Below the pieces are notes generated by a model. The model did no database searches, was not told where the DNA came from, and saw nothing but the letters and a program-made list of their open reading frames with translations. The position numbers and the translations under genes were made by a program. 37,332 bases of DNA from a virus: the IMG/VR virus record IMGVR_UViG_3300009103_000080, positions 1 through 37,332 of that record. One strand, written 5' to 3'. Of this stretch, positions 1-37,332 are shown in pieces. Position 1 is the first letter of the stretch. Every line of letters starts with the position of its first letter.

Positions 1-19
1 ATCCCCTGGCCTCGACTGG

Positions 20-181
20 GCACCCTTCTAAACGGGACGCTAAACGTTCTAAACGGGACGCTAAATGGGACGCCAATGCGTCGGGATGGCGAGCAGTGCG
101 GCGTTCTAAACGGGATCCCGTTTAGATCCAGCTTGGGCTGAACCGGACGGAACATGGGACGAAGATGGGACGAAGATGGGA
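20..181. repeat. GGGAC-type repeat array with a perfect 22-bp palindrome
   Basis: The half-site TCTAAACGGGA occurs at 27-37, 48-58 and 105-115 in direct orientation and at 116-126 inverted. The last two abut and form a perfect 22-bp palindrome (105-126). The first two belong to a perfect 19-bp direct repeat (26-44 and 47-65) with a 21-bp period. A degenerate copy, CTAAATGGGACGC, lies at 61-73. Downstream, ATGGGACGAAG is tandemly repeated at 154-164 and 165-175, with a partial third copy at 176-181. Direct plus inverted copies at helical spacing are typical of operators or origin iterons. Which of these it is cannot be decided from sequence. Confidence 0.8.
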
Positions 182-229
182 TTCGTGCCGAGGCGTAGTG
201 AAGGTTCAAGGGGAGCCTTACGGGCCATT

Positions 230-313
230 TGTACCCCCGGAGTTGTCAAAATGTACCCCAAGAGTTGTCACTGCCCTAAGGGGTGTACCCCTTAACCAAA
301 GAGGGTGCACCCT
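230..313. promoter_or_regulatory. Phased GTACCC / AGTTGTCA repeats and two palindromes
   Basis: Two 19-bp direct repeats, starting TGTACCCC and ending AGTTGTCA, lie at 230-248 and 252-270. They match at 17 of 19 bases and have a 22-bp period. A third TGTACCCC (284-291) is the right half of the near-palindrome AAGGGG-TGTA-CCCCTT (278-293). It is followed by the perfect 12-bp palindrome AGGGTGCACCCT (302-313), itself inside a larger imperfect one (296-317). AGTTGTC recurs as a pair at 678-684 and 698-704, 20 bp apart. The spacing suggests cooperative binding of one protein on the same helix face. The binding protein is unknown; the small ribbon-helix-helix and winged-helix proteins of this phage are candidates. 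Confidence 0.65.
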
Positions 314-350
314 TTGGCTAGGCGCCCAGAATTAATGGGGATTTAACCTT

Positions 351-419
351 ACCCCTTTGTGTCAACCCCTTGTGTGGAAATAACCTAGGGTGGGTTAGCC
401 GTTAACCTGGGTGGGGTTA
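351..419. repeat. Paired direct and dyad repeats
   Basis: ACCCCTTTGTGT (351-362) and ACCCCTTGTGT (365-375) form an imperfect direct repeat. Next come two copies of a TAACC...GGTTA dyad element at 381-397 and 403-419, again with a 22-bp period. Each copy is a 5-bp inverted repeat (TAACC/GGTTA) around a G-rich centre. This is the third repeat family in this control region with two-helical-turn spacing. Confidence 0.6.
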
Positions 420-478
420 TGCCTAACTCGTTGATGTGAAAGGGGTATTAGTGTGTGTAGGTTTTCTCATGCCCCGAC

Positions 479-508
479 TGGGTACGCCACGTACCCAAGC
501 CGTACCCA
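479..508. repeat. Perfect 8-bp hairpin with duplicated 3' arm
   Basis: TGGGTACG (479-486) is followed after three bases by its exact reverse complement CGTACCCA (490-497). A second copy of CGTACCCA lies at 501-508, exactly 11 bp further on. The first arm can therefore pair with either copy. The GTACCC core is shared with the repeats at 231, 253 and 285, so this may be an operator of the same family or a small alternative-folding RNA element. Confidence 0.55.
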
Positions 509-548
509 GCCGCTGCCTTATGCCATGGCGTCTGATCACGAGGCTTAA

Positions 549-665
549 GCTTGAGTGGTGGAGACATGGTCACCCACCACTCCACCGAGCAACTTCGAGA
601 GCTGAGTAAAGCGTCGACTGCTTGCTGGTGAAGCCAGCTTGAGTCGAGGTCTCCACCACTCAAGC
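549..665. other. 117-nt element closed by a 17-bp perfect inverted repeat; candidate structured RNA
   Basis: GCTTGAGTGGTGGAGAC at 549-565 is the perfect reverse complement of 649-665. One base inside the right arm, AGTCGA (642-647) pairs with TCGACT (614-619), and within that GCTGG (624-628) pairs with CCAGC (634-638) around a 5-nt loop. This stacks three helices. The 5' arm core GAGTGGTGG (553-561) can alternatively pair with CCACCACTC at 574-582 instead of 653-661. Neither strand has a convincing gene here. The shape fits a structured RNA, a leader with two mutually exclusive folds, or a cruciform/recombination site. It is upstream of the terminator at 779-820. Function unknown. Confidence 0.5.
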
Positions 666-778
666 CGAAGTGTTGTTAGTTGTCGTCAGGTGCCGTCAGT
701 TGTCATCCCGGTCCAATTTAGAGCCAAGGCTTTACAACCGGGCCAGCTGATGGCTACGCTTCTTGGGATTCTCCTTGA

Positions 779-820
779 ACCCCTGGGTGGCCTGTTGGAC
801 GTGGCACCCGGGGTTTTTTT
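779..820 (+). terminator. Intrinsic terminator upstream of the helicase gene
   Basis: ACCCC-T-GGGTG-G-CC (779-792) pairs with GGCACCCGGGGT (803-814), leaving single-base bulges and a loop of about 10 nt. Seven T residues follow directly (814-820). It reads rightward and sits 75 bp before the helicase start. It would end any transcript coming from the repeat region, or act as an attenuator for the helicase. Confidence 0.7.
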
Positions 821-825
821 CATGC

Positions 826-854
826 TTGCAGTGGCGAGTGATCTGTGCGATTAT
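826..854 (+). promoter_or_regulatory. Candidate sigma70-type promoter for the helicase operon
   Basis: TTGCAG (826-831), a 17-bp spacer, and GATTAT (849-854) preceded by TG one base upstream (846-847), as in extended -10 promoters. The predicted start near 861 would give a short leader into the helicase. It lies immediately after the terminator, which makes an independent promoter here plausible. The consensus match is moderate and the call is inferred. Confidence 0.35.
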
Positions 855-894
855 GTCGCTCGCTTGTTAGGTAGCTCCTAATGGGTATTGGGTT

Positions 895-2292
895 GTGCCC
901 CGTGGGCGCCATGATTTGCACCATCTCATGGCGTCTGCGGAGGCCTTTACCGTGGATGGTGCAATGGATAGGATATTATTACCCGCTAGCGCTGACGTCG
1001 AGGCCGAGGTTCTTGGGGCCGTCATGGTTGACCCTGACCTTATGGGCTTCGTTTACAGCTCGCTAACCCACAAGGACTTCAACACTTCCAGGTTCGAGGC
1101 CGTGTTTCAGGGCATGGCGCACCTGCATAAGTCTGGCGGCATGGTCGACGAGGTCATGCTGAAGGAGGCGCTCTTAGACCTCGATCTGTGGGGCACGTCT
1201 GGTGGCTACCCGACCCTGTCGTCGCTTCTTAGCAGGGCTGGATCCAACCGACACATCGAGGACTACGTCAACAGGCTGCTTGAGCTGAGCGCTCGACGGC
1301 GCATGTTTGGCGCGTCCGCAGAGATTGCAGCTATTGCGGTGGACGGCGAGCTGAGTGCCAAGGAGGCGCTTGACCACGCCGAGCAAGTTGTGGGGAAGCT
1401 GAGGTCAGCTGGAGGGGTTGCGGAGGGTACGGACGCGCCAAACGCTGTCGCCTCTTACATGGCCATGGTAGCTGCCTTGCAGGAGGGCGATCAACCCTCA
1501 CCCAGGATAAGCACGGGCCTCGGGCCCCTCGACAGGGTCCTTGGCGGCGGGTTTAGGGCTGGGTGGCTTGTTCTTGTTATGAGCCTTAATGGCCACGGCA
1601 AAACGGCCCTGGCTGTCAACGGATTCGCCTGGTCGGTAGCCCGAAGCGGACGACCGGCGCTCATCGTGTCATTAGAGATGCCGGCCGAGCAACTGTTCGG
1701 TCGTCTGATCGCTGCCGAGTCTGGCGTTCCCGTTACGGATCACGATAGCGGAAGGCTCAGTCCCGACCAGCTTAGCCACCTCAGCTATGGAGCTGACAGG
1801 GTCAGCTCTGCATCGATCAGAGTTGTCGGTCATGAGTGCGGGACCATCGAGTCCGTCCTGTCCGCTGCGCGCTCCTATAAGGCCGAGGCTGGCGACCTTG
1901 GGATCGTTGTCGTGGACTACATCCAGCTCATGAGGGGGCAGGGAAGGGCGTCTAACCGCACCGAGGAGCTAGAAAAGGTCAGCCGTGGCCTCAAAGAGAT
2001 GGCCATGGAGCTTGACTGCGTGGTTGTTGGCATCAGTCAGCCCACCATGGCGGCCAAGCGGACCAAGACGAGGCCGTCAATCAGGGACTCAAAAGGCAGC
2101 GGTGCCATCGATGACGACGCTGACGTGGGCCTGGTGCCGTGGCTGATTCGAAATGTTGATGATACGGCTGACGCAGACGCCGCAGAGATAGGCATAGACA
2201 AGTTCCGGCATGGCCCTCGCCGAGACCTTGGACCCAATGACGTCGCCTGGGATGGCCCCAGGATGCGTTTTGTAAGCAGAGGGCCTTTCTAA
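895..2292 (+). CDS. DnaB-type replicative DNA helicase
   Basis: A hexameric 5'-3' helicase that would unwind the replication fork and recruit primase. The N-terminal part (about residues 25-170) resembles the DnaB N-terminal domain. The RecA-like C-terminal domain shows a Walker A ending GHGKT (K236, T237), a Walker B VVVDYIQ (D341) and the conserved SQ (381-382), followed by a DSKGSGAIDDDADV segment typical of DnaB. KFR (436-438) is in the arginine-finger region. The length of 465 aa is normal. The Walker A is unusual, starting SLN where DnaB usually has a Gly-rich GRPGMGKT. The GTG at 895 gives the longest frame; in-frame ATGs at 928 and 964 are alternatives and none has a strong ribosome-binding site. 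No primase or loader gene is seen next to it. Confidence 0.9.
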   Translation: MPRGRHDLHHLMASAEAFTVDGAMDRILLPASADVEAEVLGAVMVDPDLMGFVYSSLTHKDFNTSRFEAVFQGMAHLHKSGGMVDEVMLKEALLDLDLWGTSGGYPTLSSLLSRAGSNRHIEDYVNRLLELSARRRMFGASAEIAAIAVDGELSAKEALDHAEQVVGKLRSAGGVAEGTDAPNAVASYMAMVAALQEGDQPSPRISTGLGPLDRVLGGGFRAGWLVLVMSLNGHGKTALAVNGFAWSVARSGRPALIVSLEMPAEQLFGRLIAAESGVPVTDHDSGRLSPDQLSHLSYGADRVSSASIRVVGHECGTIESVLSAARSYKAEAGDLGIVVVDYIQLMRGQGRASNRTEELEKVSRGLKEMAMELDCVVVGISQPTMAAKRTKTRPSIRDSKGSGAIDDDADVGLVPWLIRNVDDTADADAAEIGIDKFRHGPRRDLGPNDVAWDGPRMRFVSRGPF

Positions 2293-2376
2293 GGACGCGG
2301 ACCAGCTGATGCCCTCCCTTTTCTTCCAAGCCAAGCCTGTGCATGATACTACTGCGCTCAAGGCGCAGGGGTAACG

Positions 2377-2586
2377 ATGCTGAGTTATGAGGCCATCAAG
2401 ATTGAATCAGCGCTGATGGTGGACGCTGGAGAGGCAACAAGCCTTGAGAGAGACCACTGGATCGATTACGCTGCCTCCGACCGGGAGAATGTGCAGGGCT
2501 CCGACGAGCCCGAAGACCCAGACAACGACCGTGACCCTGTTGTGATCAGGGCGTATTTGGAGAGTATACCGGATGCCGGTGATTGA
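2377..2586 (+). CDS. Small acidic hypothetical protein
   Basis: A 69-residue protein, strongly acidic in its second half (DEPEDPDNDRD), with no motif I recognise. AGGGG sits upstream of the ATG at a workable distance, and a small CTGCGC/GCGCAG hairpin (2352-2368) lies just before that site. The 3' end overlaps the next gene by 14 bp, which fits a translationally coupled phage operon. Function unknown. Confidence 0.6.
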   Translation: MLSYEAIKIESALMVDAGEATSLERDHWIDYAASDRENVQGSDEPEDPDNDRDPVVIRAYLESIPDAGD

Positions 2587-3400
2587 CGACTATACGCTCA
2601 CGGTCAAGATGCACGGGGTCGGTGGGTACACAGGCGGACTGCTTCCGCTTCACGGCCCAACCGTCGTCTGGGGGGCTGGAATCGACGACGGCACGAGCGC
2701 GCCGTTGGCGATCGGCTTTTCGTTCGATGCCTTTGGGACCGTGTATACGGACGTAATGGCGAACACGAACGGCTGGATGCTGTTCGGGTCGACCTCAACC
2801 CTCGGCGGAGGGTACGATAACGCCCAGCCGTACCGAGGTGCCAATGGCTCGGCAAACCCGCACACCATGTGTATTGGCTGGTGGGACGATCTCAAGACGG
2901 CGATGGCCGGCGGATACGGTCGCTACGAGACGCAGGGCATAGCGCCCAACCGCGCGTTTATATTCGAGTGGTCATGTCAGGCCTGGTACGTGCAGACGGC
3001 CACCAATTACGACAGGTTGACGTGGCAGGTCGTTCTCCGCGAAACGAGCAATGACATCGAGTACAGGTACGCCCCTATCGTCACAGCGGGCTCACCGATT
3101 CGAGCGAACTATAGCGCCTCGTGCGGGGCTCGGGTTTCGACGATTGGGGGAGTGCCTAGCAACGTGCGCGACTTCCTGGGCACCGGCTACGCCAAGGGCG
3201 GCGACAACACGATCATCGGGTGGACGGCGCTGACGAACAACCCCCCGACCATCCAGTGGCCCGGAGACCCCGGCAACACCGACCAGGGCGGTGCATACGA
3301 CTTCCATTTCGCCGCCTCTAGCCCACCGCCACCACCACCACCGTCATCCGGCGGGCCGAGGTCGCACTGTAGCCTCGGGTTAACAACACGTCTTCCATAG
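2573..3400 (+). CDS. Secreted-type beta-sandwich protein with polyproline tail, probably virion-associated
   Basis: 275 residues. The central part (about 40-215) has the pattern of nidogen-like or related extracellular beta-sandwich domains: a GFSFDAFG segment, a TNGWMLFG strand turn, a WWDDL segment, and alternating strands ending in a NDIEYRYAP-type strand. About residues 252-259 are a run of seven prolines, followed by a short Ser/Gly/Arg tail. Such domains usually bind surfaces or other proteins. Here it may be a capsid decoration or adhesive virion protein, which is inference from fold type and position. The start is supported by GGAGAG upstream and by overlap with the preceding gene. 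No signal peptide is seen. Confidence 0.6.
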   Translation: MPVIDDYTLTVKMHGVGGYTGGLLPLHGPTVVWGAGIDDGTSAPLAIGFSFDAFGTVYTDVMANTNGWMLFGSTSTLGGGYDNAQPYRGANGSANPHTMCIGWWDDLKTAMAGGYGRYETQGIAPNRAFIFEWSCQAWYVQTATNYDRLTWQVVLRETSNDIEYRYAPIVTAGSPIRANYSASCGARVSTIGGVPSNVRDFLGTGYAKGGDNTIIGWTALTNNPPTIQWPGDPGNTDQGGAYDFHFAASSPPPPPPPSSGGPRSHCSLGLTTRLP

Positions 3401-3409
3401 GGTTAACCG

Positions 3410-3769
3410 ATGACAACATTGCAGAATAGGCAGCTCGCCAACCTCCCAGTTGTGACGACCAGCTCACTCATCCTGAACCTACCCAACGCGGCCGTTGGTG
3501 CGCCCGGCAACCTGATTGTTGCGATGGCGACAGATGCGATGGTGACGTTTAGCGTTGACATTACGGAGACGCCAATCAAGGCGGTTCTTCTTAGCACCAC
3601 AGAGGATATGGTCATCGCAAACACGGGCGGTGTTGGTGGAATCGCCATCTCCGCCGGGCAGAGCCTATACCTTCCCATCTATAACCTCGACCCCACGCAC
3701 CCGAATGCGCCCATATACTGGATGCTAAACTCTCCGGGCGGCGACGCTGGCGCGCTGATCTTCGTGTAG
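3410..3769 (+). CDS. Small beta-rich hypothetical protein, possible decoration protein
   Basis: 119 residues, rich in Val, Thr, Ala and Gly, with predicted beta strands throughout and hardly any charge. It resembles small capsid decoration or tail accessory proteins in composition only. Its start site region (AGGGTTAACCG) lies in a short inverted repeat, GGTTAAC/GTTAACC (3378-3384 and 3402-3408), that could partly hide the ribosome-binding site. The stop codon abuts the GTG start of the next gene. No family recognised. Confidence 0.6.
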   Translation: MTTLQNRQLANLPVVTTSSLILNLPNAAVGAPGNLIVAMATDAMVTFSVDITETPIKAVLLSTTEDMVIANTGGVGGIAISAGQSLYLPIYNLDPTHPNAPIYWMLNSPGGDAGALIFV

Positions 3770-4288
3770 GTGGCGAGGCGGAGAAGCAAGGCAACATTCC
3801 CACCCGCGCCGCCACTGCCGTCTCGGTGGTACAGTGTTGATCCTGCGGGAGGGAAGAAGCCCACGGTCGCGGTGAGATGGTCTGGGCCCGTTGCGTCTGA
3901 GATTGTGGAGATTGATCATTCTGACAGGGCCGAGGTTGCCAGGTCCGTGTTCGGTCTTGACTTGCTGGTGGTCGAAGAGGGTGGGTTTGTTGGTCCCAAC
4001 CCGGCAGCGGCCCTTGCCCTTGAGAGGGTAAGGGAGAGGTTTCAGATGAGCGCGCACTACGAGGGCGTCCCGTTTGTTGGAGTGAGCCCTGATCAGTGGC
4101 GCATGGTTCTCCAAATGCCGAGCAGGCCAAGGCGCGCGGCAGTGGACGCGGGCCGACAATTGTGCGAACTTCTCGGCAGGCCAGGATCGAGACCGCGAGT
4201 CCCTCTGGCCAACAGGTGTACCAATGACGATAAACGCGCCGCCCTGCTCATAGGATGGGCATGTGTGCGAGCGTGGGGATGGGTTTGA
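3770..4288 (+). CDS. RuvC-like Holliday junction resolvase (RNase H fold)
   Basis: 172 residues. The order of acidic motifs fits RuvC-type nucleases. A first strand YSVDPAGG carries D24. A second strand LLVVEEGGFVGPNPAAAL has E69/E70 and the 'NP..A' pattern of RuvC. A third motif is VGVSPDQWR, and a C-terminal NDDKRAALLIGWA holds D153/D154. The last motif differs from the usual DxxDA arrangement, so catalysis is likely but not certain. Resolvases of this type trim branched DNA before packaging, and the location just upstream of the terminase genes agrees. It starts with GTG directly after the previous stop. Alternative: an inactive RNase H-fold protein. Confidence 0.55.
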   Translation: MARRRSKATFPPAPPLPSRWYSVDPAGGKKPTVAVRWSGPVASEIVEIDHSDRAEVARSVFGLDLLVVEEGGFVGPNPAAALALERVRERFQMSAHYEGVPFVGVSPDQWRMVLQMPSRPRRAAVDAGRQLCELLGRPGSRPRVPLANRCTNDDKRAALLIGWACVRAWGWV

Positions 4289-4289
4289 G

Positions 4290-4448
4290 ATGAATTGGGA
4301 GATCGTTCCAGGCGAAGTTAAGGGTGTGGTTAGGTGCCGGACCTCTGGTGGGTGGATTATTGCCACGCTCGATGATCGAGGACGGGCCACCTCCGTGGCG
4401 TATATGGCTGACAAGTCGCATGGGTGGCTCAAGCCAAAGTCTGACTGA
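4290..4448 (+). CDS. Small hypothetical protein
   Basis: 52 residues from the ATG one base after the preceding stop; an in-frame ATG at 4263 would add nine residues but overlaps the upstream gene. It has two or three predicted beta strands (GVVRCRTSGGWIIATLDD) and a basic end. Its stop overlaps the next start (TGATG). It is supported mainly by the tight tiling with its neighbours. Function unknown. Confidence 0.5.
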   Translation: MNWEIVPGEVKGVVRCRTSGGWIIATLDDRGRATSVAYMADKSHGWLKPKSD

Positions 4449-4654
4449 TGGAGAAGTCCCATCATCGGTCATCCTTCGCCACCATCAGGGTCGGAGATTT
4501 GACCGAAAAAGAGATCGCCTTCGTGAGGCAGGCTGCCGACGCCACCTCGTCAAAGCCGAGGGACATTGTCATGGCGGCGCTAAGAATGGCGCACGAGGAC
4601 GCATCTAGGCTTGGCGTTCCCTGGTTCGTTCCAAAGCTGAAGAGGTTCATGTGA
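4448..4654 (+). CDS. Small ribbon-helix-helix-like protein
   Basis: 68 residues. One predicted strand (SFATIRV), then two helices (TEKEIAFVRQAADATS and PRDIVMAALRMAHED), gives the strand-helix-helix order of Arc/CopG-type DNA-binding dimers. The ATG overlaps the preceding stop (TGATG) and the end overlaps the next GTG (GTGA). A DNA-binding role near the packaging genes is inferred from the fold pattern only. Confidence 0.5.
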   Translation: MEKSHHRSSFATIRVGDLTEKEIAFVRQAADATSSKPRDIVMAALRMAHEDASRLGVPWFVPKLKRFM

Positions 4655-5103
4655 GCGCTGATCAGGTCGGGCCAGCCTCGTTCGACCTCGGCGATGAGTC
4701 TTCCATCCCCCATGAGGTTGTGGAGGGGATACTCGCCGAGGGCATAGCCGAGGTTAAAAACGCCATGGACGACATATACGAGAACCTAAGCGCTGGGACG
4801 TTCTCGGACTGTGTTGTTGCGAACATGAAGGCCATCACGCTTGAGATGGGCAACACGGTGTCTCTGCTGTCGTCTCAGGACCGCAGCGGCATGAGGCCGA
4901 AGCACCGGGCCGCTGTCGCCATCTTCCAGGAGTTCCTGAGAAGGCTTGGTGACAACGACCTAACCTTGGACTCGTCTGCGCATGCCATGGCACGATTTGC
5001 TCGTGACGCGGTTACGTTTCTGGAGTGTGTCCACATGTGCATGCATGAGAACACCGGACGCCAGAAGAGACATTATTGGAAGAAGAGGTTTCTCAATGGA
5101 TGA
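4651..5103 (+). CDS. Hypothetical helical protein upstream of terminase
   Basis: 150 residues, mostly helical, with an acidic first third and a basic C-terminus (RQKRHYWKKRF). Several cysteines (FLECVHMCMHENTG) occur near the end without a clear zinc-site pattern. It starts at a GTG overlapping the previous stop and ends 8 bp inside the small terminase gene. I do not recognise the family. Its position suggests a packaging or head-assembly accessory role. Confidence 0.5.
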   Translation: MSADQVGPASFDLGDESSIPHEVVEGILAEGIAEVKNAMDDIYENLSAGTFSDCVVANMKAITLEMGNTVSLLSSQDRSGMRPKHRAAVAIFQEFLRRLGDNDLTLDSSAHAMARFARDAVTFLECVHMCMHENTGRQKRHYWKKRFLNG

Positions 5104-5656
5104 CCATCCGACAGGCGAGGTTCTCCCTCTCGGCGACCCAGAGCCGGCGCTACTCACAACCATTCAGAAGGCCATGTACGAGCGTATGCGCACAGTGCTC
5201 GACGTGCTCCGCATGGGCCATAGCCGCCAGACGGCAGCAGGGCAGGCGGGCGTTAACCACTCCACTCTGCGCCAGTGGTTGATTAGGGGCCGGAAACCGG
5301 AGCACGCTAACCACCCGCTGTACCCTTGGTTCCACGAGCAGGTCCTCGTTGTCGAGGGCATAGCCGAGGGTGCGTACGCGAACGTTGTTCTCGCCGCTGC
5401 AAAGGATAACTGGAAGGCAGCCATGTTTATCTTGCAGAAGCGCTACCACTGGAGTGACCGCACCAGGGAGGACGAGCTGCTCTCCCATCAGCACAAGCGG
5501 GCACAGTTCGAGAAGACCGTTGCTGACACCAAGCAGGTCAAGGCCCGGACAGCGCTTATGGAGAGAGAGGGTCTCGACGAGTCCGCACAGCGCATCATCG
5601 CTGCGCTAAGCGGCATCGACCACGGCAACGACGGTGACGAGACCAGGATTAATTAA
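5096..5656 (+). CDS. Terminase small subunit
   Basis: 186 residues from the ATG at 5096, which has GAAGAGG upstream; a longer frame back to 4982 lies inside the previous gene and is unlikely. Residues about 33-64 form a helix-turn-helix (RQTAAGQAGVNHSTLRQWLIRG), the DNA-recognition domain of terminase small subunits. The middle part, with WFHEQVLVVEGIAEGAYANVVLAAA and FILQKRYHWSDR, is a pattern common in phage small terminases of the HTH type. The C-terminus is helical and charged. It overlaps the large-subunit start, as usual for a terS-terL pair. Confidence 0.8.
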   Translation: MDDHPTGEVLPLGDPEPALLTTIQKAMYERMRTVLDVLRMGHSRQTAAGQAGVNHSTLRQWLIRGRKPEHANHPLYPWFHEQVLVVEGIAEGAYANVVLAAAKDNWKAAMFILQKRYHWSDRTREDELLSHQHKRAQFEKTVADTKQVKARTALMEREGLDESAQRIIAALSGIDHGNDGDETRIN

Positions 5657-7268
5657 GAAGGAAGACCGGAACCTTCGCAGATGCGCCAAGGACTTCCTCT
5701 ACTTCTGTCGTTATCTCAAGATAGTCGACAAGAAGGCGCGTCTCGTCGAGTTTAGGCCGAACGACGCCCAAAAGCGTCTGTTCGAGGCCATAAAAAACAA
5801 TCCGTGGGTCTATGATCTCAAGGCACGTCAGCTTGGCGGGACCACGGGTGTTGCGGCCCTCGCCTTCTGGCACGCACTCACCCGCCCTAATTTCCGGGTC
5901 GGGGTCATGGCCCAAAGCCGAGAGGGCGCTGAGCAGATCTTCGAGATCTATAAGCGGTTTTACGACAACCTGCCTGACTGGCTAAGGTTTCCCACAGAGA
6001 AGAGCAACGTCAGGGAGATGATGTTCTTTCACGGCGGGATGATTCGGGTCTTCACCGCGAACAGCCAGAGCGCACGTGGAACCACCTACAACTTCCTCCA
6101 CTGCTCAGAGTTTGCGTTCTACTCCGATGTTGAGAAGACCATCCAGTCCGCTTTTCAAACGGCCACACCAGACGCCATTGTGGTCATGGAGACGACCGCC
6201 AACGGCATGGGCCACGCGCATGACCTGTGGCACGACAAGAATGGCTACACCAAGCTCTTCATGCCGTGGACGCTGGCAGAGGAGTACGCCCTTCCGAAGT
6301 CACCATCGGTGCTCAAGGGGAAGAAGATCCCCGCCCGGTGGGGCGAGTATAGAAAGGAGCATGGGCTCACCAAGCAGCAACTGTGGTGGGCGTACAACAC
6401 CTTCAGCACCAAGTGCGGGCGCAACTGGAACACGTTCCACCAGGAGTATCCGGTTACTGCTGAGCTGGCGTTTATCACCAGCGGTGAGCGCTTCTTCGAC
6501 TGCATCTTTCCGCACGTGCGCGCAGTGGCTGGGTACAGGCAGTATGCCGAGCCGCAGAAGTACCACATCTATGCTATGGGTGTGGACACCGCCTCGGGGT
6601 CTCCATCGGGCGACTATTCGACATGGTGCGTTCTCGACATCACGGACAAGCTAAAGCCGGTATGCGTATCTACATTCTACGGACGCCTCTCACCAAGCGA
6701 GTTTGGCGCCAGGGTGCTCAAGGAGGCCAAGAGGTTCGACGCCCTTGTGTGCCCAGAGGCAAACACCTATGGGTTAAGCATCATCGAGTACCTCATCGAA
6801 AAGAGCTACGCAAACCTCTACCGCCGAACCAAGTTCGACAAGATGGCCAACAGGTGGCGTGAGGAGCTTGGGTTTGTCACCACCGTGGCAACGCGGCCGG
6901 TCCTTCTTAGCCGCCTCCATCGATTCATATCTGACAAGAGCCTGGCCATTAACGACGACCGGATGAAGGCTGAGATCAATACCTTCATTTATAACGCCAA
7001 GGGCAAGCCGGAGGCGGAACGTGGGCGCCATGATGACATGGTCTTTGCCTGGGCTCTTGCTCTTGCTGCTATCGATCAGATCGACGTTGTGCGTGACGAT
7101 GTGATGTCCAAGCGGCCGGACTCGATTACCGATCTCTTGGCATTCGAGCAAGCAACGGGTACGCTCTATCGCGACACGTGGGGGCGTAGTGACACGGACA
7201 CGCTTGATGTGCTATCGCACCCACAGTTTATGCCGAAAGGCAGCCCCGCCAAGATTCCAGGGCGTTAA
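5634..7268 (+). CDS. Terminase large subunit
   Basis: 544 residues; the motor that pumps DNA into the prohead and cuts concatemers. The ATPase part has a Walker A-like KARQLGGTT (about 63-71), a Walker B-type FLHCSEFAFY (about 153-162) and the coupling motif METTANG (about 184-190). The RNase H-like nuclease part has GVDTAS (about 315), CPEANTYG (about 372) and RGRHDDMVFA (about 463), giving the three acidic metal-binding sites. The GTG start at 5634 overlaps the small-subunit gene by 23 bp. The length and motif order are normal for the family. Confidence 0.92.
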   Translation: MTRPGLIKKEDRNLRRCAKDFLYFCRYLKIVDKKARLVEFRPNDAQKRLFEAIKNNPWVYDLKARQLGGTTGVAALAFWHALTRPNFRVGVMAQSREGAEQIFEIYKRFYDNLPDWLRFPTEKSNVREMMFFHGGMIRVFTANSQSARGTTYNFLHCSEFAFYSDVEKTIQSAFQTATPDAIVVMETTANGMGHAHDLWHDKNGYTKLFMPWTLAEEYALPKSPSVLKGKKIPARWGEYRKEHGLTKQQLWWAYNTFSTKCGRNWNTFHQEYPVTAELAFITSGERFFDCIFPHVRAVAGYRQYAEPQKYHIYAMGVDTASGSPSGDYSTWCVLDITDKLKPVCVSTFYGRLSPSEFGARVLKEAKRFDALVCPEANTYGLSIIEYLIEKSYANLYRRTKFDKMANRWREELGFVTTVATRPVLLSRLHRFISDKSLAINDDRMKAEINTFIYNAKGKPEAERGRHDDMVFAWALALAAIDQIDVVRDDVMSKRPDSITDLLAFEQATGTLYRDTWGRSDTDTLDVLSHPQFMPKGSPAKIPGR

Positions 7269-7281
7269 AGGAGAGGGATAA

Positions 7282-8271
7282 ATGGGCATCCTGAGCGAAG
7301 AGAAGGCGCAAGAGTTGATTTCAAAGATCGACAGCGATGGCTTGTCTGATGCAGAGGTGTCCCCGTCTGACCCACCGCTGGACGTAAAACAAGGTGAAAC
7401 CGAGGCCCCTGAGAGGGTCGAAGAGAAGGCCGAGGCTGTTGAGACAGATGTTGCGGAGGTACCGCAGCAGGTTGAGGCGGCCAAGGCTGAAACCGGCAAT
7501 GGCGAAGGTCAGGAGGTTTCCGATTCATCCGACGGCGATGATGATGGGAAGTCTGATCTACCGGGCCACCGCGTACCGTATAAGCGGTTTAAGAGCGTTC
7601 TGGACTCTAAGAATAGATTCCGAGAAGAGAGCGTTGAAGCGAAGGCGCAACTAGACGCCTTCAAAAGGCAGATGGAGGTGATGCGCAACGAGGTTGCCGC
7701 ACTTCGCAATCTGCAACCCGCCAAGCCGGCTGAACCTGCGAAGAGCGAAGCTGATGAGATTGATGCGGAGCTTGCCCGACTATTGGGCGACTCTGGCCAT
7801 GAAGGTCCGTCGATAGACAAGCGTGCCGTGAATGAAAGGGCCGCGCTTGAGAAGCGAATTTACGACCTTGAGCGTGAGCGTGAGCGATCGCGTCTTGAGT
7901 CAGAGGTTCGACAGATGACGGGCAAGTACACATCAATTCCAGAAAAGGAGCTTCAGCAGGTTCTACTACATGCCGTTTCGCGAGATCCAACAGTCAGTTT
8001 GCTTGACGTCGCGGAGCAGTACGTAACGTGGAAGACCGGAATCGAAGAGGCGGCCATAGCCAGGCATCTCAAGGAGAACCCTGGCTCAACTGTCCAAGAG
8101 GCGGTCGAGGCAGCAGGGGCATCATCCGATGTTCCGCCTCGGCCAGCCAGAACCGGTACGGGTGCGGCGCGTGCATCGGCAGGTCAGCAGACGAAGATTG
8201 GGACGATCAAAGAGGGATCTACGGCGCTCATGAGGGCGCTTAGGGATGGCTCTATCAATCTCTTCGGCTGA
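7282..8271 (+). CDS. Capsid scaffolding protein
   Basis: 329 residues. The first 95 are very acidic, with repeated Glu-rich segments and a DSSDGDDDG run. Then comes GHRVPYKRFKSVLDSKNRFREE, a pattern I know from phage scaffold proteins, followed by a long coiled coil (about 105-230), a small helical domain and a C-terminal Ala/Gly/Arg region. The position directly before the capsid gene is the standard scaffold position. It would be lost from mature virions. The ribosome-binding site GGAGAGGG is good. Confidence 0.75.
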   Translation: MGILSEEKAQELISKIDSDGLSDAEVSPSDPPLDVKQGETEAPERVEEKAEAVETDVAEVPQQVEAAKAETGNGEGQEVSDSSDGDDDGKSDLPGHRVPYKRFKSVLDSKNRFREESVEAKAQLDAFKRQMEVMRNEVAALRNLQPAKPAEPAKSEADEIDAELARLLGDSGHEGPSIDKRAVNERAALEKRIYDLERERERSRLESEVRQMTGKYTSIPEKELQQVLLHAVSRDPTVSLLDVAEQYVTWKTGIEEAAIARHLKENPGSTVQEAVEAAGASSDVPPRPARTGTGAARASAGQQTKIGTIKEGSTALMRALRDGSINLFG

Positions 8272-8284
8272 ATAGGAGGGGCGC

Positions 8285-9682
8285 ATGCCCGCCACATTAG
8301 ACACCATTGAGGGTATCCTAAAAGACTACTATATTGGTCCTCTTCAGGAGCAATTGAATAATGAAATCATGTGCTTGCAGATGTTCGAGAAGGCCACTGT
8401 TTCGTGGTCTGGTCGGCAGGCGCTGATCCCGGTCCACATTAGCCGTAACGATGGCGTCAACTATGGCGTCGAGTCGTTTACCGGCCCGCCTGGGAACCTG
8501 CCCCCCGCTGGAGATCAGGGAACTGTGCAGTTGAGCGTGACCGCCAGCTACCTGTATGGCTCGTTCGCCATCACCGGTCAGGCCATCGCGTCGGCCGCCA
8601 AGGGCGGCGCGGGGGCGTTTGTTGGCTCCCTTGAGATGGAGATGGATAAGCTCAAGGACGATGTTCGAAACCGTGCAGACCAGGCGTGTGTCTCTGGTGG
8701 ACTCGTTGTCGGGTTCTGTAACGACAAGGACTACGCCAACCCAGGCGCTGCTGTTTCAACACAGTTCCGTGGCGATTTTCTGAAGATTGGCCGCCTGCTC
8801 GCAACGCACGGTGCGGTTCCCGTTGAATGCACGCAGCTGTCGAACGGGACGCTTACCGGGGATGCGAACAGCTACACGGTCATAAGTCCAGGCGGCGTCA
8901 CCATCACCGCCATCGACCCTGTTGCCGGGACGATTGAGCTGGATAGCGGCGCACCATTCACCTTCAACGCAGTTCCTGGCGGCTATGGGATCGGTATCCA
9001 GATCGAACTAGGAACCGGTTGGACAGGGGACGTGGATGTGCAGTCCGAGGCAACCGGGATGTACTCGAACCTCGGCTCGACGGGGCACTTTGGGGTCCCG
9101 CGCGACGGCGACCCCTTTGGTAACCCGGCCGCAGTGCCGCCTGTCGCCCCATCACCGACGTCTCGGCTTCAGTCCATCGTGTTCACAGGCGATGTTGGCG
9201 TAGCCGGTGGCATTAACCATGGCCAGGCAGTCGACGTTACGTTGAACCGGATGCAGGACGTCCTGGACGACTTGAACGATCTTAGTGGTGCAGACCCGGA
9301 TGTCATCCTTGTGCATCCGTCCATGCGCTCTAAGTACATGGGCCTTCTTACTGGCTCGTTCAGTGCGACTGGCGTCATCAATAGCAGTGGCGAGAAGGCG
9401 ACGGCCGGCGACGGCGGCTTCCTCGGGCTTAGCTATGGCGGCATTAAGATCAAGACGAGCCGACACGTTGGCCGGGGCCTTGCCCTGTTCCTCACCACCA
9501 AGACCTGGAAGATGGCTGTCTTGGATTCGGGGAAATTCGCCGACCTCGACGGCAGCGTTCTCGATCGCGTTCCGGGCAATGATGCGTGGGGTGGATTCTA
9601 CAAGTGGTACTACGACCACTACTGCTTCCGGCCCAACGCCAACGCTGTCCTTTGCGGGCTACTTGCTGGGGCCTGGACCTAG
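8285..9682 (+). CDS. Major capsid protein (HK97-like fold expected)
   Basis: 465 residues. The N-terminus LDTIEGILKDYYIGPLQEQLN and the following GRQALIPVHISRN...GVESF region match a capsid family found next to this kind of portal and scaffold. A later segment (DVILVHPSMRSKYMGLL) and a C-terminal KTWKMAVLDSGKFADLDGSV are typical P-domain and A-domain parts. Residues about 180-295 look like an extra beta-rich insertion (many Gly/Thr/Val, TVISPGGVTITAID) placed between them, probably surface exposed. The start has AGGAGGGG upstream. Translation should be strong. Confidence 0.85.
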   Translation: MPATLDTIEGILKDYYIGPLQEQLNNEIMCLQMFEKATVSWSGRQALIPVHISRNDGVNYGVESFTGPPGNLPPAGDQGTVQLSVTASYLYGSFAITGQAIASAAKGGAGAFVGSLEMEMDKLKDDVRNRADQACVSGGLVVGFCNDKDYANPGAAVSTQFRGDFLKIGRLLATHGAVPVECTQLSNGTLTGDANSYTVISPGGVTITAIDPVAGTIELDSGAPFTFNAVPGGYGIGIQIELGTGWTGDVDVQSEATGMYSNLGSTGHFGVPRDGDPFGNPAAVPPVAPSPTSRLQSIVFTGDVGVAGGINHGQAVDVTLNRMQDVLDDLNDLSGADPDVILVHPSMRSKYMGLLTGSFSATGVINSSGEKATAGDGGFLGLSYGGIKIKTSRHVGRGLALFLTTKTWKMAVLDSGKFADLDGSVLDRVPGNDAWGGFYKWYYDHYCFRPNANAVLCGLLAGAWT

Positions 9683-9685
9683 CAG

Positions 9686-9928
9686 GTGAGTGACCTCCAC
9701 GGCGCCCTCGAACTCCTCCTTTTGCTTGGCGGGGTCGCTGTGGAGGTCCAGCTGGTTAGGTTTTTGTCTACCCAGCGAAGGCTGAGAGAGCGAGAGCTAG
9801 ACCTCCTCTCTCAGCCTTCTAATCAAGATCAGATGCCGTCTCAGATGATGGAGGAACTCTATGGTTTTCCTAGCACCGCTACTGGCACCGGGGGCCCTTT
9901 CAACGGGGGCGACTACAGGGGCGGGTAG
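9686..9928 (+). CDS. Small protein with N-terminal hydrophobic helix (tentative)
   Basis: 80 residues from a GTG four bases after the capsid stop, without a clear ribosome-binding site. It has a hydrophobic helix at about 5-25, a charged helix (RRLRERELDLL) and a Gly-rich end. The 14-bp perfect hairpin at 9777-9819 lies inside the frame, so the reading frame may be incidental to a regulatory RNA structure. It overlaps the next gene by 68 bp. Function unknown. Confidence 0.4.
   Translation: MSDLHGALELLLLLGGVAVEVQLVRFLSTQRRLRERELDLLSQPSNQDQMPSQMMEELYGFPSTATGTGGPFNGGDYRGG
9777..9819 (+). other. Perfect 14-bp hairpin downstream of the capsid gene
   Basis: GAAGGCTGAGAGAG (9777-9790) and its exact reverse complement (9806-9819) flank a 15-nt loop. 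There is no proper T run after it (TAATC follows), so it is not a textbook terminator. A stable hairpin about 95 nt after the capsid stop could protect the capsid mRNA from 3' decay, or partly stop transcription so that capsid is made in excess over portal. Confidence 0.65.
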
Positions 9929-10514
9929 CTACGCTCTGCAAGCCGGTGGCCAGCAGGCCATGGGTGAGTTCAGTAGGCCAGCGGGTGGCACTTATCTTGA
10001 GGAGGGCCCAAACCCCTACCCACCAGGAACGCAAGAGTATGCGCGTGAAGAGAGGCGTCGGGCAGCAGCGCAGCAGCAGCGCGAACTGTCGCAGCAGCAA
10101 GACGCATCAGCGCGCTACGCCGCAGGCCTCGCGCTCGGCGCTGCCGGTGGCTTCGCCGGACTCGGGGGCCAGGGTCAGGCATCGATGGGAACAGGAGCAG
10201 GCCGAGCCCAGGCAGGAAACCCAATGACGGCGCTCTACGAGGGTCCTGCCGGCATCGAGTTCACCACCGGAGAGGCTTACGGCTTTGGGGCCAGTGGGCG
10301 CGGCTCAAAGAAGACGGCCGAGGGCATGATGCCTGGCGGTGAGGGCGGAAGCCTCAAGAGCCTGGGGGACAAGATGTTCCGAGGCTCCACACCCATAGAT
10401 CAGCCCCAGACGCCAGGCCTTCCTGGCGGCCTTCTTGGCTCCGAGGCGGGCATTCCAGAGGGGCCTGAGCTTGCCAGCTTCGACCCTGATATGTTTGCGG
10501 GGCTGTGGGCTTGA
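9861..10514 (+). CDS. Gly/Ala/Gln-rich virion-type hypothetical protein
   Basis: 217 residues with a good GGAGG before the ATG. It has a hydrophobic Ala/Gly/Leu start (about 1-30), a charged Gln-rich helix (RREERRRAAAQQQRELSQQQ, about 62-83), then a long Gly-rich low-complexity part and an acidic end. The composition resembles small internal or head-assembly proteins that sit near the portal gene. Its stop overlaps the portal start (TGATG). The family is not recognised. Confidence 0.55.
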   Translation: MVFLAPLLAPGALSTGATTGAGSYALQAGGQQAMGEFSRPAGGTYLEEGPNPYPPGTQEYAREERRRAAAQQQRELSQQQDASARYAAGLALGAAGGFAGLGGQGQASMGTGAGRAQAGNPMTALYEGPAGIEFTTGEAYGFGASGRGSKKTAEGMMPGGEGGSLKSLGDKMFRGSTPIDQPQTPGLPGGLLGSEAGIPEGPELASFDPDMFAGLWA

Positions 10515-12421
10515 TGGCAGAAGAATACCCAGACGACATCGGGTCTAAGATTGAGGACTCGCGCACCGACAAGGTGTCCCTCAACAGGATATGGGACCTG
10601 TGTACTTTGTTCCTGGAGGGTCGCCAGTGGCTAGATCTCACAAAGGGCGGCTTTGTCCCACCCGGCGCTCGCCAAGACGGACTACAGCGCCAGACTGTCA
10701 ACCTGCTCCTGAACGTCTACAGAAACATCCTGTCCCGGCTTACGCTGAGCTATCCGTCAGTCGCTGTTGTGCCGGCGAGCCCAAGCAACGCAGATATCGT
10801 GAAGGCGAAGACGTCGGAGGTTGTTCTAAGGTACTACTGGTCCAACTCTGACATCGAAGACGTTCTGCATGTTGCCATCCAATGGCTCTTGGTGACCGGC
10901 TCGACGGCGCTTCATACGTTCTATGACGGGTCAGACGATCGCGTTCACACGGAGGCGATCAGCCCATACGACCTCTTCTTCGAAAAGGATGTGACGTCCG
11001 CAGACGAGTCAAGGTGGGTTGCGATCAGGTCCTTTCATGTAGAGAAAGACCTGAAGGAGGCATACCCGGACCACGCCGATGTCATCAGCACAACCTCCGG
11101 GTCGACAGAGCCCGTTGCCTACGACCTGCACACCGTCCCCGACGACCGGGTCGAAGTGTACGAGATCTATTGGCGCGACGGCCGCCATGCGATCGTTACC
11201 GGGTCAACGTATCTGTTTCGCGGTGAGTGGAAGATTGGGAGCTTCCCGATCCAGTTCATTCGGTACACAGAGATACCGGGGAGGCTGTGGGGCCTTGGCC
11301 TGATGCAGCCTTTGCTCGACCTACAGCGCTTGTACAATGAGCAGCGCACTCAGGTCGTTCATAACGTTAAGCTCATGGGCAACCCGAAGTGGGCCATACC
11401 CAAGACCTCTGGCATCAACGCACAGTCGATGACCAATAAGCCGGGGGAGAAGATCTTCTATAACCCTGCCGGTGGCGCACCGCAGCAGATTCAACCGGTC
11501 CCGCTTCCTAGCTACGTGCTCGACAGCATCACTCGCACACAGGCAGAGATGCATGATGTGGCCGGGATTCATTCGGTCACCATGGGCAAGCGTGCTGTGG
11601 GAGTTAGCTCTGGCCGCGCCATGGAGGTGCTCACAAGCCAAGACACGTCCCAGCTCCAAGAGACGCAGACGAACATCGAGCGGGCAATCCGCGACATGTC
11701 AGTGGTGGTTCTCGAACTGATGAAGCGCTACTACACAGAGCCAAAGATGGTCAGGATGCTGGACCACATGGGCAAGGTTGCGTTTGAGGCGATCGATTCA
11801 ACGAAGCTCGTTGACGAGCCGGAGGTGTTCATCGAGGCCGGCTCGGCGTTCAGGTTCGAGTCTCGGGACAGGGATAAGTATGTCCTCGACCTGTTTGGCG
11901 CTGGTCTGATCGATCCTGAAACGGCCATGCAGGAGCTGTCGTTTAGGACTGGAAACGCATTTGTCACCGACAAGGTCGAGGCGATGGCGCATGGCCTCAA
12001 GCTCCTAGAGGCAGCAAAGCGCGGATACGAGATTGAGATCTTTACGAGTGACGACGTCTCCGCGATGCTCAAGGTGTTCAGGGGTTTTGTGCATACGCCG
12101 GAATACTATGCGCTCGACCCGGAGAGGCAGGTCTACATTAGAGACGTTGTGGTTGCACTTGAGCACCCAATGGCCACGGACATGCAATTCCAGCAGGCCG
12201 AGGCCATGAGTAAGGTGTTCCCAAGGCAGCCAGGGCCGCAGTCCAATCTCAACCAGCAGGTTGGAAACATGATCGCCGTCGGGTCCCCACAGACGCAGGG
12301 ACAGATGGCGCAGGAGTCGATGGACCGCGCCGGCCAGGTGGCGAACATGGAGTCGGCCCAGTCGGCTATGGCGGCTGGACAGGAGGCCATGATTAGTCCG
12401 GTCTTCGGGGGTATGGGATGA
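10514..12421 (+). CDS. Portal protein
   Basis: 635 residues from the ATG that overlaps the upstream stop; three more residues from a GTG at 10505 are possible. The dodecameric portal is the DNA entry and exit channel of the head. The pattern is that of P22-like or podoviral portals: an N-terminal FLEGRQWLD segment, RQTVNLLLNVYRNILSRL, a wing with ISPYDLFFEKDV, a QRLYNEQRTQ helix, the SSGRAMEVLTSQDTSQLQET region, and a Gln/Met-rich C-terminal tail (about 560-635). Length is normal. It is directly followed by the adaptor gene. Confidence 0.87.
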   Translation: MAEEYPDDIGSKIEDSRTDKVSLNRIWDLCTLFLEGRQWLDLTKGGFVPPGARQDGLQRQTVNLLLNVYRNILSRLTLSYPSVAVVPASPSNADIVKAKTSEVVLRYYWSNSDIEDVLHVAIQWLLVTGSTALHTFYDGSDDRVHTEAISPYDLFFEKDVTSADESRWVAIRSFHVEKDLKEAYPDHADVISTTSGSTEPVAYDLHTVPDDRVEVYEIYWRDGRHAIVTGSTYLFRGEWKIGSFPIQFIRYTEIPGRLWGLGLMQPLLDLQRLYNEQRTQVVHNVKLMGNPKWAIPKTSGINAQSMTNKPGEKIFYNPAGGAPQQIQPVPLPSYVLDSITRTQAEMHDVAGIHSVTMGKRAVGVSSGRAMEVLTSQDTSQLQETQTNIERAIRDMSVVVLELMKRYYTEPKMVRMLDHMGKVAFEAIDSTKLVDEPEVFIEAGSAFRFESRDRDKYVLDLFGAGLIDPETAMQELSFRTGNAFVTDKVEAMAHGLKLLEAAKRGYEIEIFTSDDVSAMLKVFRGFVHTPEYYALDPERQVYIRDVVVALEHPMATDMQFQQAEAMSKVFPRQPGPQSNLNQQVGNMIAVGSPQTQGQMAQESMDRAGQVANMESAQSAMAAGQEAMISPVFGGMG

Positions 12422-13059
12422 CGCCGTTGCAGGTCAGTGAGCTGTTCAGGCTCTACATTGATGAGCCAGACCAGACGTTCATAAGCGACGCCAACATAGA
12501 GACGTTCCTTAGCGCCGGATACCGGGAGTTTAGGGAGTTCGTCACGGACATTGACCCGTACGTGTTCCTTGGCGCAGAGCCCGTCACCTTCAGCGGACGA
12601 ACCTTCGGTCTCGACCCTGTGTTTCTTGGCCCTGCCCCGACCGCTGCCTTTGGGCGCATGCTGAGACTCGTCGCCGTTGTTCGCGACACACCAGAGACGT
12701 TTATGCTGAACATCGTTCAGTCGCCAGAGGCGCTGGCGATGACGCCATCGGGTTGTTTCTGGAGCGCAGACCAGCTCATGTTCTCTGCGCCGCTATCCGG
12801 CGATTGGCAGGTGCTATACCTCGGGGATCCAGACATTACATGGACGAACAGCCCAGGGCCGGCAACCCCGTTCCTGGACGACCTCACGAGCTTTCACGAT
12901 GTCATAGCGCTGCTTGCCTATAAGCAGTACGCGATCATGGACGTCGCCAACAATGAGCAGCTCTTGCAGCAGCTTCAATTCAGGCTGCCAAAGCTAGAGC
13001 AGTACATACGAGAGAGGACATCCGCCGGACCTTCGTACGTTCAACTTGTGACATTGTAG
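12418..13059 (+). CDS. Head-tail adaptor (portal-binding connector) protein
   Basis: 213 residues. The N-terminus LFRLYIDEPDQTFISDANIETFLSAGYREFREFV is helical and follows the pattern of podoviral gp4/tail-tube-A-like adaptors, where an early helix pair contacts the portal. A beta-rich middle part follows, then a helical C-terminus (about 165-205, LLAYKQYAIMDVANNEQLLQQLQFRLPKLEQYI). The ATG overlaps the portal stop (ATGA). The position between portal and nozzle genes supports the role. A more exact homologue cannot be named. Confidence 0.65.
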   Translation: MTPLQVSELFRLYIDEPDQTFISDANIETFLSAGYREFREFVTDIDPYVFLGAEPVTFSGRTFGLDPVFLGPAPTAAFGRMLRLVAVVRDTPETFMLNIVQSPEALAMTPSGCFWSADQLMFSAPLSGDWQVLYLGDPDITWTNSPGPATPFLDDLTSFHDVIALLAYKQYAIMDVANNEQLLQQLQFRLPKLEQYIRERTSAGPSYVQLVTL

Positions 13060-13066
13060 GTGCTGA

Positions 13067-15943
13067 GTGGCTGTTAGAGGTGCTGACGTTAACGCCCTGG
13101 GCGACGGCATTCAGGCGAACGCCCCATCAAAGGGGTCGTTCGCGCTCAACATGCTGCATCTCAATAACTCCTGGCAGGTCCGAAAGGGCTTTGGTCAGGT
13201 AACGCAGTTCGACACCACGATGGCCAACCCGATCGAGGGCGCCACGGCGGAGTGGGGCTACCGCAAGCACCTCGGGTCTAGCCTAATAAAGACGAACTTC
13301 GGCAACCTTCAGATGCTCTCGGTGTTCATTGCGGACGTGAATACGGCGGAGATTCAGGCTGACGATGCGGCCGGCGAAGATGCGGCAGCTCCGGTCTTCC
13401 CCGTCTACCTTGTGAGCATTTACGACATCACCACCAAAGAGCGCTTCGAGGTGCCACTGTACATCCACACGAGTCAGACGACTGCCACAGCGTCGTTTAC
13501 GGATGTTGGCACGGGCGATGCGACAGGCAGAGGTAGCTCGCACCCGCCGTCCGTGGAGGAGGTGCCTGACGCGGCTGGCCAGTATCAGACCTGCGCTGGC
13601 CAGAGTTTCGCGGCGTGGATAAAGGCCTCCGACGAGTTCTTCTTCTTCGAAGAGCACAGAGATATCCTCTACTTCGGTAACAGCGTCGTTGGCTTGTGGG
13701 CGTACCTTCCGGCGTCGTTCAATGGGTCGAGGCCGATGTCAATCGACATGCTCAACGAGCGAGGTGCTGCTCAGGCTTACAGCGAGTCGAGCATGATAAC
13801 GCCCGTGGTGCTGAGCCCAGGCATCAACACCGATGCCTTTGTGTACCTCAGGGCGTCTGACATGCCCAAGGTCACAGATGTCGCTGTGGTCCAGAACAGG
13901 ATGGTCTACGCATCCGACTTCTCTCTGTTCTTCTCCGACCCTGGATTCCCAAGCTCGATCATGGCGAGCAACTTTATCCAGGTCCCGTCCGAGGAGCGGG
14001 TTGTGGCCATCGCAGAGCACAACTCGAATGTTTTAATATTTACCCAAAACGAGACGTGGCTCTACCAGCCGTCTGTCGGCGCAATTGTTAGTGCCGGGAA
14101 GTTGACGAGGGTTAGCGATCACGTCGGATGCGTTGGCCCAAACGCCATAACGTCCATGGGTGAGGCACTCGTGTGGGTGGACGATAGCGGCGTCTACGCA
14201 ACGACAGGTGGCCTCACGATCAATCCGCTATCAAATGACGTGATGCCCTTCTTTGGCGGAGAGGGCATGCCCAACCCTCTGACGTCGTTTTATGCTGACG
14301 GTGGCGCAACAAACGCGGGGGAGCAGTACGAGATCTCGCTCGACATGCGCTCAGATGGCGTTAAGGCTACGTATGTCCCAGCTCTACGCACTGCGTTTTT
14401 AACCATCCCTGCGCTCGATGGGGCGCTCGCCCTTACGGACGGCAAGTGGGCATGGTGGTCGTTTCAGTCGATCGCCAACGGCCCAGACATAGACTCGGGC
14501 ATACTGTCTAACATCGAGGCCCCGTGGCTCCTTGCCCATCAGGACGATCTGTTCTTGTTGGGCGGTGCGGATGTTCAGCCGCTTGACGATACCGCTATCC
14601 AGTTTAGGGATTACGCGCCGTTCTTCTTCCCGCTTGAGCGGGACACTACCTCTAGGTCGTTCTACATCCTTCAGTACGGCCGAGGTGGTGCAATCGACCG
14701 AAGCGTTAGCTCGGAGGACCATAGGCGTGTGACCGGCTCATGGCAGAGGCAGGAGTCTGGCCCGGTCCTTGGCACGGGCGGGCTCTACTTTCACGATCCA
14801 ATACCCATCCCAGTGGGCTATACGTTTCTTAATGGCGTCACATCTACAGACGCCAACATGTTCTGGGTCCCGGTCAGTCTTGTGCTTCCGAATGATACGT
14901 TCTCCCCGTCATCGCCAGAGGGGGTGGATAGGATTGAGGCCCATGTTTCATTTGATGCGACGCATTGGCGCCCGGTTTCAAACGGTGCCGGTGGCGTTGA
15001 CATCTATGTGCCACCAGAGCGACTGCCCATAGGGCCGCCAGCTGTGGTTCCAGCTATAACTGCGACCACGTACGACGACGCCGCATTGACCATACCGAGC
15101 GCGACCGGCCCGTATATGCAGATACTGTTCGATGGTGGCGCCGTCGGCCCCGTTTGGACACACAAGCCCTACCTGAATCTCCAGCACAATCGGCACAATC
15201 CCATTTGTTTCATACCGATGGGCCGGATCATTGCCCCGTTCCCGTTTGAGAGGAACACGAGCACGATGGCGTGGTATTGCTATAGTGGCCCAAATCTACA
15301 GGACACAGGCGCCGCTCCTCCAATTGATGTGGATGTTGGGTTCTACGTGTTCAATAGATGGTCCCTGGGGTCTGCATTTAAGCGCGTGGAGGACCGCGTC
15401 GCCCAGCCCGTTGACTGGGCCTACAAGTCCACCAACATCGGCCTTGAGCAAGGTGACGTCGTTAAGCTTCGCGGAACGTGGACCAACCTCCTAAGCCACG
15501 GGACTGGCACAGACCGTCTGGACACCGTTGCGCTTACGTGGCCCTACGGGCTCTTCAACACCGCGCTCGGAAGCGATCGGAAAGAGTGGATTAACCAGTT
15601 TGTTGATTACACTGGAGACCCGCCAGCGATAGAGAGCATCAACGACACCCAGACCTTGCGCACCCGCGTGAAGAGGTCGGACGGCGCACTCGTTAATAAG
15701 ACCTTCCAGACCGGTGGCGCTGACATCGTGTGGGGACAGGTGGGTGTTGGGGCCGCCGACGGCAACGTCGTCGTCGGGGACGAAGACACAAGCATTATAT
15801 CCGTTAGCACAAGCATGAAGGGCCAGTCCGTAAGCGTGATGCACTTCGGCCATATGATGAATCGAGCCGAAAAGGTGATGATCGAGGGCATAGTGGCAAC
15901 CCTTCGGGCGAGGCGAGGGTCTCGCCGAAGAAGGGGGCGCTGA
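13067..15943 (+). CDS. Tail nozzle / hub protein (beta-propeller type)
   Basis: 958 residues. The start (NALGDGIQAN...LNNSWQVRKGFGQVTQFD) and middle (NVLIFTQNETWLYQ, LTRVSDHVGCVGPNAITSMGEALVWVDDSGVYATT) are typical of podoviral nozzle proteins such as tail-tube-B/P22 gp10 types, which recur as strands with W, Y and D at turns. The second half is a large beta-rich extension with an EDTSIISVS-like strand, ending RRGSRRRRGR. That part may bind the tail spike or adhesin proteins encoded next. A GTG start lies 7 bp after the adaptor gene. Confidence 0.7.
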   Translation: MAVRGADVNALGDGIQANAPSKGSFALNMLHLNNSWQVRKGFGQVTQFDTTMANPIEGATAEWGYRKHLGSSLIKTNFGNLQMLSVFIADVNTAEIQADDAAGEDAAAPVFPVYLVSIYDITTKERFEVPLYIHTSQTTATASFTDVGTGDATGRGSSHPPSVEEVPDAAGQYQTCAGQSFAAWIKASDEFFFFEEHRDILYFGNSVVGLWAYLPASFNGSRPMSIDMLNERGAAQAYSESSMITPVVLSPGINTDAFVYLRASDMPKVTDVAVVQNRMVYASDFSLFFSDPGFPSSIMASNFIQVPSEERVVAIAEHNSNVLIFTQNETWLYQPSVGAIVSAGKLTRVSDHVGCVGPNAITSMGEALVWVDDSGVYATTGGLTINPLSNDVMPFFGGEGMPNPLTSFYADGGATNAGEQYEISLDMRSDGVKATYVPALRTAFLTIPALDGALALTDGKWAWWSFQSIANGPDIDSGILSNIEAPWLLAHQDDLFLLGGADVQPLDDTAIQFRDYAPFFFPLERDTTSRSFYILQYGRGGAIDRSVSSEDHRRVTGSWQRQESGPVLGTGGLYFHDPIPIPVGYTFLNGVTSTDANMFWVPVSLVLPNDTFSPSSPEGVDRIEAHVSFDATHWRPVSNGAGGVDIYVPPERLPIGPPAVVPAITATTYDDAALTIPSATGPYMQILFDGGAVGPVWTHKPYLNLQHNRHNPICFIPMGRIIAPFPFERNTSTMAWYCYSGPNLQDTGAAPPIDVDVGFYVFNRWSLGSAFKRVEDRVAQPVDWAYKSTNIGLEQGDVVKLRGTWTNLLSHGTGTDRLDTVALTWPYGLFNTALGSDRKEWINQFVDYTGDPPAIESINDTQTLRTRVKRSDGALVNKTFQTGGADIVWGQVGVGAADGNVVVGDEDTSIISVSTSMKGQSVSVMHFGHMMNRAEKVMIEGIVATLRARRGSRRRRGR

Positions 15944-16542
15944 TGGGGAGGACTGGGATTTACGAGAAGATCCTTCGGCCCACCAGGGGCCGCAAGGAGG
16001 CTAACGATCAGGCTCAGTCGGATCAGTCTGACCAGATGACGGCATCGCTCGGACTACTGCTCGCAGGGTCTGCTGTCGAAGAGGAGCGCAAGTCAGGGAA
16101 CCGGTGGAACCTGAGCGAGGGCAGCTATGGCGCAGCGCGCCTAGAGAAGCCAGACGGAAGCATTAATGGGGTTGCCGGAGGGGCCAGGTTCACCAGGATG
16201 TCGTCTTTCGGCGCCCGCACCACAGTGTCCGGGGTCGAGTTTACCGATGAAGGCGACACGGCCACCCCGTTCCTGGTGAAGGTAGGGCCAGGTGCGTCGG
16301 TCCTGTTCAATGGCTGCACATTTATTCGCACCGTCGCGAACGCTTCGTACGTTGACGTTGATGCGGATGCCTACGCAATCTTCACCGGCTGCGTGTTTAG
16401 AGGGCCAGGGTCTACCGTGGTGCCACCAGCGCAGGTCATTGTTTACAGCGGCCCCGTAGCGTCGGTGTGGGTGGTTGCGTCGTTTAACTACACCGGGACA
16501 CTGTTCGCAGGCGTCTCTACGTCGGGGGTCATACAACCATGA
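15943..16542 (+). CDS. Short tail protein with beta-helix-like repeats
   Basis: 199 residues. The N-terminal 60 are polar and Gln/Ser-rich with a short hydrophobic stretch (ASLGLLLAGSAV). Residues about 90-185 contain repeating strand-turn units ending in G-x-x-F (SGVEFTD, FNGCTFIRT, FTGCVFRGP), the pattern of a right-handed parallel beta-helix as in tail spikes. It is too short for a full spike, so it may be a cap or adaptor for one. The ATG overlaps the nozzle stop (TGATG). No enzymatic residues are evident. Confidence 0.5.
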   Translation: MGRTGIYEKILRPTRGRKEANDQAQSDQSDQMTASLGLLLAGSAVEEERKSGNRWNLSEGSYGAARLEKPDGSINGVAGGARFTRMSSFGARTTVSGVEFTDEGDTATPFLVKVGPGASVLFNGCTFIRTVANASYVDVDADAYAIFTGCVFRGPGSTVVPPAQVIVYSGPVASVWVVASFNYTGTLFAGVSTSGVIQP

Positions 16543-17639
16543 CGTGGCGCAAGAACCCAAGAGAGGTCACAGACGAGCACTTCTCCGACGGCACCACCAT
16601 CGATGGCAATCGCATCGATAAGGCTCTCGGCGACGTGGTCGATAACTTCAATGACATCTCATACGGATACCTGCGGAAGAGGTGGGTCCCCGTCACCTAT
16701 GTTGCCGGGTGGTCACCGCAGTCACCTGAGTCGATTGACGCCGCAGGCGAGACGGGCCTCGACCCAGACGCACCGTTTGCGTGGCTCCCTGAAGTTCCCC
16801 CACTCCCGGCAAACCAGGGGGATGAGTTGATGGGAGGGCTGATCGCCCCAACACATCGGTGGCCATGGCTGCGTGTGCGCAACTTTGCCCAGGAAGTGGC
16901 GGATGGGACGCTTGGGTCGTCTCTTGGCGACGACGTCGTGTTCTCTAACCCGTATAGGCTTAAGGGCGTTCGTGTGGGCGGTATCGACCCCTTTGGCGGA
17001 ACGGTTGTTACGCCGGGCGTTCCCCCCGCCCAGCCAGAGCAGGAGAACACAACTGAGCCCATCGGTGCGCAGTTTGCATGGACTCGGTCTTGGTTCATCT
17101 CCCCTCCGAGCATCTTGGATGCGATCGACCTTGTGCTAACCGTGGACCAGACGGGCGGCCTCAGCCCACCAGGCGCCGTGTACACCAACGGTGCGCTCGA
17201 TGACCTTGACATAGACCTGCCGGCAAACCTTGCGCTCGTTATATCCGCGTCGGTGGACAGCGAGTTCGACAGAGAGGACCGAAACATGTCCGACGTCGAG
17301 GTGCTGCGACGAGGCTTTAACGTGTCGAGAGACCAGATAAGCCCACTGCCCCTCCCCCCGTCTGGCGCAGGCGTGCCAGCGTATGACGACTTTGTTCCGA
17401 TGGTCAACGAGCCTGCTGGGCCGTTTGGGTCCATTGGCCTCGTAGGCGCTACCACGGCAAAGGGCGTCCATGTGCGGCTGTCGGAGCTGAACATACCCGT
17501 CCATCAGGGCGCCAGGGTGCGCATCAGCGTGGTCATACCCCGATTCGACCCTGCGGGGTCAGCGTGGGGGGAGCTTCCGTGGCTCATGCAGAAGGTGGAC
17601 ATGACCGTCACGATGCTCGAAGAGGTCACCCGTGGGTAA
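16539..17639 (+). CDS. Tail/virion protein A, N-terminal motif shared with the next gene
   Basis: 366 residues, beta-rich and acidic. The N-terminus EVTDEHFSDGTTIDGNRIDKALGDV resembles that of the following gene (T-x5-GTT-x7-AL spacing), which suggests a common anchoring segment. The C-terminus (GARVRISVVIPRF...WLMQKVDMTVTMLEE) is again similar in outline to part of the next protein. It is probably a fibre or spike component fitted onto the nozzle. The start overlaps the previous stop (ATGA). No known family recognised. Confidence 0.55.
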   Translation: MTWRKNPREVTDEHFSDGTTIDGNRIDKALGDVVDNFNDISYGYLRKRWVPVTYVAGWSPQSPESIDAAGETGLDPDAPFAWLPEVPPLPANQGDELMGGLIAPTHRWPWLRVRNFAQEVADGTLGSSLGDDVVFSNPYRLKGVRVGGIDPFGGTVVTPGVPPAQPEQENTTEPIGAQFAWTRSWFISPPSILDAIDLVLTVDQTGGLSPPGAVYTNGALDDLDIDLPANLALVISASVDSEFDREDRNMSDVEVLRRGFNVSRDQISPLPLPPSGAGVPAYDDFVPMVNEPAGPFGSIGLVGATTAKGVHVRLSELNIPVHQGARVRISVVIPRFDPAGSAWGELPWLMQKVDMTVTMLEEVTRG

Positions 17640-19614
17640 GATCACAAGGAAGAAGCTCGCGCGTGGCACAACGCTGGTGCCTGAGCATGTGAGCGATGCA
17701 CTCAACCAGGCAGCGCTGGAAATAGGCACGTCCAACGTAGAGCGCGACCAGACAGATGCACCACTCGGCCCCTTCTACGTCAACATCTCCCTCCCATACC
17801 TCAGCCACGAGGTGAAGCCATCAGGCACCTTCACCGTCCCGTTCGTGCTGCCACCACCACAAGACTCGTTCGCGCTCAACACGTCCGACCTAACGCCGAG
17901 CGGCTACTCCCCAGGATACACGCCGGCACAACCACAAACGCATCTCCGGTCTGTGAGCTTCTCGTTCGATCAACGGGCCGAGCCCGCCGCCATTGCTAGC
18001 CATCTGTGGCAGTTCTCTGGAGAGGACATTGACATGACCTCGTCAACGCCCACGCGGGTGTTTTCGGGGTGGTTTGGGCTATCTACAGAGCAAGGTAAGC
18101 TTGTCTTTGAAGACTCGTGGCGCCTGGATATTCGCCTTAGCATTAAAGAGAAGGGGCAGTGGTACTTCGGAGATGAGTACCCACACAAGCCAGCCAGGGA
18201 GGTGTGGTCAGCACTTATCCCCTCCTCGGCGTATGCGGGCAAAGACCTTAGGGCCAACCCATTCTTGCAGGATAGCATCGACCTCCTCATCGATCCGTAT
18301 AAGACGTATGTGTTTGAAGTAAGCTGTCCGCAGCTTGATGACACGGAGCCATCCGGCGTTCCCCTCATTCCACGCGGACGCTTCCTGGTGCTCCCGTCTG
18401 TGGAGATCAGCATGCGCTTTACGGCTGAGCTGATGGACAGGGATAGCGGCCCGGTTGATGTGCAGAATATACCGGAACGAGGCGGCGCTGGCCCAAACGT
18501 CTTTGGCTCAAAGACCGCGCCAACGGTCACCATCACAACGCCTAACCCAGGAGATCCGGTCGAGGCCGACTCGGTAGCAGGGGTCGAGGCCAACATTACC
18601 AACATCGACGACGAGTTCGTGGCCAAGTTTGAGGGCGGCTATAACAAGTACGCCGACACCCCGCCAACGGAGTCGCTGGCAAACGCAGCAGCCTATGAGG
18701 TTATCACCCTCCCGCTATTCCAAAACGGGGCCCACGGCGGGATTAGTGCGCACAACACATTCAGCAACACATGGCCGTATCTCGGCAGTGACTCAACGCA
18801 GGCAGGAACGCACAACCTCATGTCCCTGTTCGACAGGAGGATTATCCCTGTCCGACACTCGTACACGATTGAGCATGTGTTCTTGGCATGGAACTGGACC
18901 GCATGGAGGCCGCTTAACGCATTTGAGGATGGGTATCCGGGCGGGAGCGGAAACTCAGCAACTCCACCTCTAAACGGCGCCCCCGCGCCACTCGTATCGC
19001 CACCGGCACCGTCTCAGCACGCCTTTATCGTGTGCCCATCCGAGAATGTTAGACTGTCGTTTGGTGTGGGGATTGGCACAGGCACCTCCTCCGACACGTT
19101 TGCCTACCAGCAGGTTGCTGGCCTCGAACTTGAAGACCCAAATGGATTCGCGTTGGGCTCATCTGCGCTTACTGGGTGGGGGGAGGGCACAAGTCTCGTC
19201 GACAGGGTGATGGCCGTGTCTGACCCTCCTCTAGGGCTTATTGGCTCATCGCCATCGGATGGGCTCGATCACTGGAACTGGGAGATGCACTCAGTGCCGC
19301 TCGTGGGTCCTGCAACCGGCGCGGGTTACACGCAATCACCGGCCCAGCAGGGGCAGCCCATATTCATGGGCCCAGGGTGGTCAAACACAAGGGATCGGTC
19401 GAATGTTGACGGCGGCATCCCAAGCACAGAGGGGGCGGAGAAGTGGCTTGAGGTCCGAGCGGCGCTCTATAGTACCGATCTTCCATCCGGGCAGCTATCC
19501 CTGGCGCCCCTCCCGCCTGTATATGGAACAGGTCTTCGGGATATGAGCAGCATCCTTGTAGGGTATGGCGGCTGCTACGTGTACATTATCTGTAAGAAAC
19601 ACCTGACGAGGTAA
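17632..19614 (+). CDS. Tail/virion protein B, likely receptor-binding or fibre protein
   Basis: 660 residues, beta-rich with many Pro/Gly/Ser turns and few charges in long stretches. The first 30 residues (KITRKKLARGTTLVPEHVSDALNQA) share the GTT...AL arrangement of the preceding protein. A middle domain has Trp-rich segments (EHVFLAWNWTAWRPLNAF, DHWNWEMHSVPL). The end is hydrophobic with two cysteines (GGCYVYIICKKHLTR). Size and place suggest the variable host-contact protein, which is inference. The GTG start overlaps the upstream stop. Confidence 0.5.
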   Translation: MGKITRKKLARGTTLVPEHVSDALNQAALEIGTSNVERDQTDAPLGPFYVNISLPYLSHEVKPSGTFTVPFVLPPPQDSFALNTSDLTPSGYSPGYTPAQPQTHLRSVSFSFDQRAEPAAIASHLWQFSGEDIDMTSSTPTRVFSGWFGLSTEQGKLVFEDSWRLDIRLSIKEKGQWYFGDEYPHKPAREVWSALIPSSAYAGKDLRANPFLQDSIDLLIDPYKTYVFEVSCPQLDDTEPSGVPLIPRGRFLVLPSVEISMRFTAELMDRDSGPVDVQNIPERGGAGPNVFGSKTAPTVTITTPNPGDPVEADSVAGVEANITNIDDEFVAKFEGGYNKYADTPPTESLANAAAYEVITLPLFQNGAHGGISAHNTFSNTWPYLGSDSTQAGTHNLMSLFDRRIIPVRHSYTIEHVFLAWNWTAWRPLNAFEDGYPGGSGNSATPPLNGAPAPLVSPPAPSQHAFIVCPSENVRLSFGVGIGTGTSSDTFAYQQVAGLELEDPNGFALGSSALTGWGEGTSLVDRVMAVSDPPLGLIGSSPSDGLDHWNWEMHSVPLVGPATGAGYTQSPAQQGQPIFMGPGWSNTRDRSNVDGGIPSTEGAEKWLEVRAALYSTDLPSGQLSLAPLPPVYGTGLRDMSSILVGYGGCYVYIICKKHLTR

Positions 19615-19617
19615 CCA

Positions 19618-20289
19618 ATGGCCAAGTACACAACCACTGATCACTACGGCGATCGAACGGCATGGGGGGAGCGCTCAAAGCCTGAGGGGATACTCGGGAT
19701 TGGTGAGGGCTACACATTCAGCGGGACGCCAGAGCTGTCAGCTCGCCTCAACCCACTCCATGGCGAGCAGCAGCGGGCGGAAGAGGCCCAGCGCAGAGCC
19801 CTTGAGGACTACCAGGCAGACCTGATGAGGGCCCCAGACGCAGCAAGGCGTGCCATGAGGGGTGAGATCGCGCGCGGAATGGCAGGCGCGATGGGTCAGT
19901 CTGGCGCACCAATGGGGGGCGGGAGTGCCGCGCTCCTGCGTGAGCAAGCGCTCCGTGGCGGCCTCGCTGGGGCGCAGTTCGAGGCCGAGACTCTGCCCGC
20001 ATTGAGCCTCGCCAGGTCGGAGGCTGCGCAGAGGCAGGCTGAGCTTGGCGCAGCGCGTGCGGAGCGAAGCGGTCAGCGCAGGGCTGAGCTAATGAATCAG
20101 CTCAATGCCATCAAGTCATCGCACTCCGGGTTCTTCTCGGACGACACGTCAGCCATGGCACGTGACATTATTGCGTTGGCAGAGGTCGAGACCGACCCGT
20201 ATCAGCGCGAGTGGCTCTACCAAGAGGCATCGCGCATTCGAAGCACCCCGTCGAACATGTTTACCAACATGGGCGGATCGAGCATCTAA
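19618..20289 (+). CDS. Internal virion / ejection protein A (helical)
   Basis: 223 residues, dominated by Ala, Arg, Glu and Gln, with long amphipathic helices (EEAQRRALEDYQADLMRAPDAARRAMRGEIARG, SLARSEAAQRQAELGAARAERSG) and a Gly-rich central hinge (GAMGQSGAPMGGGS). It is the first of three helical proteins in front of the endolysin, the arrangement of podoviral ejection proteins (T7 gp14-15-16 type). The assignment is by order and composition, not by a clear sequence match. Confidence 0.5.
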   Translation: MAKYTTTDHYGDRTAWGERSKPEGILGIGEGYTFSGTPELSARLNPLHGEQQRAEEAQRRALEDYQADLMRAPDAARRAMRGEIARGMAGAMGQSGAPMGGGSAALLREQALRGGLAGAQFEAETLPALSLARSEAAQRQAELGAARAERSGQRRAELMNQLNAIKSSHSGFFSDDTSAMARDIIALAEVETDPYQREWLYQEASRIRSTPSNMFTNMGGSSI

Positions 20290-22535
20290 TGGGACGAATC
20301 GTTATACCAAGGCCACGGGTTGGGCAGCAGCGCTTCTTTAGGGAGGGCGTGCAGCTTCGACCAAGGACCGATGGGAAGTTTGGCAAGGAGGAGCTGGACT
20401 TCCTCGTCGGCGCCATCGACCAGGCCGTCATGATCGGAAGCCGCCTCTACAAAGAAGGTAGCCAAGGCAGCCTCGGGCCAGACGCAGAGAGGGCCCAGGG
20501 ACTCGCCGAAGCGCGCCGGCTCAAGATTAAGGAGTACACAGACGCCGGAATGTCTGATGACGAGGCCCGTAAGCGCGCCCTTCAGGACGAGGGCTACGCC
20601 CCACGCGCTGATGCCGCTGCGGAGGCGCTCGGCGCTACCGGCGGCATGACCGCAGGGGCAGGCGGATTCATTAGAAGCACTGCCGACTCCGCGCCCACAC
20701 CCACGCCCCCAGAGCCACAACAGCAGCTCGGTGCCGGCAGGGGTGCCATGGCTGGGCGCGTGAGCCCAGAAGAGCAGTACGAGTCCGGCCTCCTTGCCGG
20801 CGCGCAGTTCTACAGGGACCAGGTGGCCACCCCAGGCACTGAAGCGTATAGGGAGAAGTGGTCGCGAGAGGGCCAGGCAGTGGCCGCGTCCCCCGGCGAC
20901 TTTCGGACAACGCCGCCCTGGCAGCAGTCGTACTGGAGCGATCGAGGCCAGGCTCTCGCAAACAGGCCACCGCTTGGAGACCCCGCCAACCCGGTCCAGT
21001 TAGAGCCAATGGTCGCAGAGCCGGCGACCGTCAATCGAGGAGAGTCGGGCAGACACGTCGCATCTCTACAGCGCCTGCTCAATGCGCATGGCGCTGGGTT
21101 GCGCGTTGATGGCGTCTTCGGCCCAAGGACACAGGCCGCAGTGGCGCAGTTCCAAGGGCAGATGGCGATGCCCGTGACCGGCGCCGTAGACGAGGTCACG
21201 GTTCAGGCCCTATCCCAGCCACCGTACATCCCTCAGCCCCCTTTCACCGAGGAGGCAGCGTGGCGCGATGTTGGCCTCTCTCCCGATATGGACCTTACTG
21301 CCCAGGCGGAATCCTTTCCGACACAGCGGGCCGCCGCACCACAGCAGGTCGCCCCACCACAGCAACCCGCGCCACGGGCGCAAGAGGAGCAGGCCGCCAA
21401 GCAATACCTGACCGGACTTCCCCCTGAGCGCCAGAACCGCGTCGCAGCCGCAGCCAAGCAGTTAATGGACCAGCAAGGAGGCGACCTCCGCACAGCGCTC
21501 TTGCGTGTGGCCATTGCTGAGCGGAAGGCGATCGAAGACGCCGAGGCCAGTAAGTCTCGCCGCCTCAACCTCTTCGGCAAAGACGAGGGCCAGCTCCGGG
21601 TGATGTTCCACGGCGCCACCGACGACAAGCAGCGTCAGCGCATCATGCAGGCAGTGGCCGATACCGCTGTTGCGAGCGGATGGAAAGACCTGGTGCTTGG
21701 CACCCACAAGCGAGAGGCGCAGGAGAGGGTTGCCAAGGGCTATAGGCCAGAGGTGAAGAAGAAGGAGACCCCACTCTCCAAGCGTATGGCCGAGCTGATG
21801 CTCATGGAGTCCAAGATAATGGGCTACCGGGGGCGTGAGAGGCGGGCAGAGGAGCTTCACGATCCCAAGCTCCAGAAGATGGCCGAGGCCACCCGCAAGC
21901 TCAGGCTGGCCAATGACAAGGCTGCGGCAAAACTAGCCGCCGCAGCAAAACGTCAGCCACCTGGCGCTAGCAAGATCATCGATCAGGCCGCTTTTTGGAT
22001 GTACTACCACAAAAGAAGGAACCTCATTACTGACGAGCAGTGGCGAAAAGGCGCAGGCCCATTCCATGAGGCGACAGAAAGGGACAGCATTATTCTGAAG
22101 GCAAAAGCGGCCGGCGCGTCAAAGAGGTCACTGGACATCATCCACAGGGCAACTCAGCGCATGCCCACGAGCAAGGCCCCGAAGGGCCCCAAGCCGCTGA
22201 CCGAGGCCGAGCGCACCCGGCGTGCTGTTATTGACCGTGACGCCCAGTGGGCCATTGACCTCATGGGGGATGTGGGTGGCATAGATAGTCCCGCTCACCT
22301 GAAACTGCTCGCCGAAAACCAACTAGAGACCGGGAACTGGTCAGGGCTCATGGGCACGCTCCGCGAGCTACAGGGCGCAGTGGCCGAAGACGGCGACGTG
22401 TACGATGAGGACGTCAAGCGCCTCAACAAGCTCGCCAAGGCCGTATCGGAAAAGGCGGTTGATGAGGAAGCGAATCTCGGCACCTACGATGTCACCTCTG
22501 GAACAATCACCCCTCCCCCAGGCCAGCCGGAGTAA
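20289..22535 (+). CDS. Internal virion / ejection protein B with peptidoglycan-binding domain
   Basis: 748 residues from the ATG that overlaps the previous stop (TAATG). It is mostly charged helix, with a Pro/Gln-rich linker region at about 135-160 and 360-385. Residues about 250-310 fit the three-helix peptidoglycan-binding domain (PG_binding_1): RGESGRHVASLQRLLNAHG, LRVDGVFGPRTQAAVAQFQ, VTGAVDEVTVQAL. A cell-wall-binding domain in an ejected protein would hold the channel against the murein during DNA delivery. The rest is Lys/Arg/Glu-rich coiled coil. A frame extension to 20211 lies in the previous gene and is unlikely. Confidence 0.6.
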   Translation: MGRIVIPRPRVGQQRFFREGVQLRPRTDGKFGKEELDFLVGAIDQAVMIGSRLYKEGSQGSLGPDAERAQGLAEARRLKIKEYTDAGMSDDEARKRALQDEGYAPRADAAAEALGATGGMTAGAGGFIRSTADSAPTPTPPEPQQQLGAGRGAMAGRVSPEEQYESGLLAGAQFYRDQVATPGTEAYREKWSREGQAVAASPGDFRTTPPWQQSYWSDRGQALANRPPLGDPANPVQLEPMVAEPATVNRGESGRHVASLQRLLNAHGAGLRVDGVFGPRTQAAVAQFQGQMAMPVTGAVDEVTVQALSQPPYIPQPPFTEEAAWRDVGLSPDMDLTAQAESFPTQRAAAPQQVAPPQQPAPRAQEEQAAKQYLTGLPPERQNRVAAAAKQLMDQQGGDLRTALLRVAIAERKAIEDAEASKSRRLNLFGKDEGQLRVMFHGATDDKQRQRIMQAVADTAVASGWKDLVLGTHKREAQERVAKGYRPEVKKKETPLSKRMAELMLMESKIMGYRGRERRAEELHDPKLQKMAEATRKLRLANDKAAAKLAAAAKRQPPGASKIIDQAAFWMYYHKRRNLITDEQWRKGAGPFHEATERDSIILKAKAAGASKRSLDIIHRATQRMPTSKAPKGPKPLTEAERTRRAVIDRDAQWAIDLMGDVGGIDSPAHLKLLAENQLETGNWSGLMGTLRELQGAVAEDGDVYDEDVKRLNKLAKAVSEKAVDEEANLGTYDVTSGTITPPPGQPE

Positions 22536-22538
22536 GCC

Positions 22539-25500
22539 GTGCCGTTTGTGACCGTAAAGGGCCTTGGCAGGGTAAGGATTGAGGGTAGCCACCCAACCCC
22601 CGAAGAACACCAGCGCATCCTCGCACTCGTAGAGAGCAAGGCAGCACCCGCCCCAGCCACCGAAGAGGTGGTGGCTGAAGAGGAGGTGGTCGAGCCCACA
22701 CAGCCAGGGGTGCCAGACCCCACCGGACTGGTCGAGAAATTTCGCAAGATGAAGGACCCTCGGTCTAAGAGGCCCTGGTGGGAGCAGGTGCCAAGGGCGT
22801 ATGCCGCCACACAGTCAAGCCTTCTGCGCGCCCCGCTTAGTGCAGGTATCGCGCTTGCCGAGGCGGCTGGCTACGGTGCGGGGGACGTGATGGAGGGCAC
22901 CACCCCCACAACCCTCCCCCCTGGCATGTCGGCAGAGGAGGCAGCTGCGTCAAAGGACGTGGAGGTCTCTCCTGCTGCGTGGCTCGAACAGTCTTGGAAG
23001 GAGTGGGAGGGCGATCTCTACCAACCGTCTGAGCCATCCGTTGTAGAGGCGTGGGGTGACGTCGTTGACGACCCGACCCGCCTGGGCAAGTTTATGGCAG
23101 AGGGGCTGTCTGGGTCGGTGCCTCACTACATGGCGGTCAAGCTCGCAGGCCCCGTCAGATACGCAGGGATGCTTATCGGCGACATGGCACGCCAGCGTGC
23201 AGAGAGGAGTGCCGCCGAGGGGGAGGGTGACGGGAAGGTCACATGGACCGACCTGGCAGTAACCGCCCCCGCTGCTGCCGCCATCTCTGGCCTCAACGCC
23301 GCAGCACAGTCGTTCGGCCTCAGCGCCGCAGCAACGCAGTCGCTAATCAAAACCATGCTCAGGACCGCTGCCGCCGAGACCTCGACGGAGGTGGCGCAAT
23401 CCGCCATAGAGACGGCTGCGACGGGCGGCGGGAGGGAAGAATTCATCGAGAGCATGGCGGCAGCAGCCACCCTTGGCCCTGCGATGGGGCCAGCACTCGG
23501 CCTCCCCGCAGCGGCCATTCAGAAGGCAAGGGGGCGGCGAGCCGATCCCCGCAAGGATGCCCCACCACCCATCGAGGAGGTGGCCGCCGAGACGGTTGAA
23601 GAGGTGACTGCTGAGGATGTCGTCACCCCCGCCGAGACGGTCGAAGAGGTTCAGGCACCGACCGGTCCCTCCCCCGCAGAGGCGGCTTGGCGTCTCCGCT
23701 TGCGCCTCCTGAACGCAGGCCTTGACCTGCCCGCAGAGGCCACACTACCCGCCGCCGATGTGGTCACCGAGACGGCCGAAGAGGTGACTGCTGAGCCAGT
23801 TGGCCCACCGTTCGACCCGGAAGCGTCTCTGGAGGAGTACCGCCGTGCCCTAGATGGGCGCGATCCAGACCCAGCCGAGGACATCCGCACGATCGAGGCC
23901 ATCCTACAGCGCCCAGGGGCGGGGCCTTGGTTGGGGAATATGCGGAACATGGCGCTTGGCCGCCTGGAGGGCGACCCGTTCTCAGAGCGCCTCCGCCACG
24001 GTGCGAATCGTGCAGAGGAACTTTGGCATCAGCGCCGGGCCACCCCACCCGCCGAAGTGGTCACCGAGACGGTTGAAGAGGTGCAGACGCCCGACCTGGC
24101 GCCGGGCGAACCCTCCCCCGAAGAGGCCACAGTCGAGGCTGTCGAGGTCGCAAAGACGGATGAGGGCAAGGTTACCGGCTATTACGACCAACTAGCGCCC
24201 CCTCCACTGCCCATCGAGGCAGGGCCAGAGGTGCCTGCTGTCGACATCGTCAAAGAGACGACGACCATCGTCGAGGACATCGAGGACCTAAGAGAGCAGG
24301 TCAAGGCCATCAGGGCGCAGGAGCGTAAGGTGCAAGCGGAGACGCCTAAGCGTCCTGTGCGCAAGAAGCGCCGCACTCCGCGCAAGAAGGGGCGTAAGCT
24401 AAAAGAGGCCGAGCGCAAGCTCCGCGAGCTAGGCGCTGTCGAGGCGGCTTCCGACCTGTCCAAGCCGGTCGTCGATGTACTGGACGCTGCGGTAGAGAGT
24501 GTGGCCTCCGGCGATCAGGACGTTATGAGGGCGGCGAACGCTGACGTCTACGAATACCTCAAGTCTATGGGGAGAACGCCGGAGCAGATCTCAAACATCA
24601 TGCGGAGTAAGGCGGCAGGGTACGCCGAGACCCTTCAGGCCATGAGAGACTCTAAGCTCGAAACCACCGTCGATGACGCAGGCACCGTCCACATGAGTGC
24701 GGGGATGTCGACACTGGTCAACAACCTGCTGGAGCAGCCATACCAAGTGAGCGGCATTGAGCAGACCGCGCTCCTCTCGGGGCTGGTGCAGAGCCAGAAG
24801 GCGTGGAGCGACACAACACGCCGCATAGGTGAACTCGACGCCAAGGAGGCAGCAAACCCTGTCGAGCGTAACGCCATCGAGGCTGAGATCAGCAAGCTCG
24901 ACGCGAAGCGGCGGGAGATCAGCGAGACTGGAGACAAGATAGCCCGGGCAAACACGCTGGCAGGTACGCGCACGTCCGAGGCCTTCAAGGCAAGGCAGTG
25001 GGGCGTTGACTCCGAGATGACCCTCTTCCAGGCAAGGGCCAAGGCCCGTGGGCTGAAGGGCTCAAAGCTCGACCCCAAAGAGGCTGAGTTCATCGACAAG
25101 GAGTTCGCGGACGCAGACAAGCTCATCGCAGAGGCCGCAAAGGCAAAGGCCGAAGCCGACAAGAAACTCAAGGCCGCCAACAAGAAACTCCTCGCCGCAG
25201 TCAAAGACCTCAAGCGGGCACAGGGCATCAAAGAGGCCACCGCCAAGGTGGCGAAGAAGACCAAACCGAAAGAGGCACGCAAGAAGGCACGCAAACAGGC
25301 CGCCGAAGACCTCATCGCCGTGGCCGAGGGCAAGCCCATCCGCGTCACGCCCATCAAGCCCAGCGCGCGAGAGAAGGCAGCACGCAAGGCCTTCAAAGAA
25401 GCACAAAAGAAGGTCAAGGCCGCGATGGCGGAGGTCGCCGACGCACAGGGCGAGCGCGTCAAAGCAGAGAGCAAAGACAGGGACGCGAGGTCGACCAAAC

Positions 25501-26954
25501 GAAAGGCCCCCGAAGAGGCCATCAAACACTGGGCGATCCGGGGGCTAAAGGAGTTCTGGAACGCCACCAGGACAAGCGTTGCGTCTCTCGACGTGAGCGC
25601 GCTTATGCGCCAGGGCGCCGTCATCAGCGCCCTCATGCCAAGGGCAGCGGCCCGATCTCTCAGGCATGCGTGGGGGGTAAGGCCAAGGCGAGGAGACGCC
25701 GATCGCGCCTATGCGTATAACGAGCAGCGCCGCATCCTCGACGACCCGATGCAGAAGGTCCGCGACTGGGCCGGACTAGAGATAACCGAGGTCGAGGGGC
25801 AAACAAACGTAGTAGGTGGCCCAGCCGAGGCGCGGGAGGAGATGTACCTATCGGATGTCTTTAGGTCTGGCGTCCTCGGCGCCACCGGAAGAGCGTATGA
25901 CAAGGGCATCATAACGCCATCTCAGAACTCTTTTGGGCTCATGTTGAACGACATGAGGACGCAACTGTTCGATACGTTAGTGACTGAGGTTGCCGAGGGG
26001 CGCGGTGCTGGGCCGAATGCCACGCCAGAGCAGATAATGTCCGTCATCCCAAAGGCAGACGCAGAGGCCCTCGCCGTTGTCATCAACGCATCGACCGGGC
26101 GTGGGAGGTGGCTTCTCACATCGCCAGAGTACGGGGCTGTTAAAAAGCGCCTAGTAAACATCCTCAACCCCCTCGTCAAATGGTCTCTTTTCGCGCCCAG
26201 GCACAGCGCCTCCAGGTGGGAGATAGCCTCCCATCTTGTCCACCTCTTCGGGGGCACCGGGCCATTCAAGAACGTCTCAAAGCCCACCCTTAACCTCATC
26301 AGAAAGAAGGCCATGCGCGTGCTCGGGACATGGCTCACGTTGGGCGCCCTCGGCATACTGTCAGCGGGTGAGATTGGAGATGAAGAGCTGAGTGAAGAGC
26401 AGCGGTGGGAGCGCAAGAGGCAGGCACTTGAGAACTACCTCAACCCCACGCACGCTGACTTCGGAAAGGTGCGCATCGGCGATCACCACATCGACGTAAC
26501 GGGCGGCACAGCCGGGACAAACCGGATGGTGCTTGGGGCCATGCTGGCCGTGTTTAATATCGGGCGCCGTCACGATCCAGAGCCCTCCGACGAGTTCGGC
26601 CGACTCATCCGAAACAAGCTCCACCCAGTAGCCTCGGCCATATACAGCATGGCCTCGAACGAGGACTACATCGGCCGCGAACTTGGAGACCCCTCCGAGG
26701 CCATGTGGGCCTACGTTCTTGACCGATACGTCTACCCGGCAGCGGGGATGATCACACCCATCACCATTCAAAGCATCGCCGAGGCCGCCAGCAGGGACGT
26801 TGACGAGAAGGACATCGCAGTCCTTGATCACGTCGGCGCCATCCTGGCGGACACCATCGGCATGGCCGACCAGGTCTACGATCCCGACTTCAACAAGGGC
26901 AAGCGACCAAAGAGACGCAAGCGGGCTAAGCGGCCAAGAAGGGAGCGCAGATGA
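22539..26954 (+). CDS. Giant ejection protein with large polyvalent-protein C-terminal domain
   Basis: 1471 residues, the largest gene here. An N-terminal part has Ala/Gly-rich helical segments (about 240-330). A linker carries repeated ETVEEV motifs (about 349-372, 407-415, 505-512). A basic KKRRTPRKKGRK stretch lies near 610-625, and a long Lys/Ala/Glu coiled coil spans about 780-990. From about 1015 to the end it matches the C-terminal region of very large phage polyproteins and 'large polyvalent protein associated' domains: DVSALMRQG, INASTGRGRW, LFAPRHSASRWE, FGKVRIGDHHID, RNKLHPVAS. The role is probably DNA ejection across the envelope. The start is GTG with GGAG 8 bp upstream. Confidence 0.7.
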   Translation: MPFVTVKGLGRVRIEGSHPTPEEHQRILALVESKAAPAPATEEVVAEEEVVEPTQPGVPDPTGLVEKFRKMKDPRSKRPWWEQVPRAYAATQSSLLRAPLSAGIALAEAAGYGAGDVMEGTTPTTLPPGMSAEEAAASKDVEVSPAAWLEQSWKEWEGDLYQPSEPSVVEAWGDVVDDPTRLGKFMAEGLSGSVPHYMAVKLAGPVRYAGMLIGDMARQRAERSAAEGEGDGKVTWTDLAVTAPAAAAISGLNAAAQSFGLSAAATQSLIKTMLRTAAAETSTEVAQSAIETAATGGGREEFIESMAAAATLGPAMGPALGLPAAAIQKARGRRADPRKDAPPPIEEVAAETVEEVTAEDVVTPAETVEEVQAPTGPSPAEAAWRLRLRLLNAGLDLPAEATLPAADVVTETAEEVTAEPVGPPFDPEASLEEYRRALDGRDPDPAEDIRTIEAILQRPGAGPWLGNMRNMALGRLEGDPFSERLRHGANRAEELWHQRRATPPAEVVTETVEEVQTPDLAPGEPSPEEATVEAVEVAKTDEGKVTGYYDQLAPPPLPIEAGPEVPAVDIVKETTTIVEDIEDLREQVKAIRAQERKVQAETPKRPVRKKRRTPRKKGRKLKEAERKLRELGAVEAASDLSKPVVDVLDAAVESVASGDQDVMRAANADVYEYLKSMGRTPEQISNIMRSKAAGYAETLQAMRDSKLETTVDDAGTVHMSAGMSTLVNNLLEQPYQVSGIEQTALLSGLVQSQKAWSDTTRRIGELDAKEAANPVERNAIEAEISKLDAKRREISETGDKIARANTLAGTRTSEAFKARQWGVDSEMTLFQARAKARGLKGSKLDPKEAEFIDKEFADADKLIAEAAKAKAEADKKLKAANKKLLAAVKDLKRAQGIKEATAKVAKKTKPKEARKKARKQAAEDLIAVAEGKPIRVTPIKPSAREKAARKAFKEAQKKVKAAMAEVADAQGERVKAESKDRDARSTKRKAPEEAIKHWAIRGLKEFWNATRTSVASLDVSALMRQGAVISALMPRAAARSLRHAWGVRPRRGDADRAYAYNEQRRILDDPMQKVRDWAGLEITEVEGQTNVVGGPAEAREEMYLSDVFRSGVLGATGRAYDKGIITPSQNSFGLMLNDMRTQLFDTLVTEVAEGRGAGPNATPEQIMSVIPKADAEALAVVINASTGRGRWLLTSPEYGAVKKRLVNILNPLVKWSLFAPRHSASRWEIASHLVHLFGGTGPFKNVSKPTLNLIRKKAMRVLGTWLTLGALGILSAGEIGDEELSEEQRWERKRQALENYLNPTHADFGKVRIGDHHIDVTGGTAGTNRMVLGAMLAVFNIGRRHDPEPSDEFGRLIRNKLHPVASAIYSMASNEDYIGRELGDPSEAMWAYVLDRYVYPAAGMITPITIQSIAEAASRDVDEKDIAVLDHVGAILADTIGMADQVYDPDFNKGKRPKRRKRAKRPRRERR

Positions 26955-27571
26955 TAGCAGCACTACGAAGACTCATCGAGGCACTAAAGAAGCGCACCCA
27001 GGCACCCGCCATGCTCGCCAACGTGGCCGAGTCATGGCTAGAGCAGGGCGTCACCGAGAGCGCAGGCTCTAACGCTGGCCCAGATGTCTCATGGTTTATC
27101 CACGATGGGGGCGGAACCCCTAGCAACACGCCCCCATGGTGTGCTTACTTCGTAAGCTCATGCTGCCACCAGGTCGACCGAACAGGCGCTGACATCGACT
27201 ACATTATGAGTGGGCGTGCTGTGAGTCATTGGATGAAGGCCCCGGAATCGCGCCGTGTGGCCATCGACGACATCTGGACATACCGAGAGTCGCGTGGGCT
27301 TATCTTCGTCCGCACAAGGCTGTCAAAGCCAGCCTCTGAGGCCGACAAGGTGAGGGCCGGGCAGTCCAGGCAGGGCCACACCGGTATCGTGACGGCTGTA
27401 GACGCCGAGGCACGCACCATCACATGTGTGGCTGGCAACTCCAGCGGCTACGGCCACAGTCCTGTGTCTGGTGGCGGCGCTGTAGCCACCGAGGTCATCA
27501 CCGAGGGTGACGCGGCGTGGGACCGTCTGGTAGGATTTGTTCGGGTCACCGGGCCCACGGAGGAAGTATGA
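26951..27571 (+). CDS. CHAP-type endolysin (cysteine peptidase/amidase)
   Basis: 206 residues. It cuts peptidoglycan at the end of infection. PPWCAYFVSSCC supplies the catalytic Cys64, QGHTGIVTAVD the His143, and VAGNSSG the third polar residue Asn163, in the order of the CHAP/NlpC-type family. The N-terminal 25 residues form a basic amphipathic helix rather than a classical signal peptide. The ATG overlaps the preceding stop (ATGA), and the next gene is a lipoprotein, giving a lysis cassette. A role as a tail-associated lysin is possible but less likely given its place. Confidence 0.75.
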   Translation: MIAALRRLIEALKKRTQAPAMLANVAESWLEQGVTESAGSNAGPDVSWFIHDGGGTPSNTPPWCAYFVSSCCHQVDRTGADIDYIMSGRAVSHWMKAPESRRVAIDDIWTYRESRGLIFVRTRLSKPASEADKVRAGQSRQGHTGIVTAVDAEARTITCVAGNSSGYGHSPVSGGGAVATEVITEGDAAWDRLVGFVRVTGPTEEV

Positions 27572-27870
27572 AGCTTTTGTTTGTTTTGCTCATCCTTATG
27601 ATGTTCGTTGGGTGTGGCTCCACCTATCACCTGAAAGAGGGTGGCTGGGTCATCGAAGAGAAGGACGGAGAGGGCACGTGCCTCACCGTGAGCGGCGATG
27701 GTGACCCGGAGGTCGTCATCGTCTGCATCGCCAACCCCGCCCCCATCAAGCTGCCGAAGGCCGTGTTGGCGAAGGCGTGCCCCAAGGCAGAGCCCGTGGC
27801 CGCCACGCCAGAGCCCACTCCACCAGCAGCACCCGCCCCGAAGCCGGAGTCGACTGATGGCGCTGAGTGA
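27568..27870 (+). CDS. Small lipoprotein, candidate outer-membrane spanin
   Basis: 100 residues from the ATG at 27568, which has GGAGGAAG upstream and overlaps the endolysin stop. It has a typical lipoprotein signal (MKLLFVLLILMMFVGC, lipidated Cys16), a short domain with two further cysteines, and a Pro/Ala-rich C-terminal third like Rz1-type outer spanins. No C-terminal membrane helix is seen, so it is not a unimolecular spanin. The context next to an endolysin supports a lysis function. Superinfection exclusion is an alternative for phage lipoproteins. Confidence 0.55.
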   Translation: MKLLFVLLILMMFVGCGSTYHLKEGGWVIEEKDGEGTCLTVSGDGDPEVVIVCIANPAPIKLPKAVLAKACPKAEPVAATPEPTPPAAPAPKPESTDGAE

Positions 27871-28096
27871 TACAGACAGAGACGTACTCGGCTGGGTATC
27901 TCTCGTCCCAGGCTTCCTTGAGATGCTCGGGGACCTGACGGGGGAGGACTCGCTCAAGAGCGCAGCCAAGAAGCTCAAGAGCATCCCGACTGGCTCCATC
28001 GCCGAGGTCCTGGGCGCCATGCGTACCGACCACGTCAACATCGAGGGCGGCTCGATGGAGATTGGCGATGGCGTGGATGTTGAGTTTGTCGACTGA
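27857..28096 (+). CDS. Small hypothetical protein in the lysis cassette
   Basis: 79 residues from an ATG inside the end of the lipoprotein gene, with CGGAG upstream; a longer frame to 27698 is a shadow of the lipoprotein gene. It has a hydrophobic helix about 9-25 (VLGWVSLVPGFLEMLGDL), then a polar helix and a Gly/Asp-rich strand end. A holin or accessory role is possible from the weak membrane helix, but nothing is diagnostic. Confidence 0.5.
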   Translation: MALSDTDRDVLGWVSLVPGFLEMLGDLTGEDSLKSAAKKLKSIPTGSIAEVLGAMRTDHVNIEGGSMEIGDGVDVEFVD

Positions 28097-28099
28097 GCC

Positions 28100-28438
28100 G
28101 TGCCTGATGATTTACTCAAGGAGCTGTTGGACTTCGGCGCGCTGGGTATCTTTGCCGGGTTTCTAATCTGGCAACACCTCGGCATGCAGAAGCGCCTTGA
28201 TAACCTGGTCAGTGGCTTCCAAGAGGAGTTGAAGGTTATCCGCGAAGACGGTGAGCGCCGCATTGAGATCATGCGGGGGCGCTACGATGACGTCTTCGAG
28301 AAGTTACGTGTCGAGTGCCGTGACAGTGAGGACAAGGTCGCTGCCGAGCGTGATGCGCTGCGCACCGACATCGCCTCGACTGTCCAGGGTGTTGACCGCA
28401 AGGTCGACGAGCTGATCATCCGACTAGCGGAGCGCTAG
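28100..28438 (+). CDS. Membrane-anchored coiled-coil protein, candidate holin or inner spanin
   Basis: 112 residues. One membrane helix at about 10-27 (LDFGALGIFAGFLIWQHLG) is followed by a continuous charged coiled coil to the end. This matches both BhlA-like holins and i-spanins. The pairing with the lipoprotein upstream favours an inner-spanin role, while the short size and N-terminal helix favour a holin. The start is GTG, four bases after the previous stop. It is the last rightward gene and overlaps the converging gene by 15 bp. Confidence 0.5.
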   Translation: MPDDLLKELLDFGALGIFAGFLIWQHLGMQKRLDNLVSGFQEELKVIREDGERRIEIMRGRYDDVFEKLRVECRDSEDKVAAERDALRTDIASTVQGVDRKVDELIIRLAER

Positions 28439-29071
28439 CCTTCGTGCCTGGCTCCGCCACCGCCGCAGCCTCTTCAGCCCGGCAGGTGCGGAGCCACTGC
28501 ACCTCACCTCGCCTCGCCTATCCTCTCGCCGCCAGAAGGGGCCTCGGTTGATGCGTATCCAGGCAGTCACCCACCTGTCTCTCACCGTGGGGCATCGACG
28601 ATGGACAGTTCGGGCTGTCGTCACCAGCCTGCCCAGGAGCACATGCGCCGAGGCTATCGGGTCGGTCCTGTCATTGATGAAGGCCAAGGCCCAGGGCCAG
28701 AGCTGGAAGATGCCAACAGCCTTGCCGTTATCGCCGACTGCCCTTGTGTTGCCCTTGCTTTCGATGCATGCCTTGCCGAGGGTCATGCCTCTGAGCCTCT
28801 TGGGCAGGTGGGCAAGGTCTTCTACCTCCAAGAGCCGAAGGGCCAGGTAAGGGTCGAGGCCACACTCTATGGCCTTCTCAAGGATGCGGCGCTCGTCATG
28901 GTCGTCATCGCTGACGCAGCATTCGGGACACCGAACGCAGTGGTCATGGACGTAGTCGTCATGCCAGGCACCGTGCGCCTCGGTGATGAGTATTGCTGTC
29001 AGGGTGCCAAGCACGGCCGCAAGCACACACAGCCACCATATACCGTGACCGTTATCCATTCTGTGTCTCAT
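28424..29071 (-). CDS. Membrane-anchored SLT-type lytic transglycosylase
   Basis: 215 residues. A membrane helix (about 11-30, WWLCVLAAVLGTLTAILIT) is followed by a Cys-rich HCVRCPECC segment (C45, C48, C51, C52). Then LGKACIESKGNTRAVGDNGKAVGIFQLWPWAL carries catalytic Glu104 and the GxxxGIFQ motif of SLT transglycosylases. A later TAWIRINRGP fits the end of the domain, and a very basic tail closes the protein. It would cleave peptidoglycan from the membrane side during lysis or entry. GAGAGG precedes the ATG. It is the second muralytic enzyme of the phage and lies on the opposite strand from the CHAP endolysin. Confidence 0.7.
   Translation of the reverse strand: MRHRMDNGHGIWWLCVLAAVLGTLTAILITEAHGAWHDDYVHDHCVRCPECCVSDDDHDERRILEKAIECGLDPYLALRLLEVEDLAHLPKRLRGMTLGKACIESKGNTRAVGDNGKAVGIFQLWPWALAFINDRTDPIASAHVLLGRLVTTARTVHRRCPTVRDRWVTAWIRINRGPFWRREDRRGEVRCSGSAPAGLKRLRRWRSQARRLALR
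28427..28457. other. Inverted repeat at the convergent gene boundary
   Basis: GCGGAGC (28427-28433) and GCTCCGC (28451-28457) form a perfect 7-bp stem with a 17-nt spacer. It overlaps the end of the rightward operon and sits just inside the stop of the leftward gene. Neither side has a T run, so it is at most a weak bidirectional stop signal, but its location between colliding transcripts is notable. Confidence 0.35.
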
Positions 29072-29160
29072 GCTGCCTCTCTGTGGTAAGTGGGGTCCGA
29101 CCTGGTGTCGATGACGCTGTAGCTGTTGTGGTGACTCCAGGCCGGACCCAGAAGGTTAGA

Positions 29161-29565
29161 CTAAAACGGAACGTCGTCATCGTGGTAGGGATTAGTCGCA
29201 GGGCCGACGCGACCGGTCCTGTGCGGGTCCCTGTCATGCGACTGCTTCCGGCGCGCTGCCTCCTCATCCCTCTCGCAGAACCACCACCTGGCGAACTTGA
29301 TGGTGGCTGTCTTTTGCTTTCGGCCGTCCTTCTCCCACTCGTCATAGGTCAGCCGCCCTCCCGTGATGAGGATGAGGCTGCCTTTTTTGAAGTAGCGGCA
29401 GATGTTCTCCGCTGCCTCTTCCCAGAACTCGACCCGGTGCCAGTCAGTCCTGTCTTCCCTACGTCGCGACTCGCCGACGCTGATGGTCACGACCTTCTTT
29501 CCCGACTTGGTCTTCCTTAGCTCCGGGTCTGCACCCAGACGCCCCATGATGAAGACTTGATTCAT
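29161..29565 (-). CDS. ssb: Single-stranded DNA-binding protein
   Basis: 134 residues. An OB-fold start MNQVFIMGRLGADPELRKTKSGKKVVTISV and the WHRVEFWEEAAENICRYFKKGSLILITGGRL region are standard SSB. The disordered tail ends DDDVPF, the acidic tip that binds partner proteins in bacterial SSBs. It protects ssDNA in replication and ERF-mediated annealing. The start overlaps the end of the upstream ribbon-helix-helix gene, so the two are coupled. Confidence 0.92.
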   Translation of the reverse strand: MNQVFIMGRLGADPELRKTKSGKKVVTISVGESRRREDRTDWHRVEFWEEAAENICRYFKKGSLILITGGRLTYDEWEKDGRKQKTATIKFARWWFCERDEEAARRKQSHDRDPHRTGRVGPATNPYHDDDVPF

Positions 29566-29798
29566 TTGAGATCTCCCCTTCGTGTTAAGAACCCCATCTC
29601 TATGAGGTGTCGTCTTAGCAGTGCATTGATTAGGCTCGACTGCGATGTGGTTGCGCCCAGGCTATTGGAGTTAACGTCCTCCAGGTAGCGGTTCAACCCG
29701 TCCTTGAGGACAGGCGTGGTACGCAGCTGGATGCGTATGTTGCCATCGGCTGCGTCCTTTGGGGGCCGACCGGGCCCACGCTTCGCCGTCTTTGTCAT
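29562..29798 (-). CDS. Ribbon-helix-helix DNA-binding protein with AT-hook-like arm
   Basis: 78 residues. A basic N-terminal arm with KRGPGRPPK, close to the AT-hook core, is followed by strand NIRIQLRTT and two helices (VLKDGLNRYLEDVN; SQSSLINALLRRHLIEMG), the Arc/CopG pattern. It could act as a repressor of its own operon or bind the repeat array at the left end. That is inference; no target can be read from the sequence. AAGGAGGAGAG precedes the ATG, and it sits between the ERF and SSB genes with ATGA overlaps on both sides. Confidence 0.65.
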   Translation of the reverse strand: MTKTAKRGPGRPPKDAADGNIRIQLRTTPVLKDGLNRYLEDVNSNSLGATTSQSSLINALLRRHLIEMGFLTRRGDLK

Positions 29799-30484
29799 GG
29801 TCTCTCCTCCTTCCAGTCAAGGAATTGTCCTCTCAGGTCACCCCCATGGTGAAGCCTCTCTATGAAGTCATCGCGTCGAGCCTGGGTTAGCTGCGTAGGC
29901 CTGGGCCATCCCTTGTGGGCACACCAGTCCTTCAGTTCGCCGTAGTCGAGGGCCACGGCTTCGCTATTGAGTATCGCAAAGAACCTTGGCTGGTCATGCT
30001 CGAAGCTCGGATGGTGCTCCCCCTCCCTCTCCCCCTTAGGGGGGAGGGTTGGGGGAGGGGGCTCATCCTGCCTACCGTTGCCATCCCGGTATCCGCTGCT
30101 CTTCATCGCAGCCTCACCGTCGTCGTCCCTGGTGTCGCAGAGAGCGAAGAGCTGTCCAAGGCCATACCGTCTAGCGTAAGTCACCGCTGAGCCCATCCCC
30201 TGGCTATCGCTCTTGCCGTAGAGCAACTCTACCCGGGTGCTCAGAGACTGACCGCTCTCAGCATGGACAACCTCGGTGACACACACCGGCCCGTGTTCAC
30301 CCTTCTCCTGGTGGTGGTAGACGAGCAGCCCGAACTCATTAGCGCCACGCACCACGCTTGTCAGGTCTTCGAGGGTGATGTAGTTGGAGCCAAAGTGAGG
30401 GTTCTTACCGCCCTTCTTCACCCCTGGGTTGGTTGATTGGAAGGCCAGCATGGCCTTGAATAGCTCAGGTCCTGGGTTGTTCAT
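29795..30484 (-). CDS. erf: ERF-family single-strand annealing protein
   Basis: 229 residues; promotes annealing of complementary strands in phage recombination and genome circularisation. The core (about 1-125) has the ERF hallmark MGSAVTYARRYGLGQLFAL (about 97-115) followed by the DDDGEA motif (120-125). Residues about 141-158 are a Pro/Gly/Glu-rich segment (PPPPTLPPKGEREG) encoded by a C-rich/G-rich palindrome, apparently inserted in frame in the linker. The C-terminal part (about 165-229) is helical. It lies directly upstream of RHH and SSB genes, the usual recombination set. Confidence 0.85.
   Translation of the reverse strand: MNNPGPELFKAMLAFQSTNPGVKKGGKNPHFGSNYITLEDLTSVVRGANEFGLLVYHHQEKGEHGPVCVTEVVHAESGQSLSTRVELLYGKSDSQGMGSAVTYARRYGLGQLFALCDTRDDDGEAAMKSSGYRDGNGRQDEPPPPTLPPKGEREGEHHPSFEHDQPRFFAILNSEAVALDYGELKDWCAHKGWPRPTQLTQARRDDFIERLHHGGDLRGQFLDWKEERP
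30015..30064. repeat. C-rich/G-rich palindromic element inside erf
   Basis: The top strand reads C5-T-C3-TCT-C5, TTA, then G6-A-G3-TT-G5-A-G5 (30019-30061). The arms CCCTCTCCCCC and GGGGGGAGGG pair across TTA. The right side has four G runs with 1-2 nt loops, a strong G-quadruplex pattern at 30039-30061 on the strand opposite the erf message. It resembles short palindromic elements of bacterial genomes that insert in intergenic space or in frame in genes. Confidence 0.6.
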
Positions 30485-30599
30485 CGTTCTCCTCCTCCAT
30501 CCTTCGGATGTATTCGTCTTGTTCTTCGTAGTGGTGCATCAGCAGTCGCTCCTCCTCTTCGGTTAGGTTGGCCCACCAGGGCTCTTCAGTTGCCGCCAT
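30465..30599 (-). CDS. Small acidic protein (44 aa)
   Basis: The ATG at 30599 overlaps the stop of the preceding gene (TGATG), with a GGGGGG/GGTGGG tract upstream. The frame runs to a TGA at 30465-30467, inside the start of erf. The protein is Glu-rich and aromatic (TEEPWWANLTEEEERLLMHHYEEQDEYIRRMEEEN), one likely helix. Translational coupling on both sides is the main evidence that it is real. It may be a small partner of ERF; no family known. Confidence 0.5.
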   Translation of the reverse strand: MAATEEPWWANLTEEEERLLMHHYEEQDEYIRRMEEENDEQPRT

Positions 30600-31018
30600 C
30601 ACCCACCCCCCGGTGGCAGACTAGTGTCGCACCCAGATAGATAGACGCCATCAACCCGCCATTTCCTGTCAACGAACGCCCTCCTCTTCTCCCAGGCCTT
30701 CGCCTCTGCCACCGGCTTTGCCTCCATGACGAGGGTGCGATGGTTTCTGCCGTTCAGCACCAGCAGGATGTCGTCTTTGCGCCTGCCATAGAGCTTGTGC
30801 TGCCAGGTCGTCACCCTGAGCAGGCTGGGTGGCAGAAACTCGCAACGATGTTCCATCCATTCCACAGAGCACATACGGCGAGCATGCGCTTCCCACTTTT
30901 CCGCGTCGGTGCGCAGGATTGAACGCGCTGCGCGGAGGGCGTCCCTCTTGGTCCTGTGGAAGGTGACCAGCTCTGTCTTGTTGCCATCCCACAGCTCATT
31001 CACACTATAGACATGCAT
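30599..31018 (-). CDS. Hypothetical protein
   Basis: 139 residues from the ATG overlapping the upstream stop (TGATG). It is basic, with a helix (TKRDALRAARSILRTDAEKWEAHARRM), a strand region (KLYGRRKDDILLVLNGRNHRTLVMEAKPV) and a charged end. The LVMEAKP-type segment loosely recalls E-x-K strand motifs of PD-(D/E)XK nucleases, but a full active site is not evident, so a nuclease role is only a thought. Position between the Gp157-like and ERF genes suggests DNA metabolism. Confidence 0.5.
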   Translation of the reverse strand: MHVYSVNELWDGNKTELVTFHRTKRDALRAARSILRTDAEKWEAHARRMCSVEWMEHRCEFLPPSLLRVTTWQHKLYGRRKDDILLVLNGRNHRTLVMEAKPVAEAKAWEKRRAFVDRKWRVDGVYLSGCDTSLPPGGG

Positions 31019-31587
31019 CACTCCCCCTCCTCGGCCTTGGCCTTGCCCAGTGAAACGAATACGGTCTTGGTGTCGGTACGCTCGATGCCTGGCACGTCCT
31101 CGCCTGCCTTGAGCGCCTTGACGACGCTGACCTTGTCGAGCCTGGGGTCAGCCTCGATGACGAAGCGGTCAGGCAGCGCGTTCCAGTCGGTCACCTTCAC
31201 CTCCATCTTGTCACGCGTGTTGATGCGTACGTAAGAGCCGTCGGGTGTGTTGATGCGGCTCTCACCCGTGGCCTCGGCGTGTGCCGTGAGCAGGTGCTTG
31301 AGCAGGTCCTTGAGCCTCTCGACGTCGCGCTTTGACGCCTTGATTGCTCTGTCCACTCGCGCCTTCAATGCCTTGTGGCGTGTGGCCTCGGATGTCTTGA
31401 CGTCGATGACGCACCTGATGGCCCACGCCTTGTCGGCTATCTCTTTGTCGAGCTTGTCGACGACGTCCCTGAAGTCTTGCCAGTCGTCGTCTGTGATCTC
31501 TCCATCACTGTCACCCAGCTCAGTGAGCATGTGTGCCAGGTCTTGTGCAGTGGCGACGATTTCCCACGTGGTTCTACGCTTACTCAT
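31018..31587 (-). CDS. Gp157-like (siphovirus Gp157 family) protein
   Basis: 189 residues from the ATG with AAGGAGAG upstream; a longer frame to 31752 runs over the upstream gene. Two long helices (about 15-120) are followed by a beta-strand part: GESRINTPDGSYVRINTRDKMEVKV, then WNALPDRFVIEADPRLDKVSVVKALKAGEDVPGIERTDTKTVFV. The latter has the 'P.rF....rlDK..i.k.lk.Ge.vpG' pattern of the Gp157 family, which is found next to SSB and annealing genes in many phages. Its biochemical role is unclear; it is commonly placed with recombination functions. Confidence 0.7.
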   Translation of the reverse strand: MSKRRTTWEIVATAQDLAHMLTELGDSDGEITDDDWQDFRDVVDKLDKEIADKAWAIRCVIDVKTSEATRHKALKARVDRAIKASKRDVERLKDLLKHLLTAHAEATGESRINTPDGSYVRINTRDKMEVKVTDWNALPDRFVIEADPRLDKVSVVKALKAGEDVPGIERTDTKTVFVSLGKAKAEEGE

Positions 31588-31853
31588 GAGTCTCTCCTTT
31601 GCCACCCATGGGTGGTCATGGTGGGTGGCTGTATGTGGTCGGTCTTTCGTGTGATCCACTTGTATGAGCTTGGGTCGGATGCGCTGCGAGACCGACACCA
31701 CCAATGCTCTGGTATTCCTACTCGCAACCCGGCCTTCCGACACCGGCTCCATGCCTCAGCGCGTGATACGTGGCGTCCGCCTGGGAGTGTTGACTTCATC
31801 TCGAAGGACCATCGCCCTGCTGCCAGGGCGGAGTGGGGAGGGTTGTGGGTCAT
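31584..31853 (-). CDS. Small hypothetical protein rich in Trp/Arg/Ser
   Basis: 89 residues, tiled by ATGA overlaps at both ends with neighbouring genes and preceded by GGGGGAGAAGG. It is basic, with five tryptophans and a SRAEAWSRCRKAGLRVGIPEHWW helix. No family recognised. The support is the coupled arrangement. Confidence 0.45.
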   Translation of the reverse strand: MTHNPPHSALAAGRWSFEMKSTLPGGRHVSRAEAWSRCRKAGLRVGIPEHWWCRSRSASDPSSYKWITRKTDHIQPPTMTTHGWQRRDS

Positions 31854-32263
31854 GCCTTCTCCCCCACGCCGAGGCTACTCATGGCCTCATCGAGGGCATC
31901 GCTCATTCTGCGCGACAGTTCGTATGAGTTGATGCCCTTTCGCTCCACAGCGCGGCATGCTGCCTCTAGTTCGGCCTCGCCGAGCATGAACTCCTCACAC
32001 GCAGCGAGTGGAGCCCGAACCACGTCGAGGCGCTGTTCTGACGTGGCTTGCAGCCATCTGAGCGCAGCGGTGACGACCTCTGTTACGACACAGATGTGCC
32101 ACTCGTCCGTCTCTCCGTCTAGCTCTTTGGCTCGCTGTGCCTCGACCCCTTCGATGGTCGTGGGCAGTGGCGCGTCGTTAACGATGGTGCCGATATTGAA
32201 TTGAATCCACGTGAGTCCCACTTCGATGCAGCGGTCATCATCCCAATAGCTCTTGGTTAACAC
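31850..32263 (-). CDS. Hypothetical protein
   Basis: 137 residues if the GTG at 32263 is used. That start is chosen because the 28-nt block immediately upstream, carrying AGGAGAG, is identical to the one before the next gene; a longer frame from 32353 would overlap the upstream gene by 64 bp. The protein is acidic, with a beta-rich start (YWDDDRCIEVGLTWIQFNIG) and a helical remainder (ACEEFMLGEAELEAACRAVERKG). Family unknown. Confidence 0.55.
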   Translation of the reverse strand: MLTKSYWDDDRCIEVGLTWIQFNIGTIVNDAPLPTTIEGVEAQRAKELDGETDEWHICVVTEVVTAALRWLQATSEQRLDVVRAPLAACEEFMLGEAELEAACRAVERKGINSYELSRRMSDALDEAMSSLGVGEKA

Positions 32264-32290
32264 GGTCTCTCCTGGTTGTAGGTACTGGGT
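32263..32290 (-). repeat. 28-nt repeat carrying the ribosome-binding site, copy 1
   Basis: Identical over 28 nt to 32809-32836. On the minus strand it reads ACCCAGTACCTACAACC then AGGAGAGACCG, ending at the start codon. It overlaps the end of the upstream gene, which finishes at 32290. Confidence 0.85.
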
Positions 32291-32808
32291 TAGGTGTTGG
32301 TTGAGGCCTGGGCAACCCCTGCATCGAGGCGACCCTGTAGCCACGTGCGCCATATAGTAATGTGCGCGAGGGTCATCTCATCGTATGCTTCAGGGACATC
32401 TGCCTCGTTTGAGTACAGGGTCACCTCATCGTGAGAGGCATGGTCTGGCACCACCCACTTCGCAAGGGCCATGAGTTGCTCAACGTGTGTCCTACGATGC
32501 GCCTCAAACATGGCGTCGTTGAAGAGCGTAGACAGCGCTCGCTCTAACTGAGGCATGGTCCATCCCGGTCGCAGTGACCTCGACTTTCCCCACGGGCTAA
32601 GGTCATCGCCGCAATGGCCTATCCTCACGCGCAAAACGACGCCACCCGACAGCCCTTCTCTGTTGGCGCAACGCCTGATGGTGAAGTCTCCAGCACCATA
32701 TGAGCCAAGCCGGATGCAGAAATGGGATGGTCGGCCATCTTCCCGCAGGGCATTGGCCATCTGGCGGCCTCGCGCTCCACTCAATATGTTGTGAGGTCTT
32801 CTGGGCAT
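32290..32808 (-). CDS. Hypothetical protein
   Basis: 172 residues from the ATG at 32808, chosen because it follows the repeated AGGAGAG cassette; the frame continues to 32871 without support. Basic, Arg-rich N-terminal part with three cysteines (FCIRLGSYG, RRCANREG, IGHCGDDL), then an acidic helical C-terminal part with aromatic residues (WTMPQLERALSTLFNDAMFEAHRR; ITIWRTWLQGRLD). No family recognised. Confidence 0.5.
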   Translation of the reverse strand: MPRRPHNILSGARGRQMANALREDGRPSHFCIRLGSYGAGDFTIRRCANREGLSGGVVLRVRIGHCGDDLSPWGKSRSLRPGWTMPQLERALSTLFNDAMFEAHRRTHVEQLMALAKWVVPDHASHDEVTLYSNEADVPEAYDEMTLAHITIWRTWLQGRLDAGVAQASTNT

Positions 32809-32836
32809 CGGTCTCTCCTGGTTGTAGGTACTGGGT
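32809..32836 (-). repeat. 28-nt repeat carrying the ribosome-binding site, copy 2
   Basis: Second perfect copy of the start cassette (see 32263-32290), directly in front of the ATG at 32808. Two neighbouring unrelated genes thus share the same 28-nt leader. Confidence 0.85.
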
Positions 32837-32846
32837 AAATCGTTGT

Positions 32847-32886
32847 TAGCACGGCTCGTTTCGTTAGTCAACAGGGAGCCGTGCTA
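32847..32886. other. Perfect 11-bp inverted repeat between two leftward genes
   Basis: TAGCACGGCTC (32847-32857) and GAGCCGTGCTA (32876-32886) pair perfectly around an 18-nt spacer. The right arm includes the stop codon of the winged-helix gene. No T run follows on the minus strand. It could be an operator, an RNA-processing site or a weak terminator. Confidence 0.55.
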
Positions 32887-33255
32887 CTCCTCGCTGCCAC
32901 ATCTCCACTTTGCATCGGGCCATTCGGGCCAGTCATCGAGTAGCGTCAGCTGTGTTGGCTCTGGCTCGACGTAGACCCAAACGGTGGCACCTCGACCGCT
33001 GCGAGTGCGACGTCTGTTGCCGCTATCCCGCACCTTGCCGGCCCGCACAAGCTCCCATCGGCGAGCGCTGGCTGTCTGGTGACGCATCCCGGTGACCGCC
33101 TCTATCTCGTCGTCGGTGAGCCCTCGCGGCCCCGCGTCTATGATGAGCTTGAGCACCTTGGTGCGTAGCGTTGGCGCGCTCGTCGTCATCGATTCAGCCG
33201 CTGCCCTGCTCGTGTCAGAGCCTCGCACGCTGGGTGGTTTGCCGTTGTAAGTCAT
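32884..33255 (-). CDS. Winged helix-turn-helix protein
   Basis: 123 residues. GSDTSRAAAESM near the start, then a winged-helix pattern at about 30-95: LRTKVLKLIIDAG, LTDDEIEAVTGM, RHQTASARRWELVRAGKV, and a basic wing RRRTRSGRGATVWVYV. I recognise this arrangement from many phage genomes, where it is annotated as wHTH DNA-binding. An acidic, Trp-rich tail follows. AGGGGAGAC precedes the ATG. It probably regulates transcription or replication, and the repeats at the left end or the inverted repeat at its own 3' end are possible targets. Confidence 0.7.
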   Translation of the reverse strand: MTYNGKPPSVRGSDTSRAAAESMTTSAPTLRTKVLKLIIDAGPRGLTDDEIEAVTGMRHQTASARRWELVRAGKVRDSGNRRRTRSGRGATVWVYVEPEPTQLTLLDDWPEWPDAKWRCGSEE

Positions 33256-33266
33256 GTCTCCCCTTT

Positions 33267-33530
33267 TTAGAATGATTCAATCAGAGTCGGCCCGTCGCTC
33301 ACGTCGACATCGATTATCCGCGCATCACACTGGTATCCCGCGTCGACGGTGAACGTCACCACGCCGGGCCATGTGCGCTCGGTCGCGCCCTTCATGTCTC
33401 GCATCAAGGCCTCGGCCTCGTCTGGGCCTATGGGCCCGACGACCTTAACCGTCACAGTGCATTCCATCAGGCACTCAAACACGTACTCCTGCTCCGGTGG
33501 TGGCTCTGGTGGTTCGCGTGGGTATGTCAT
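33267..33530 (-). CDS. Hypothetical acidic protein
   Basis: 87 residues from the ATG at 33530, which overlaps the preceding stop (ATGA); a longer frame to 33569 is not supported. Pro-rich start (REPPEPPPEQEY), then alternating strands and one helix (VVGPIGPDEAEALMRDMKG) giving an alpha/beta fold of about 70 residues. No family recognised. Confidence 0.5.
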   Translation of the reverse strand: MTYPREPPEPPPEQEYVFECLMECTVTVKVVGPIGPDEAEALMRDMKGATERTWPGVVTFTVDAGYQCDARIIDVDVSDGPTLIESF

Positions 33531-33616
33531 GCCCAGTCCTCCTCGCCCTGCCTCTTCGCCTCTTCCCACGCGTCGAGGGCCACTTTCAGGGCTGCTTTCA
33601 ATTGTTCGTCTGTCAT
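33527..33616 (-). CDS. Very small helical protein (29 aa)
   Basis: The ATG at 33616 is preceded by GGGGAGGGATGAGACG, a version of the start cassette used by its neighbours. The product is a single charged helix (TDEQLKAALKVALDAWEEAKRQ). It ends in an ATGA overlap with the next gene. Real translation is plausible but the short size keeps confidence low. Confidence 0.4.
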   Translation of the reverse strand: MTDEQLKAALKVALDAWEEAKRQGEEDWA

Positions 33617-33620
33617 CGTC

Positions 33621-33812
33621 TCATCCCTCCCCTGGGTTGCGCACGTTCTCGACGCATGCGCTTTGCTCGATGTCGACGTAGTCCTCGTCGATGGGGCCCG
33701 CGTTCGCGTCGATGTATTCGACGATGTCGGGAATGGCCTGATGCAGTGCGTCGAGAAGCCGGCTCGGGTCATGGTCACAAGTGACTTCAATCGACAGTCT
33801 ATACGTTGTCAT
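33621..33812 (-). CDS. Small acidic hypothetical protein
   Basis: 63 residues from the ATG at 33812, preceded by AGGAGGGATGAGACC. Start strand TTYRLSIEVTCD, helix PSRLLDALHQAIPDIVEYI, then an acidic end. A longer frame to 33884 lies in the upstream gene. Function unknown. Confidence 0.5.
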   Translation of the reverse strand: MTTYRLSIEVTCDHDPSRLLDALHQAIPDIVEYIDANAGPIDEDYVDIEQSACVENVRNPGEG

Positions 33813-33816
33813 GGTC

Positions 33817-34068
33817 TCATCCCTCCTGAAAGCCCCAGTAGTAGCGGGGGCGGTGTTGAAAGTAGAGGCTGCCGCGTTGGCCATCGGCCTTGCGTGTCAC
33901 CACAATGAACGGGGCTCCAAAGCTGTGAGCGATGAAGTCGCGGGTCATCTCCTCAGTGCTCCACACTTGGCCATGTTTGGCTTCGAGTGTGGCGCGTTCG
34001 GCCGCCTCGGCGTTGATGCGTGCTTGCTCAGCACGTCGGATGGTCTCGGTTGGGTCGGTCGTTGTCAT
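33817..34068 (-). CDS. Hypothetical protein of a phage-recurrent type
   Basis: 83 residues from the ATG at 34068, which follows AAGGAGATGAGACC. Helical first half (TETIRRAEQARINAEAAERATLEAK), then WSTEEMTRDFIAHSFGAPFIVVTRKADGQRGSLYFQHRPRYYWGF, a segment whose APF-VVV-RK-DG-GSL-F-H-PR-Y pattern I have seen in unrelated phage small proteins. Function is not known. Confidence 0.6.
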   Translation of the reverse strand: MTTTDPTETIRRAEQARINAEAAERATLEAKHGQVWSTEEMTRDFIAHSFGAPFIVVTRKADGQRGSLYFQHRPRYYWGFQEG

Positions 34069-34094
34069 GGTCTCATCTCCTTTGGGTTGCTGGT

Positions 34095-34262
34095 CTATAT
34101 CAGGCCAGCCAAGATTAGCGGTGACACCAGCCGGCCGGTGTCGCATTCGGGGCACGGGCTGTCCGCGTCCGGCTCGATGCGGGCGCTGTAGTCGCACGCG
34201 GTACAGTCAACGTCGGCTGCGCCCTCGCTCATGATTTGCTCAAAGTATTGGAAGTCTTCCAT
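34095..34262 (-). CDS. Small zinc-ribbon protein (55 aa)
   Basis: The ATG at 34262 follows AAGGAGATGAGACC, and the frame ends at a TAG at 34095-34097. The protein has two CxxC pairs, CTAC (20-23) and CPEC (37-40), 13 residues apart, the layout of a short zinc ribbon. Such proteins often touch DNA, RNA or polymerase. It is shorter than a usual gene-finding cutoff but has the same start cassette as its neighbours. Confidence 0.6.
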   Translation of the reverse strand: MEDFQYFEQIMSEGAADVDCTACDYSARIEPDADSPCPECDTGRLVSPLILAGLI

Positions 34263-34295
34263 GGTCTCATCTCCTTGGGTTGCTGGGTTGCTGGT

Positions 34296-34994
34296 CTAGT
34301 GGGACACAATTGCGATGTCTCGGCGCTTGTCGTCGTCACCCTTGCGACCGTTGCATAGGTTGCACTTGGCGCACGTTGTGAGCGCTCCCGCCTCTTTCGA
34401 CGCTGGGCACAGGACTTCGCCTGGCTCTAGCTCGCCCACGTCCGATATGATGCGAAAGGTTCGGTACCCTCGGCCCCTGGCTTCTAGGCGCTCGGCCTGA
34501 GTATGTACGCTCGCCATGACTGACAGGTGGAGTAAGACATCGCGCCACTGATGAGAGTACCCAGTGCCCTTTGATAGCTTGACAGGCTTCCACACTCGCG
34601 CCGGCACTGCGGCCGGGTCACCATATGAACCACGCCTGACGCGACGACCGCCAACAAGCGCGGTCACGGCTTCAGGGGGCGTTACTGGCAGGTCGCGGTT
34701 AGCCTTCCACGTCGCACGCGGAGCTTGAAACGTCTTTACGTAGCACGGTTTAGCCTCGACTGGCCGCGCCTTGTGAAGCAAGGGGCGCAATGGACACCGG
34801 CCACAGACGCTAGCATCTGCGCCCGTTTTTTGTGCCACGTGCGGTGGTACGTCATAGCGCATAATCCAAGTCTGGAGCATGTCGCCCGTCTTCGTATTCT
34901 TACTAGATTGGCGCAGTCCTGTCAGCAGGACGATGATGCGCTCACCGTCTAGCTCGGATGGCCCATCATATAGTTTGATTGTGTTCGGTCTCAT
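34296..34994 (-). CDS. Cys-rich hypothetical phage protein
   Basis: 232 residues. IVLLTGLRQSSKNTKTGDMLQTWIM near the start, CGRCPLRP (about 65-72), PCYVKTFQAPRATW, GSYGDPAAVPARVW, YSHQWRDV, and a C-terminal CPASKEAGALTTCAKCNLCNG (about 195-215) followed by RRDIAIVSH. The cysteine sets suggest one or two metal sites. I recall similar proteins in other phages with the same motif order, but cannot name the function. The leader contains a run of CAACCCAACAACCC repeats. Confidence 0.65.
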   Translation of the reverse strand: MRPNTIKLYDGPSELDGERIIVLLTGLRQSSKNTKTGDMLQTWIMRYDVPPHVAQKTGADASVCGRCPLRPLLHKARPVEAKPCYVKTFQAPRATWKANRDLPVTPPEAVTALVGGRRVRRGSYGDPAAVPARVWKPVKLSKGTGYSHQWRDVLLHLSVMASVHTQAERLEARGRGYRTFRIISDVGELEPGEVLCPASKEAGALTTCAKCNLCNGRKGDDDKRRDIAIVSH

Positions 34995-35038
34995 GGGGTA
35001 GCGACTCCCGGTTAGGTGTTGGGTTGTTGGGTTGCCAG

Positions 35039-35608
35039 TTAGTTGTCACTCGTGAGCATTCCCAGCTCATTTAGCGTGCCGATTAGCTCCTCGTCGGATG
35101 GGCTCATGTCATGCTCGCTATACCATTGGAGCGCGCTCATCACTTCGCCCGCGTCAAAGGTTGCTTCGTTGATTTCCTGGTAGGTCTCGCCGCCCCCCGC
35201 AATGTCGCGAGCTAGGCAACTAGTGGCCACGCGGTGACACTCTGACTCAACCCACTCGGAGTGCTCGTCATATTCGAGCGCGGAGTGGTGCCCGTCATCC
35301 AGCACGGGGTAGTCCGACAAGGCGGCGGCCATATCTTCCGCGTCGCTTGCGGCCCCTGACTCTGGCCTAACCAGGATGACTTCAAGCCAACCACATGCCC
35401 AGTGTCCGAACCTATGGACCTCATGGTCTTCACCGTCAGGGTCAACGCCCTCAAGCGATTGGCTCGCGACTGTGAAGTTGGACCGTTCAAGCGGGCCAGA
35501 GTCCCGATTCTGTCCAATAAACACAAGCCAATCTTGACGGTCAGGCAGCCCTAGGCCACGCGCATCGAATCCGGTTGGACGAAACTCGCTGTATTTTTGC
35601 ATGCTCAT
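35039..35608 (-). CDS. Hypothetical phage protein of a recurrent acidic type
   Basis: 189 residues from the ATG at 35608, with AAGAGG upstream; the longer frame to 35854 contains a low-complexity stretch that overlaps other genes. DWLVFIGQNRDSGPLERSNF, VHRFGHWACGWLEVILVRP and DYPVLDDGHHSALEYDEHSEWVESEC are characteristic of a phage protein I have seen in several genomes without known role. Acidic throughout, no signal peptide. The start overlaps the end of the small membrane protein gene. Confidence 0.6.
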   Translation of the reverse strand: MSMQKYSEFRPTGFDARGLGLPDRQDWLVFIGQNRDSGPLERSNFTVASQSLEGVDPDGEDHEVHRFGHWACGWLEVILVRPESGAASDAEDMAAALSDYPVLDDGHHSALEYDEHSEWVESECHRVATSCLARDIAGGGETYQEINEATFDAGEVMSALQWYSEHDMSPSDEELIGTLNELGMLTSDN

Positions 35609-35724
35609 CTTGTGACCTCTTGAGTTGTGGTGGTGGTGATGGGCTGTGCTCGCACGGCCTGGCCCATTGCGACTACGTAGAACGTCACCAGCACGATGGT
35701 TAGGGCTCGGATGTCGATTGTCAT
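35605..35724 (-). CDS. Tiny membrane or secreted protein (39 aa)
   Basis: The ATG at 35724 has AGGAGC upstream within the CAACCC-type leader. Residues about 6-22 (RALTIVLVTFYVVAMGQ) form a hydrophobic helix, followed by AVRA-QP, a possible signal peptidase site, and a Thr-rich end. It ends in an ATGA overlap. It may be a membrane-anchored regulator or exclusion protein; nothing is diagnostic. Confidence 0.45.
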   Translation of the reverse strand: MTIDIRALTIVLVTFYVVAMGQAVRAQPITTTTTQEVTR

Positions 35725-35807
35725 TGGGTTGCTCCTGTGGGTTGTTGGGTTCGGACTCTCGGTCCAGCGCTCGACGGTGAGGTCCAGTGCTGACCCTAGG
35801 GCCCGAG

Positions 35808-36062
35808 CTAGTCGATGGATGACCACTCGTCAGCATAGACGGCCACGTACCCATTTTGCGTGGACGCTAGGTGAGTGGGAGCGCCCCATCCAAGGGACTC
35901 GCCAAGTGCGACGGCCGCCGCTGCGTGGTTGTCTGCGGCGTTTAGCGCATGGTCCCAGGGTGTTATTGTGCGCTTTGCATCGCACCTAGCGACGATGCGA
36001 GCACCCTTGTGGTTGGTCGGTCCAAGGTACTTCGTTTCGATTGCCTGGCGTGGTGATAGCAT
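35808..36062 (-). CDS. Small conserved-type hypothetical phage protein
   Basis: 84 residues preceded by TGGAGATGAGACT. AIETKYLGPTNHKGARIVARCDAKRTITPWDHALNAADNHAAAAVALGESLGW is a pattern I have seen in small proteins of many phages and some prophages, with a conserved start (AIETKYL-PTN--G-R). One beta sheet and one helix are predicted. Function unknown. Confidence 0.65.
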   Translation of the reverse strand: MLSPRQAIETKYLGPTNHKGARIVARCDAKRTITPWDHALNAADNHAAAAVALGESLGWGAPTHLASTQNGYVAVYADEWSSID

Positions 36063-36095
36063 AGTCTCATCTCCATTGGATTGTTGGGTTGTCGG

Positions 36096-36476
36096 TTACT
36101 GTGACTTGATTCCATGAGAAAGAGCTGCCGACTCGTCGCTGTCTGTGGTTGCCGAGCGCCTGATCAGGCAGAGTGTGCCGTCGCCTCTCAGGGAGTAGCG
36201 CCGGGCACCGTGCCGACCGTAGACCACGCCGCCCATTGCGTAGATTGCGGCATCGTCGCCGTCGCGCTCTGCGTCACCAGAGTCCAGGTAGGCCACAAGT
36301 GCGCGCCAGGCCTGTTCTAGCGTTCCGGCGAGCGCTTGTGCTGAGCTGCGGTGCTCGTCCGGCAGGTAGCGCCAGCAAGACTCTCGGTCATCACCCTCTA
36401 GCGCTGTCAACGCTTTCTCAAGCCGTGCGCGCTGCCGTGCTCGACACCACGGGCAGGTCACCAAGTGGGTGCTCAT
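36096..36476 (-). CDS. Hypothetical protein with N-terminal CxxC
   Basis: 126 residues with AAGGAGG before the ATG. CPWCRARQRARLEKAL starts the protein, then a helical part (SAQALAGTLEQAWRALVAYLDSGDAERDG) and a beta-rich part (AIYAMGGVVYGRHGARRYSLRGDGTLCLIRR). A single CxxC pair is not enough for a zinc finger unless it dimerises. No family recognised. Confidence 0.5.
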   Translation of the reverse strand: MSTHLVTCPWCRARQRARLEKALTALEGDDRESCWRYLPDEHRSSAQALAGTLEQAWRALVAYLDSGDAERDGDDAAIYAMGGVVYGRHGARRYSLRGDGTLCLIRRSATTDSDESAALSHGIKSQ

Positions 36477-36503
36477 GTCGTGCCTCCTTGTTGGGTTGTC
36501 GGT

Positions 36504-36707
36504 CTAGTGGCGAGGACACGGGCCAGCGAGCGCCACCGCGTTGACCATCGTCGCGTGTCGGTCCCCGACCTTCCGAGCGTAAGAGAGGCGCTCGGCGACG
36601 AGCGCTCGCTCGTCCGGTGTCAGTGGGTGCCAGATGAGGCACCGGCACTTGTTCTCGACGACGGTGTCTCGGTCATTCGTTGGATTCGTTGTGTCGTTCG
36701 TGGTCAT
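36504..36707 (-). CDS. Small hypothetical protein, first of the leftward operon
   Basis: 67 residues from the ATG at 36707, preceded by AAGGAAC; the longer frame to 36746 has no support. Thr/Asn-rich start, then KCRCLIWHPLTPDERALVAERLSYARKVGDRH. As the first gene after the leader it would be the earliest translated. Function unknown. Confidence 0.5.
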   Translation of the reverse strand: MTTNDTTNPTNDRDTVVENKCRCLIWHPLTPDERALVAERLSYARKVGDRHATMVNAVALAGPCPRH

Positions 36708-37127
36708 ATTGTTCCTTGGGTCAGGGGTTATCTCGCATCGGAGCACAACGGACCCACAGCAGCTAGCCGTTGGCCTGTGCTGCGTTGGTTGTGCGCCAAT
36801 GTGAGACTCCGAACAGCTGCTCGGAATCCCTAAGCACCCGTCACGGTGCCACGCGTTGACGGTCCGGGCTCCAAACCCTCGACCGTCTCACTTGCCCGGC
36901 TACAGCCTTTCACTGCGTCGGACCTCACCCACACCACACACGGGGTCTGCTACACCACGCATATCCTGGGTCGTTCTGTGGGGTGACCAGTCCCGCTTGT
37001 GGTCTAGCGGTGCTACCGCCTGCTCCTAATGGGTTTGGGTTGTTGGGTTCGTTCTGTGCTGTGTCTTGGGTTGTCCGACCAAAACGAGCGACGCAAACAA
37101 AGGCGGCCGATTGACTCGAACAAACAC
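36708..37127 (-). other. Hairpin-rich untranslated leader of the leftward operon
   Basis: No credible gene on either strand. Perfect stems occur at GCACAAC/GTTGTGC (36743-36749, 36788-36794), TCCGA/TCGGA (36808-36812, 36821-36825), GCACC/GGTGC (36834-36838, 36845-36849), GACGGTC/GACCGTC (36858-36864, 36881-36887) and GCGGT/ACCGC (near 37007-37019). Four stems in 145 nt suggest a structured leader RNA or an origin-type region. A CAACCCAACAACCC start cassette with AGGAG but no ATG lies near 37025-37055. Confidence 0.45.
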
Positions 37128-37157
37128 ATAATAGCCTGCCATGTGTCGGTCACGCAA
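37128..37157 (-). promoter_or_regulatory. Candidate leftward promoter
   Basis: On the minus strand TTGCGT (37157-37152), an 18-bp spacer and TATTAT (37133-37128). The -10 is a 5/6 match to the sigma70 consensus and the -35 is weak (3/6). Transcription from about 37120 would run through the hairpin leader into the first leftward gene. Inferred only. Confidence 0.35.
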
Positions 37158-37332
37158 GCATTAAATTGAAAAAGGGTATCAGTGCAGCGTTTGTGGTGCT
37201 CAATTCTGGCTCTCATAGTCGGGGCTTGTGTGGGTTGATGGGTCACAATGTGGCGTGTGAGTGAGCTGTGGGGGGCTAGGTTGTGGGCCAACCCCCTCCC
37301 CTCTCTACCCCCCTCCTGCCCACTGAACATGC
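37158..37332. other. Gene-free right end
   Basis: I see no gene here. A GGTTG/CAACC hairpin (37279-37283, 37289-37293) sits in a G-rich then C-rich stretch. The right end does not visibly repeat the left end, so a short terminal redundancy is not evident in the window. Confidence 0.5.

Follow-up and report, generated by a model that had tools for sequence, protein, structure and literature searches.

The stretch of DNA analysed here (the window) is a 37,332-bp virus contig from IMG/VR, whose genes are organized in a rightward and a leftward arm. The rightward arm encodes a helicase, the terminase, the portal and major head proteins, an internal virion protein and an endolysin-like protein. 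The leftward arm, which spans roughly 29.1–36.7 kb, encodes a single-strand DNA-binding protein (SSB), an Erf-like recombinase, a Gam/Gp157-like protein (Sipho_Gp157 in Pfam) and many small unknown genes. No near DNA relative of the window was found among 50,697 phage records, an Rfam search of the window gave no significant match, and the Gam-like protein retrieved distant loci only. No match was obtained either when 84,980 prokaryote genomes were searched with the terminase. Phages of this group are uncultured and, judging from the similarity of their relatives' terminases to those of marine phages, apparently marine.

In the leftward arm, start codons are repeatedly preceded by a cassette, in which an extended Shine-Dalgarno (SD) sequence (AAGGAGaTGA) is combined with a linker rich in C and A and with a conserved spacer that runs up to the start codon. 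The cassette copies and the genes most relevant to them are the following.

36477..36512, minus strand: another core joined to a CAACCC-type linker, ACAACCCAACAAGGAGGCACGAC-ATG; precedes 36476
36063..36098, minus strand: cassette GGAGATGAGACT-ATG, in its longer form CAACCCAACAATCCAATGGAGATGAGACT-ATG; precedes gene 36062..35808
35725..35760, minus strand: another core joined to a CAACCC-type linker, GAACCCAACAACCCACAGGAGCAACCCA-ATG; precedes 35724
34995..35034, minus strand: slot-specific leader CAACCCAACAACCCAACACCTAACCGGGAGTCGCTACCCC-ATG, linker with another core; common to relatives with DUF7227 or GP88 in this slot
34299..34994, minus strand: phrog_2554 protein, the swapped gene of the slot; its closest homologues (64%) belong to other phages and have a different leader
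34263..34298, minus strand: cassette GGAGATGAGACC-ATG, in its whole stop-to-start form TAGACCAGCAACCCAGCAACCCAAGGAGATGAGACC-ATG; precedes 34262
34069..34097, minus strand: cassette GGAGATGAGACC-ATG, in its longer form TAGACCAGCAACCCAAAGGAGATGAGACC-ATG; precedes 34068
33813..33829, minus strand: cassette core AGGAGGGATGAGACC-ATG or CAGGAGGGATGAGACC-ATG, without linker; takes in the TGA that ends the upstream gene
33617..33640, minus strand: cassette GGGGAGGGATGAGACG-ATG or CAACCCAGGGGAGGGATGAGACG-ATG; takes in the TGA that ends the upstream gene
33531..33550, minus strand: second cassette type, GGCGAGGAGGACTGGGC-ATGA, made of the last codons of the upstream gene (GEEDWA-stop)
32809..32839, minus strand: cassette variant with GGAGAGACC, GGAGAGACCG-ATG, in its longer form ACCCAGTACCTACAACCAGGAGAGACCG-ATG; precedes 32808
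32264..32292, minus strand: cassette variant with GGAGAGACC-GTG, ACCCAGTACCTACAACCAGGAGAGACC-GTG; precedes 32263
29799..29814, minus strand: cassette core with GGAGAGACC, GGAAGGAGGAGAGACC-ATG, without linker; precedes 29798
29795..30484, minus strand: Erf-like single-strand annealing recombinase (phrog_2324, E 6e-28)
29161..29565, minus strand: single-strand DNA-binding protein (phrog_44, E 1e-30)

Every cassette site cited in an earlier note on this DNA is thus present at its start codon, and the cassette does recur in the leftward direction; that it precedes most leftward genes, as the note had it, is too strong for a sequence found at 8–12 of approximately 22 starts. More specifically, the GGAG(A/G)(T)GAGAC(C/G/T) core stands at 8 of the approximately 22 starts, with six copies in one register, and the CAACCC-type linker motif at 9 of 21. 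Linker and core are separable, i.e. 33812 and 29798 have the core without the linker, and 36476, 35724 and 34994 have the linker with another core. A 27-nt stretch, ACCCAGTACCTACAACCAGGAGAGACC, is identical before 32808 and 32263, and the 55-aa gene 34262..34095 is bracketed by the cassette copies at 34263 and 34069.

A terminase search yielded relatives at 65–72% identity, which have a matching leftward arm where their contigs reach that far. Eight arms besides that of the window were compared, six from terminase relatives (G001, G005, G007, G008, G011 and G012) and two found via the GP88 gene (L129 and L133). All these genomes are metagenomic contigs, several of them fragments, and because they are related, counts across them do not represent independent events. 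Gene starts came from a home-made caller, which misplaced a few of them (e.g. 32808, called at 32556), in two call sets, one automated without knowledge of the SD sequence and the other SD-aware and applied in the same way to both strands.

The cassette clearly exceeds chance. CAACCCAACAACCC has six matches in the window with up to two mismatches (0.28 expected; six reached in 0 of 100 shuffles), five of which lie in the leftward arm, including one at 37037 in its non-coding head, and GGAGATGAGACCATG has eight with up to three mismatches (1.1 expected; 0 of 100 shuffles). A position matrix built from the six in-register sites scored these same six best on both strands, all at minus-strand starts, and when each was left out in turn they ranked 1–16 among 74,632 positions. 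Information content at −20 to −1 was 7.7 bits for leftward and 3.4 bits for rightward leaders. At least 14 of 20 positions were identical in 6 of 210 pairs of leftward leaders in the window, against a mean of 0.34 under column permutation, a null that keeps the SD sequence (0 of 1000 permutations reached six). Rightward starts, where equal conservation would have spoken against a special role of the cassette, have nothing alike (1 of 351 pairs), and the leftward excess over column permutation was found with both call sets. Among the genomes compared, none of 1000 permutations reached the observed leftward sharing in six of seven, the exception being G005. The C/A-rich linker motif occurs in 49 of 176 leftward but only 5 of 235 rightward leaders of all arms. 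In pairs matched for their SD sequence, spacer identity was 56% for leftward leaders within genomes and 26% for rightward ones, so that conservation is not limited to positions pairing with 16S rRNA and the cassette is indeed more conserved than a plain ribosome-binding site. The same leader-pair test applied to control genomes gave 0–1 pairs in lambda, 26 (null 0.63) in the cluster K phage Anaya, whose known start-associated sequences make it a positive control, and nine in T7 (null 0.9).

What do genes with the same cassette have in common? In 35 of the 36 leftward pairs with at least 14 of 20 bases alike, the encoded proteins are non-homologous, with only 11683/11965 in G001 being homologous (at 43%). 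Identity between the members of such pairs rises from about −20, reaches 97–100% at −3 to −7 and drops within a few bases past the start codon to the coding background, which is attained from about +7; because of this direct fall-off, the cassette can be said to end at the start codon. Genes sharing a cassette tend to be neighbours (in G001 on average 1.46 genes apart, p<0.001; p below 0.01 in G001, G012, G011 and G007), with adjacency not being significant in the window (p 0.087) and G008. The same cassette flanks a gene on both sides at 20 of 170 leftward but 0 of 224 rightward junctions (Fisher 3e-8).

The relatives carry their own versions of the cassette, e.g. GAGAGGACAGC, GGGGGATGAG and GAGGGCTAGACA.

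G001: at least three types, TAACCCATACCAGCAAGGAGTGAGAACG, TAACCCAAGGAGATGAGACG and GAGGAGGGCTAGACA
G007, G008, G011 and G012: AACCCACTAACCCAAGAGAGGACAGC and CAAGGGGGATGAG
L133: CCATGACCGGAGAGCTAGAACC and GAGACAGGAGCTAGAAACG
L129: ACAACCAAGGAGAGCAACCC

An exact-pattern scan of IMG/VR for the linker plus GGAGATGAGACCATG returned two contigs only, both without a repeated linker–cassette pattern. Between genomes, too, leaders are shared by unrelated genes: 100 of 8932 cross-genome pairs of non-homologous leftward genes are alike at 15 or more of 20 positions (null 2.3, maximum 8), with the rightward equivalent being 16 of 22,844, part of which seem to reflect one and the same place called wrongly. 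The second-type sequence at 33531..33550, for instance, recurs in G007, G008 and G011, where the gene that follows it is another one, of 26 aa. Moreover, in 13 leftward comparisons both flanking leaders are conserved around non-homologous inner genes, as compared with none in the rightward arm (5e-11), where conserved leader pairs enclose homologues in 96 of 96 cases. These swaps, along with the bracketed junctions, fit well with the module exchange envisaged in the earlier note. A gene gain or loss may be seen at G001 gene 14393, which sits between two identical cassette copies and does not occur in G005.

The clearest swap concerns the slot of window gene 34994..34296, in which the leader AACCCAACAA-GGGAGT(C/A)GCTACCC stays constant and the occupant is a phrog_2554 protein in the window, DUF7227 in G001 and G007 and GP88 in G005, G008, G011, G012, L129 and L133. 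The nearest homologues of the window's phrog_2554 protein, in phages of different organization, have another leader. A remote relationship links DUF7227 with phrog_2554 (hhalign 98%); GP88 is related to neither by profile comparison. The alignments of the slot proteins are shallow, and all three families end in histidine in most members; a very remote kinship of GP88 with the other slot proteins may exist. A hairpin in the slot leader (GGGAGTCGCTACCC), judged by eye, was discarded as it is not conserved in G007.

The converse situation, i.e. the same gene with different cassettes, is seen most clearly in L129 and L133, which share a 755-bp block of approximately 96% identity that extends from an ATG into the next cassette and contains a 151-aa gene (protein 94.7% identical) along with roughly 300 bp that are non-coding. 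At its 3' end, the gene before the block shows approximately 80% identity; the sequence after the block is unrelated. The cassettes flanking the block are 19–20 of 20 alike within each phage but only 10 of 20 between the phages, and therefore the cassette here goes with the genome and not with the gene. Because both cassettes differ, plain homologous exchange via cassettes is insufficient to account for this block, the simplest account of which would be transfer followed by homogenization. Similar changes of cassette between orthologues are G001 13933 versus G008 1308 and G007 3643 versus L133 6189; other orthologues (G001 14115, G005 36232 and window 34262) have kept their leader instead, with the core before 34262 being common to the window, G001 and G005. 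Searches for further copies of the 151-aa gene of L129 or of window gene 34262 revealed no new ones.

Judged by these comparisons of sequence, near-identical copies within a genome precede unrelated, usually neighbouring genes, cassette versions differ among genomes, non-homologous genes occupy the same place between conserved leaders, and orthologous genes, even within a 96%-identical block, can bear the cassette of their own genome. The reading that we favour, and consider probable, is that the cassettes are translation-start leaders that are homogenized locally and provide junctions for the gain, loss and swap of small genes. The leftward arm would be polycistronic and of an early type. A cassette would be made up of the preceding gene's stop codon, in many cases a C/A-rich linker, and then an extended SD sequence with a fixed spacer to the start. 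Conversion or annealing between copies may keep these alike locally; as short-homology junctions, they would allow small genes to be inserted, deleted or swapped, and a newcomer would gain a working start signal at once. The Erf-like annealing protein and SSB might drive this exchange, which is the weakest part of the scheme. Erf-type recombinases recombine short, diverged homologies (PMC3945230), and the two proteins are thus possibly the agents of exchange between cassettes.

An alternative, which seems unlikely to us, is that an RNA-binding protein or RNA, encoded by phage or host, binds at the cassettes and controls translation of the arm as a regulon, whereby they would be kept alike. The fixed register to the start codon, the restriction to the non-structural arm and the conservation of non-SD positions would all be in line with this. 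A single factor, however, would predict one consensus per genome, and this disfavours the regulon, since different cassettes coexist in local blocks of one genome (at least three types in G001), orthologues change their cassette type between genomes and the slot leader GGGAGTCGCTACCC remains constant while neighbouring leaders change. The coordinated translation control by one factor that had been suggested for the cassettes is weakened by the same observations.

Selection for an efficient ribosome-binding site and an open leader alone, with convergence on an optimum, is a still less probable explanation. AAGGAGaTGA is complementary to nearly the whole 16S tail, SD pairing is stronger in leftward than in rightward leaders (duplex −9.2 versus −7.3 kcal/mol, with a 16S tail that may not be that of the host), and leftward leaders are less structured (folding −9.0 versus −12.0 kcal/mol), an openness that base composition explains because shuffled sequences do as well. 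Yet spacer and linker positions that do not pair are conserved too, the SD-keeping nulls are exceeded, and an optimum should vary neither among close relatives nor block-wise along an arm. A general role of the cassettes in efficient translation, through a strong SD sequence and an open leader, is nevertheless likely, which is not regulation in a strict sense. Part of the shared leader sequence is an ordinary SD sequence under selection, which counts against the reading that we favour.

The repeated leaders could also be relics of tandem gene duplication, with coding parts diverged past recognition. Sharing genes do neighbour each other, and one pair, in G001, is homologous, but we think this quite improbable: all other sharing pairs lack homology, coding identity lies at background from about +7 on, and leaders that this idea requires to be frozen differ between orthologues. 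Promoters, finally, are hardly to be expected here: T7 promoters adjoin T7 ribosome-binding sites, and T7 has an excess of similar leaders, some of them promoter-associated, but the cassettes have a fixed distance to the start codon and lie inside the coding end of the preceding gene, a single-subunit RNA polymerase was not found among the proteins searched, and promoter-like sites in a sigma-70-type scan were at chance level.

Among known systems, the cassettes are akin to two, belonging to neither. The first are the start-associated sequences (SAS) of cluster K mycobacteriophages, i.e. short, asymmetric, GGAG-containing sequences before start codons with a single consensus, GGGATAGGAGCCC, across the cluster, about half of which have upstream 17-bp inverted repeats (ESAS; PMC3203893, PMC12699233). 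Like SAS, the cassettes stand directly before starts in one orientation (the top six matrix matches all end at minus-strand starts), belong to the non-structural part (none lies in the structural arm), precede varied gene families, are conserved beyond SD pairing and sometimes include the upstream stop codon. The resemblance proposed in the earlier note thus holds for position and orientation but does not extend to membership: GGGATAGGAGCCC, with up to two mismatches, has three matches in the window, at chance level and none directly before a called start, and no ESAS-type inverted repeats were found near the window's cassettes, which have a C/A-rich linker instead. In contrast to SAS with their one consensus, cassettes come in several versions per genome that vary among relatives, and whereas SAS copies are dispersed (in Anaya, 2 of 68 adjacent junctions share), cassettes are shared by neighbours.

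The second are the PeSL (promoter early stem-loop) mobile regulatory cassettes known from phages of the T4 type (Arbiol 2010, Comeau 2014), repeated intergenic promoter–terminator elements which, as summarized in PMC4503421, are thought to shuffle small genes. Repeated regulatory sequence and shuffling of genes between copies are common to both, for the cassettes on the evidence of genome comparison (leftward 13 swaps plus 20 genes bracketed by copies, rightward none). As described there, however, PeSL consist of a promoter and a terminator stem-loop, whereas cassettes are translation-start leaders without either; promoter-like and terminator-like sites in our scans were neither above chance nor at A-type cassettes. 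Phage mosaicism through Rad52-like Erf/Red-beta recombinases also fits, as the window has genes for an Erf-like protein and an SSB, and exchange at short homologies is in line with this, but dedicated repeated start cassettes are a feature of the present phages that the consulted part of that account (PMC3945230) does not describe. In the open-access literature, which was the scope of our search, no description of genome-specific, locally homogenized start cassettes was found.

It has long been asked how phages acquire or exchange small genes one at a time and with exact boundaries. The cassettes mark such boundaries, and as they differ among relatives and sometimes track the genome and not the gene, the question becomes testable; their pattern suggests how phages trade single genes. 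It is tentatively conceivable that this represents a general phage gene-exchange system, in which lineage-own stop–leader–start cassettes are kept alike by ectopic conversion and foreign small genes click in between two copies, to be expressed at once and have their cassette rewritten to the recipient's version. Shared leaders before phage genes, at any rate, need not imply a shared regulator, and in genomes such as these cassettes help to correct the annotation of start codons.

In places the start leader is itself coding sequence: the codons for GEEDWA plus stop, which end different genes, are the start leader of the following gene (window 33531-33616; also the terminase-related genomes G007, G008, G011, G012 and G005), and since they double as the next gene's leader, this C-terminus moves together with it. 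Between gene 9012 of G011 and gene 1308 of G008, likeness is confined to a 24-residue stretch.

Four other structural or non-coding features:

L121 (genome G008) 11316-11401: type II hammerhead ribozyme between leftward genes (Rfam RF02276, 42.9 bits)
Head of the leftward arm (window 36745-37045 on the minus strand): long non-coding stretch
L129 1294-1595 and L133 2858-3156 (contigs reached via the GP88 gene): ~300 bp of non-coding DNA 3' of the 151-aa gene
Erf gene region (window 30019-30061): CCCCCTCCCTCTCCCC / GGGTTGGGGGAGGGGG, a GC-rich inverted repeat

The hammerhead lies immediately upstream of a GAGAGGACAGC cassette and may process the message just 5' of the leader. The stretch at the head of the leftward arm is a candidate new structured RNA: its folding energy of -133.8 kcal/mol (z -3.8) is far lower than that of shuffled sequence, none of 100 shuffles equalled it, and it has no Rfam match. 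Relatives are also non-coding at this position, among them L079 (3400-4200) and L094 (2850-4300), both on the minus strand. The L129/L133 non-coding DNA is ~97% identical, though both phages are otherwise distant, and the entire 755-bp block looks like a recent transfer; this DNA matched no Rfam family either, with a folding z of only -1.6. The inverted repeat encodes a proline-rich stretch.

Phages of another lineage that carry the phrog_2554 gene repeat start leaders of their own:

L012 282-317, 2947-2982, 4187-4222: GGTGTAACTATG
L006 around 9385, 9985, 10770: GGAG-TGCAACTATG

Judged from these repeated sequences, there is a hint that start cassettes are more widespread. Two further contigs have apparently recurring sequences in front of several genes, GGAGGTGC-ATGATG in L140 and AGAGGAACAC(CAC)-ATG in L139.
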